Shown here: positions 1 through 39,824 of the stretch, one piece after another | Layout: every line of letters starts with the position of its first letter | Numbering within the stretch: the stretch's first letter is position 1 | Source of the DNA: a virus | Length of the DNA: 39,824 nt | Strand: one strand, 5' to 3' | IMG/VR virus record: IMGVR_UViG_3300045999_009337 | Coordinates: 1 to 39,824 of that record | Made by a program: the position numbers and the translations under genes | Notes under the pieces: model-generated | The model's input: the letters and a program-made list of their open reading frames with translations, nothing else | Told to the model about the DNA's origin: nothing | The model's database searches: none

Positions 1-658
1 ACGTTCCAAGGCGAACGCCAGCAATTTCAGGCGGTTGCGCCAGTCCGTATTGGCCGACGACGTAGATGCCTTCAAATGCGCGGTAGGTGCCGTAGGAGTA
101 CACGCGGCTCCAGACAAGAGCTGGTGCCAGTGTTAAACCGCCCGTGCCGATGGCGGAGTCATACCTACCAAACGGAATAGGGATCGCTTGCCCGTATTCG
201 GCAAGTGATGCAATGTTGTCGAATGATGAGGTTTGATTGAATCGTGTAGGTCCGATTTGATCTTTCAGTTCACGCTGCTTGATGCGCCTGTCGGATATTG
301 CGGGCGGCTTTGGTGCCAGCAGAAGGCTGGCGGCTGTTAGTGCAATGCCGATTGCCAGGTTCGTGAGAATAATTGTTGTTGCGCTTTTGGCCGCCGCTGC
401 ACTAGATGCAGCTATATATCCAGCGGCAGCTAGCGGCGCTACAGCGTATATCTCCGGAATGTGCTCATACTCAGCCGGGCGGATGTATGCCTGCTGCGCG
501 GCGTAGCGAACAAAAGTTTTGTATTCTTCCTCGCTGCAGCCCAGCGCTTCGATCAGCGCGATTTCATACGGTAGGAGCGGCGGATCGTAAGGCTTGCCGG
601 CGGCTTCCAGTCGACGGTCGAGGTTAACGGGTTGATGAATAGGATGCCACGCTGCCAT
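1..658 (-). CDS. J-like tail tip / host-specificity protein, N-terminal part (runs off left edge)
   Basis: The minus frame is open from ATG at 658 to the window edge (219 codons), so the C-terminal part is missing. The start is supported by a GGAG Shine-Dalgarno sequence about 4 bases upstream. The protein begins MAAWHPIHQPVNLDRRLEAA. Around residues 80-120 there is an Ala-rich hydrophobic stretch ending LTAASLLLAPKP, followed by a region containing PIPFGRY and WSRVYSYGTYRAFEGIYVVG. A hydrophobic segment near the N terminus and this gene order (tape measure, L, K, then this) are typical of lambda gpJ-type central tip proteins, which cap the tail and contact the host receptor. It overlaps the preceding gene by 106 bases in another frame. 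The family call is from recognition and order. Confidence 0.75.
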   Translation of the reverse strand, partial: MAAWHPIHQPVNLDRRLEAAGKPYDPPLLPYEIALIEALGCSEEEYKTFVRYAAQQAYIRPAEYEHIPEIYAVAPLAAAGYIAASSAAAAKSATTIILTNLAIGIALTAASLLLAPKPPAISDRRIKQRELKDQIGPTRFNQTSSFDNIASLAEYGQAIPIPFGRYDSAIGTGGLTLAPALVWSRVYSYGTYRAFEGIYVVGQYGLAQPPEIAGVRLGT

Positions 659-897
659 AGGACTCCAAATGTTGGTGGCGTCGCCGCAAGCAATACGATG
701 TCCCCATCGTACTCGGGGCAGCCTATGGGTACACAGTATGCCCTGATCTCAGTGATGAGTTGGCGGGGAGTTAGCCCGTACCAGTGGGCGCTGACTGCAG
801 GAGGGTCTTTGCCGAGGTTTTGCAGCACTTCCACCACGAGGTGGATGCAGTCGTCTTTGCCGTATTCGTAGGCACGTCCGATTAGATGGCTACACAC
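553..897 (-). CDS. NlpC/P60-like tail tip assembly protein (gpK-like), probably lacking the catalytic His
   Basis: This 114-residue protein begins with a GTG at 897 that overlaps the stop of the upstream gene (GTGTGTAG). A farther ATG at 984 would overlap that gene by 95 bases and its added residues look like shadow sequence. The N terminus has GRAYEYGKDDCIHLV, matching the Cys motif of NlpC/P60 peptidases found in lambda gpK-like tail proteins. Where the catalytic His is expected (G-D-hydrophobic, then H-V/F-G-V), the sequence reads PPTFGVLW, with Phe in place of His. The fold is therefore likely, but peptidase activity is doubtful. Position between gpL-like and J-like genes supports a role in tail tip assembly. 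Confidence 0.7.
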   Translation of the reverse strand: MCSHLIGRAYEYGKDDCIHLVVEVLQNLGKDPPAVSAHWYGLTPRQLITEIRAYCVPIGCPEYDGDIVLLAATPPTFGVLWQRGILFINPLTSTVDWKPPASLTIRRSYRMKSR

Positions 898-1345
898 GGA
901 CAGCGCTGGTAAATGGAATGTTGCCGACAGAACGGCGTGTAATCTTGCGGGCCGGGATGTTTGAATCAACTGCGTCCAGCACACTGTTCAACGCAATTTG
1001 GATGTTGGCTTCATCCCATCCGCCAGTGGAGCACACGCCCCAGTAGGAATACAAAACTCTGGCAATGTTTGCTTCTGACCAGAGAACTGTTGTAACTTTG
1101 CCTACCCACAAATTTTCTATGGCTTGTGTTGCCCAATTACGGGTAATATCGGTATTGGCTAGTTGAATTGTTGCATCTAGATTATCGCCTTTTAAGGATG
1201 CCACTGCTCCGCCGAAAGCAAACGGGAGGTAAAGGTATTTTTTATTGTTGTAGTTAATTTGGTCTCCGATTCTGAAGTTTTGGAAAAAGTAGTTTGTTTG
1301 CCCTGGAGTACCGACTTCAAATAGGTGGCCGTAGTTGAATTCCAT
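890..1345 (-). CDS. Minor tail protein, gpL-like
   Basis: This 151-residue protein lies directly after the tape measure gene, with stop and start overlapping as TGATG, and before the NlpC-like gene. Its N terminus (MEFNYGHLFEVGTPGQTNYF) and later PARKITRRSVGNIPF suggest a lambda gpL or DUF1833-type minor tail protein that joins the tip to the tube. There is one Cys (VCSTGG). It lacks the multi-Cys iron-sulfur cluster known in lambda gpL. The call rests mainly on gene order, with weak sequence resemblance. Confidence 0.55.
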   Translation of the reverse strand: MEFNYGHLFEVGTPGQTNYFFQNFRIGDQINYNNKKYLYLPFAFGGAVASLKGDNLDATIQLANTDITRNWATQAIENLWVGKVTTVLWSEANIARVLYSYWGVCSTGGWDEANIQIALNSVLDAVDSNIPARKITRRSVGNIPFTSAVRV

Positions 1346-4300
1346 CAGATCCGGAGCCTCCCGCGTGCAGCGGCGCTATTGGTCAATGTGCGCATGGCGC
1401 GGCGTTCACCTTGGATGGCGCCTTGCTGTGCGGCCTGTGCCATGCCAGCCTGGAATTGGTCGGCGGTGACGTAATCCACGTTGTTGATGCGTTCGATGCT
1501 GTAACGGACGTCGATTGCCGCTGGTGCCATTGTGGCAGCGCCACTCATTTCGCCAGGGTCTCCGCCGGCAGAAATCACACTGGAACCACGGGCACCAGCG
1601 GAGTAACGGCCCATTGCGCTGCGCATCTTGCTGGCGGGGATGACGTATTCCGGCTCTCCACCTTCGCCGATTAGGGCTCGGGTTGGTCCAGTAACAAAAC
1701 CGCCTTCTGCAAAAGCTCCTCCTTCAAACAGTCGACCGTTGGATAAAGCTCCAGCACCTTCCAAACCTGGAAGAGTCATACTACTAGCAGCAAATCCAAG
1801 AGGATTTAGTAAATTTTGTACGAGTTTTATGGCTTGTAGTTTGAGCGCTTCCGCTGCAATACGGGCTGCCATGTCAATAAAGTAATCTCCAACACTCCTA
1901 AAGAAGTCGGCCAATCCTTCACGAGCGGATACAGCACCAGAAACAATGCCCCTAAAGGAATTTGCAAACGCATCTCCGATGGCGGTTGCCGCTCCTATTA
2001 CTTGATTTGTGGGATCAGTTAAGTCTTTTATACTTTGCTGCACTTCGTCTATTGCGTCTGGAATACGCATGTCGAAAATTTCGCGCAGACCTGTATCGTC
2101 CCAAGAAATCCCCCCGCGTAAATCGTCCAAGGTATCTGTGATTGTTTCGTTGATATCACGCGCAAGTTCTCGAAGTTGATCATCGCGCTCTTGTTGGGCG
2201 TCTTTTATACGTACAATTTCTTGAGCGCGAATAACTAATTTTTCGGATTCATAGTTAGCATTAAGTAGTGCTTTTGCTGTATCTCTATCGATGTCTGCAA
2301 TCTTTTGATCGTACGCAAGTCGTATAGCTAGTTCTTTATTTCCTTCAAACAATGCGTCTCTGATGCCGTCTTGTGTTGTAGATATAAGTTTCATCGCTTC
2401 AAGATCTTCGCGTAGCTGTGCGGTCCTGTCTTCGGGAGGTTTAGGGCCTTTAGCTCCGGCACCGCCACTAGGTGCGGCCTGACTTGGAGCAGTTATGCTT
2501 CCGATCATGCCCGCAGATCCTGGTTTAGGTATGCCCTGCGGCCAAGGCATATCATTCCAATCACTGCTCTTAGGTCCGGTTATTCCTTTGATTAACTGAC
2601 GAGCTAAACCGACAATAGTACGTAACCCTGGAATCATATTGATTACATTCATCACAGCGTCACCGATTGCACTAGCAACTCCCCTAAAGCTTGTAATTAG
2701 CTCAGCAGCCGCACGAACTCCTGTCGATACAACATCAATAAATAACGCTGCAATGCGTGCTAAAAGTCTTCCAAGAGGGAATAAAACCTCTTTGAGTAGT
2801 GTATTAAAAACATTGAGTAGCTTCGTAGCTGCGTCTACACCATTGGAGCTGATCCCCGCAAAAATCATTTGGACGTCTTTCCAAAAAGACTGGAACAAAG
2901 TTCCTGTTGTTGACAGAGCTTTTTCAAACGGTGTCTGCGTTTTTTCTGCTGCTTTTGTAGAAGCATTACCCAGTTCAACCAATGTATCAAGCAAACTTTG
3001 GACAGATATCTCGCCCTTTTTCGCCATTTCTAGGATTTTGTCTCGGCTTACGTCATACTTTGCCGCAAGCGCGTCTTGGACGGTTATACCTTGGTTGGTT
3101 AGCTGGTTAAGTACAGCTTGACTTACTTTTCCGGATTCGAGTGCAGACGTTACAGCGTTACCGACTTTTTCAAAACTGCCACCGTACTTTTCAGTGAGGG
3201 CAGTAACTAGCTGCACAGCTGTTGCTTGTTCTTCCAGCTCCAAGCCCACGCCGCGAATGTTTTGTATGACAGCAGTAAACTTCTCTACGTCAGTGTTCGC
3301 AGTCTTAAACGCATCTGCCAGTGTTTTGGCTTGGGCTGCAGAAAAACCTAGGTCTTCGCCAAGTTGTTGTACGGCTTGACCGCGACTGGCGATGTCGCCA
3401 AGCAGTGTGCCAAGCAGCGATCCAGCAAAACTGCCTCCTGGCCCAGCAAGTCCGCCTACCAAACCACCGATAGCACCGCCGGCTGATGCGCCGCCGCCTT
3501 GACCAAAAAGCAGCGGGAATGCACCACCGATGATGGAACCGCTAATGGCTCCGCCTAAACGTCCGCCGATTCCGCTTCCTGTACGTGCGCCTTTTTGTGC
3601 TGCAGTGGGAGGTAAAACCGGACCTTGTAGGCCGAAACCAGCGTTTTGTACGAGCTGGCGTCTGTTTGCCTCGGTAGCAAGACGTTGACGTGCAGCAATA
3701 CTGGCTGCATTTTCTTTATTTCTAATCGCAGCTACTTCTCTTGTAATCTGTAGCTCACGTTCTTTTGCAAGATTAAGGGTCTCTTGTGCTCTTCGCGCAT
3801 CAGCAATAGCTACGGCCGAATTTTGATCTAGGCGCTGTAGATTAGAGGCTAAACCAACAAGTTGCTGTCGCGTAGCAACCATACGCTGCAAAATTTGTTG
3901 TTTTTTAGTTTCTGTTTCAAGTCCTTTTTGTTCTGCGGCGCTGAGAGGTAGAGCAACCGGGAAGCCCATTGCGCCAGGGCCTGCCAGCGGGCCTTGAATA
4001 GCTGTGCCTGACTTACCGGTAAGGAATTGCTGGCGCTTATTTTGTTGATCTACAAGTGCCAACACTTCTCTCGTGCCTTGCACAAGAGCTTCTTGACTCT
4101 GTACTTTTTTGTTTAGTTCGGCAGCACTTTTTTCCTCTAGGCGCAACAAAGCTTGCTGGAGCGCTATTTCGTCTTGGCGACCTTTAATGGTGCGTTGAAT
4201 ACGCTCTGCAACAGGAGACTGCTGTCCGACAAGGGCACCAACTGCAGAAGCTGCGCCTGGGCCTATAGGCCCTGCATATCCGGCAGAAGGTCTTCCACCA

Positions 4301-4653
4301 ACTTCCCTACCAATAGCGGCTAAACGACTTTTACGCTCTTCGTCGTTAATGCCTTTAAGTAAAAGCTGCCTTTCCCTAAGTCCCGCATTTAAGTCGTTTG
4401 TGGCGTCTATGTACTTTTTAGCGGCAATAACTGCTTCGTCAGTATTTAAAGCAGCTTGGCTAAAAGCGTTAGCGGCTTTTTGTACCGTATCTTGTAAATT
4501 ACTTATATTTCTAACAACTCCACCAGAACCTATATTTTCTATGTAGTTATTTAGGCCAACTATAAGTTTAGACGTAGCAGAAATTTCATTCTGCAAACGC
4601 TTGAGTTCTTGGGCGCCGCGTACCGCAATTTCAATATCGGCTCTGTAAGCCAC
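1345..4653 (-). CDS. Tail tape measure protein
   Basis: At 1102 residues this is among the longest genes here, as expected of the protein that sets tail length and is ejected with DNA. Residues 1-330 are helical and rich in Gln, Ala, Leu, Arg and Lys (coiled-coil). A Gly/Ala-rich hydrophobic stretch follows near 365-420 (GGRLGGAISGSIIGGAFPLLF). Next is a tape-measure N-terminal-type domain (LGFSAAQAKTLADAFKTA, then VSQAVLNQLTNQGITVQDAL). Hydrophobic helices lie near 610-680. The C-terminal part contains GGFVTGPTRALIGEGGEPEY, a signature common near the end of siphophage tape measures. Minus-strand neighbours are the chaperone pair upstream and the tip genes downstream. The gene is visibly richer in A/T than the capsid genes. 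Confidence 0.95.
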   Translation of the reverse strand: MAYRADIEIAVRGAQELKRLQNEISATSKLIVGLNNYIENIGSGGVVRNISNLQDTVQKAANAFSQAALNTDEAVIAAKKYIDATNDLNAGLRERQLLLKGINDEERKSRLAAIGREVGGRPSAGYAGPIGPGAASAVGALVGQQSPVAERIQRTIKGRQDEIALQQALLRLEEKSAAELNKKVQSQEALVQGTREVLALVDQQNKRQQFLTGKSGTAIQGPLAGPGAMGFPVALPLSAAEQKGLETETKKQQILQRMVATRQQLVGLASNLQRLDQNSAVAIADARRAQETLNLAKERELQITREVAAIRNKENAASIAARQRLATEANRRQLVQNAGFGLQGPVLPPTAAQKGARTGSGIGGRLGGAISGSIIGGAFPLLFGQGGGASAGGAIGGLVGGLAGPGGSFAGSLLGTLLGDIASRGQAVQQLGEDLGFSAAQAKTLADAFKTANTDVEKFTAVIQNIRGVGLELEEQATAVQLVTALTEKYGGSFEKVGNAVTSALESGKVSQAVLNQLTNQGITVQDALAAKYDVSRDKILEMAKKGEISVQSLLDTLVELGNASTKAAEKTQTPFEKALSTTGTLFQSFWKDVQMIFAGISSNGVDAATKLLNVFNTLLKEVLFPLGRLLARIAALFIDVVSTGVRAAAELITSFRGVASAIGDAVMNVINMIPGLRTIVGLARQLIKGITGPKSSDWNDMPWPQGIPKPGSAGMIGSITAPSQAAPSGGAGAKGPKPPEDRTAQLREDLEAMKLISTTQDGIRDALFEGNKELAIRLAYDQKIADIDRDTAKALLNANYESEKLVIRAQEIVRIKDAQQERDDQLRELARDINETITDTLDDLRGGISWDDTGLREIFDMRIPDAIDEVQQSIKDLTDPTNQVIGAATAIGDAFANSFRGIVSGAVSAREGLADFFRSVGDYFIDMAARIAAEALKLQAIKLVQNLLNPLGFAASSMTLPGLEGAGALSNGRLFEGGAFAEGGFVTGPTRALIGEGGEPEYVIPASKMRSAMGRYSAGARGSSVISAGGDPGEMSGAATMAPAAIDVRYSIERINNVDYVTADQFQAGMAQAAQQGAIQGERRAMRTLTNSAAARGRLRI

Positions 4654-4691
4654 GGCGCTGCGTCACACTCTGGTACTTCAGTTTACGCGAC

Positions 4692-4717
4692 AAAAAAGCC
4701 GCCGGGTTAGCGGCGGC
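4692..4717 (-). terminator. Intrinsic terminator (minus) overlapping the end of the gpT-like frame
   Basis: On the minus strand GCCGCC (4712-4717) pairs with GGCGGC (4698-4703), with an 8-base loop, followed by six T. The stem is partly coding: it includes the last Arg codons and stop of the frameshifted chaperone extension. It precedes the tape measure gene, so it may trim transcription into it rather than end the operon. Confidence 0.65.
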
Positions 4718-4901
4718 GTTTGGCCTTTTCGATTTCCTTCTGCTGGTCCTCGTTCAGGATTTGGAAGTAGGCGCTCCAGCCAAGGAGTTCTTCGGCGGTC
4801 ATCATGCTGCGGACTTGACCGAGGCTGAGTCCCAGTTCTTTGGCGACGCCGAACTGGAGCATGAGCCAGTTGTCCTGGCGAAGCTCCTTGGCTAGTTCTT
4901 G
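4707..4901 (-). CDS. gpT-like C-terminal extension of the tail assembly chaperone, reached by -1 frameshift
   Basis: Directly after the stop of the upstream chaperone (4892-4894) the -1 frame is open for about 64 codons with no good start. It reads ELAKELRQDNWLMLQFGVAK, later MTAEELLGWSAYFQILNE, and ends KAKRRR. The phrase 'M-x-AEELxxW-AY' followed by a charged, basic end is typical of lambda gpT-like parts of the gpG-T fusion chaperone that loads the tape measure. It lies between chaperone and tape measure exactly as in lambda. I infer that it is made only as a fusion. The slip site is not proven. Confidence 0.75.
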   Translation of the reverse strand, partial: QELAKELRQDNWLMLQFGVAKELGLSLGQVRSMMTAEELLGWSAYFQILNEDQQKEIEKAKRRR

Positions 4902-5239
4902 GGGTCGATGGGCTCGGCGTCGTCGGTCAGGATTGCCAGCATCAGAGCTTGCAGGTCTTTGTCCTTCACTTCGTTTTTGAGGACGTCCAGTTCGCCGGCG
5001 CTGAACAGCTTGGTGCCGTTTTCATCGAGTGCTTTGGCGATCAGCAGTTGGAGTGCGAAGGCGTTGGCGTCGTCGGACTTGGCTTGCTTTTGGGCGCGTT
5101 CGCGCTCAGCCATCGTCAGCGGTGCCACCCACATTTCAAAGGTGCTGCCATCAGACAGCTCTACTTGCTTTTTGACCGGCTCCAGATTGGCTGCTTTGCG
5201 CAGGCGATCAATGGCGCGGACTGGAATTGAGGCAGGCAT
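4892..5239 (-). CDS. Tail assembly chaperone, gpG-like
   Basis: A 115-residue protein beginning MPASIPVRAIDRLRKAANLE. It is rich in Glu, Lys, Ala and Leu, and ends with the acidic tail DDAEPIDPKN. It has no recognisable enzyme motif. Its place between the tail tube gene and the tape measure, and the overlapping gpT-like frame at its 3' end, identify it as the lambda gpG counterpart, which coats the tape measure during tail assembly. Confidence 0.75.
   Translation of the reverse strand: MPASIPVRAIDRLRKAANLEPVKKQVELSDGSTFEMWVAPLTMAERERAQKQAKSDDANAFALQLLIAKALDENGTKLFSAGELDVLKNEVKDKDLQALMLAILTDDAEPIDPKN
4895..4904 (-). other. Candidate -1 ribosomal frameshift site
   Basis: The minus strand reads GAC CCC AAG AAC TAG at the end of the gpG-like gene. 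A single-tRNA slip on C-CCC would keep perfect pairing and give D-P-Q-E-L-A-K, entering the gpT-like frame immediately. It is not a classic XXXYYYZ heptamer. A weaker alternative is C AAA AAC farther upstream (near 4975). The site is inferred from the frames. Confidence 0.4.
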
Positions 5240-5281
5240 GAAGTCCTGTGCTTTCTCGGACTACTGTAGCGGACTAGACAC

Positions 5282-5309
5282 AAAAAACCCCGGCGGTTAG
5301 GCCGGGGTT
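5282..5309 (-). terminator. Intrinsic terminator (minus) after the tail tube gene
   Basis: AACCCCGGC pairs with GCCGGGGTT (9 bp, 6-base loop), followed by T-rich sequence on the minus strand. It sits between the tail tube gene and the chaperone gene, which suggests that the abundant tube protein is transcribed at a higher level than the low-copy chaperones and tape measure. Confidence 0.8.
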
Positions 5310-5335
5310 GCTGAACCAACTGCTCCAGCAGCCTA

Positions 5336-6106
5336 TCAGGACTTAGAAAAGTCGAAGGTGGGCGTGCCGGCGGGGCGGAAGTTGACGGTCACCGATTGGG
5401 CGTCGTCGGGGTTGATGTTCAGGCTGGCGGAGGTCAGCACAGCGTCAAAGCTGATTGAGCGGCTGAGGGTTTCGCTCAGGGTGCCGCCGCTGAAAACGCG
5501 GTCGGTGTACAGCTTGAAAGCGGCGCCGTTTTGCTGGCGTTGCAGCACGTCCTCGATCATGCGGTTCGAGAGGGCGGCATCTTCGTCGGTCATGTAGACC
5601 GTTGCGGTGCCAGTGCCATCGCCGAAGCCGGAGATGTAGCTGCGGAAAGGAACGTACTGACCAGGAGTTTGGCCGATGACTGTGACGTCAATTTCGGCGC
5701 GTGAAATTTCGAAGCTCCAGTCGCGTACTTGTCCGACAACGGCGAAGTCGGCGTAGTACACCTCAAATTCGTTGGGGGCAGCAACAGTGCCGTCGTCGGT
5801 GATGGCGAGGATGGTGCCACCAGCGGAGGTGGAGACGGTGAGTGCACCGGTGTTAGCGGTGTAGCTCAGGACGTAATAGGTGGTGGCGTCCGAGATAGGT
5901 GCAGGCAAAGTGCCGGTGCCAGCGCCGCCGGTCTGGCTGTTCACCACGCGGAATTTCACTGGGTCGCCGACCTTGAAGTTCAGGAAGGGAGCGACAGTGA
6001 TGACGTCAGTGCCGGTGTTAACGGCAGCTTCGCCAAAGGTACCGGTGGTGCCGGCGGGTTTGTAGTAGAGGGCGCCGGACGTGCCGGACAGAACGGTGGT
6101 TGCCAT
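5336..6106 (-). CDS. Major tail tube protein with an inserted beta domain
   Basis: A 256-residue protein, started here at ATG 6106 (MATTVLSGTSGALYYKPAGT); a TTG four codons upstream is less likely. The C-terminal half has tube-protein features: a short segment QVRDWSFEISRAEIDVT, TVYMTDEDAALSNRM and final SLNINPDDAQSVTVNFRPAG. Residues about 30-115 form a Gly/Thr-rich segment (VGDPVKF, ATTYYVLSYT, STSAGG) that closely resembles part of the fibre-region protein at 37578-38162. It lies between the tail terminator and chaperone genes and is followed by a strong terminator, fitting an abundant virion protein. Confidence 0.85.
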   Translation of the reverse strand: MATTVLSGTSGALYYKPAGTTGTFGEAAVNTGTDVITVAPFLNFKVGDPVKFRVVNSQTGGAGTGTLPAPISDATTYYVLSYTANTGALTVSTSAGGTILAITDDGTVAAPNEFEVYYADFAVVGQVRDWSFEISRAEIDVTVIGQTPGQYVPFRSYISGFGDGTGTATVYMTDEDAALSNRMIEDVLQRQQNGAAFKLYTDRVFSGGTLSETLSRSISFDAVLTSASLNINPDDAQSVTVNFRPAGTPTFDFSKS

Positions 6107-6181
6107 GGGGCGTACCAAAAATGACGTTGTGGGCGGGCACTGCCCGGCTTAATACAGGTTAGCGCCCATCACAAACATTCA

Positions 6182-6613
6182 CTACGACAGCACAGTTGCC
6201 ACGTAAGAGGTTTCAATACGTCCCACAAAATGCGGTGACTCTTCTGTTGCGGAAAATGTAGGGCCGTTGATTTCACCAACCTTGAAATAGACGCCGGTTG
6301 TGCCTTTGGTGCTGTTGTTGAGTGTTTCCAGTGCGCTGACGGCGGTGGTTAGCAAGGTTTGGTTGCGGGCGGGACCACGGCCTTTTTCGGTGAAAATGCG
6401 GATAACCACTGCGCCGCGTGCGTGATCAACGCTAGACGTAAGCGTGGGTTCGTTGGTAATGCCGAAAGTAACATTGACGCGGACGTATTCAGTGGTTGTA
6501 TTCGGTGGGACTGCTGTGATGTTGTCGAAATAGACAGGCACTGCTGGTACCAGTGCGTTAAACGCGCTAAGCAGTGGGTTTTCGACGGCGGCGCGGATTG
6601 CTTGGTAGTTCAT
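6182..6613 (-). CDS. Tail terminator / tail completion protein
   Basis: A 143-residue protein beginning MNYQAIRAAVENPLLSAFNA, with alternating strands (VYFDNITAVP, EYVRVNVTFG, GAVVIRIFTEKGRG, VGRIETSYVA). The size, fold pattern and place between the neck protein and the tail tube gene match the gpU-like/DUF4128 tail terminator group, which caps the growing tube. Its ATG overlaps the stop of the preceding gene by four bases (ATGA). Confidence 0.65.
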   Translation of the reverse strand: MNYQAIRAAVENPLLSAFNALVPAVPVYFDNITAVPPNTTTEYVRVNVTFGITNEPTLTSSVDHARGAVVIRIFTEKGRGPARNQTLLTTAVSALETLNNSTKGTTGVYFKVGEINGPTFSATEESPHFVGRIETSYVATVLS

Positions 6614-7158
6614 AGTCTTACTCGGCCTAACTCGGCATCTAGTTCGATTTTGATACGTCTGTCGATGGCGCCACCACGTACGTAAGTGGAGTACCAGTCA
6701 AGTGGGGCAGTAGAGCGGTTTGGCCCTTCATCGTCTCCGATCAAATCGCCTCGAATACCGCTCACACGAGTACCTCGGTCGTATTCCTTAAGAGGGATCG
6801 TGCCCGGATCAATGTATCGGCCTTCAACTAAATCACGGGCCTCGTCGGCGTAATTTGAAAAGTTAGAGATTGTGTACTTAACGTCGTCGAACACAAAACC
6901 GCGTCCGCTCAACAACGGAGCGGGGACGCGCTGAGGCAAGCCAGGAGAACCGCTTCCTGCTGTGCGGCGACCATCGGATGTCTCAATTTGCCAAGAGTTG
7001 GAAAATTTGCCCGACCACACAGGGCCGGCTTCCTGTAGGTCAACAACGATTTCTTCTGCTGCGCGAGCTGGACCACGACTGAATGCAGCAACTGCAAGGC
7101 GATCTAGGTTGTCGCCTAAGCGATCCAGTTCGTTTAGAAAACCTCTACTGCGTGCCAT
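6610..7158 (-). CDS. HK97 gp10-like / minor tail Z-like neck protein
   Basis: A 182-residue protein. The N-terminal half has a helix then AGPVWSGKFSNSWQIE, the motif of HK97 gp10/lambda gpZ-like neck proteins that join tail to head. It carries an unusual stretch rich in Arg, Asp and Gly in the C-terminal half (EYDRGTRVSGIRGDLIGDDE). The start at 7158 overlaps the stop of the upstream gene, and its end overlaps the tail terminator start, indicating translational coupling. Confidence 0.65.
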   Translation of the reverse strand: MARSRGFLNELDRLGDNLDRLAVAAFSRGPARAAEEIVVDLQEAGPVWSGKFSNSWQIETSDGRRTAGSGSPGLPQRVPAPLLSGRGFVFDDVKYTISNFSNYADEARDLVEGRYIDPGTIPLKEYDRGTRVSGIRGDLIGDDEGPNRSTAPLDWYSTYVRGGAIDRRIKIELDAELGRVRL

Positions 7159-7535
7159 TACTGTGGCCTCACGATTAACGAGTGGTATACGGGATTTTCG
7201 CCTCTATAGGTAGTGATGTTGACGAGCTTGGCCTCGCGGGTGGCGCCGTCTTGGGTGTATCGGATGCGGTCGGCTTCGGTTGGGTAATACGTTCCAAGCT
7301 CAGCGGTGCCGATAATCACCTTCAGGTCGGTTGTTTGGTACAGGCCCTCGGATTCGCGGGGGTTGAGGCGGGTGATGACGGCTTTGACTTGGACATTGGT
7401 GTCTGCGCCAGTGACTTCTCCGGTGGCGGGGTTATAGGTGCGGGGTGTGGTGGTTTTGATGTACGTGATGGTCTGGCCCCAGTCGTTGAGGACAGAGGTC
7501 GGAATCGGCGCGAAGGTGGTGTCGATGAGGCCCAT
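7158..7535 (-). CDS. Head closure / stopper-like connector
   Basis: A 125-residue beta-rich protein: WGQTITYIKTTTPRTYNPAT, VQVKAVITRLNPRE, DLKVIIGTAELGTYYPTEAD, then AKLVNITTYRGENPVYHSLI. Its size and place between the DnaT-like connector and the gp10-like neck protein match the head-closure ('stopper') proteins of siphophages. No catalytic motif is visible. The call is by order and composition. Confidence 0.5.
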   Translation of the reverse strand: MGLIDTTFAPIPTSVLNDWGQTITYIKTTTPRTYNPATGEVTGADTNVQVKAVITRLNPRESEGLYQTTDLKVIIGTAELGTYYPTEADRIRYTQDGATREAKLVNITTYRGENPVYHSLIVRPQ

Positions 7536-7536
7536 A

Positions 7537-8067
7537 TCAACCTCGGAATAGGCGGACGGCGTAGTTGGCAGCGCCGCCCATGCAGTAAGGGCCTAGGTAG
7601 GACTGGAGCCAGGGGTAGACGTCGAAGACGTTGTTGATGACGCCGCTGGTTTGGCTGGTCTTGTTGTACTTGACCTTGAGTTCGCCGAGTTCCACTTCGT
7701 CGTAGATGCCCGTAGTGCCGGTGGTGCCAGTAATGGCGTCGGTGTCGTTGGCGAGGGCACGTGCCAGCTCGTAGGTGGCGACCTTGATGGGCTCGGGGAT
7801 CAAGGTGCAGGCGAGGTCGATGCCGTCAACCGTGTACTCGTCGCGGGGCCACTTGAGGGCTTGGGTTTCGGTGCAGCGGTCGCCGTAGAAACTCAATGCG
7901 TCGATCCAGCGGGTGGCGGATATCAAAGCACGGTTTTTGGCGTCGTTACTCTTGTCGATCCAAGTGCTGCTTTCCGGAACCGTCTCGAAGTAGGCGTCAG
8001 CAGCCGCAAGCGTCACGTACGAGTTGGCCGAAGCCCCGCTCAAAGTGGCGTCAATAGCAGCGGCCAC
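7537..8067 (-). CDS. Head-tail connector (adaptor), DnaT-like family
   Basis: A 176-residue protein starting at GTG 8067, with AAGGA about 12 bases upstream. The order NSYVTLAAADAYFETVPES, then KNRALISATRWIDALSFYGD, then ALKWPRDEY matches the phage family labelled 'DnaT-like ssDNA-binding protein', whose members by position act as portal adaptors. It follows the capsid block and precedes the stopper-like gene. The DNA-binding label of that family should not be taken literally here. Confidence 0.75.
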   Translation of the reverse strand: MAAAIDATLSGASANSYVTLAAADAYFETVPESSTWIDKSNDAKNRALISATRWIDALSFYGDRCTETQALKWPRDEYTVDGIDLACTLIPEPIKVATYELARALANDTDAITGTTGTTGIYDEVELGELKVKYNKTSQTSGVINNVFDVYPWLQSYLGPYCMGGAANYAVRLFRG

Positions 8068-8070
8068 GGC

Positions 8071-8265
8071 TTAGTACATCCTTTGTTTGAGTCTAGCGCC
8101 AGTCCGGTATTTCCTTGATTTGGGTGGCGAACTGAGGAGAGCGGCGTGGTAAACCTCGGCGCCTTGCATTTCTAGTTCGGCTTGGGCTTCGAGGTGTTTG
8201 TCGTAGGGAACGTCAACGTAGGAACGCGTTTTATCATGTAGTACGAAAAGACGGACGGTTCCCAT
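8071..8265 (-). CDS. Small protein of the capsid/connector block, unknown function
   Basis: A 64-residue protein reading MGTVRLFVLHDKTRSYVDVP onward, with an acidic/Gln middle and a basic C terminus (KSRKYRTGARLKQRMY). Its ATG at 8265 overlaps, on the opposite strand, the ATG of the gene at 8264 (sequence CATG), so the two genes diverge from a shared tetranucleotide. A longer start at 8379 would run through the opposite gene and is less likely. Three bases separate it from the connector gene downstream. I do not recognise the family. Confidence 0.6.
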   Translation of the reverse strand: MGTVRLFVLHDKTRSYVDVPYDKHLEAQAELEMQGAEVYHAALLSSPPKSRKYRTGARLKQRMY

Positions 8266-8539
8266 GCCTGCTCGCAAAACTGCCAACACTGAATTCAGTG
8301 TAGAAACGCCTGTGGTTTCAGCCACTCCAGGGGCTGTGGTGCGCTCTCTTGAAGTTGTTGCTGAGGCGATTCGTGCCAAGGTTGCTGCTGGTGAAGATGC
8401 TGAGGCGATCCAGCAGGAACTTGCTGTGAGTCCTCATGTTTTTCGTGAGCTGTTGACCCACTCGTACAAGATGGTGGGGCGGGCTCCTGAGGTGTTTGAG
8501 TATCAGGAGAAGATGCGGATTGGTGAGATTGAAGGTTGA
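8264..8539 (+). CDS. Small plus-strand protein embedded in the minus-strand structural block
   Basis: A 91-residue protein beginning MPARKTANTEFSVETPVVSA. It then has helical, charged sequence (VVAEAIRAKVAAGEDAEAIQ) and a second part, PHVFRELLTHSYKMVGRAPE. Codon use is regular and it is followed 12 bases later by an intrinsic terminator readable in this direction, which supports a real transcript. The start overlaps the start of the divergent minus gene. The layout may fit a small DNA-binding protein, but no helix-turn-helix can be assigned. Function unknown. Confidence 0.55.
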   Translation: MPARKTANTEFSVETPVVSATPGAVVRSLEVVAEAIRAKVAAGEDAEAIQQELAVSPHVFRELLTHSYKMVGRAPEVFEYQEKMRIGEIEG

Positions 8540-8550
8540 GTAGGTAAAAG

Positions 8551-8578
8551 AAAAGGCCCCCGAGTTGGGGGCCTTTTT
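8551..8578. terminator. Bidirectional intrinsic terminator
   Basis: AAAAGGCCCCC and GGGGGCCTTTT pair over 11 bp with a 5-base loop and flanking A/T runs, so it works for both strands. It separates the convergent plus gene (8264-8539) and the major capsid gene (8597-9703, minus). It should limit readthrough from the capsid gene into the connectors. Confidence 0.9.
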
Positions 8579-8596
8579 GTTGGCTGTACTGATGAA

Positions 8597-9703
8597 TCAG
8601 TAAGCGGTAGTGTCGAAGGGGGTGTTCACGAGCAAGCGGCAGATGGGCACTTGCTTGGCAGCGCTGTAGACCAGGCTCCAGGAAGCGGTGTCGGCCAGGT
8701 TGCCGGTGGTGGCAGCGTTGGTCGGGTTGTCGCCGGCCACGTTCCACTTGGTGCCGGTCACGTGGTAACCGTAGTGGTAATCCACGGCCAGGATGTCCTG
8801 CATGGACAGGATGTTGCGGTCTGCGCCGAGGCGGAGATCCTGCTGAATTCCTTCGGAAACGACGCCCGACTTGAACAGGTAGACGGGATACTTCACCGCG
8901 TGGGTGGAGGTACCGCCGGTCAGGTAGGTCAGTTGGTCGTCGATCACCACGCGGAGACCGGCGAAGGTCGCCACTTCGGTTTGGGTCACGCCCACACCGC
9001 CGCCGCCCCAGACCACGGCACCGCCGGTAGACAGTGCGGAGGTGCTGAAGGTCAGCATCCCGACTTGCTGGAGGTAGTACGCCACGTTGGAGTGCATGGC
9101 GATAGCGTCGAGTTCGTCACCGCGCTCACCCAGCTTGGCCTTGGCGGCCACAACGTTTGCCACGTTGATGAAGTTGGCCTCGGTCATCGAACCGGGGACG
9201 CCAGCAAACGATTTGTTCGTCTGGTTGGCACCCAGTACGCCGGCGCCGGAGATGCCGCCGAACAGACCCAGCAGTTGGGCTGCCAGGGTGGCGGTCTTCA
9301 GCTTGTTGATGGCGGCGGTCAGCTGGTTGCGGACGTGAGCCAGAGGATCGGCGCCAGAGCCCAGCTTGCTGAGGTCGTCAGCGGCGTAGGCGAAGCCACG
9401 GTGGAGCAGGGTCATGATCTGCTCGTCGGCAGTCACGTTCTGCGCGGTCAGATAACCCAGGCCACCGTTCCAGCTGGAGGTGGAGAGGATCTGGGTTTCG
9501 GTGGGGGCGATGGGATCAAAGAAAGGCACGCGCACGCGGGTGCCGCCGGCACGAGCATCAAGGGCAGCGTTGCGCTGGATAATGCCGCTCTGCACCCACT
9601 TCGATTGCTCGAAGATGCCCTCAGCGGTGTACTGAAGGAACTCGGGGCGAGTTACGAGGTTCGAGAGAAAAGTTCCCCCGAAGTTGCTGTTAGAAGCAGA
9701 CAT
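8597..9703 (-). CDS. Major capsid protein
   Basis: A 368-residue protein beginning MSASNSNFGGTFLSNLVTRP. A TGGAG Shine-Dalgarno lies about 10 bases upstream. Features seen: RVPFFDPIAPTETQILST, then GFAYAADDLSKLGSGADPLA, then DELDAIAMHSNVAYYLQQVG and, near the end, DRNILSMQDILAVDYHYGYH. These match the coat-protein family found next to scaffold and portal genes in many siphophages. The presumed HK97-like fold is inference. Its own terminator downstream and the scaffold directly upstream support the call. Confidence 0.9.
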   Translation of the reverse strand: MSASNSNFGGTFLSNLVTRPEFLQYTAEGIFEQSKWVQSGIIQRNAALDARAGGTRVRVPFFDPIAPTETQILSTSSWNGGLGYLTAQNVTADEQIMTLLHRGFAYAADDLSKLGSGADPLAHVRNQLTAAINKLKTATLAAQLLGLFGGISGAGVLGANQTNKSFAGVPGSMTEANFINVANVVAAKAKLGERGDELDAIAMHSNVAYYLQQVGMLTFSTSALSTGGAVVWGGGGVGVTQTEVATFAGLRVVIDDQLTYLTGGTSTHAVKYPVYLFKSGVVSEGIQQDLRLGADRNILSMQDILAVDYHYGYHVTGTKWNVAGDNPTNAATTGNLADTASWSLVYSAAKQVPICRLLVNTPFDTTAY

Positions 9704-9749
9704 TGGTTAGCTCCAGTGGAGTCAAGGTTGGGGAGGTGCCCCACAGGGG

Positions 9750-10457
9750 CTAGAGACCGGCTTCTGCTTTCAACAACCGGGCTTTGTCGGGGTCGCTGGC
9801 AAACATCATCATTTGCTGAGTGACGTTCCAGCCGTCCTTAGACCAGGGGTTGGCTTGACCGGGTAGGGCGGTTGTACGGGCACTACCCGTAACACCCATT
9901 CCAGCGCGGTTCGTAGCTGCGAAATGATGCTCGTAACCGCTGCCGGGGTTTTTCAAGTTGGCGATGTACTCACCAACTGGAACTTCGACGCCGCCGACAA
10001 CAGCCACAGGCTGTCCTTCTTTGGCACGTAAGTTCTCCTGCAATAAACGATACAGCTGATCGGGTGCCAGTGCACCAGCCTGTGAGAGTTGTGCGATGGC
10101 CGCAGATTTGACTTGCTCTTGAGTGAATCCTTGGCGAATGTTCTCTACTTCGGATTCTTTTGCGGCGAGTTGTTGCTTGAGTTCAGCGACAGTGGTTTGC
10201 GCTTCTTCCCAGAGCGTTTTGTATTCGCCGGACTCGGCAAGTTTTGCGGTTTTGGCTTGTTCTTGCGCAAGGCGGACGTCCTCCAGTTGTTTCTGGAGGG
10301 TTTCGCGGTTTTCGCGGTCCTTGCGGCGTTCGGCGATTAGTTCTTGGTTTTTCGCACGAAGCGCTTCGAGTTGGGCGGCCAGATCCAGGCTGTCAGCCAC
10401 AGGCTGAGGCGCACCAGTCTCCACAGGAGTTACTGGGGCTTGCTGTTCTTCGGGCAC
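9750..10457 (-). CDS. Capsid scaffolding protein
   Basis: A 235-residue protein from a GTG start. After an acidic, Pro-rich N terminus, residues about 25-115 form a long charged coiled coil (LEALRAKNQELIAERRKDRE). A Gly/Pro-rich C-terminal part follows, ending DKARLLKAEAGL. This composition and its place between portal and capsid genes are typical of scaffolds, which guide procapsid assembly and leave the head before or during packaging. No protease motif is seen. Confidence 0.85.
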   Translation of the reverse strand: MPEEQQAPVTPVETGAPQPVADSLDLAAQLEALRAKNQELIAERRKDRENRETLQKQLEDVRLAQEQAKTAKLAESGEYKTLWEEAQTTVAELKQQLAAKESEVENIRQGFTQEQVKSAAIAQLSQAGALAPDQLYRLLQENLRAKEGQPVAVVGGVEVPVGEYIANLKNPGSGYEHHFAATNRAGMGVTGSARTTALPGQANPWSKDGWNVTQQMMMFASDPDKARLLKAEAGL

Positions 10458-10492
10458 GGTTGTGTATTACTTGGACACTTGTACTTTAGCAG

Positions 10493-11938
10493 TTAAGAGT
10501 TAAGTTCCTCTTCGCGCTCGTCCATGTCTTCCTCGCCGGCGTTCTCGGCGGCCTCGGGTAAGGCGAGCGCGTTTTCGGTGGAGGCTTCCAGTTCGTCTTC
10601 AATGTTGATGTTGTCGGGAAGGATTTCGCCGCGACGAAGGACTTCCAGCAGCATCGCGTCGCTGATCTTGCCCATTTGGTTGAGCTGGGCGAGGACCGAG
10701 ACGTCTTGGCCGATAAGGCGGTAGTAGTCGAAGTCGCGGTCGATGGTGATTTCGGGTGGTTCGATGCCGACGTATTGGGCGGCAAAGGCAAAGGCTTGGT
10801 TGAGGGCGCTCTCCAGTTCTTGGCTGATGATCGAGAGTACGCTGTTGCTCTGCGCTTGGTCGATGCGTTTGGCCTCGGCAGATTCGGCGACAAACTTTTG
10901 GCCGAAGAGTTTGGTGACGCCAAGCGTGGACATTTGACCCTCCAGTGACTGGAGTTCTTGCATTTGGGCGTCAAAACTGGTGGCGTCGGCCTGGACGTAG
11001 TACGCCTTGTTGCCCGGTTGCATGGCAATGGCGTAGTTGACGCCCATCGTTGCGCTGCCCGTGGTGTCGTCCCAGCCCTCAAGGACGAGGGTGGGCATTG
11101 CGGCGATGTGGAGCGCGTGGATTAAATCGGCTTGGCGTTGGTAGTGCGTGATATTGAGGTTGGCAATGTCCAGCAACGGGGGTTGGGAGATCAACGCACC
11201 ACGCCGGTTGCTGTAGATGGGGACGAGGGGGATTTCGTCGAGGCTGTAGCCGCCGGTTTCGTCGAGGCTGACGGTTTCAGTGCTGCGACCCAGTGTGTAG
11301 AGGTCGTAGCGGCCGGGGTAGATGACGCGCATTTCTTCGACCTGTTCTTCGCCAAACTCGTTCAGAGGGCGGACGTCGTAGTCGTGGATGCGGACTTGGA
11401 GTAGGCGGTTGGTGACGGGTTCCTTGCGCCAGCCCCAGATTTGGGGGGCGTCGACGTGCACGAAGTAGGGGCGGCGGCCTTGGGCGCGTTCCTCAGCAAG
11501 GTTGCGTGCGCCCATTGCTGCGGGGTAGTCCACCAGGATTGCGCTGTGGCCATAGGTAAGACTGCTTACCAACGCGCGGCGGGCGTATTCGTTGATGTTC
11601 GAGCCAATGCCGTCAATGTTCTGGATCAGTTCCAGCCAGTAGGGGTCGCCTTCGACGTGGATGGGTTTGCGCAGGATGGCACCAGCGGCAGTTTCGATCA
11701 GGCGGCTGGTGTAGGGGCTGAGGACGCTGCGGTCGACGCGGGTTTGGTAGGCGTCGTCGTCTTCGCGGGGTTCTTGGGGGAGATATGTCTCTGACATATC
11801 CCGGATGTAGTTGGTGCCGTGGGTTACGGCGGCCATGACGCTCCAGTCGGGCATCATGCCGATGACGTCCAGGCTGCGGACGAACGGGGATTCGCTGACT
11901 ACAGCTCCAGTTGGGGGGATGTTGGCGCTGTAGACCAC
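10493..11938 (-). CDS. Portal protein (DUF4055-type)
   Basis: A 481-residue protein starting at GTG 11938 with AGGAG seven bases upstream. It contains YLPQEPREDDDAYQTRVDRS, DPYWLELIQNIDGIGSNINE and YGHSAILVDYPA. The C terminus is strongly acidic (ENAGEEDMDEREEELNS). This is the pattern of DUF4055 portals, which form the ring at the DNA entry vertex and dock the terminase. Its length is normal for the group. The gene lies between the structural/terminase genes and the scaffold. Confidence 0.85.
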   Translation of the reverse strand: MVYSANIPPTGAVVSESPFVRSLDVIGMMPDWSVMAAVTHGTNYIRDMSETYLPQEPREDDDAYQTRVDRSVLSPYTSRLIETAAGAILRKPIHVEGDPYWLELIQNIDGIGSNINEYARRALVSSLTYGHSAILVDYPAAMGARNLAEERAQGRRPYFVHVDAPQIWGWRKEPVTNRLLQVRIHDYDVRPLNEFGEEQVEEMRVIYPGRYDLYTLGRSTETVSLDETGGYSLDEIPLVPIYSNRRGALISQPPLLDIANLNITHYQRQADLIHALHIAAMPTLVLEGWDDTTGSATMGVNYAIAMQPGNKAYYVQADATSFDAQMQELQSLEGQMSTLGVTKLFGQKFVAESAEAKRIDQAQSNSVLSIISQELESALNQAFAFAAQYVGIEPPEITIDRDFDYYRLIGQDVSVLAQLNQMGKISDAMLLEVLRRGEILPDNINIEDELEASTENALALPEAAENAGEEDMDEREEELNS

Positions 11939-11973
11939 GGCTTGACTCCTACTTTGTACTTATTTTGGCAGGT

Positions 11974-12171
11974 TTAGTCGTCATCTTCCTCTTCATCGTC
12001 GGGATCGCTGATGGGCACCAGCACTTCGACGCCCTGGGCCAGCATGGTGACAAAACCGCCGAGGATTTCGGGGTTTTGGGGTGATTTGAATACGAAGGTG
12101 GCGTGCGTGAGGCCGTCCTCAGCGTCGATTTCGATGTGGACGCAGCCGCCGTTAACTGTTTGGATAGCCAT
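11974..12171 (-). CDS. Small acidic protein, unknown
   Basis: A 65-residue protein (MAIQTVNGGCVHIEIDAEDG) ending in an almost purely acidic tail (SDPDDEEEDDD). Its start shares one base with the stop region of the structural gene upstream, so it is translated in that unit. It could be a small virion or assembly factor. I do not recognise the family. Confidence 0.65.
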   Translation of the reverse strand: MAIQTVNGGCVHIEIDAEDGLTHATFVFKSPQNPEILGGFVTMLAQGVEVLVPISDPDDEEEDDD

Positions 12172-13439
12172 TAGCGACTGATTTCCTCCCAGTCCATGGA
12201 TGCGTGCACATTAGAAGTTGCGACGCTTGCTGCCACCAGCAGACTTAATTCGTAGGGTGTGGATGTAAGGCCATCACGTTCCAGTTGGAATTTGAAAAGG
12301 GCTTCTTTGAGAATGTCGACTGATGTGGTGCTCTGGTTGGTAGAGCTGAAATAGCCTTCGGCTAGGACGCGGCCACCGGTTGTTGCGGTGCCGGTCAGGT
12401 TGTATTCGACGCTGGAGTTGGTTCCTGCGCTAGTCCAGGTGCCGCCGGTGGTTGCGGCGGAGGCGACTACGCGCCAGGTGTAGTTGGCGTTGGCGGTAGC
12501 TGCCATGATTGATATGGCGGTAAGGATGACGATTGCATCAAGACGGGCGGACTTAAGGCGTAAAGAAATGACTGGGTAATAAGTGCCAGCGGTTGTGAGG
12601 GCGTGCGGAGATGTGATGGTGGTGCCGATGGCTTGTTGGAGGCCGCGAAGTTCGTAGCCGCCTTCGGAAAGAACAGTTGAGCAGACCTGTTTGAGGGTGC
12701 TAGTGCTTGCGGTGGCAGCGGTATTTGTTATTTCGTAGCGGAGAGGAAGTGATGCGGTTGTGATGTAAGTTCCGGTGATGATGTTGGCGTGGTGGAAGGA
12801 GTGGCAGTGGATGAATTTGCCGTTAATGACGAAACCGAGGCGGACGGTGCCGAGGCCGAGCCACTCAATGTCCATCCATAGAATTTGTGATTTTGTTATG
12901 TCAAGTGTGAGGTTGGAGGGGCCGGTGCCATCTAAGGGGTCGATGTTCCAGTTGGCTTTGGCGACGCGGGTTTCGACTATCGAGCCGGTGGAGGAGCTGC
13001 GTTCGACGAAGTTGAGGTCGTTGTTGGCTAGCTCTAGGTACATGCCGTTGCTAACGCCGTAGTAGCCGACGCGCTGGCGGAGGCCGGTTTTGGCGGCGGC
13101 CATCGTAAATGTCGACATCACCAGCAGGGATTTGCCCGGCTGGTACGAGAAGCACTTGGTGGTTTCGCGGATGACCTCGGAGCCGGAGGCGGTGGTTACG
13201 GCGAGGTTGACGAGGCCGGCGTTGGTGTCAAATGTTGAGCTGCCTCCGTTTGCTGTGGAGGTTGCCCACAACCCGTTATCGCTATAGCGGTGACTGGAAT
13301 CGAAGAGGGTTAGCGGGGCTGATGTGCGGATGCGGCCGAAGGCGTCGGTTGCTCCAACAGAAGCAGCCGCGCCTCCGCCGCTGGCTGTGCCGAGTCCGTA
13401 GGAGGTGGTAATAGAGGAGTTATGTAGTAGGTAAGACAT
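12171..13439 (-). CDS. Virion structural protein (AFGR-type, likely capsid fibre or decoration)
   Basis: A 422-residue, Ser/Thr/Ala/Gly-rich, beta-type protein. Near residue 33 it has DAFGRIRTSAPLTLFDSSHR followed by YSDNGLWATST. This signature is widespread in marine and freshwater phage structural proteins. The middle part (LTLDITKSQILWMDIEWLGL, then GFVINGKFIHCHSFHHANII) looks like a jelly-roll domain. Near the C terminus is the segment YTWRVVASAATTGGTWTSAG. Its place between terminase and portal suggests a head-associated rather than a tail fibre. The exact role is inferred. Confidence 0.7.
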   Translation of the reverse strand: MSYLLHNSSITTSYGLGTASGGGAAASVGATDAFGRIRTSAPLTLFDSSHRYSDNGLWATSTANGGSSTFDTNAGLVNLAVTTASGSEVIRETTKCFSYQPGKSLLVMSTFTMAAAKTGLRQRVGYYGVSNGMYLELANNDLNFVERSSSTGSIVETRVAKANWNIDPLDGTGPSNLTLDITKSQILWMDIEWLGLGTVRLGFVINGKFIHCHSFHHANIITGTYITTASLPLRYEITNTAATASTSTLKQVCSTVLSEGGYELRGLQQAIGTTITSPHALTTAGTYYPVISLRLKSARLDAIVILTAISIMAATANANYTWRVVASAATTGGTWTSAGTNSSVEYNLTGTATTGGRVLAEGYFSSTNQSTTSVDILKEALFKFQLERDGLTSTPYELSLLVAASVATSNVHASMDWEEISR

Positions 13440-13447
13440 GAGGGAGG

Positions 13448-13633
13448 TTACTTTTTACCTTTTTTGGTGGGTTTTTTGGTCATGCCGGCCTCGGACATTG
13501 CGATGGCGATGGCTTGCTTGCGGGATTTCACTACGGGACCTTTTTTGCTGCCCGAGTGGAGTTCGCCTTTGCCGTATTCGCGCATCACCTTGGAGACTTT
13601 TTTCTGGGCGGCGGTCTTCTTTTTGGCGGCCAT
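13448..13633 (-). CDS. Small basic protein, DUF6496-like
   Basis: A 61-residue protein with about one third Lys/Arg: MAAKKKTAAQKKVSKVMREY, then GKGELHSGSKKGPVVKSRKQ and AIAIAMSEAGM. The order 'VM-x-E-[YF]-GxGxLxSGS ... VxSRKQAIAIAxSEAG' fits the DUF6496 small-protein family. TGGAG lies about six bases before its ATG. It sits between terL and the structural gene. A role in binding nucleic acid is plausible from charge but unproven. Confidence 0.75.
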   Translation of the reverse strand: MAAKKKTAAQKKVSKVMREYGKGELHSGSKKGPVVKSRKQAIAIAMSEAGMTKKPTKKGKK

Positions 13634-13651
13634 TACGCTCCAGAAGGGCTA

Positions 13652-14902
13652 TTACCACACACGATAGTTGGTCTTACCAAGGTTCTCGGGTTTGGCAAGG
13701 TTGAAGGTTTGGAGGCAGAGGTAGCCCAAGGCGTCGAAAGCGTGGTCTACGCCAAGGTTTTTGTTGGGGAGGCCGGTGCCAGGGGCGTAGGTCAAGGTGC
13801 GGAGGGATTTGATTAGTTCTTTGCACTTGGGGTGGATGAAGAGGCGGCGCGTTCCAGTCGCATCGAGCAGGGCGGTGTTGACGCAGGTGATCTTGTCGCG
13901 GATTTTCCAGGGGTTGCGCGGGCTGGATACCGTGAAGCCAGACTTGCGCAGGATGTTGTGGTCCGTCGCACCAACGCCGCTGGTTTTGCGGGCGCCGCCT
14001 GTGGGGTCTGGGCAGGCGATTATTCGGCGTTCGACGCCGTAGCGGGATTGGATTTCTTCGCAGAGGTCCCAGGTGGTGGCGCCGCCGGTCATGATGATTT
14101 CGTCGAAGACCCAGAGCACGTCGCCCTTTTTGACCGCGCAGACCGCGCTCATTGGATCGACGTTGAAATCGACGCCGATCAGCAGTGGGAGGACGGGGAG
14201 ATCTTGGACGCTTTTCTCGATGTTTTCGTCGCTGAAGCTGATGGCGACTAGACCGCTCAGGTTTTCGAAGCTCGCCTCAAACTCCTGGCGGAAGGTGCGG
14301 GGGTCGAGTTGGGCACGAGCAGCTTCAATTTCTTCTGGGGGGACGTTATCGCCGTCAATCGTCGTGAATTGCCAGCGGCTCCAGTCGTTGTCGCCTTCCT
14401 CGCAGTAACACCAGAGGTCATAAAACCAGCTAGCTGTGCCATCTGGGGTGGAGATGAACAGTGCCCAGCCTTGTTTGTCGGCTAAAGCTGGGCGGATCAC
14501 CTCGAACCAGACTTCGCTGTCCATGAAGGCGGCTTCGTCGAGTACCACGCCAGCCAAACTGCGGCCTCGTAGGGCCATGGCGTTCTCAGTGCCCTTCAGT
14601 TCGATTGTCGAGCCGTTCACTAGCTCGATCTTGAGGTCGGTTTCGTTTTTGCTCTTGATCCAGGCTTTCGGGACTAGCTTTTTTAGGACTTTCCAGGCGA
14701 TGTCCTTCGCCATCCGGTATGTAGGGGCCGCGTAAAAAAAGGTTTCGCCCGGCCTTTCGATCGCCCCACGCAATAATTCGATGCATGAGAGGTAACTTTT
14801 GCCGAATCGGCGGCCAGCTACCAGCACTCTGAAGCGTTTGCGGCTGCTGAAGACCTGACCCTGGGCGTAACGAAGGGTGAGTGCTCCAGCAGATTCGGGC
14901 AT
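13652..14902 (-). CDS. terL: Terminase large subunit
   Basis: A 416-residue packaging motor. The Walker A-like P-loop GRRFGKS is at residues 30-36 and Walker B VVLDEAAF near 117-124. The nuclease domain begins around LIGVDFNVDP (near 243-252), giving the first acidic metal ligand, and ends with GVDHAFDALGYL near 383-394, giving the last. All are in the order expected for phage terminases. It cuts concatemers and pumps DNA through the portal. Downstream on the same strand come the structural genes. The upstream 120 bases hold repeats that could be terminase sites. Confidence 0.95.
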   Translation of the reverse strand: MPESAGALTLRYAQGQVFSSRKRFRVLVAGRRFGKSYLSCIELLRGAIERPGETFFYAAPTYRMAKDIAWKVLKKLVPKAWIKSKNETDLKIELVNGSTIELKGTENAMALRGRSLAGVVLDEAAFMDSEVWFEVIRPALADKQGWALFISTPDGTASWFYDLWCYCEEGDNDWSRWQFTTIDGDNVPPEEIEAARAQLDPRTFRQEFEASFENLSGLVAISFSDENIEKSVQDLPVLPLLIGVDFNVDPMSAVCAVKKGDVLWVFDEIIMTGGATTWDLCEEIQSRYGVERRIIACPDPTGGARKTSGVGATDHNILRKSGFTVSSPRNPWKIRDKITCVNTALLDATGTRRLFIHPKCKELIKSLRTLTYAPGTGLPNKNLGVDHAFDALGYLCLQTFNLAKPENLGKTNYRVW

Positions 14903-15021
14903 TTTTATGTAGGAGGGTACCTTCTAGGGTATTACAGGAATTGAACCCCTGCCCCCGGTGTGTAACAGAGGAAGGAATTGAGGATAAGTCAGTAGGTTCC
15001 CTGGGGGCTGTAACCGCCACG
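14903..15021 (-). promoter_or_regulatory. terL leader: direct repeats and a tRNA T-arm-like stem-loop
   Basis: This 119-base stretch without a gene holds a 9-base direct repeat AGGAATTGA (plus-strand 14936-14944 and 14973-14981). On the minus strand it also holds CAGGGGTTCAATTCCTG, which folds like a tRNA T arm (loop with TTCAA). No matching acceptor or D arm is found, so it is not an intact tRNA. Proximity to terL makes a packaging or terminase-binding role possible. Confidence 0.3.
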
Positions 15022-15046
15022 AAAAAGCCGGAGGTCACCCCCCGGC
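15022..15046 (-). terminator. Intrinsic terminator (minus)
   Basis: On the minus strand GCCGG pairs with CCGGC, extended by two GC pairs past a mismatch, followed by five T. It follows the small membrane protein gene at 15057-15209 and precedes terL, separating the terS unit from terL. Confidence 0.6.
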
Positions 15047-15056
15047 GTGTTGTGTA

Positions 15057-15209
15057 CTAGAGTAGTGCCCACGCGGTGAGCACGGCGAGAACGGCCCAGA
15101 GGATCCGTTGCTGTTGCTGTAGGCGGCTGATGGTAGCGGCCTGGTGGTCGGTTAGCTCCAGCGCGGCGGAGATGATCTCGGGCTTACTGGCGCGTTCGGT
15201 GATGTTCAC
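15057..15209 (-). CDS. Small membrane protein, unknown
   Basis: A 50-residue protein from a GTG start five bases after the upstream stop. The N-terminal part is polar (NITERASKPEIISAALELTD) and has a Gln-rich helix (SRLQQQQR). The C terminus is one hydrophobic membrane segment (ILWAVLAVLTAWALL). It lies in the terS unit. It may be a tail-anchored membrane protein; no family is recognised. Confidence 0.55.
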   Translation of the reverse strand: MNITERASKPEIISAALELTDHQAATISRLQQQQRILWAVLAVLTAWALL

Positions 15210-15213
15210 TGCG

Positions 15214-15390
15214 TCAGGCTCCCAGCTGGCGAGCTAGGCGCACGAGGCGCCAGAGTTCGGACATGTCTTCGGCACCACGTGTCGTGCCACGGCAGATACG
15301 ATCAGCAAGCGCGGCAACATCACGGCTGAGATCGGCTTGCGTTTTGGCGGTTGTGAGCCAATCGCGGTTGCTGGTTTCGAGTGTAGTCAT
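15214..15390 (-). CDS. Small protein, unknown
   Basis: A 58-residue protein started at ATG 15390 (MTTLETSNRDWLTTAKTQAD), with AAGGGA upstream. It has an Arg-rich C-terminal helix (DMSELWRLVRLARQLGA). A longer reading from 15462 exists, but its first 24 residues look non-coding. It lies five bases before the next small gene. No family is recognised. Confidence 0.5.
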   Translation of the reverse strand: MTTLETSNRDWLTTAKTQADLSRDVAALADRICRGTTRGAEDMSELWRLVRLARQLGA

Positions 15391-15489
15391 GGGATGGTTT
15401 CCCTTGGGACCCCCATAGTGTAGCACAGTGGAAGCCGTACCGCGAGGGATAGTGTCACACATTGTAATATTACAGAATGTGACAGCTGC

Positions 15490-15633
15490 CTAGCGGCCGA
15501 GCACCAACAGCCGGCATTCTGCCGGGCCGCGGCCTGTAGCCTCACAGCGTGCCAGCTGGCGGCTGTTGTCGGCACCCATAGCGAGGACGCCAGCGCCGAT
15601 CAGTAGGACGGCGAATAGGTGAATGCGGAGCAT
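15490..15633 (-). CDS. Small secreted or membrane-anchored protein with two Cys
   Basis: A 47-residue protein. It begins with a signal-like segment (MLRIHLFAVLLIGAGVLAMG) and continues with ADNSRQLARCEATGRGPAEC and a short basic end. The two Cys, 10 residues apart, could form a disulfide outside the cytoplasm. The longer frame from 15771 overlaps terS and is not favoured. Function unknown. Confidence 0.5.
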   Translation of the reverse strand: MLRIHLFAVLLIGAGVLAMGADNSRQLARCEATGRGPAECRLLVLGR

Positions 15634-15685
15634 GGGAAGCTTGATTGGCTTTCGCCTCCCATTGTCGCACACTATCGGCCAGCGG

Positions 15686-16135
15686 TCAACCCTGGCGCTT
15701 GTCTTCGACCGTGATATTGAGCGTGGGGGCAGCTTGCGCCGCTTGCTCCTCTGATAGCTCGCCAGCAGCACGACCCAAGGAATCGAGGATGTGGCAGGCG
15801 ACTTGATAATTGCCCTTGCGCACCGCTCTGCGCAGCAGTGCCAAGCGGTTTGCGGTAACGATGTTCAACATTTCCTCACGATCCGCGGATCGCTCCTCTC
15901 GCAGAAGCACCATGGCTTTTGCGAGATCATCGTGAGCGGTGCGAATACTGACATTGAACTTAGAAGCGATAAGTTCAGCGTTAGCACGCCGGGTATTTCC
16001 CTCCAGCAGCAAGCTGTAGGCGTAGTTCACTCGCTCCTCGATTCGAGCCTGGGAGCTAGGTCCACCACGCCAGCGCTTTGACTCATCGTTGGCCACGCTG
16101 GTTTTCTTTACATCTTGGGCCTCAGATTCGGGCAC
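15686..16135 (-). CDS. terS: Terminase small subunit
   Basis: A 149-residue protein from GTG 16135. After a charged N terminus, residues about 45-75 form a helix-turn-helix (ANAELIASKFNVSIRTAHDD). A Leu/Arg-rich helical middle follows (NRLALLRRAVRKGNYQVACH), then a short acidic/basic tail. DNA binding plus an oligomerising helix is the layout of small terminase subunits, which recognise the packaging site. It is 0.8 kb upstream of terL on the same strand. The match is by layout more than by close sequence. Confidence 0.7.
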   Translation of the reverse strand: MPESEAQDVKKTSVANDESKRWRGGPSSQARIEERVNYAYSLLLEGNTRRANAELIASKFNVSIRTAHDDLAKAMVLLREERSADREEMLNIVTANRLALLRRAVRKGNYQVACHILDSLGRAAGELSEEQAAQAAPTLNITVEDKRQG

Positions 16136-16194
16136 GTTGGAGTCACAAACTCGATAAGCCCATGCTAACCTCCCACGCTGTCACGTTTGCCCAC

Positions 16195-16218
16195 AAAAAA
16201 GCGACCCGTTAGGGTCGC
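16195..16218 (-). terminator. Intrinsic terminator (minus) after the acidic-protein pair
   Basis: GCGACCC pairs with GGGTCGC (7 bp, loop of 4), followed by six T on the minus strand. It ends the unit containing 16247-17596, separating it from terS, which must have its own promoter in 16136-16194 or rely on readthrough. Confidence 0.85.
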
Positions 16219-16246
16219 GGGCTGCTGATCGGTGGGAGCGTGCCGG

Positions 16247-16921
16247 TTAAACGCTACGGAATACCAGCCACTCACCGCCGCCAATGTCGTGCAGCCGGAA
16301 ACCATCGCCAATCTCCAGCTCGTGCCAGGCATCTGCCCAATCTATGCAGGAGAACGGCCACCGATTCCAGCCGATGCCGTCAGGCGAAGTGGGCAGCATC
16401 GTTTCCTGCGCCAGCTCCTGCGCGAAGTCGGCGCCGGCCTTTTCCTCGTTGTAGCCTTCGGCACGGCCCTGGTAGGCATCCTCCACGTTTTGCGGGTCGA
16501 TACCATCAAGCTCCAGGCGTGAGATCAACTCAGCCCAACCTGCCGGATCGTCTCCATCGAGTCCTAGCGTCTCCAGCGCTTCTGTCCAATCCTCACCAAG
16601 CCAGAAGCCGAAGCAGGCGCCGTCACCTTCTGACGCGCCGAAGTAAAAGCCGACCGGCGCCGCGTCTTGGAGCGTATCGGTGAGATCCTCCAGCACTTGC
16701 GCGGCGGTTTCGTCGTTCCAGTCAGACTCGCTGGAATCCTCACCGACCAGGCGTTCCAAGCTGGCAAGGGTGCCGGGATTGATCAGCGCCGGACGGTCTG
16801 CCAGCTGCGCCAGCTGTTCGGCGGTCTGCCAGTACTTCGGCAGGAGATCCTCCAGCCGTAGCGTGGCAGTGCTGACGATCCACGGGAAGGATGCCAGCTG
16901 TTCTGCGGTGTAGTGGGTCAT
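16247..16921 (-). CDS. ArdA-like acidic protein, likely antirestriction DNA mimic
   Basis: A 224-residue protein with about 45 Asp/Glu and only about 10 Lys/Arg. The C-terminal third (NVEDAYQGRAEGYNEEKAGA, then FAQELAQE, then FSCIDWADAWHELEIGDGFR and WLVFRS) resembles the ArdA pattern of an AYxGxxxSxxxFAxEL segment followed by IDWxxxAxxL. ArdA proteins mimic bent DNA and block type I restriction enzymes. The N-terminal half (MTHYTAEQLASFPWIVSTAT) is not recognised, and the usual first ArdA domain is not clear. It lies 57 bases after another acidic protein gene. ArdA-like is my best reading; an acidic protein of other function is possible. Confidence 0.6.
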   Translation of the reverse strand: MTHYTAEQLASFPWIVSTATLRLEDLLPKYWQTAEQLAQLADRPALINPGTLASLERLVGEDSSESDWNDETAAQVLEDLTDTLQDAAPVGFYFGASEGDGACFGFWLGEDWTEALETLGLDGDDPAGWAELISRLELDGIDPQNVEDAYQGRAEGYNEEKAGADFAQELAQETMLPTSPDGIGWNRWPFSCIDWADAWHELEIGDGFRLHDIGGGEWLVFRSV

Positions 16922-16978
16922 AGTGTGAGCCTATGGGTTGGGTCTCGTGAAATACAGTAAGCCCGGACGGGCCAGCCG

Positions 16979-17596
16979 TCAAGCTGCGCAAGTGGGATAA
17001 GCGTTCAAATACTCCAGGATGTATTCCCGGAGCGAATCGAAACCGTCGCGCCAAGGGGCGGCAGAATCACGGGCCGCAAATACGCTCAGCCCCAACTGCT
17101 GTAGGGTCCGCACCCGATCAGCGATGCTCTCGCCGTCCCAATCGCTGGAAACGGCGTCACACTCCAGCTGGCTGTGATCGTCTTCACTGATCAGCGGATA
17201 GGACTCCAGCGATTCAACCGTCTCCAGCACGTCAACCGGAGCGCGCAGCAGATCCAGCACGACGCCGCGACCGTTCCACCCATACCCCACTTCTAGGATT
17301 CCACCGAGCGGGTCGGGTGTGCTGGCCGGATCGGTTAACACCCGATAGTTGGAGAGACCCACTAGGCCAGTGTCGCTGTAATCGCTGTAACCGCAATAGG
17401 ACGGCACGAAGCCGAGCGACACGCCGCGCCAGTGCTCAGCTAGGCAAGTTGCAAGGTGCTCGGTGTGGTCTTGGTGCCATTGGTGGCTGCAATCCGTCTC
17501 GGGTTCGCCGTCTCGGATCAAAACCCAATGGCCCTGACAGCCGCTAAGACGGTCGATCCGTTCCAGCAGTGCGGGCGATGTTTTGACGTTTGCCAT
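16979..17596 (-). CDS. Acidic conserved hypothetical protein next to the ArdA-like gene
   Basis: A 205-residue acidic protein (about 33 Asp/Glu, 13 Lys/Arg) with GGGAG ten bases before its ATG. It contains GYSDYSDTGLVGLSNYRVLT and, near residue 130, SLESYPLISEDDHSQLECDA followed by SDWD. The phrase 'YP-hydrophobic-I/L-x-E-D-x-x-S-x-L-E' recalls hypothetical proteins of mobile elements and actinobacterial phages. It seems to form a two-gene unit with the ArdA-like gene. A defence-countering role is guessed from charge and context only. Confidence 0.6.
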   Translation of the reverse strand: MANVKTSPALLERIDRLSGCQGHWVLIRDGEPETDCSHQWHQDHTEHLATCLAEHWRGVSLGFVPSYCGYSDYSDTGLVGLSNYRVLTDPASTPDPLGGILEVGYGWNGRGVVLDLLRAPVDVLETVESLESYPLISEDDHSQLECDAVSSDWDGESIADRVRTLQQLGLSVFAARDSAAPWRDGFDSLREYILEYLNAYPTCAA

Positions 17597-17641
17597 GGTG
17601 GGATCGTCTCCCTAGGTGTTCGCCCGGAATCCTAGCCTGCG

Positions 17642-17690
17642 TGCCAGCCCTCCCCTGCCGTTACTGTTGCACATCTTAACGTGGCTGGCA
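17642..17690. repeat. Inverted repeat in a divergent promoter region
   Basis: TGCCAGCC (17642-17649) and GGCTGGCA (17683-17690) are perfect inverted repeats 33 bases apart. They lie between the minus acidic-protein gene (starts 17596) and the plus gene (starts 17740), so they are well placed to be an operator or a leader stem-loop. No convincing -35/-10 pair was found. Confidence 0.4.
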
Positions 17691-17739
17691 GCTGGCGGGG
17701 TTGCTGGTACTGTTAGAGGGCAGTGCCCAACCCTTAGGC

Positions 17740-18153
17740 ATGTTCACCAGCCAGAGAGAACGCAAAGAAAACCGAGAGGCAGAGCGGGAACAGCTGCGCT
17801 TAGAAAAGCGCCACTTACGCGACCTGCGTTGGGCGATCGAGCGATCGACCGTTGAGGCTTCGGATTGGGCAGATCTGCTAGCGCTCCAAGCTGCTCACGG
17901 CAAGGAAGGCCCGATCCAGCTATGGCGCGAGCTGGTTCCCTACTGGCGAGACTGCCAGCGGATCAACGGCGGAGCCGACCTGCCGCCAGAACTTTCTCCA
18001 CAAGCTACGGGACTTTTTCCGCGCACACCAGAACCGGCCCCAGCTGCCCCAGTCAATCGGGCAAAGCCCGGTAAAGGTGCACCGCGAAAGGTTCGCTCTG
18101 ATGCGGGTAAGGCTCAGCCATCACGCAAGGCGCGAACGTCCGCCAACCCGTAG
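17740..18153 (+). CDS. Isolated plus-strand protein, coiled coil with basic tail, unknown
   Basis: A 137-residue protein from ATG 17740. The N-terminal part is a highly charged helix (RERKENREAEREQLRLEKRH), then WADLLALQAAHGKEGPIQLW. The C-terminal third is Pro-rich and basic (KPGKGAPRKVRSDAGKAQPS), suggesting nucleic-acid contact. Both neighbours are on the minus strand, and its 3' end overlaps the HNH gene tail-to-tail by 40 bases. Codon use is like the replication genes. No family is recognised. Confidence 0.6.
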   Translation: MFTSQRERKENREAEREQLRLEKRHLRDLRWAIERSTVEASDWADLLALQAAHGKEGPIQLWRELVPYWRDCQRINGGADLPPELSPQATGLFPRTPEPAPAAPVNRAKPGKGAPRKVRSDAGKAQPSRKARTSANP

Positions 18154-18614
18154 CGCTCCACCGCTTCCCAGTAAGCTGCCACCGCGTCCGCTTGGGTGCG
18201 GTGGTATCCCAGCCACTTAACCTTGCCATTTATGCGGATTTGAGCCTGCCACTTACGCTTGCGCTCCACCCAAGTTCCGCCAAAGTTAGGGCGGTTCTGA
18301 ATGTTTTGGCGTGAAGTAACGTCGCGTAAGTTCCAGGGTCTGTCATTTAAGGGGTTTTGATCTATGTGATCAAGTTCATGAATGGGCCATTTACCTGTTA
18401 TGAATGCGAAAACAGCTCGTGCATAAGCAGTGCAGTATGAATGACCGTCCCAGTGAATGCTGATTGCTTGCCTAGTTCTTCTACCTTTAGTTCGTACATA
18501 GTTGCCATGAATGATTCTTCCAGTTCTGCGGTTACAGAACTTTCCAGTGAATGGATTTAACGAATACCGCTCCCAAAGCAGCTCAACGGAAGGCAAAGGT
18601 CTAGACTGTGACAT
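18114..18614 (-). CDS. HNH homing-type endonuclease with AP2-like DNA-binding domain
   Basis: A 166-residue protein. The HNH core ELDHIDQNPLNDRPWNLRDV (near residues 80-100) gives His, Asn and Arg positions as in the HNH_3 group. The C-terminal part WVERKRKWQAQIRINGKVKW followed by GYHRTQADAVAAYWEA matches an AP2-like domain. Free-standing HNH-AP2 proteins in phages usually cut and spread into related genomes. It is more A/T-rich than its neighbours, as expected for a mobile gene. It lies just downstream of the three-hairpin array. Confidence 0.85.
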   Translation of the reverse strand: MSQSRPLPSVELLWERYSLNPFTGKFCNRRTGRIIHGNYVRTKGRRTRQAISIHWDGHSYCTAYARAVFAFITGKWPIHELDHIDQNPLNDRPWNLRDVTSRQNIQNRPNFGGTWVERKRKWQAQIRINGKVKWLGYHRTQADAVAAYWEAVERYGLADVRALRDG

Positions 18615-18639
18615 GACGGCCTGTTAGGTAGGTTGTCCG

Positions 18640-18751
18640 GCCTGAGGTGGGTACGAACCACGCTCAGGCAACCATTGTACCAGCGGATCTCGCCTTGAGA
18701 CACACTTGAGATCCGTAAGTATTGGGTGAATAACCGTTCCAGGCAATACTT
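18640..18751. other. Array of three stem-loops in the exonuclease-HNH gap
   Basis: Three stem-loops lie in a row. First, GCCTGAGGTGG (18640-18650) with CCAC and CTCAGGC (18658-18669): 11 bp with a one-base bulge and 7-base loop. Second, CGGATCTC (18684-18691) with GAGATCCG (18708-18715). Third, AAGTATTG (18717-18724) with CAATACTT (18744-18751). The last has no T run, so they are not plain terminators. The 190-base gap 18615-18804 contains no credible gene. The array could be a regulatory RNA, a processing signal or a protein-binding array. Confidence 0.6.
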
Positions 18752-18804
18752 GAATGGTCAATAACCGGGATTTATTGAAATTATGAATGGTGGATAATTA
18801 GGCT

Positions 18805-19641
18805 TCACGCTGAAGCCTGGTTTTCGTCCGAGCGAAGCGAGGACTGAAGCGCGTCAAAATAACGTTCCACCCTATCCATGTAGGCAGTCTCAGCTCGCTT
18901 AAGGTCGTCGGCGTCTAGTGAATGGGTTTGGGGGGCACCGCAGCGGCGTGCCAGCACGATCATTGCTCCAGTGGCTTTTAAGCCGGTTAAATGTGTTAAA
19001 CCTAGGCTATATGCACCGCATTGATGTACATATGAATGGGATGAATCGAGATTTTTGCGGTTTACTGAGGTCTTCCAGTCCGTTACAACTAATCCTGAAT
19101 GGCCTTTGAGTGTTAGCAAGGCGTCTGCCGTTCCAGCGAAGCCGGCGGGGTGGTGAATGGAAAACTCCGAGGCGAAAATTTCGGTGACGTTTTCGGCGAT
19201 CCAGTCGGATAATCCTCGGGCGTAACCTTTGGCGCTAAAACCTACCGGGGGAACATTGGGGCGTACCTTTTTGAGTGCCCACTGTGTGATGGGGGCAGGA
19301 ATACGCGCCAGGCCTTGATCGTCCCAGCGAATTGCATTGCGTTTGTTTGCTGTATTGCGGGCTAATTGTTGGGCCGTTTTTAATAAATATTCTGCTTGAT
19401 TGTGCGCCATGTTGCCTCTTGTGGCGGCAATATTGCGCTGTTGTGTAGCTTCAACGGGGCCGAGGCGTTGCTCCCAACGTACCAGCCCGCTTGTGTCGCT
19501 TGTTTCTTTCAGGATGCGGGTGACACTGTGGTAGATCGTGCCAGCTTGGTCTCGGTAGATCCTGCCGCCGGGGTCGGAGGTGTCGTCTCGTTCCAGGTTC
19601 CAACGCCTTAATCCAGCAAGGGTGTCTTGTGTATTAGGCAT
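18805..19641 (-). CDS. RecB/Cas4-like PD-(D/E)XK exonuclease
   Basis: A 278-residue nuclease. Motifs in order: RGNMAHNQAEY near residues 95-105 (the RGxxxH-like motif), GFAGTADALL near 167-176 (GTxD), VVTDWKTS near 185-192 (the D...K core), and HQCGAYSLGL near 207-216 (QxxAY). These define PDDEXK_1-type single-strand exonucleases. Next to the probable ssDNA-binding protein, it likely serves recombination or end processing during replication. It is the second gene of the minus-strand unit starting at 20300. Confidence 0.85.
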   Translation of the reverse strand: MPNTQDTLAGLRRWNLERDDTSDPGGRIYRDQAGTIYHSVTRILKETSDTSGLVRWEQRLGPVEATQQRNIAATRGNMAHNQAEYLLKTAQQLARNTANKRNAIRWDDQGLARIPAPITQWALKKVRPNVPPVGFSAKGYARGLSDWIAENVTEIFASEFSIHHPAGFAGTADALLTLKGHSGLVVTDWKTSVNRKNLDSSHSYVHQCGAYSLGLTHLTGLKATGAMIVLARRCGAPQTHSLDADDLKRAETAYMDRVERYFDALQSSLRSDENQASA

Positions 19642-19673
19642 TGGATACTCTTTCCCATTTACACCTTACCAGC

Positions 19674-19697
19674 AAAAAAGCCCCCGGTAAAGGGGGC
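19674..19697 (-). terminator. Intrinsic terminator (minus) after the ssDNA-binding gene
   Basis: GCCCCC pairs with GGGGGC (6 bp, 6-base loop), followed by six T on the minus strand. It lies between the ssDNA-binding protein gene and the exonuclease gene, so it probably lowers exonuclease expression relative to the more abundant binding protein. Confidence 0.85.
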
Positions 19698-19718
19698 CTT
19701 GAAAATTTGATGCAGTGA

Positions 19719-20300
19719 TCAAGCAGCCTTAAAAGGGTTGGCACCCTCGATCAGGCGGTTAATGTCGAAGCCCTCAGACTTTGCTTCGAGCCAAGCGGCA
19801 TCAATGTGTTCTTGGCTCCCTTTCTTTCGGGGGACGGGGCGCACCGTGTACTCAGTCAGCAGACCGGAGCCTTTCTTTGAGACGGTGAAGTCCCACTCCA
19901 GCAGTTCGGAGTAGTCCTCCATCTGACTGATCTGATCCAGTTCCTTAATGATCGACTTTTGGGTGATCTGCAGAACTTGGACTTTGCCGGAATCGTATGT
20001 AAATACGGGAAGGGCGATGAAAAACTTGACGTCTACCGTGCCAGGGCCACCGCGACCTTCACGAGGCTCGAAGTCGCCCATTTCCGCGATTACGTCCTCG
20101 TAGGTGGGTTCTTCGAGGAAGCGGAATGGCTTGTTGGTGCCGTTGGCAGAACCCCAAACTTCGTAGCCTTCGAGGGGTTCGTCGCTGAGCAGCGCAAAGC
20201 GCACCGAGCCACCGTCAGGCAGCTTCGACAGCGACAGGTAGCCACCGCCTGTACCAGAGCCGGAAACGGCGGCGGAGGCAGCTTTTGAAAGGAGAGCCAT
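19719..20300 (-). CDS. Probable ssDNA-binding protein
   Basis: A 193-residue protein, begun at ATG 20300 (MALLSKAASAAVSGSGTGGG). An upstream frame to 20465 would cross the divergent promoter region and is rejected. The core has beta strands (YLSLSKLPDGGSVRFALLSD, PLEGYEVWGSANGTNKPFRF, TVDVKFFIALPVFTY) followed by LQITQKSIIKELDQISQ and a basic stretch (PVPRKKGSQEH). An OB-like strand pattern, its place beside an exonuclease and primase, and a strong terminator behind it suggest the phage ssDNA-binding protein. The family is not certain. Confidence 0.55.
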   Translation of the reverse strand: MALLSKAASAAVSGSGTGGGYLSLSKLPDGGSVRFALLSDEPLEGYEVWGSANGTNKPFRFLEEPTYEDVIAEMGDFEPREGRGGPGTVDVKFFIALPVFTYDSGKVQVLQITQKSIIKELDQISQMEDYSELLEWDFTVSKKGSGLLTEYTVRPVPRKKGSQEHIDAAWLEAKSEGFDINRLIEGANPFKAA

Positions 20301-20324
20301 GATGCTTTGTGTCTTGGGATGGTC

Positions 20325-20432
20325 GCCCCACTGGGGCAACGTCTGTAACAGTAACACAGGTTTGACAGCCTGGCTACCATGAGAAAACGCCCTGCTGCCA
20401 AAAGGCTTCAGGGCGTAGTACCTATTCTCATG
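20325..20432. promoter_or_regulatory. Palindrome-rich divergent regulatory region (candidate operator or origin)
   Basis: Between the minus ssDNA-binding gene and the plus primase gene lie a 13-base palindrome GCCCCACTGGGGC (20325-20337) and a long dyad. In the dyad CATGAGAA (20378-20385) pairs with TTCTCATG (20425-20432), and inside it ACGCCCTG (20387-20394) pairs with CAGGGCGT (20409-20416). A TTGACA lies at 20362-20367 without a clear -10 at normal spacing. Both replication units start here, so shared control is likely. Confidence 0.55.
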
Positions 20433-20444
20433 TGAGACTCTAGC

Positions 20445-22808
20445 ATGTCGCAAAGTAAGACGCAAGAGCTGCTCGCCTTTGTGCGTCAGTTACCTGTGGG
20501 GCCGGCTTACGCGCCCATCTATGCCAAGGGGCAGGTCTTCGGGAAGCACGATGACGTTTCCAAAGGCAAGGCGCCCCACGAGGATTCGCACCACCGGGTG
20601 ATGAGTCCTGCTGACGTTGCGCTGCTGATTGAGCGCAAGCCGGAGGTGTTCAAGGCTGTGGGCCTCTTCACCGGGATTCGCAGCGGCGGTCTCGTGATTC
20701 TTGATGTGGACGCAAACCTGTCCACGCTGCGGAAAAAGTGGGGCAACACGCTGGACGGCGCTCCAGTGGTGACGTCGACCAAGAAAAACGCCGCGAAATT
20801 TATCTTCCGGGTGCCGGAGGAGCAGCGCTCCAAGGTCAAGGGGATCAGCGGAAGGGTCACAGGAGCGGGCTACGAGGTCCTGTGGGGGATGCAGGGCGTT
20901 ATTGCGGGTGAATACCCCGGCAGTAGCGACGGCAAGGCTCCTAGCGGCTTCTACGCGCTCCAGGGAGACCTATCGGCGGTGCCTGAGGCGCCGGAGTGGC
21001 TGCTGGCGGAGATGCGGGCTGCGAAGGAGGCTGACGCGCCAGTGCAGGGACTCATCAAAAACCGCAAGGGGCTGGATTTTGCGGGGCGGACTGAAGACGA
21101 GCTGTTTTGGCTTGTGAAGGACTGCCTTTCGGTGTTGCCACACCTTGGGCGCGGTACAGAGGACTACTGGTGGTCTATCGGCGCGATGATCGCCGAGGAG
21201 CTTCCTAACGAAAAAGGTCTGACGCTTTGGTCGGCCTGGAGTTCGGAGGATCCGGCTTTTGAGAAGGATTGGGCAGATGGCAACCCCTGTGAGGCGAAGT
21301 GGCCTCACATCCTTAAGAGGGCTGGGCGTCCCGGTAACAAAGGGCTCGGGTCGCTGATCTACCTCGCCGATGAGTACGACCCCCAGCGCCAGCGCTTTGG
21401 TGATCTCAGCCGTGAAACTCTCCAGCAACTGGAGAAAGACCGCGCTCTGAAGTTTGAGCAGGTCTACATCGACGGCAAAGACCTGCTGGAACAAGCCCAG
21501 AAGATTGAGGAGGAGATTGAAAATCCGGCGCTCCAGGATCAGGCGAAGCATGTCTTGGCGCTGAGGGCTGGTCGTCGGGAAGGAGCTTTGGCAATCGACA
21601 AGCTCCTGATGATGAACATGCTCTACGGCGATTCAGCGGGGCTCCAGCCAGTGTCTGTCGATCAGCTTGATGACTCGCAGCTTGATGAGTACCTCGTGCC
21701 AGGGCTGCTGCCTAAGCCTTGGGTGCTGTTGCTGCACGCCGATGGTGGTACCGGCAAGACGGCTGCCTGTCAGACGCTGGCTAAGCACCTGAGCCAAGGC
21801 ATTGGCTTTGACGTGTACGGCGAACCAGTGCCGGTGCAGAAATCGAAGGTGCTGTGGCTGAACGGGGACCAGAACCCCAAGACGCTCAAAAAGCAGTTCA
21901 AGCGCATGGGCGTGGACTTCGGCGTGGACATCGTTGGCGAATGGGATATGGCTTGGTACCGCCGCTTCTGCAAGATGCAGCAGGCGAACCAGTACGACCT
22001 CGTGGTCATTGATTCGCTGGATGGCTGCAACGACTCAAACCCTTACGAGGAGAACCGCAGGGAGTACGCCAAGCCCTTGAAGATGCTGGCCAAGCGGAAT
22101 GGGCGCGACTTTCCCGCTTGCACCTTCATCGTCATTCACCACAACACCAAGACCGGCACGTTCCGGGGTACCAGCGCTATCCGGGCGGCTGTGGATGAGA
22201 CCTGGAACATGCGCAAGCTCAGCGAGGAGGAGCTGGTGCAGCGTGGGCTACGTCCCAGCAGCCGCGTCATCAGCATCGAAAAGTCCAGGGGCGACCGTGA
22301 AGGGCTCCAGATGGTCTTCACGCTCAACCGGGACTTCACCTACAGCATCAACCACCTGCCGCCTCGGATCGAGTACCCCACGGCCCAGCAGTACGTGGTG
22401 GATGTGCTGCGGGTCATGCGCAAGCACAAGGAGCGGGCGTGGTCTCGGATGGACCTCGATCAGTGCTCTGAGCTGGACGGTGGCACACGCTCCAACAGGT
22501 GGGCTCTGGAAAGCCTGTTGGCGCAGGGGCTGATTGAAGAGGTTGGCCGTATGAGCCAAGGCAGAGGACGTCCTGCTGTGTACTACAAGGCGGTTCTGGA
22601 TGGCAGCGTTCCAGGGGGTTCCTTATATACACAAAAAATTAACGGCAAAAAAGAAGAAACCCTGTCTGGGACTGGGATTGCAAATGACGTTAAATGCCGT
22701 TCGGAGGACCTAGCGGCAAAAATAGAGAGTCCTGGTCCTGTAGTACAGAAGGTGTCGGAGGCTGAGCTGGCACGTCTTCAGGACTACGCCACGGACATCT
22801 GGAGCTGA
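20445..22808 (+). CDS. Primase-polymerase / helicase (AEP-type primase fused to RepA-like ATPase)
   Basis: A 787-residue replication protein. The N-terminal part has GGLVILDVDAN near residues 80-90 and APVVTSTKKNAAKFIFRVPE near 105-125, the Asp-x-Asp and His/Arg-type regions of bifunctional Prim-Pol domains. A linker (PrimC-like, with EDYWWSIGAMIAEELPNEKG) follows. The ATPase domain has Walker A GGTGKT near 433 and Walker B YDLVVIDSLDGC near 515, as in RepA/DnaB-like hexameric helicases. The C-terminal part holds a winged-helix-like segment (MDLDQCSELDGGTRSNRWAL). It opens DNA and lays primers for the family A polymerase at 29501-31327. It is the first gene of the plus-strand block. Confidence 0.85.
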   Translation: MSQSKTQELLAFVRQLPVGPAYAPIYAKGQVFGKHDDVSKGKAPHEDSHHRVMSPADVALLIERKPEVFKAVGLFTGIRSGGLVILDVDANLSTLRKKWGNTLDGAPVVTSTKKNAAKFIFRVPEEQRSKVKGISGRVTGAGYEVLWGMQGVIAGEYPGSSDGKAPSGFYALQGDLSAVPEAPEWLLAEMRAAKEADAPVQGLIKNRKGLDFAGRTEDELFWLVKDCLSVLPHLGRGTEDYWWSIGAMIAEELPNEKGLTLWSAWSSEDPAFEKDWADGNPCEAKWPHILKRAGRPGNKGLGSLIYLADEYDPQRQRFGDLSRETLQQLEKDRALKFEQVYIDGKDLLEQAQKIEEEIENPALQDQAKHVLALRAGRREGALAIDKLLMMNMLYGDSAGLQPVSVDQLDDSQLDEYLVPGLLPKPWVLLLHADGGTGKTAACQTLAKHLSQGIGFDVYGEPVPVQKSKVLWLNGDQNPKTLKKQFKRMGVDFGVDIVGEWDMAWYRRFCKMQQANQYDLVVIDSLDGCNDSNPYEENRREYAKPLKMLAKRNGRDFPACTFIVIHHNTKTGTFRGTSAIRAAVDETWNMRKLSEEELVQRGLRPSSRVISIEKSRGDREGLQMVFTLNRDFTYSINHLPPRIEYPTAQQYVVDVLRVMRKHKERAWSRMDLDQCSELDGGTRSNRWALESLLAQGLIEEVGRMSQGRGRPAVYYKAVLDGSVPGGSLYTQKINGKKEETLSGTGIANDVKCRSEDLAAKIESPGPVVQKVSEAELARLQDYATDIWS

Positions 22809-22833
22809 GACGGCGGGATTTTTGCCACTGGGG

Positions 22834-22860
22834 TGCCGTAAATGGCCTCCAGCGGCATTT
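22834..22860 (+). terminator. Weak terminator-like hairpin after the primase-helicase gene
   Basis: TGCCG (22834-22838) pairs with CGGCA (22853-22857), with an inner TGG/CCA, followed by TTTT. The stem is short and interrupted, so leaky termination is expected. It begins the 255-base gap before the next gene. Confidence 0.4.
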
Positions 22861-22987
22861 TCTGTCATTTAAAAACCCAGTGCCTGCAAAGGTTTTGGAT
22901 TTTTGCCGGCGTTTTACGTGTGTATATAAAGGGGTAGCGGTTTTTCCGCTCCTGAGCTATTGTTCTCTTGTCATCCAATGCGGGATG

Positions 22988-23053
22988 GGGACGACCGTGC
23001 CAGCGGTACGTCCCGACCCGGATGACCTGACCTCTCACGCGGCCCTCCGGGTC
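22988..23053 (+). other. Two adjacent stem-loops in the leader of the gene at 23064
   Basis: Hairpin 1: GGGACGACCG (22988-22997) pairs with CGGT and CGTCCC (23004-23014), 10 bp with one bulged A and a 6-base loop. Hairpin 2: GACCCGGA (23015-23022) pairs with TCCGGGTC (23046-23053). They abut without a gap and end 10 bases before the ATG, so they could mask or set access to the ribosome binding site. A TATATAAA stretch at 22923-22930 could be a -10 element. Confidence 0.5.
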
Positions 23054-23063
23054 GCATCATCAG

Positions 23064-23717
23064 ATGCCTGAGCAGTACGTTATTCCGTCCGAGTGGCGCC
23101 GGGAAGTTTGGATTACCGACGTCGCAAACTTTCCAGACCCAGAATTCACAACGTTCCAGGAAGAGTGGGACTACCAGTACATAGACAGTAAAGGTGTACT
23201 GGCTGACTTCAAGCGTTTGATTCTTGGTAGCAATAGTCTCGTTACACGCAACGGTAAAGAATTTAACCGTCACTACCGAGGCAGACCTGAAACTTTTTAC
23301 TGGTTTGCTATTGCAGCTATCGAGCTAATTAACAATCCTGATTCCTACTACCGTCAAGCGCACACAGGGCAACTGAACGGCGTATTTGTCGTTAATTACG
23401 CCAACATGATTGATATAACAGGGCTTATGGAAGCTTTGGATGGCACTAAGACTAAGAACCGAAAGCACCTTTTGTCACCAAGATTTGGGGCGTTGTACGC
23501 ACGTTTGTTCAACCGATATTGCCCTGCTTTGCGCATTGATGATTACTTAAAAGTCGAACCACGGGAGCCTCGGCGTGGTATGTGCCCTAACTGTGGGTGT
23601 ATTTACGAGCACTTGACACAAGACTTTATTACAGCAGACAGTCCGCAATACGAAAAAGCCCGTGAAAATTTCTTTGGGCAGGTGGATTACCGCAAAGATC
23701 GGGACGACAATGGCTAG
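23064..23717 (+). CDS. Unknown protein with a C-terminal CxxCxC motif
   Basis: A 217-residue protein, A/T-richer than its neighbours. It contains RRPETF-like aromatic/basic segments (HYRGRPETFYWFAIAAIELI) and GRTKTK-like basic segments (MEALDGTKTKNRKHLLSPRF). Near residue 172 is MCPNCGCIYEHL, a likely zinc-binding knuckle. The zinc motif and basic character would suit nucleic-acid binding. Its different base composition and private structured leader suggest a recently acquired gene. I do not recognise the family. Confidence 0.65.
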   Translation: MPEQYVIPSEWRREVWITDVANFPDPEFTTFQEEWDYQYIDSKGVLADFKRLILGSNSLVTRNGKEFNRHYRGRPETFYWFAIAAIELINNPDSYYRQAHTGQLNGVFVVNYANMIDITGLMEALDGTKTKNRKHLLSPRFGALYARLFNRYCPALRIDDYLKVEPREPRRGMCPNCGCIYEHLTQDFITADSPQYEKARENFFGQVDYRKDRDDNG

Positions 23718-24059
23718 ATGACGTTCCAGACGCCTAACTTTTTCCTAGGGCTCATGCGGGTTGTCGCTTGGGCTTTTTGGAGGGATCCCGTGGCTAAGCC
23801 TGAACCGCCCCAGCCGAAGCGTCCCAGGAAGCCGACGCTGGGCTACACCGTCGGGGACATTCCCTACGAGCTGCTGGCCGTGGTGCGGGTGTCCTGGTAC
23901 CGCAAGGGCATGGCCTACGAGGTCGAGGAGTACCAGATCGAGGAATCCGACGATGCGGTGCCCCAGTTCCACTACATCGTTGGCACGGCGCTCAAACAGG
24001 GCGCGGACGTGTGCGTACTGACCCAGTACGAGCCTGCCGCGCTTGGTGTGCCAGAGTAG
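23718..24059 (+). CDS. Small protein, unknown
   Basis: A 113-residue protein starting directly after the previous stop. It has a hydrophobic N terminus (FFLGLMRVVAWAFW), a basic Pro-rich linker (KPEPPQPKRPRKPT) and a C-terminal domain (YELLAVVRVSWYRKGMAYEV). It could be membrane-associated at its N terminus. It ends 32 bases before the structured RNA segment. No family is recognised. Confidence 0.6.
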   Translation: MTFQTPNFFLGLMRVVAWAFWRDPVAKPEPPQPKRPRKPTLGYTVGDIPYELLAVVRVSWYRKGMAYEVEEYQIEESDDAVPQFHYIVGTALKQGADVCVLTQYEPAALGVPE

Positions 24060-24091
24060 AAGGGTTCCCGCTCTGCTTTGGCATCGGGCTA

Positions 24092-24372
24092 CAGGGGACA
24101 ACCCTGGACTGAGGTTGTCTTAAACGAAGTTCACCCATAAAAGTGTGCTCGCCCTGTCCCCTAATTAGGTGGCCGGTGGCTGGTCCTCACGCGGTGCCAG
24201 CCTGTTGCCCGCAGCCGGCCTCTACGGGACCGCCTAGTTCCTCCAAAAAGGGACTAGGCGCAAAACCTAGCCAGCACCAGCCACCTCACGCGGATGTAAC
24301 GAAATGCGACAGCCCGGCCTTGCGGTTGGGCTGTTTGTGTGCAACACTAAGGGCAAGCCCGGAGAGCCGGGC
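24092..24372 (+). ncRNA. Candidate structured non-coding RNA (about 280 bases)
   Basis: The 334-base gap 24060-24393 has no credible gene but is packed with pairing segments. A 16-pair stem with one mismatch and one bulge joins 24167-24183 (AGGTGGCCGGTGGCTGG) to 24271-24286. Inside it is a hairpin of CGCCTAGT/ACTAGGCG (24231-24238/24253-24260). Downstream are an 11-pair hairpin 24309-24334 followed by TTTGTGT and a tetraloop hairpin GCCCGG-AGAG-CCGGGC (24357-24372). Upstream, the segment AGGGGACAACC (24093-24103) can pair in three exclusive ways: with 24102-24106, 24113-24119 or 24155-24162. This suggests a switching or attenuating leader, or a separate small RNA. The strand is assumed from the flanking plus genes. 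Confidence 0.6.
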
Positions 24373-24393
24373 GGCCCTGTTACTGAATTACAA

Positions 24394-24633
24394 ATGGATC
24401 AATTTCACACTCCAGTCGAAAACACCAAGCTCAGTCCGTGGTTTTTTGCGGTCAACTGGGGCGTCCTCACGCTCCAGCAGAAGATCGCCGACATGGAAGC
24501 TATGGGCATGAACCCGATCTACGACATTGCACAGCTCGAAAAGCTCCAGGACTTGGAGCAGTTCCTCAAGATGAGCTGGGATGCCTGGCTGGATCGGATG
24601 GAAACCATCAAAACTGCTCAGGAGGTCAAGTGA
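24394..24633 (+). CDS. Small protein, unknown
   Basis: A 79-residue protein from ATG 24394 (MDQFHTPVENTKLSPWFFAV), continuing NWGVLTLQQKIADMEAMGMN and ending in a helical, charged part. An upstream in-frame start at 24304 would place coding sequence across two hairpins and is less likely. Its end overlaps the next gene by four bases, so they are coupled. No family is recognised. Confidence 0.6.
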   Translation: MDQFHTPVENTKLSPWFFAVNWGVLTLQQKIADMEAMGMNPIYDIAQLEKLQDLEQFLKMSWDAWLDRMETIKTAQEVK

Positions 24634-24884
24634 AGGTACTGGACATTGAGGAGCTGCGATTTGAGGGCGACCACCTTGTTGTCGATGCCCTTGTTGATGA
24701 CGCTGTTCTGGTCTATCCGCAGACGCAGCTCGACCCGCCCGAATGGGGGCCTGCCTTGTGCCGAGGCACCCTCTACTTTTCAGATGAAGACTTGATTCCA
24801 GCCACCGATGCTCAACTCCGGGCCATGCTCACCGAGCGCGTCGATGACTGGTCTCCAATCGACACGTCTGATTGGGACGTCTGA
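24630..24884 (+). CDS. Small acidic protein, unknown
   Basis: An 84-residue protein. The GTG start at 24630 overlaps the upstream stop (GTGA) and has a perfect GGAGG five bases before it. It contains LRFEGDHLVVDALVDDAVLV and PPEWGPALCRGTLYFSDEDL, and ends in an acidic tail. Compact beta-rich fold likely. No family is recognised. Confidence 0.65.
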   Translation: MKVLDIEELRFEGDHLVVDALVDDAVLVYPQTQLDPPEWGPALCRGTLYFSDEDLIPATDAQLRAMLTERVDDWSPIDTSDWDV

Positions 24885-25134
24885 AGCTCGTGACCTGCGT
24901 AACCAAGACGACTATGACGATTGGGAAGTAGGTCTAGAGCCCATACCGGGGGATACGCACTGGGTCAGGGTTCGCACCTTGACCCAGCTTTACCGCCACC
25001 TCATCTACGTGTTTGCCACCAGCGACACCATCAGTTCCACCAGGCTGGCCAACCTGGCCATCCACGAGATTCTCAAGTTGAGACTCACGGATCTCACCCG
25101 GTTGAGGCAGCAGGATCCAAACTTTTTCGCATGA
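24844..25134 (+). CDS. Small protein, unknown (start uncertain)
   Basis: About 96 residues if begun at ATG 24844; an ATG at 24808 or a start close to 24871 is also possible. The convincing part is the region after the preceding stop: DDYDDWEVGLEPIPGDTHWV, then LTQLYRHLIYVFATSD and a Leu/Arg-rich helix near the end. It overlaps the next gene by four bases (ATGA). No family is recognised. Confidence 0.5.
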   Translation: MTGLQSTRLIGTSEARDLRNQDDYDDWEVGLEPIPGDTHWVRVRTLTQLYRHLIYVFATSDTISSTRLANLAIHEILKLRLTDLTRLRQQDPNFFA

Positions 25135-25310
25135 ATTACGACGAGTACTACCGCCAGTCGCGTGGCTATGGCTGGGACGACATGCGCCAGCTACGCTCAC
25201 AGCCGAGGCGTGCCAGCACTACCGTGCCGGAGGCTTTCAAACACCAGTTCAGTGACCCGGCGGCTTATGACGCTTGGGTCGCTGAAGAACGCAAACGCTA
25301 TTTTTCCTGA
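25131..25310 (+). CDS. Small protein, unknown
   Basis: A 59-residue protein (MNYDEYYRQSRGYGWDDMRQ), aromatic and basic, ending AWVAEERKRYFS. Its start overlaps the upstream stop as ATGA and its own stop overlaps the next start as TGATG, which is strong evidence that it is translated within this chain of small genes. No family is recognised. Confidence 0.6.
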   Translation: MNYDEYYRQSRGYGWDDMRQLRSQPRRASTTVPEAFKHQFSDPAAYDAWVAEERKRYFS

Positions 25311-25570
25311 TGACTGAAAATTCGATGGTGCCGTTTTACCGTTCCTATCTGCTGAACGGGCGGACCATTTATCTGGACAAGCTTTCTGAGCTTTCGGACT
25401 CGGAGCTGCATCTTCTCAACGTCGACACCATGGCTGCGCTCCAAGAGGCGCGGCATGAGTACGAGAACATCGAAAACAAACAGTCCGAGGAAGCTGGTCC
25501 GGCATACCGCAGGCTGAAGGTGGCTGGTTATTTTCAAGCCGCAATCAAACTTGAACTCGAATCCAATTAA
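25310..25570 (+). CDS. Small protein, unknown
   Basis: An 86-residue mostly helical protein (MTENSMVPFYRSYLLNGRTI, then LDKLSELSDSELHLLNVDTM and EARHEYENIENKQSEE). The charged helix may mediate oligomerisation. It is coupled to the preceding gene by TGATG. No family is recognised. Confidence 0.6.
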   Translation: MTENSMVPFYRSYLLNGRTIYLDKLSELSDSELHLLNVDTMAALQEARHEYENIENKQSEEAGPAYRRLKVAGYFQAAIKLELESN

Positions 25571-25572
25571 TC

Positions 25573-25902
25573 ATGCAACGCTTTTTACTTGCTTTGGCAC
25601 TTGCTTTCAACGCTCCAGCACTTGCACATCACACAGGTCGGGAAGTTACTGCAACGGTCTATCACCCGGAATACAACGGGGAAGTTGCGTATTGCGGTGG
25701 TGTGTATTGGCATTGGGGAGTGAGTGCTGCGCACCCTTGGCTGCCGTGCGGCACCAAAGTGCGTGTTTCGCACCAAGGACGTGTGTTGTTAGTGCCGATT
25801 ACGGATCGATGTGACTGTGGCAGCATTGATCTTTCCGCTGGAGCAGCACATCGCTTAGGTGTTCCACTTGATGGAACAGCGACTGTGCGGATTAGCTACT
25901 AG
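25573..25902 (+). CDS. Exported RlpA-like double-psi beta-barrel protein
   Basis: A 109-residue protein with a signal peptide (MQRFLLALALAFNAPALA) followed by one domain. Key parts are ATVYHPEYNG, LPCGTKVRV, GRVLLVPITDRCDC and DLSAGAAHRLGVPLDGTATV, the core of the RlpA/3D double-psi barrel. Relatives bind or cut peptidoglycan in the periplasm; the Asp in ITDRCD matches the conserved Asp of the group. Finding it in the early block, far from the lysis genes, suggests envelope modification during infection rather than plain lysis. Function is inferred. Confidence 0.8.
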   Translation: MQRFLLALALAFNAPALAHHTGREVTATVYHPEYNGEVAYCGGVYWHWGVSAAHPWLPCGTKVRVSHQGRVLLVPITDRCDCGSIDLSAGAAHRLGVPLDGTATVRISY

Positions 25903-25923
25903 TTCTACACACTTCTCTTTCTC

Positions 25924-26259
25924 ATGACTGACAAAAACCATCCGATTACTCCGCCGCAGTGGCAGGTTGATGCCTGGTGCAAACAGGCTCTAGCCATGGG
26001 CGCTGATGTTGACTCTTTGTTTGTTCAGGCTTACCAGGCTGGCGCTGATCAGGAGCTGGAGGCGTGCTGTGAGTTGCTAGTTGCAGATCACTGGGAAACT
26101 TTAAGCCGGGGTCTCCGCACCGCCCGCCGCACCAAGCCGCCGAGCTTGAAGGCAGGAGCGATTGAAGTTTTAGATGAGCTAGATGGTTTGTTCGAACTTC
26201 CTGCGGGGCACTACAACACAATTCTTCGTGCATTGGAGCAACTCGATGACTCCCTATGA
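25924..26259 (+). CDS. Conserved hypothetical protein (QAGADQELEACC type)
   Basis: A 111-residue helical protein. The segment QWQVDAWCKQALAMGADVDS followed by VQAYQAGADQELEACCELL resembles small proteins often seen in cyanophages and in picocyanobacterial genomes, from memory. The C-terminal half has repeated short helices (LDELDGLFELPAGHYNTILR). No enzyme motif is seen. It overlaps the HNH gene start by 14 bases. Confidence 0.65.
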   Translation: MTDKNHPITPPQWQVDAWCKQALAMGADVDSLFVQAYQAGADQELEACCELLVADHWETLSRGLRTARRTKPPSLKAGAIEVLDELDGLFELPAGHYNTILRALEQLDDSL

Positions 26260-26767
26260 GAAGGAAGTACAGAACATGCACTTAATTAAAGAGTGGCTTC
26301 AGGTGGAATCAGGTAGTCCTACAGGCTTGATTTGGAAGAAGCAATCCAATTACGGGCACGGGCGTGCCAAAATTGGTCGTCCCGCTGGATCTCCATCGGG
26401 AAAGGGTTATTGCCGTGTAATCCTCAATAAAATCCCATTTTGCTGTCACAGACTTGTGCTTTGGCTCACGGGAAGCCAACCATCACCAAGTGATTTTTGC
26501 GATCATATAAACCGCAACAAATCTGATAACAGACCAGAGAATCTGCGGTGGGTCTCTAGGTCAACAAATATGGTAAACACTGTAGTCCGAAACAAGCACG
26601 GCTTTAAGTATGTTTGCTTCAACCCAAAGGGTGGTAGGTACAGGGCTCAGTGGGGACGCACTGAGATTGATGGCGTAAAAATGTTTTACGTCGGCACATA
26701 CGACACCCCTTATGAAGCGCACCTAGCTGCGCTAGCTCATCGTCTTGAGCATCATTGGAATCCCTAA
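26246..26767 (+). CDS. HNH homing-type endonuclease with AP2-like domain
   Basis: A 173-residue protein, with GGAG seven bases before ATG 26246; an ATG at 26276 with AAGGAAG upstream is an alternative. The HNH core is FCDHINRNKSDNRPENLRWV, and the C-terminal part KYVCFNPKGGRYRAQWGRTE then YVGTYDTPYEAHLAAL is AP2-like. It has the same domain plan as the gene at 18114-18614 but low identity. It is A/T-richer than its neighbours, which fits recent gain. Confidence 0.85.
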   Translation: MTPYEKEVQNMHLIKEWLQVESGSPTGLIWKKQSNYGHGRAKIGRPAGSPSGKGYCRVILNKIPFCCHRLVLWLTGSQPSPSDFCDHINRNKSDNRPENLRWVSRSTNMVNTVVRNKHGFKYVCFNPKGGRYRAQWGRTEIDGVKMFYVGTYDTPYEAHLAALAHRLEHHWNP

Positions 26768-26802
26768 GCCAAGCTTCGTATCCAACATCACTAACCACCT
26801 CA

Positions 26803-26961
26803 ATGAACTCTTCTCAACGCGCCATTACTGCACTGATCTTTCTTGTTCCTGTGCTTGTAATCGCTCTTCCTATTTGGTGGATCCCACAGAAATGGCAAGC
26901 CTGCGGGAAACTGTACGACAACCTCCCTGCCAAGATCATCTGCTTTAACTCAAGCAACTAA
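26803..26961 (+). CDS. Small single-pass membrane protein
   Basis: A 52-residue protein from ATG 26803: a short polar start, then ITALIFLVPVLVIALPIWWI as one membrane helix, then a polar tail with two Cys (KWQACGKLYDNLPAKIICFN). It could be an early membrane factor or a holin-like peptide, but it lies away from the endolysin. No family is recognised. Confidence 0.5.
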   Translation: MNSSQRAITALIFLVPVLVIALPIWWIPQKWQACGKLYDNLPAKIICFNSSN

Positions 26962-26985
26962 GCCCTCCTAGTCCGATCAACTTCT

Positions 26986-27177
26986 ATGTCTGAGTTTCCG
27001 TTTATCTACGTCTGCAGCCACGCGGGGAAGATCGGCAACATCCGCTGGGTCAACGCGGACACGCGCTATCCCGCATCCCGGCGCTGGGAAGATCCTCAAG
27101 CACAACGCGGTTACTGGGGCCGTTGCGGTCTAGTCAACTCTCCGGGATCTCCAGATAGTTCACCGCCGCTCCCCTAG
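26986..27177 (+). CDS. Small protein, unknown
   Basis: A 63-residue protein (MSEFPFIYVCSHAGKIGNIR) with a Trp/Arg-rich middle (RRWEDPQAQRGYWGRCGLVN) and a Ser/Pro end. Spacing within the chain of small genes is regular. Supported only by position and codon pattern. Confidence 0.4.
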   Translation: MSEFPFIYVCSHAGKIGNIRWVNADTRYPASRRWEDPQAQRGYWGRCGLVNSPGSPDSSPPLP

Positions 27178-27189
27178 TTGGACTAAGTA

Positions 27190-27399
27190 ATGCTTGAAAC
27201 TCTTATCGAAAATCGCTGGTACTGGGTGCGCTTTCGGGCATCTGATACCTATGTCGATCCTTTCGGGGATGGTCCCTGCGGTGATTGGTTCCCAGCGATG
27301 TATTCTCCACGAGCTGCGGGTGGCTGGACTAATGGCGATTGCTGGGAGGACTTCGACCGCGAAGTCACCGAGTGGCGCTTGATCCCGCTGCCCGAATAG
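27190..27399 (+). CDS. Small Trp-rich protein, unknown
   Basis: A 69-residue protein: MLETLIENRWYWVRFRASDT, then CGDWFPAMYSPRAAGGWTNG and a final EVTEWRLIPLPE. This 'WYWVR ... W-PA-Y ... GW-NGD-WEDF ... WR-IPLP' arrangement recalls small DUF551-like phage proteins. Function unknown. It ends one base before a promoter candidate. Confidence 0.6.
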   Translation: MLETLIENRWYWVRFRASDTYVDPFGDGPCGDWFPAMYSPRAAGGWTNGDCWEDFDREVTEWRLIPLPE

Positions 27400-27430
27400 T
27401 TGACACAACACCACTCTTCCCTACTACACT
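27400..27430 (+). promoter_or_regulatory. Candidate sigma-70-type promoter
   Basis: A perfect TTGACA (27400-27405) is followed after 16 bases by TACTAC (27422-27427), with TACACT at 27425-27430 as a second -10 choice. It begins right after a stop codon and lies 18 bases before the helix-turn-helix gene, so it may start the nucleotide-metabolism group. Confidence 0.5.
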
Positions 27431-27447
27431 GCACACGTTCCAAACCG

Positions 27448-27849
27448 ATGAACATGTACATCCTTTCGGAAGCTCAGTTTGATCAGGTCATCAAAGCTCT
27501 TGATGCTGCCCGCTTTGCTCTTGATACGTGCCAGCACGTGGAGCTGGATCTGACCAATCCCAAGCAGACGATCCCGCTGCCCGCTGGCGAGAAAATTGTA
27601 CGTACAACTGCCGTACGCCAGTCTCAAAGTAAGACTCGTAAGTCCAGCCGCAAGGGACGGCGTGGGGTGTCGGTGTTGAACGATGCCAAGGTGCTAGAGA
27701 TCAAGCGTCAGCTGGCTGCTGGTGGGAAGTCTGTCGGCAAAATTGCCAAGGAGTTCGGCGTTCACCCCACCACCATCAACTGCATTAAGTGGAATAAGAC
27801 CTGGAAGCATGTGGTGCTCCAGCAGGAAACCGTTGCGGCTGCGGCGTGA
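27448..27849 (+). CDS. Helix-turn-helix DNA-binding protein
   Basis: A 133-residue protein from ATG 27448. The N-terminal half is an unassigned helical domain (MNMYILSEAQFDQVIKALDA). A basic linker (SQSKTRKSSRKGRRG) follows. The C-terminal part LEIKRQLAAGGKSVGKIAKE, then FGVHPTTINCIKWNKTW, is a resolvase/Hin-type helix-turn-helix. It is likely a regulator or DNA-organising protein. Its stop overlaps the start of the dCTP-deaminase-like gene (GTGA). Confidence 0.7.
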   Translation: MNMYILSEAQFDQVIKALDAARFALDTCQHVELDLTNPKQTIPLPAGEKIVRTTAVRQSQSKTRKSSRKGRRGVSVLNDAKVLEIKRQLAAGGKSVGKIAKEFGVHPTTINCIKWNKTWKHVVLQQETVAAAA

Positions 27850-28355
27850 TTCTGGCGGACATCGACATCTTCACGCTGGCGCGGAGGGAGCTTGTCATTC
27901 CCTTCGATAAGGAGCTGGTGAATCCAGCGAGTCTCGATGTGAGACTCGGCGAGAACTTGCTAGTCGAGCAAGAGGAACATCCTGCATTACTGCCTTACTC
28001 CATTGCTGGGGCGACGCAGGAAAAACCGTTCTTGCTCCAGCCGCAGCAATTCGTCCTTGCGGAGACGGTCGAGGAGTTCAAGCTGCCCGACTGTATTGCT
28101 GGGCAGCTGGCGCTCAAGTCGAGCAGGGCTAGGGAAGGAATCGAGCACTTACTTGCTGGGTATATCGACCCTGGATACTGCGGGAGGCTAACGCTGGAAC
28201 TGCAAAATGCGCGGATGATGCACCCGGTTGCCTTGTGGCCCGGGATGCGGATTGCGCAGATTGTGTTCCACCGCATGTCAATGCTGCCCGCCAAGGACTA
28301 CTCCATGACCGGGCGGTATCAGGGTGACAAGGCCGTTCAGGGTTCCAGGGGATGA
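27846..28355 (+). CDS. dCTP deaminase / dUTPase-family protein
   Basis: A 169-residue protein from a GTG overlapping the upstream stop. It follows the Dcd pattern: NPASLDVRLG near residues 26-35, LKSSRAREGI near 90-99 (substrate-binding Ser/Arg), and YIDPGYCGRLTLELQNA near 106-122, where Glu118 is in the catalytic position of dCTP deaminases. GMRIAQIVF follows, then a Gly/Gln-rich C-terminal lid (GRYQGDKAVQGSRG). It makes dUMP precursors or clears dUTP for phage DNA synthesis. Whether it deaminates or only hydrolyses is not settled. Confidence 0.85.
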   Translation: MILADIDIFTLARRELVIPFDKELVNPASLDVRLGENLLVEQEEHPALLPYSIAGATQEKPFLLQPQQFVLAETVEEFKLPDCIAGQLALKSSRAREGIEHLLAGYIDPGYCGRLTLELQNARMMHPVALWPGMRIAQIVFHRMSMLPAKDYSMTGRYQGDKAVQGSRG

Positions 28356-28594
28356 GCGATCCAGTGCACCACCCCCGTCATTACACGGCGGGCAGGTTTG
28401 AGGTGATCGAGGTGCTTGAGGATTGGTCGCAACATGCGCCGGATCCTGTCGCTGGGTCGCTCCAGTGGCAGTGCCTGAAGTACCTCAGCCGGATGTGGCT
28501 CAAAAAGGATCCGCTAGAGGACGCGAGGAAGTGCCACTGGTATCTCACGCGGTTGATCAATCGACTGGCTACCGAGGCGTACCGGAAAAAGTGA
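28352..28594 (+). CDS. DUF3310 protein
   Basis: An 80-residue protein with the DUF3310 signature: HHPRHYTAGRFEVIEVLEDW, then LQWQCLKYLSRMWLKKDPLE, then ARKCHWYLTRLINR. DUF3310 proteins are common in phage nucleotide and replication regions; their function is not firmly known. Its ATG overlaps the upstream stop by four bases. A terminator follows. Confidence 0.85.
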   Translation: MSDPVHHPRHYTAGRFEVIEVLEDWSQHAPDPVAGSLQWQCLKYLSRMWLKKDPLEDARKCHWYLTRLINRLATEAYRKK

Positions 28595-28665
28595 GGCATC
28601 AGGGGGTGCTTGTGCCTCATTTGAGGCACTGGTGGCGGGTTGTCGCCAAGGCACTGGGAGAGAAG

Positions 28666-28716
28666 GCGCACCAGCACGACCGGATTGCTGATCAGGTTGC
28701 ACTGGTGCGCTTTTTT
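28666..28716 (+). terminator. Intrinsic terminator (plus)
   Basis: GCGCACCAG (28666-28674) pairs perfectly with CTGGTGCGC (28702-28710), followed at once by six T. The loop is long (27 bases). It closes the unit ending with DUF3310, so the following zinc and polymerase genes need a promoter in 28717-28799. Confidence 0.85.
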
Positions 28717-28799
28717 ATTCTCGCCGCCTACATGATTACAAACGTGTTTATTTGCGCCGGGGTTATTCGGCATTGGAACAACTGACTATTACTTGACCC

Positions 28800-28991
28800 A
28801 TGGTTACTACTAAACCTTTCAAACGCGGCGAGGAAAATTTTGCCGCGATTTTGACGCCTGAACTTGTGCAAAAGATGCGCAAACTCCAGGCAGAGGGGTG
28901 GTCTTACCGAAAACTTTCGGATGAGTTTGATGTGGATCCCAAGCACGCTTGGCGCATTTGTAAAAGGCTTGCCTGGAGCTGGGTTGACTGA
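28800..28991 (+). CDS. Small helix-turn-helix protein
   Basis: A 63-residue protein: basic start (MVTTKPFKRGEENFAAI), then LVQKMRKLQAEGWSYRKLSD followed by EFDVDPKHAWRICKRLAW, a helix-turn-helix with a recognition helix rich in His, Arg and Lys. First gene after the terminator at 28666; likely a local regulator. Its stop overlaps the next start as TGATG. Confidence 0.65.
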   Translation: MVTTKPFKRGEENFAAILTPELVQKMRKLQAEGWSYRKLSDEFDVDPKHAWRICKRLAWSWVD

Positions 28992-29200
28992 TGCGCTGCG
29001 CTAACTGTGATCACGAGCGGATTGATGTGGACCGCACTTGCCACGACACCACCGAGTCAATTCTTCGCAAAAGGAAGTGCTCCAAGTGTGGGTACTCTGT
29101 TTTTACTGTTGAGGTAGAGCTGCCGCACGGGGCTGCAATGCACTCCCAGAAGCATCTGCTTCGACGTTTACCTGGATTTTTACGTGTTCATTTTTCGTGA
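28991..29200 (+). CDS. Zinc-ribbon protein (NrdR-type finger)
   Basis: A 69-residue protein with MRCANCDHERIDVDRTCHDT, then RKRKCSKCGYSVFTVEVE. The two CxxC pairs about 28 residues apart with the tail FTVE resemble the zinc ribbon of NrdR and of Ogr-like phage regulators. The rest (HSQKHLLRRLPGFLRVHF) is basic. Likely a transcription factor. The ATP-cone domain of true NrdR is absent. Confidence 0.7.
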   Translation: MRCANCDHERIDVDRTCHDTTESILRKRKCSKCGYSVFTVEVELPHGAAMHSQKHLLRRLPGFLRVHFS

Positions 29201-29475
29201 TGGCGATTTCGATCAACAGCAGGCCGTGCCAGAAGTGCGGTAAGCACACAACCAACCCGGTGATGTGTATGAAGTGTTATCGCTCCAGTGAGGCTGGGTT
29301 ACTGGAGATTCGCATGGAGCGGCTTCGGCTCAGCTACAAGCCCCAGGAGGATGGGGGTCCATGCAGATGCTGCATACATTGGGAAAAGCGGTGTTTACTG
29401 GGACTTCCCGAGGGTGGGACACTCGCGGCGGCGGAGTTGTGCTCGGCACGGGAGCTTGACAGCCTGCTAGAGTAG
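29197..29475 (+). CDS. Cys-rich zinc-binding protein
   Basis: A 92-residue protein (start GTG 29197 or ATG 29200, overlapping the upstream stop). It contains CQKCGKHTTNPVMCMKC near residue 11 and CRCCIHWEKRC near 56. Two zinc sites are likely. It forms a coupled trio with the two preceding DNA-binding-type proteins. Function unknown, probably nucleic-acid or protein binding. Confidence 0.6.
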   Translation: MMAISINSRPCQKCGKHTTNPVMCMKCYRSSEAGLLEIRMERLRLSYKPQEDGGPCRCCIHWEKRCLLGLPEGGTLAAAELCSARELDSLLE

Positions 29476-29484
29476 TAGGGTACA
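29456..29484 (+). promoter_or_regulatory. Weak candidate promoter for the DNA polymerase gene
   Basis: TTGACA at 29456-29461 is perfect as a -35 box, but at normal spacing only GGTACA (29479-29484) is found as a -10. It overlaps the end of the Cys-rich gene and lies 17 bases before the polymerase start. Confidence 0.3.
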
Positions 29485-29500
29485 AGTTGCCCTACCAGGC

Positions 29501-31327
29501 TTGGACTTCCTTCAAGGGATCGAGCACCTCCACACGCTCGACGGCGAAAAGCTCATCGCTTTTGACTCGGAGACGACGCAGCTCCAGCCAAAAATGGGCG
29601 GGATGCGGTTACTGCAGTTGGGCGCTCCAGGCAAACAGCCTGTGGTGCTCGACTGCTTTGCGTTGGATGACAACGACTGGATTGAGGTCGAGGAGTTTTT
29701 CAGCGTGGAGCGCACATGGGTGGCGCACAACGCGGTGTTCGATCTTGGCTGGCTGCAGGAGCACGAGATCTATCCAGCGGGCAAGATTTTGTGCACCATG
29801 CTGGCAAGTCGGATTCTTACCAACGGAATGCCCAACGTGAAGCACGGGCTCCAGCACTTGGTGAAGCGCTACCTGCACGAGGATATTTCCAAGGAGGAGC
29901 AGAAGAGTGACTGGTCTGGGGATCTGACCGAGAGTCAGCTGGAGTATGCCGCCAAAGATGTGCTGGTATTGCTCGACTTGTACGAACAGATTCAGCAGCG
30001 GATGGCGACGGCTGCGCTCCATCCGGCTTGGTACTTGGAGTGCAATGCGCTGCCGGCGATGGCGCAATTATGGCGAACCGGCCTTCCCTTTAATAAGGAA
30101 GCGCTTATTAAAGTTATCGAGGATTTGGATATCGAGCACCACGAGGTTGGTGAGAAGTTCATTGAAGATTTTGATGCTGCGTTGCCGCAAGGGCACAAGC
30201 TGTGTCGCGGGATTGACGGCAGTTTGCTGTACCAGACAAAGCCGGGCGCTAAAGGTAAAAAGGCTGACTCGGATGTGTTTAATCTCAACAGTCCTGCGCA
30301 GTTGCTGAAAAAGTTTACGGCGCTGTTGGGTGAGCCTCCGATGGATGCCAAGAGCAACAAGCCTAGTGCTAGCAAACTGGCGCTCCAGGAATATGTAGGC
30401 GAGCACAAGGTTGTGGCGGATTATTTGAGATGGAAACGGGTGGAGAAACGTCGGCAGATGGCTGAAACTTTGTTGAAGAACTTGTCGAAAGATGGGTTTA
30501 TTCGTGCCAGTTACATGCAACTTGGGGCTGATACCGGAAGGATGTCATGTATGAGTCCAAATCTCCAGCAGATTCCGCGTGATCAGCGGTTTAGGGCTTG
30601 TGTGCAGGCGCCAGAAGGTTACAAGTTTGTTGTAGCAGATTACGGGCAGATGGAGCTGAGGCTAGCGGCGGCAGAAGCTAAGGATTCTCTTATGACTCAG
30701 GTGTTCCAGCAGGGGAAGGACCTTCATACGATTACGGCAACGCAGATTTACGGGGTCGCGGAAGATGCGGTTACGAAGGAGCAGCGGCAAGTCTCAAAAT
30801 CGGCAAACTTCGGACTTCTCTACGGCAGTGGAGCCAAAGGACTCAGGAACTACGCAGCAGCAATGGGGATCCAGATGGATCTTGATGAGGCTGCGGAGGT
30901 GCGGGAAAAGTTCCATGCTGCATATAAAGGCATCTCCGCATGGCAGCGCAAAAATGCTAGAGATGCTGATGCGGCTAAGGACAATCCATCTATCCGCATA
31001 CGCATCTCGGGCTTGCGGCGGTTTTTACCGGGCGAGAACAACAAACTCACTACCCGCTGTAATACGCCAATCCAGGGAGCCGGTGCAGCAGTCCTCAAAC
31101 TTACTCTCGGCAAACTGTGGCCGTTACTTCACGCCGACGGGGAAGATGTTGTGCGCTTGGCCGGCGTGGTGCATGACGAGATCATCCTGCTCGTCGCTGA
31201 AGAACACGCAGACACCTGGGCGCTCCAGCTGCAATCCGTGATGGAGGAGTGTGAGGCGAAGTGGTTGGGCGAGATTCCGCCGCTTGCCGAGGCTAAGGTC
31301 GGGGATAGCTGGGACCAAGCAAAGTGA
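29501..31327 (+). CDS. polA: DNA polymerase, family A, with 3'-5' exonuclease domain
   Basis: A 608-residue polymerase from a TTG start: no ATG or GTG exists between it and the in-frame stop at 29468. The exonuclease domain has FDSETTQL near 20-27, AHNAVFDLGWL near 75-85 and YAAKDVLVLLDLY near 149-161. The polymerase domain has TGRMS and PNLQQIPRD near 345-360, motif A DYGQMELR near 380, motif B KSANFGLLYG near 430 (Phe at the position of E. coli Phe762), and motif C VHDE near 556-559. There is no 5' nuclease domain, as in T7-type polymerases. It replicates phage DNA with the primase-helicase. Its stop overlaps the next start (GTGA). Confidence 0.95.
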   Translation: MDFLQGIEHLHTLDGEKLIAFDSETTQLQPKMGGMRLLQLGAPGKQPVVLDCFALDDNDWIEVEEFFSVERTWVAHNAVFDLGWLQEHEIYPAGKILCTMLASRILTNGMPNVKHGLQHLVKRYLHEDISKEEQKSDWSGDLTESQLEYAAKDVLVLLDLYEQIQQRMATAALHPAWYLECNALPAMAQLWRTGLPFNKEALIKVIEDLDIEHHEVGEKFIEDFDAALPQGHKLCRGIDGSLLYQTKPGAKGKKADSDVFNLNSPAQLLKKFTALLGEPPMDAKSNKPSASKLALQEYVGEHKVVADYLRWKRVEKRRQMAETLLKNLSKDGFIRASYMQLGADTGRMSCMSPNLQQIPRDQRFRACVQAPEGYKFVVADYGQMELRLAAAEAKDSLMTQVFQQGKDLHTITATQIYGVAEDAVTKEQRQVSKSANFGLLYGSGAKGLRNYAAAMGIQMDLDEAAEVREKFHAAYKGISAWQRKNARDADAAKDNPSIRIRISGLRRFLPGENNKLTTRCNTPIQGAGAAVLKLTLGKLWPLLHADGEDVVRLAGVVHDEIILLVAEEHADTWALQLQSVMEECEAKWLGEIPPLAEAKVGDSWDQAK

Positions 31328-31506
31328 GCTTCGAACAGGTCGTCGAGGAGTACGAGTACCGAGTGCGGATGCACCCGCGCCACGGTGGTACGCACGACCT
31401 GTACGTCATCGCTCCAGATGCTTTCACCGCAAGGATGAGGGCTCTGGAGCGTTGCCCTGAGCGGCACATTCAGTCGATCCTGCGAGTCTCAGAGTTAGAC
31501 CAGTGA
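31324..31506 (+). CDS. Small protein, unknown
   Basis: A 60-residue protein from GTG 31324 overlapping the polymerase stop. It reads MSFEQVVEEYEYRVRMHPRH, then YVIAPDAFTARMRALERCPE. The pattern of strand, then AP-DA-F-ARxRAL helix, is that of small RNA-fold-like domains seen in phages. Function unknown. Its stop overlaps the next start by four bases. Confidence 0.6.
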   Translation: MSFEQVVEEYEYRVRMHPRHGGTHDLYVIAPDAFTARMRALERCPERHIQSILRVSELDQ

Positions 31507-31718
31507 GTCCAGCCAGCACAGGCCGCGAATTAGTGATGGAGTGGTTGATGCGGGAGATTCGTGCGGCCAAAACCAGCGATTTGCACAGAATGGCGGCGTT
31601 TTTGGAGTTTGCGCGGAGGGTAAGGAAGGGCTCCAGGCAGCAGAGGACTGGGGCGCGACTGGCGCAGTCCAATTCGTGGCGGAAGGATGTGGATGAGGAC
31701 GTGCGCTGGCGTGTCTAG
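31503..31718 (+). CDS. Small basic protein, unknown
   Basis: A 71-residue helical, Arg-rich protein (ELVMEWLMREIRAAKTSDLH, then ARRVRKGSRQQRTGARLAQS) from GTG 31503, coupled to the preceding gene as GTGA. The charge would suit nucleic-acid contact. No family is recognised. Confidence 0.55.
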   Translation: MSPASTGRELVMEWLMREIRAAKTSDLHRMAAFLEFARRVRKGSRQQRTGARLAQSNSWRKDVDEDVRWRV

Positions 31719-31760
31719 TGTGTCGCAGTATGCTACTGTGTAGGAGATTACAGACGAGTT

Positions 31761-32036
31761 ATGCCGCTGCGACACGGGCAAAAGTGGTACGTGCAGTTGT
31801 TGCTGGACAACCACCGGTACAAACTGGCGCAGGATCTTGCGGCGGCAGAAGGCAAGAAGTTGACAGCCATGCTCCGGGAAATGGTTTACGTCGCCCTGGA
31901 GAAAGCTGTGCCAGCGTCGGATTACAAGGCGGCAAAAGCTGCGGATGAGGCCGCTTGGGCTGAGTCGGTGCAGCGGCGGGTGCAGGGAAGGATGCGTTCC
32001 AAGCAAGAAGAAAAAGTGTCAGAAACTGACGCATGA
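31761..32036 (+). CDS. Small ribbon-helix-helix-like protein
   Basis: A 91-residue protein with WYVQLLLDNHRYKLAQDLAA, then EGKKLTAMLREMVYVALEKA. A short strand followed by two helices with 'TAxLREMVYxxLE' is the pattern of Arc/CopG-type ribbon-helix-helix proteins. The C-terminal part is basic (RRVQGRMRSKQEEK). Similar proteins are common in cyanophage and Synechococcus genomes, from memory. Likely a regulator. Confidence 0.6.
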   Translation: MPLRHGQKWYVQLLLDNHRYKLAQDLAAAEGKKLTAMLREMVYVALEKAVPASDYKAAKAADEAAWAESVQRRVQGRMRSKQEEKVSETDA

Positions 32037-32114
32037 GACTCAGTTGTGTTTCGATACATACCAACGCAGACTAGGTAAAGGCACTAGATTCACACAGTAG
32101 TCACACACAGGCAG

Positions 32115-32330
32115 ATGACGCGCTATGTCGTCATGGTCGAGGATCGCTGGGTTACGGCGGTTTACGACTCTGGTAAAGGAATCGGTTTCACCAGATCCAA
32201 GGAGGACGCATCCTCGTGGGTCACATACGAACGGGCTGTCGCTGCGGCGAGAGCTGTTGCTGAGTGCACTAACAGCAATGTTGCTGTGCATAGCGTTGAT
32301 GAACCCGCGTATCCCCGGTCATGGAAGTAG
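32115..32330 (+). CDS. Small protein, unknown
   Basis: A 71-residue protein (MTRYVVMVEDRWVTAVYDSG, then FTRSKEDASSWVTYERAVAA). A beta hairpin followed by a helix is likely. It sits after a 78-base gap (32037-32114) in which I see no clear signal. Its end overlaps the next gene by ten bases. No family is recognised. Confidence 0.55.
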   Translation: MTRYVVMVEDRWVTAVYDSGKGIGFTRSKEDASSWVTYERAVAAARAVAECTNSNVAVHSVDEPAYPRSWK

Positions 32331-32644
32331 TACCGTTCCAGAACCAGCAAGACCCGGAGCTGCGGCTCGGTGAAGGTCGCTCACGCACCAGTGCAGAAAA
32401 AGCGCAGCTTTTCGAGCTGAAGATTTGGCTGCCGGGACAGGGGGCGATGCGGGATTTGATTCGGGCGGAGTCGCTCCAGCAGGCGCTTACCTTTGCCGCA
32501 AATCGTTACCCGAATTGCAAGGTTGAGGTGCCCGAGACTGCGGCGAAAAAGCCTAGGCTGGTGCGCTCCAGGCGTGGGCCGAAAGAAAAGGCCCGCCAAA
32601 ACTTACGCATCGTGGAGGCTAAGCGTGAGCAATCAAGTCACTGA
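32321..32644 (+). CDS. Small basic protein, unknown
   Basis: A 107-residue protein. A central domain (LFELKIWLPGQGAMRDLIRA, then SLQQALTFAANRYPNCKVEV) looks like a strand-helix-strand unit. The C terminus is strongly basic (AAKKPRLVRSRRGPKEKARQ). Nucleic-acid binding is possible. Its end overlaps the next start by 20 bases. Confidence 0.6.
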   Translation: MEVVPFQNQQDPELRLGEGRSRTSAEKAQLFELKIWLPGQGAMRDLIRAESLQQALTFAANRYPNCKVEVPETAAKKPRLVRSRRGPKEKARQNLRIVEAKREQSSH

Positions 32645-32795
32645 GCTGGATCGCCAGAACTGGGGGCAGGTGATCGTTGATCACGCCCGGATGGAGCTGC
32701 TCGAAAAGCTATACGAGTGGGATGGACGCTCCGATCCTGAACACCCGCAGCACCACACCTACACCGGGCTGTACCAGAAGTACAACCAGAACTAG
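32625..32795 (+). CDS. Small protein, last gene of the plus-strand block
   Basis: A 56-residue protein from GTG 32625 with GGAGG six bases upstream. It reads MSNQVTELDRQNWGQVIVDH and ends HHTYTGLYQKYNQN. Its 3' end overlaps the convergent minus gene by four bases, and no terminator is visible between them. No family is recognised. Confidence 0.55.
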   Translation: MSNQVTELDRQNWGQVIVDHARMELLEKLYEWDGRSDPEHPQHHTYTGLYQKYNQN

Positions 32796-33019
32796 GCGGA
32801 ATCGCGGTCCATTCCGAATTGATCGGCCAGGTTATCGGCGGCTTCGCGGATAGCCCAGGCCGATTTTGTTCGTTCCAGCTGGTGGAGCGTGTTCAGGATC
32901 AGGGCGGCTTCGAGGAGGCCGCGATAGTCCTGTTTGTTGAACAGTTCCACCAGCCATTTGTCCTGGGCGGCTTTGTGGAACTGGGATTCGGTGCTGTGTT
33001 CGATGGGGCGCATGATCAC
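32792..33019 (-). CDS. Small helical protein after the endolysin, unknown
   Basis: A 75-residue protein from GTG 33019, overlapping the endolysin stop (GTGA); an ATG two codons later is an alternative start. It is helical and charged (FHKAAQDKWLVELFNKQDYR, then LILNTLHQLERTKSAW). It is the last gene of the lysis unit. No family is recognised. Confidence 0.6.
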   Translation of the reverse strand: MIMRPIEHSTESQFHKAAQDKWLVELFNKQDYRGLLEAALILNTLHQLERTKSAWAIREAADNLADQFGMDRDSA

Positions 33020-34143
33020 CTCGGGCGGATTCGCATGAACCAGCCGGTGTCGTTGCCTTCGATGAGCCAGCGAGGCAGCCAGTTCTTGCGGGAGTACGCG
33101 ATGCCCGCGCCCCCCTTATTACTGACGTAGCCGCCAGCAGTTAGGTTTGCCTCGCCAAACGGGTCGTTGTGGATGATGTGCGTTGGGGTGTATCCGATGA
33201 CGACGCTCCAGTGGCCCGTACCGCTTGGGTCGGAAACCGGGTTCTTGTGAAGCCAGCCCACTGGAACGGGGTGGCCGTGGGTGATTTCGTTTTCTAGGTC
33301 CTCGACTGTGCCATCCATTTCGAATGTTGCGTTTAGCCCCAGTGATTTCAATGCAGCAATCTGTGCTTTGGGGTCGGTAGTGTCGCCGAAGCGGGCGCGG
33401 ATTTTGTTGTATTCGTAGTCACCTGAGATTTTTCCGTAGTAGCGGGCAACCATTGCGCAGCTGGAGCTGAAGCATTGGCGCCAGCCCGTGGGACCGTCAT
33501 CACTGCCGAGCTGATACTCGTAGGCGACCTTCAAAATTTTTTCTTTTGCTGGGACCAGTGGTGTAGTACCGGCGTGCTGGTCCATTAAAGCGATCAGTTT
33601 GCCGGGGTAGTTGGGGTCGGTTGCGTACCCTTCTTTGTGCAGCCACTTTGCGGCTTCCTCGCGGGTGGCGGCGTTATTGCAGCCCTTATAGGATTTGTAA
33701 TCTTTGTACCAATGGTCGACTAAGTACATCACGCAGGACAGCAAGTCGGGGAAGTCGATGAAGCTGTCGGTAATAGTGATCCACTGACCGTTAATAAATT
33801 CTTGTGTTTTCTTGTCGCTACCTTCGCCCTTGAGGCCGAAAAAGTTGTTTCTACCTGAAACTAGTTTTCCGTAGTTGGATTCCAGTGCCCACTGGGCAGC
33901 GACGAGTTCTGGGAATTTTGCGCCGGCGACGCGGGCGGCTTCAAGGGTGCCTTCCCAGCTGTTGGGGAAGTTGGTCTGTTTGCCGGCGACGCTCCAAGTT
34001 TTGAACCAGCCTTGGTCGCGGCCGAGGATGTGTGGGTTGGCCTTGTTGATGGCTTGTTCCAGCTCAGTGACGGCGGCCATTTGATGGGGCAGCCCTTTGT
34101 AGAACCGGAACAGGTCGCCGAGGCGGAGTTTGTTAGTTGCCAT
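33016..34143 (-). CDS. Two-domain endolysin: glucosaminidase plus C39-like peptidase
   Basis: A 375-residue lysis enzyme. Residues about 60-190 match the FlgJ/GH73-type glucosaminidase domain: VAAQWALESNYGK with Glu88 as the likely acid, NNFFGLKG near 99-106, and KWLHKEGYATDPNYPGKL near 167-183. Residues about 200-375 form a C39-like cysteine peptidase: QCFSSSCAMVARYYG with Cys224, TGHWSVVIGY with His311, and HNDPFG with Asp327. It would cut both the glycan and the peptide part of peptidoglycan. There is no signal peptide, so a holin is needed; candidates lie just upstream on the minus strand. Confidence 0.85.
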   Translation of the reverse strand: MATNKLRLGDLFRFYKGLPHQMAAVTELEQAINKANPHILGRDQGWFKTWSVAGKQTNFPNSWEGTLEAARVAGAKFPELVAAQWALESNYGKLVSGRNNFFGLKGEGSDKKTQEFINGQWITITDSFIDFPDLLSCVMYLVDHWYKDYKSYKGCNNAATREEAAKWLHKEGYATDPNYPGKLIALMDQHAGTTPLVPAKEKILKVAYEYQLGSDDGPTGWRQCFSSSCAMVARYYGKISGDYEYNKIRARFGDTTDPKAQIAALKSLGLNATFEMDGTVEDLENEITHGHPVPVGWLHKNPVSDPSGTGHWSVVIGYTPTHIIHNDPFGEANLTAGGYVSNKGGAGIAYSRKNWLPRWLIEGNDTGWFMRIRPR

Positions 34144-34162
34144 GACAAGGCCCTCGCGTGAA

Positions 34163-34306
34163 TTAGCGGCGACGCTTCGGGAACGCCAGCTTTAATGCCT
34201 GCAGTCCCAGCTGGATCCAGCTGTTGGAGCGGAGTTTGCTCATGCCGATGATTTCGGAGCCAGCGGCTACAACGATGGCGGCAACGGCGATTTGTTGGTC
34301 GGTCAT
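34163..34306 (-). CDS. Small holin-like membrane protein
   Basis: A 47-residue protein (MTDQQIAVAAIVVAAGSEII, then GMSKLRSNSWIQLGLQALKL) with a hydrophobic N-terminal helix, an amphipathic second helix and a basic end (FPKRRR). It lies 19 bases before the endolysin gene, the usual holin place. From memory, very similar small proteins occur in many marine cyanophages. Holin function is inferred. Confidence 0.6.
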   Translation of the reverse strand: MTDQQIAVAAIVVAAGSEIIGMSKLRSNSWIQLGLQALKLAFPKRRR

Positions 34307-34307
34307 A

Positions 34308-34323
34308 AAAAGCTATGGCTTTT
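34308..34323. repeat. Short inverted repeat before the holin-like gene
   Basis: AAAAGC (34308-34313) and GCTTTT (34318-34323) flank a four-base loop directly upstream of the minus ATG at 34306. It lies in the 98-base divergent gap to the HNH gene, where no convincing promoter was seen. It may set translation of the holin-like gene. Confidence 0.3.
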
Positions 34324-34404
34324 CTTGAGTTTAGCTGTACTAGAGAAGAGAACCAGTGCGCGTAATAGTTTCTACCGCTACATTCTGTGGAGCCACTGCT
34401 GGGT

Positions 34405-34722
34405 ATGGACCATCGCATCGAAGATGGCGAATACTTAAACAAAAAAGAAGCAAAGGCGCGATTTCGGCAAGCGATTCTTAAACATTGGCGCAATAAGTGC
34501 GCCTACTGCGACGCGGATTTGGGGCGTTCTGCGACGTTAGATCACGTGCATCCCAAGATTCGCGGGGGTCATACGCACCAGCAGAATCTTGTGGCCTGTT
34601 GCTTCGGGTGCAATATCTCCAAGTCGGCTGAAGACTGGATCGAGTGGTACAGGAACCAGCCGTTTTGGGAGCCGCATCGGGAGGATGCGATTGTGCAGTG
34701 GATTACTGGGGGTCTGCTTTAG
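34405..34722 (+). CDS. HNH endonuclease (zinc-type) inserted in the lysis block
   Basis: A 105-residue protein from ATG 34405; a GTG at 34387 is possible. It has CAYCDADLGRSATLDHVHPK followed by RGGHTHQQNLVACCFGCNIS: two CxxC-type pairs framing the H-N-H core (DHVHPK ... NLVACC ... N). This is the compact McrA-like HNH type, different from the two HNH-AP2 genes. It is the only plus-strand gene in this minus block and overlaps its neighbour tail-to-tail by 20 bases, so it was probably inserted. Confidence 0.85.
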   Translation: MDHRIEDGEYLNKKEAKARFRQAILKHWRNKCAYCDADLGRSATLDHVHPKIRGGHTHQQNLVACCFGCNISKSAEDWIEWYRNQPFWEPHREDAIVQWITGGLL

Positions 34723-34885
34723 GGTCCCAGCCCATGCCTTCCAAGTACATCATTGCGATGTAATGGTCTTCGGCGTAGCGGCAGATGCTGCCCTTGCAGG
34801 CGCGGTAGTACAGCTCGCCGCGCTCGTTTTCCAGTTGATCCAATGTATAGCCGTTGCCGAAATCGGTGGTGTTGACAACGCTCAT
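34703..34885 (-). CDS. Small protein, unknown
   Basis: A 60-residue protein (MSVVNTTDFGNGYTLDQLEN, then YYRACKGSICRYAEDHYIAM) with two Cys. Its start overlaps the upstream stop by four bases and its end overlaps the HNH gene on the other strand. No family is recognised. Confidence 0.55.
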   Translation of the reverse strand: MSVVNTTDFGNGYTLDQLENERGELYYRACKGSICRYAEDHYIAMMYLEGMGWDPKADPQ

Positions 34886-35133
34886 TTTTTGTTACCGACA
34901 GTCATTTCAATGTGGCGGACTCGGGTTTCGAGATCACTAAGCCTTTCTTTTGAGTCGTTTTTGAGTTCTTGAATATCGGCAGCGACGGTGCTGACTGATT
35001 GATCTAGCTTGGCGACTTGCATGAAAAGGCCGCCCAGTCCGATGACCGCAGTGGTCAACAGGGCTGGGACGGCTTGATTAAACGGGTTTGGTTGTTCAGG
35101 CGGCGCGGCGTAAACCTCTTCGTGGTTGTCCAT
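34882..35133 (-). CDS. Membrane protein with coiled coil, holin or XhlA-like candidate
   Basis: An 83-residue protein: a polar Pro-rich N terminus (MDNHEEVYAAPPEQPNPF), one membrane helix (VPALLTTAVIGLGGLFM), then a coiled coil (LDQSVSTVAADIQELKNDSK, ERLSDLETRVRHIE). Membrane segment plus charged coiled coil in a lysis block suggests a holin partner or haemolysin XhlA-like protein, though in XhlA the order is reversed. Function is inferred. Confidence 0.6.
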   Translation of the reverse strand: MDNHEEVYAAPPEQPNPFNQAVPALLTTAVIGLGGLFMQVAKLDQSVSTVAADIQELKNDSKERLSDLETRVRHIEMTVGNKK

Positions 35134-35164
35134 TGCGAGGCATACTGCCGACCTTTTCTACAGT

Positions 35165-35299
35165 TTAACGACCTTGCCCCCTTAGCTTTTTACGGCCGTG
35201 ATTGGGCAGGCTGTTTTGACCTTGACCTTGGCGGGTCTTTTTGGGTTTGCCGGGCTGGTGCTCAATCCGAGCAGTACCGGTCTTAGCTTTTGTCGCCAT
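35165..35299 (-). CDS. Small basic protein, unknown
   Basis: A 44-residue Lys/Gln/Gly-rich protein (MATKAKTGTARIEHQPGKPK, then KTRQGQGQNSLPNHGRKKLR). Its ATG overlaps the upstream stop by one base (TGATG). It probably has little fixed fold by itself. From memory, close relatives are frequent beside tail-fibre genes of cyanophages. Function unknown. Confidence 0.6.
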   Translation of the reverse strand: MATKAKTGTARIEHQPGKPKKTRQGQGQNSLPNHGRKKLRGQGR

Positions 35300-35616
35300 C
35301 AGTTAGCCCACGGCACGCCTGCCTGCTTAGTGGGCTGGCGCTGCTCGTTGATCTGGCTATCGAGTGCAGCGTGGATTTCCAGCACCTTTTCGTCGCCAAT
35401 CTTCTGCAGCACCCAACTCACTACCTGATCCTCAGTCAGTTCGGAGTAGGGGATGAGGGGAGTCTCTGGGCGCTCCAGTCCGATGCTGCCGTAGGCGCCG
35501 GCGGAATACACCGCGTCATCGCTTTTGGCGTCCACGGTGTAGTGGGCAGTGAAGACATAGCCGTCGCTGGTTTCGCGTTCCAGCTGAGCAATGCGCCAAG
35601 TGTAGGTGTTAGCCAT
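35299..35616 (-). CDS. Conserved protein beside the fibre gene (MANTYTW type)
   Basis: A 105-residue protein started at ATG 35616 (MANTYTWRIAQLERETSDGY); an ATG five codons upstream is possible. It has a beta-rich N terminus with YVFTAHYTVDAKSDDAVYSA and a helical end (LTEDQVVSWVLQKIGDEKVL). This protein type commonly sits next to tail-fibre genes in cyanophages and may assist fibre assembly or be a small virion protein. Function is inferred. Confidence 0.65.
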   Translation of the reverse strand: MANTYTWRIAQLERETSDGYVFTAHYTVDAKSDDAVYSAGAYGSIGLERPETPLIPYSELTEDQVVSWVLQKIGDEKVLEIHAALDSQINEQRQPTKQAGVPWAN

Positions 35617-35666
35617 GGATGGGGTGGTCATGAGGTGAGTTTAGCTGGGGTGACTAGAGAAGGGGA

Positions 35667-37574
35667 CTACGCGGTTTCGAGGGCTGCAACTTTGGCCTCA
35701 AGTGTTTCGATCTTAAACGTTGCTTCTTGGAGCGCTTTGATCAATACCGGAACAAGGTCTGTGTACTGCACTGACAAGTATTCTGTTTCGTCGTCATCTG
35801 AACGCTTGGACGCATTAACTGCCTCGTCATATTTGCCAACAAGATCTTGCGCGATTACACCCAAACGTTTTTTAGAATCTGATTCGTCAACATCTGTTAA
35901 TCGGTAGGAGACGCATCGAATATCTTTAATAGTATCAAGGCAGCCGGTAAGTTCAACAATATCTGTCTTTAGACGCACGTCAGAGTAAGTACCCCACGAT
36001 GTGCCACCAGCAGCAAGCTCGACGCCAGTAGTCAACCAGCCCGAGCCAGATCCAATTCTAAGTGATCGTACATTGCTATTTTGCCCTATTGTATATGCTG
36101 TGCCATCTACGGCGTGAAATCCAGAGTATCCTCCTGTATTCAAAAGCTCAAGAAAGGTTCCATTGCCGTTGGTAAATTTCGTCACACCTGCACTATCAAT
36201 CCTCATCCGCTCCGTCGGAGAACTCGCCCCATCCGCAGTAGTGGAGAACACTAGGCGAGTTGGATGGCTAGTGCCAGCAGTCCAGGTTCCGTCTCCTTCG
36301 GCAATAACCGTTGCACCAACGTTGTTTGAAGAGTTAGTGAAATTGATAAAGCCAATGGTGCTACCAGCAGATGCTGTGGTTGCACCTCGTTGAATGTTTA
36401 CTGCGCCGCCAGCTCCAGTGGTTCCACCTTGGACAATGAACTTAGCTTCGGCAGAACTAGAAGACGTACCAACTAAGAGGCGATTTGAGCTATCAACTCG
36501 CAGTGCTTCTGTTGTGTAGTTATCAATTACTAGCGCATTGCCACTAGATGAGTTATAAATCCGCCAATCTGGCAGTGTGTATCCAAAAGAAGTACCTCTA
36601 TCGGTTGATCCAATATTCCCGTTGACCGCTAAAGTCGTGGCAGGGCTCGTAGTGCCCACCCCTACTGACCCCTGAACAATTAAACCGTCGGCGGGTGGTG
36701 TATTGCTGAAGTATGAAGAACCAATACTTACTTGCCTAGCTTTTGTTGCGTAGCTTGTCCCACCATTTACAACCAACGCAAAACCGCCACCATCTCCGTC
36801 AACGCGCAAACCTTCTGCAGCAGAAGTTTCAACAGAATGTATTTTTGCGACAGGCGCCGAAGTCCCCACGCCTACGAGCCCTGCCGAGGTGATGCGCAGG
36901 CGTTCGGCGACTGTGCCCACACCCGTGCGTGTCCGGAAATAAATAAAATCGCTGTTGAGTTCAAGGGGCGCGTAATCGCCTTGGTCGTTATTAAGAGCCG
37001 AGACAATTCCGCCACCTCCTGCACTTCTGGCTGTTACCGCAAGACAGTCACCACCCGAAGAAGCTTTAACGGCAAATAGATTAGCCGTTGGGCCACCTTG
37101 AACTTCAAGAGTATTGATAGGGCTTGCGGCGGCCACACCCACACGACCACTCGCATCCACGAACAACCTGCCAGACCCACCAGTGCTGATGGCTACTTGG
37201 TCTGCGCCGGGGGAGTAGATGCCGGTGTTGGTGTCGCCAGTGAATGCAATGGAAGGTGCAGCAGCACTACCACCTGCAGCGCTAAAAATGCCAGTGGTTT
37301 GAACTGTCTGGCTGCCGAAATCAGGACTAATCTTGGTGCCAGCAATGGCGGCGCTGGCGTTGATGTCGGCGTTAACAATCGTGCCATCGGCGATCATCGC
37401 CGATGTCACTTGGGACCAGTTTGTGTCGTAATTAGTACTGCTACTTTTGCGTAGTACTTGATCTGCGGTGCCGCCAGTCGGAATTTCGCTGCCAGTAGCG
37501 CCCTGCACGCCAGGTACCGCCAGCACAATTTGTGTATCTTGCTGGTCAACAACCGCAATCTGTACGTCAGACAT
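35667..37574 (-). CDS. Tail fibre with C-terminal S74 chaperone domain
   Basis: A 635-residue fibre. The N-terminal part (MSDVQIAVVDQQDTQIVLAV, then GSEIPTGGTADQVLRKSSST) is followed by long beta-rich repeats with 'GRVGVAAASP', 'GLVGVGTSAP' and 'GSVGVGTTSP' phrases about 90-150 residues apart. The C-terminal 110 residues are a Peptidase_S74 intramolecular chaperone: SDVRLKTDIVEL, then KRLGVIAQDL and a final coiled coil (ATFKIETLEAKVAALETA). S74 domains help trimer folding and then cut themselves off at a conserved Ser, which here is probably the Ser of SDVR. It likely recognises the host surface. Confidence 0.9.
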   Translation of the reverse strand: MSDVQIAVVDQQDTQIVLAVPGVQGATGSEIPTGGTADQVLRKSSSTNYDTNWSQVTSAMIADGTIVNADINASAAIAGTKISPDFGSQTVQTTGIFSAAGGSAAAPSIAFTGDTNTGIYSPGADQVAISTGGSGRLFVDASGRVGVAAASPINTLEVQGGPTANLFAVKASSGGDCLAVTARSAGGGGIVSALNNDQGDYAPLELNSDFIYFRTRTGVGTVAERLRITSAGLVGVGTSAPVAKIHSVETSAAEGLRVDGDGGGFALVVNGGTSYATKARQVSIGSSYFSNTPPADGLIVQGSVGVGTTSPATTLAVNGNIGSTDRGTSFGYTLPDWRIYNSSSGNALVIDNYTTEALRVDSSNRLLVGTSSSSAEAKFIVQGGTTGAGGAVNIQRGATTASAGSTIGFINFTNSSNNVGATVIAEGDGTWTAGTSHPTRLVFSTTADGASSPTERMRIDSAGVTKFTNGNGTFLELLNTGGYSGFHAVDGTAYTIGQNSNVRSLRIGSGSGWLTTGVELAAGGTSWGTYSDVRLKTDIVELTGCLDTIKDIRCVSYRLTDVDESDSKKRLGVIAQDLVGKYDEAVNASKRSDDDETEYLSVQYTDLVPVLIKALQEATFKIETLEAKVAALETA

Positions 37575-37577
37575 GGA

Positions 37578-38162
37578 TCAGTTCCGTGAGTACGTGCGCT
37601 GTACGGTGGCGACACCTGTAAGCCAATAGTAACGCTCACCGCCGGCAGTGGTCAGCGAAATGTCCCAGCCGTAACGACCTTCGTCAAGCGTCAATGCAGT
37701 TTCCTTTGATAGCGCCAGCTCGAACAGACCGTCGGCTGCGGTTGTAAGGGTTGGCGTGAACGACGCAACCGCAGCGTTGTCGAGTAAGCCGCGAATGTCA
37801 GAATCGACGCCGTAGCTGGTCAAATTGATCGGCTCGGCAACGTAAAAAGTACCGGTGGCGCTACCACTAACGCTGATGCTGCTGCCGCCACTTGTGGCGC
37901 TGACTTGAAAGGCGCTGGTGGTCAGCCCCGCAGCAATAACGTAGTAGACAGTGTTGATCGACAGTCCGCACGGCACCAGCGTGCCACCGGTAAATACAAC
38001 CTTATCGTTGGCAACTAGCCCGTGGCAGTCGCAGTTAAAAGTAGGCGTACCAGCGGCAATGCTGATGCTGCTCAACGTTTGGCGATTCTGTGTAACACGA
38101 AACGAACCCTTCCAGGTTGCGTTCTGCAGAATCGTGATGTCATGCGTAGCGGGGTAGATCAT
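37578..38162 (-). CDS. Tail fibre-associated beta protein
   Basis: A 194-residue beta-rich protein (MIYPATHDITILQNATWKGS, VVFTGGTLVPCGLSINTVYY, VSATSGGSSISVSGSATGTF, SKETALTLDEGRYGWDISLT). The first 30 residues and the last third (DEGRYGWDISLTTAGGERYY) resemble baseplate or fibre-adaptor proteins of cyanophages. The middle repeats the beta segment found inserted in the tail tube protein at 5336-6106. It lies between two fibre genes with 3- and 17-base gaps, and may join a fibre to the tip. Confidence 0.65.
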   Translation of the reverse strand: MIYPATHDITILQNATWKGSFRVTQNRQTLSSISIAAGTPTFNCDCHGLVANDKVVFTGGTLVPCGLSINTVYYVIAAGLTTSAFQVSATSGGSSISVSGSATGTFYVAEPINLTSYGVDSDIRGLLDNAAVASFTPTLTTAADGLFELALSKETALTLDEGRYGWDISLTTAGGERYYWLTGVATVQRTYSRN

Positions 38163-38179
38163 GATCTGGAACGCCTCCC

Positions 38180-39824
38180 TTAAAGGCTAGCAAGTTTGTT
38201 TTCGAGGTCTTCAATACGCTTGATCGCCTCTTGTAATGCGCTGGTCAGCACTGCGATCAGATTGCCTTCAGCGATGCCGTAAAACTGTTCTTCGGGAGCC
38301 AGTTGTTTACCGGTTTTATCTAGAACAGCGGCACGCCTGTTTTCTTTAATAATACTTCCGAGCCAAGGTTTGTTTTTAAGTACGCTCTGAACCTCTTGGG
38401 CGATAAAGCCGACTTGTGCTCCTTCAGGAAAATTGTGTTTTTCACGCAGAAGAATGTTGTTGCCTTTTTCATCAAGACCGTAAAGATCTTGCTGGGGCTT
38501 CCACTTAAACGTTACGGGACGAAGCGCTTTGACAAGATCCAGGCAGCCGCCCAAAGTAGCGACATTTTCTTTGTAACGTGCATCAGAAGTTGCAATAGTT
38601 GCGCTAGTAGCAAAAATCTGGCTGTTGACTTGAAGCTTGTATGCCCCGTTATCGGTTGTGTAACCGACTAGAAGTTCGCCACTTGCATTGATTTCGGCAT
38701 CGTACGAGCCAGAAGAATTAAACCGGATTCTTGAACCTATAACATTAAGTAGTACATTAGTCGCATCTAAATTACCTCTTGTTGATCTAATAGAGCACAC
38801 ATTACCAAAACCTGCGTCGCCGACTTCAAACTCTAAAGCCGAGAAAAGAGAGCTTGTACCACTTCTAACAACAAGACCGCCGTTGTTAAGTTCGGTGTTT
38901 GTCTCGAAAAACGCTTTACCATTTGAATCAATCAAAAAGCGTTTTGTGCTGTTGACAGAGAAGCTCAGGTTGTTGGCGGCGGCAAGGTACATGCCGTTGC
39001 TGGGCACTGTGCTGCTGCTAGGAATAAAACTTGCTGCTGTAGATGAGCCGGTAGATGAGACTGTCGAGTCAAATACAGCGGCACCGGTTACATCAAGCGT
39101 TCCAGGGATATCTACGTTGCTGGTCCATTCAACGCCGGTACCAGCGGCGTCAGTTTGCAGCAGTTGACGCGCTGTCCCATCAGCAAGTTTGCTGACAGCG
39201 ATTTCAGCGGAAGCACTAATGTCAGCGTCAACGATATTGGCGTTGCCGCTGACTAGCATCGTGCCAGCGAGTGCGGGCACGGTGATGGTGCGATCTGCAG
39301 CATTGTTGGCTGCAGCGCTCAGCGTGGTATTAAATGAACCGCTAGTGTCAAAGACAAGATTAACGTTGTTAAGTGTTACGTTTCCGGTAAAAGTATCTCC
39401 AGCCTTGTTTGCTTTGATAGTGTTCAGCGATGCCAGCATGTCTTGGACATTGCTGCCGGTTACGCCGGAAATAGCAGTGGTTGTAATGTTCGAGGCAGTT
39501 TGCGCTGCAACCGTCGACGACACATCGACATGTGTCCAAGCGGTTCCATCCGACAGAACAATGTCCGGTGGAGCAAGCGCAACTTGAGGTGCGTTACCGG
39601 TAGTCGGGGTACCACCCTCCGACACCACAAAGTAATACCTGCTGTTTGTAGCCGCAGCAGCGGGGAGAGCGCTGTTAACCGACAGTCCCAGTGCTGTGCC
39701 AGCGCTAGTCAGCGTAAGGATTTTGCCGGCGCCGCTGTTGTATGTGGGATTGGCGCTAAACGTACCAGCGAAGATAATTTCGCCTGCTGTAATTGTGATC
39801 GGCTGCCAAGCGTTACCGTCGTAC
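38180..39824 (-). CDS. Second tail fibre with S74 domain (5' end beyond right edge)
   Basis: The minus frame is open from the window edge to the stop at 38180 (547 residues visible), so the true start lies outside; a GTG at 39628 is internal. The edge begins YDGNAWQPITITAGE and about 90 residues later has SDGTAWTHVDVSST, suggesting repeated modules. Beta-rich body, then an S74 chaperone: SDARYKENVATLGG, KWKPQQDLYGLD, VGFIAQEVQSVL, and a final coiled coil (LQEAIKRIEDLENKLASL). It shares its plan with the fibre at 35667-37574. It may follow the J-like gene in the genome, but the two edges do not join in frame. Confidence 0.85.
   Translation of the reverse strand, partial: YDGNAWQPITITAGEIIFAGTFSANPTYNSGAGKILTLTSAGTALGLSVNSALPAAAATNSRYYFVVSEGGTPTTGNAPQVALAPPDIVLSDGTAWTHVDVSSTVAAQTASNITTTAISGVTGSNVQDMLASLNTIKANKAGDTFTGNVTLNNVNLVFDTSGSFNTTLSAAANNAADRTITVPALAGTMLVSGNANIVDADISASAEIAVSKLADGTARQLLQTDAAGTGVEWTSNVDIPGTLDVTGAAVFDSTVSSTGSSTAASFIPSSSTVPSNGMYLAAANNLSFSVNSTKRFLIDSNGKAFFETNTELNNGGLVVRSGTSSLFSALEFEVGDAGFGNVCSIRSTRGNLDATNVLLNVIGSRIRFNSSGSYDAEINASGELLVGYTTDNGAYKLQVNSQIFATSATIATSDARYKENVATLGGCLDLVKALRPVTFKWKPQQDLYGLDEKGNNILLREKHNFPEGAQVGFIAQEVQSVLKNKPWLGSIIKENRRAAVLDKTGKQLAPEEQFYGIAEGNLIAVLTSALQEAIKRIEDLENKLASL

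Follow-up and report, generated by a model that had tools for sequence, protein, structure and literature searches.

The window analysed in this study, the whole stretch of DNA examined, is a 39.8-kb record of an uncultured virus. It encodes a family A DNA polymerase (29501), a dCTP deaminase (27846) and an endolysin (33016), and its structural and packaging genes include TerL (13652), the portal (10493) and tail fibres. The host is likely a cyanobacterium, because most matches of the virion protein encoded at 12171 are to T4-like Synechococcus phages, in addition to the Puniceispirillum phage HMO-2011. A series of rightward genes headed by a primase/helicase gene ends with p113 (stop codon at 24059), and the next gene, represented in relatives by p109 homologues, starts at ATG 24394. 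The 334 bases between them had been described, in a sequence-only reading, as a gene-free and densely structured non-coding stretch. Homology places the p109 start exactly where that reading let the stretch end; an alternative start at 24304 was rejected, since homologous frames break there. No conserved protein reads across the gap, a 122-aa frame having one marginal match only (E 0.047). On the + strand the gap folds at -146.6 kcal/mol versus -127.2 +/- 4.9 kcal/mol for dinucleotide shuffles (z -3.97) and beats 100 of 100 of them; the fold of the - strand is weaker (z -2.26). The density of structure was thus confirmed, as was the impression that no known RNA class is present: Rfam 15 gave no family above its gathering cut-off, the best weak match scoring 15.1 bits where the cut-off is 80. 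Matches at relaxed thresholds, including a 13.5-bit cobalamin match, were discarded as noise. A DNA search of isolate phages with the whole region found nothing.

Table 1. Features of the array region and its flanking genes in the window.
Feature	Position	Strand	Remarks
Primase/helicase gene	20445..22808	+	AAA_25 and PriCT_2 domains; PHROG primase; head of the rightward genes running into the array
Upstream gene p113	23718..24059	+	final protein gene ahead of the array
Hairpin L	24064..24089	+	GTTCCCGCTCTGC-TTTG-GCATCGGGC; first array element, right after the p113 stop
Element E2	24091..24157	+	outer stem ACAGGG/CCCTGT (24091-24096 x 24152-24157)
E2 inner hairpin	24098-24103 x 24113-24118	+	ACAACC/GGTTGT, within the outer stem
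Element E1	24167..24271	+	pseudoknotted RNA, ~105 nt; covariation in 88 distinct sequences
E1 P1	24171-24176 x 24215-24220	+	covarying helix
E1 P2 hairpin	24178-24183 x 24197-24202	+	covarying helix
E1 P3 (pseudoknot)	24209-24214 x 24222-24227	+	strands flank the 3' strand of P1
E1 P4 hairpin	about 24232-24259	+	covarying helix
Intrinsic-terminator-like hairpin	24309..24334	+	ACAGCCCGGCC-TTGC-GGTTGGGCTGT, then TTTGTGTG; from fold and terminator scan
Sigma70-type promoter of the next operon	24320..24348	+	66 distinct homologous sequences
-35 box TTGCGG	24320-24325	+	within loop and 3' arm of the terminator hairpin; spacer of 17 nt
Extended -10 TGTGC-AACACT	24338-24348	+	A in place of T at the first -10 position
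5'-UTR hairpin	24351..24377	+	GGGC..GCCCGG-AGAG-CCGGGC..GCCC; about the predicted p109 transcription start
Downstream gene (p109 homologues)	24394..24633	+	79 aa

The organization of the gap became apparent by comparison with relatives. Homologues of p113 were found in at least 169 viral stretches, of which 80 loci were kept, and the primase as query gave 63 related loci; a scan with the neighbouring protein p217 found no relatives. Across the primase and p113 loci the gap is modular: some relatives share the entire arrangement of the window, some share no more than the final ~100 nt ahead of the gene, and many have additional small genes at about 24090 to 24165. A block homologous to 24167-24271 recurs. 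The gap is a composite of five parts, namely hairpin L, element E2, element E1, a terminator-like hairpin with a -35 box in its loop, and a 5'-UTR hairpin (Table 1). The position corresponding to 24090-24165 is a hotspot in relatives, where cargo genes of up to about 2 kb lie between L/E2 and E1. In six loci a tiny membrane-type ORF (like IPPVVVFGLTWLLGMLVVTVYLTQWAT) fills the gap, in one of them (L110) together with E1.

E1 is the best supported of these parts. Its strands follow the order P1-P2-P2'-P3-P1'-P3'-P4, and its tail is conserved as A-N3-UAGC. At least 119 viral stretches contained a pattern built on the P2 loop; a minority of these were chance matches in coding sequence, recognised by the absent fold. 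In an alignment of 60 diverse copies, 94.5% of the cells of P1, P2 and P3 were paired, with a covariation score of 0.325 versus 0.100 +/- 0.009 for shuffled and at most 0.043 for slid partners. P4 was added in an extended alignment of 92 rows (88 distinct), where 91.5% of the cells were paired and both sides had changed in 21 of 26 pairs; the fit of this alignment to a model of P1, P2 and P4 works in favour of these three helices, and P3 was no part of that model. Its score was 0.423 versus 0.144 +/- 0.007 (shuffled) and at most 0.077 (slid partners), in controls that ignore phylogeny. A structure-free scan covered every column pair of the extended alignment, widened by 20 nt on the upstream and 30 nt on the downstream side (178 columns), and all eight pairs that combined more than 85% pairing with frequent double changes fell in P1, P2, P3 or P4. 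Moreover, a covariance model without the pseudoknot (R1) recovered four divergent copies absent from the alignment at E 7e-8 to 7e-11. P2 and P4 often contain G-U pairs (GU 25 and UG 23 at single pairs), which favours an RNA over a DNA-level structure. Judged by this covariation, E1 is a genuine new structured RNA family.

The same comparison bears on two further proposals for the gap. A 16-pair long-range stem (24167-24183 with 24271-24286) did not hold up. It is a minimum-energy pairing of this one sequence alone; in relatives the mean run of complementarity is 6.77 versus 6.74 with swapped partners, and the stem is incompatible with the covarying helices P1 and P2. For 24093-24103, three mutually exclusive stems had been put forward. 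The pairing with 24113-24118 stands, with a probability of 0.91-1.00, whereas the other two are populated at about 0.001 or less; the outer stem of E2, which is backed by homologues, is compatible with the surviving pairing. Within the window the pairs of E2 have probabilities of 0.85-1.00. E2 is represented by 13 distinct sequences, which share a conserved TTAAACG...TCnCCCATAAA, and outside the window and one relative (L065) its stems are mostly GAGGGG/CCCCTC and TGCAGC/GCTGCA. Since E2 falls into only two sequence groups, its support is weaker than that of E1. Dozens of relatives have hairpin L as well; its core stays the same and its loop varies.

The structured pieces that precede E1 differ among relatives and comprise L, E2, a further hairpin (E3) and the tRNA-like cloverleaves T and T2. 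Wherever these occur together, L comes first and E1 last; the array of the window is L-E2-E1. E3 (GAGCCCAAG..CTTGGGCC) lies between L and E1 in at least five relatives, and its variants keep the pairing. The T element combines a normal acceptor and T arm with a long anticodon stem and a short predicted anticodon loop, and neither ARAGORN nor Rfam called a tRNA in T elements. Such tRNA-like cloverleaves stand just upstream of E1 in five loci and could be tRNA mimics or decoys. Across the 92 E1 loci, ARAGORN gave only two ordinary tRNAs. A T2-type element (L142:4921-4992), about 100 nt before E1, was called by ARAGORN as tRNA-Leu(CAA).

Downstream of E1, the two hairpins noted before, one of 11 pairs and T-rich at its end and one reading GCCCGG-AGAG-CCGGGC, are present and recur in relatives. 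The terminator-like hairpin is kept there with changed sequence and often a better T run. The run of the window is weak (TTTGTGTG), several relatives having stronger ones such as TTTTTG; in L091, for example, the hairpin reads CAGCCCGG-TTTGACG-CCGGGCTG-TTTTTG. The terminator scan gave no excess over shuffles. Overlapping this hairpin is a promoter which agrees with the sigma70 type in its -35 (TTGaca), spacer (17 +/- 1 nt), -10 (TAtaaT) and conservation in homologues. Among the 66 homologous sequences, the first three -35 positions at this spacing are T in 64, T in 60 and G in 64, and the -10 starts with AA and ends with T in all 66. The -10 is extended in nearly all of them, with the consensus TGTGYAACnCT. 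One and the same hairpin thus seems, from these alignments, to end the upstream operon and to house the promoter of the next. An extended -10 box TGTGYWACnnTA is also found at 20342 (+) and at 15461, 15427 and 17673 (-) of the window, mostly upstream of genes. The same box lies at other intergenic sites of related phages, marine relatives having TGTGCTACAGTA, and it is probably the general promoter of the phage. Just before the ATG, a hairpin of changing sequence is present in nearly all relatives.

With the R1 model, 18 of 23 phage records contained one strong E1 copy; one further record (G015) had a weak local match only, and in the other four, all relatives of the window, E1 was absent. Among 84,980 species genomes of bacteria and archaea, a pattern scan revealed no real E1, its two matches being due to chance and without the fold, and isolate phages searched with E1 alone gave chance matches only. 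The p84 and virion proteins of the window were not found in phages that carry E1 in other contexts, and E1 is therefore common to different lineages. These phages are aquatic and cyanophage-like, and their hosts are probably cyanobacteria. E1 was observed in at least four gene contexts. In the first it lies ahead of the p109 promoter; in the second it follows a late protein gene and precedes a small gene for a putative membrane protein, itself ahead of an endolysin; in the third it precedes a sigma70 factor (Pfam Sigma70_r2); and in the fourth it has an early gene on one side and a convergent HNH gene on the other. In the last type no co-oriented gene follows, and convergent genes take its place. 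In eight loci, a phage-encoded sigma70-family gene starts roughly 10-30 nt after E1. The stop codon of a co-strand ORF lies within 25 nt before E1 in 59 of 91 loci, versus 11% for random positions, with a spacing that varies widely, up to 22 nt, in all frames (18/18/23) and with all three stop codons. What precedes E1 in some loci is no gene, but hairpin L or a tRNA-like element.

Sequence comparison of this kind yields the structure and conservation of E1, its restriction to phages in the collections searched, its copy number, the order of the array and the overlap of terminator and promoter. The reading that we favour, with roughly even confidence, is that the gap would be an array of small structured RNA genes (L, E2, E1) closing the early primase operon at its 3' end, with overlapping terminator and promoter and with E1 as a stand-alone ncRNA. 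Rightward transcription through primase, p217 and p113 would copy the array, stop at the putative intrinsic terminator (24309-24334) and restart at about 24355 for p109. E1 would be a phage-borne ncRNA that functions as a discrete molecule, most probably in trans or as a 3'-end product of processing, and would not serve as a sensing leader for the following gene. Transcription of the array from the primase operon, processing or release of E1 and its action in trans are what we infer from this arrangement. The close fit of E1 behind stop codons also suits its main rival, in which E1 would act in cis for the preceding gene, as a 3'-UTR or intercistronic element whose knot blocks 3' exonucleases or sets the mRNA end and so protects early messages. 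In most loci E1 starts at most 22 nt after a co-oriented stop codon, between convergent genes only the upstream gene can own it, and in the window it precedes the terminator; a cis role could also explain why E1 stands alone before a sigma-factor or small putative membrane-protein gene in some phages. However, part of the loci have hairpin L or a tRNA-like element upstream instead of a gene, and one would expect a generic stabiliser to recur at the ends of several operons, whereas E1 is present in one copy per genome. We regard this role as rather unlikely.

Other functions appear less probable. As a signal for processive antitermination, similar to HK022 put, E1 would modify RNA polymerase during its synthesis so that some polymerases pass the terminator at 24309-24334. 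Its place just upstream of that hairpin in the p113-p109 context and its single copy per genome would fit such a control point, but relatives without E1 retain the terminator-promoter, and where a convergent gene follows in other phages readthrough would yield antisense RNA, which makes this role improbable. A self-cleaving ribozyme of a new class, trimming the mRNA or tRNA-like element ahead of it, would be consistent with the compact pseudoknot, with invariant unpaired bases (the U after P1 and the tail A-N3-UA) and with the place of E1 in some phages, directly 3' to tRNA-like elements, comparable to theta ribozymes at tRNA 3' ends (PMC10879173). No catalytic signature was identified in E1, no covarying helix follows P4 and the strand order is not HDV-like, so that cleavage is more doubtful still. 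An HDV-like ribozyme as such, considered on account of a UCCUC loop and a 7-bp P1, is excluded by the strand order. The sequence-only reading had favoured an attenuator or riboswitch for the downstream gene while also listing a phage small RNA, and the latter option is the one in line with our reading. A strong fold does precede a terminator-like hairpin, but two of the three alternative stems are essentially unpopulated and the long stem is not conserved. Moreover, the p109 promoter lies past nearly all of the structure, and therefore E1 and E2 cannot be the 5' leader of p109 in transcripts from it; E1 also occurs without a co-oriented gene after it. Lacking both a 5'-leader position and conserved, mutually exclusive stems, this explanation is largely refuted and very unlikely. 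Even less credence is due to a DNA-level structure, with cargo genes gained and lost around a recombination or origin site. The gene insertions that relatives carry between L and E1 would fit it, but the orientation is fixed relative to the preceding gene and the G-U pairs favour RNA. A recoding signal for readthrough or frameshifting in the upstream gene, suggested by a pseudoknot shortly behind a stop codon, is hardly conceivable, being contradicted by the variable spacing, the use of all frames and the three different stop codons.

Within the favoured reading of E1 as a stand-alone RNA, it is tempting to speculate, albeit with low confidence, that aquatic and probably cyanobacterial phages deploy a modular array including anticodon-less tRNA mimics and capped by E1, which might act in trans on the translation or RNA-processing machinery of the host or against tRNA-targeting defence. 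E1 occurs about once per genome in aquatic phages of different gene content and is absent from Rfam. Single-copy, mobile RNAs under such structural constraint make good candidates for the phage functions that annotation centred on proteins overlooks, and an array with tRNA-like elements offers a direct handle on the role of ncRNAs in phage tRNA islands.

Structured ncRNAs of phages are known from GOLLD and ROOL, which are often located near tRNA islands (PMC12286853). Like E1 they are phage-encoded and structured; however, they are multi-domain RNAs of several hundred nt, whereas E1 comprises about 105 nt with another fold, and the Rfam search gave no match of either family to E1. In HDV-like and theta ribozymes the strand order is P1-P2-P3-P1'-P4-P2', a nested double pseudoknot. 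Theta ribozymes are minimal HDV-like ribozymes of phages at the 3' ends of tRNAs (PMC10879173), and share with E1 that they are small pseudoknotted RNAs beside tRNA or tRNA-like genes. They occur mostly in gut phages, whereas E1 is found in aquatic cyanophage-like phages, differs in strand order and has no 3' strand of P2 after P4. The put RNA acts in early-gene transcription, at the start of transcripts. HK022 put is a structured phage RNA that acts at the operon level (PMC9378689); in contrast, E1 lies behind stop codons and also before convergent genes. In cyanophages, the structured RNAs manA, wcaG, glnA and PhotoRC-II have been described (PMC2864571, PMC9964418), but these are cis-regulatory leaders contained in Rfam and had no match in the gap. 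In summary, orphan phage ncRNAs are already a known kind, to which E1 adds a new family in an unusual modular array.
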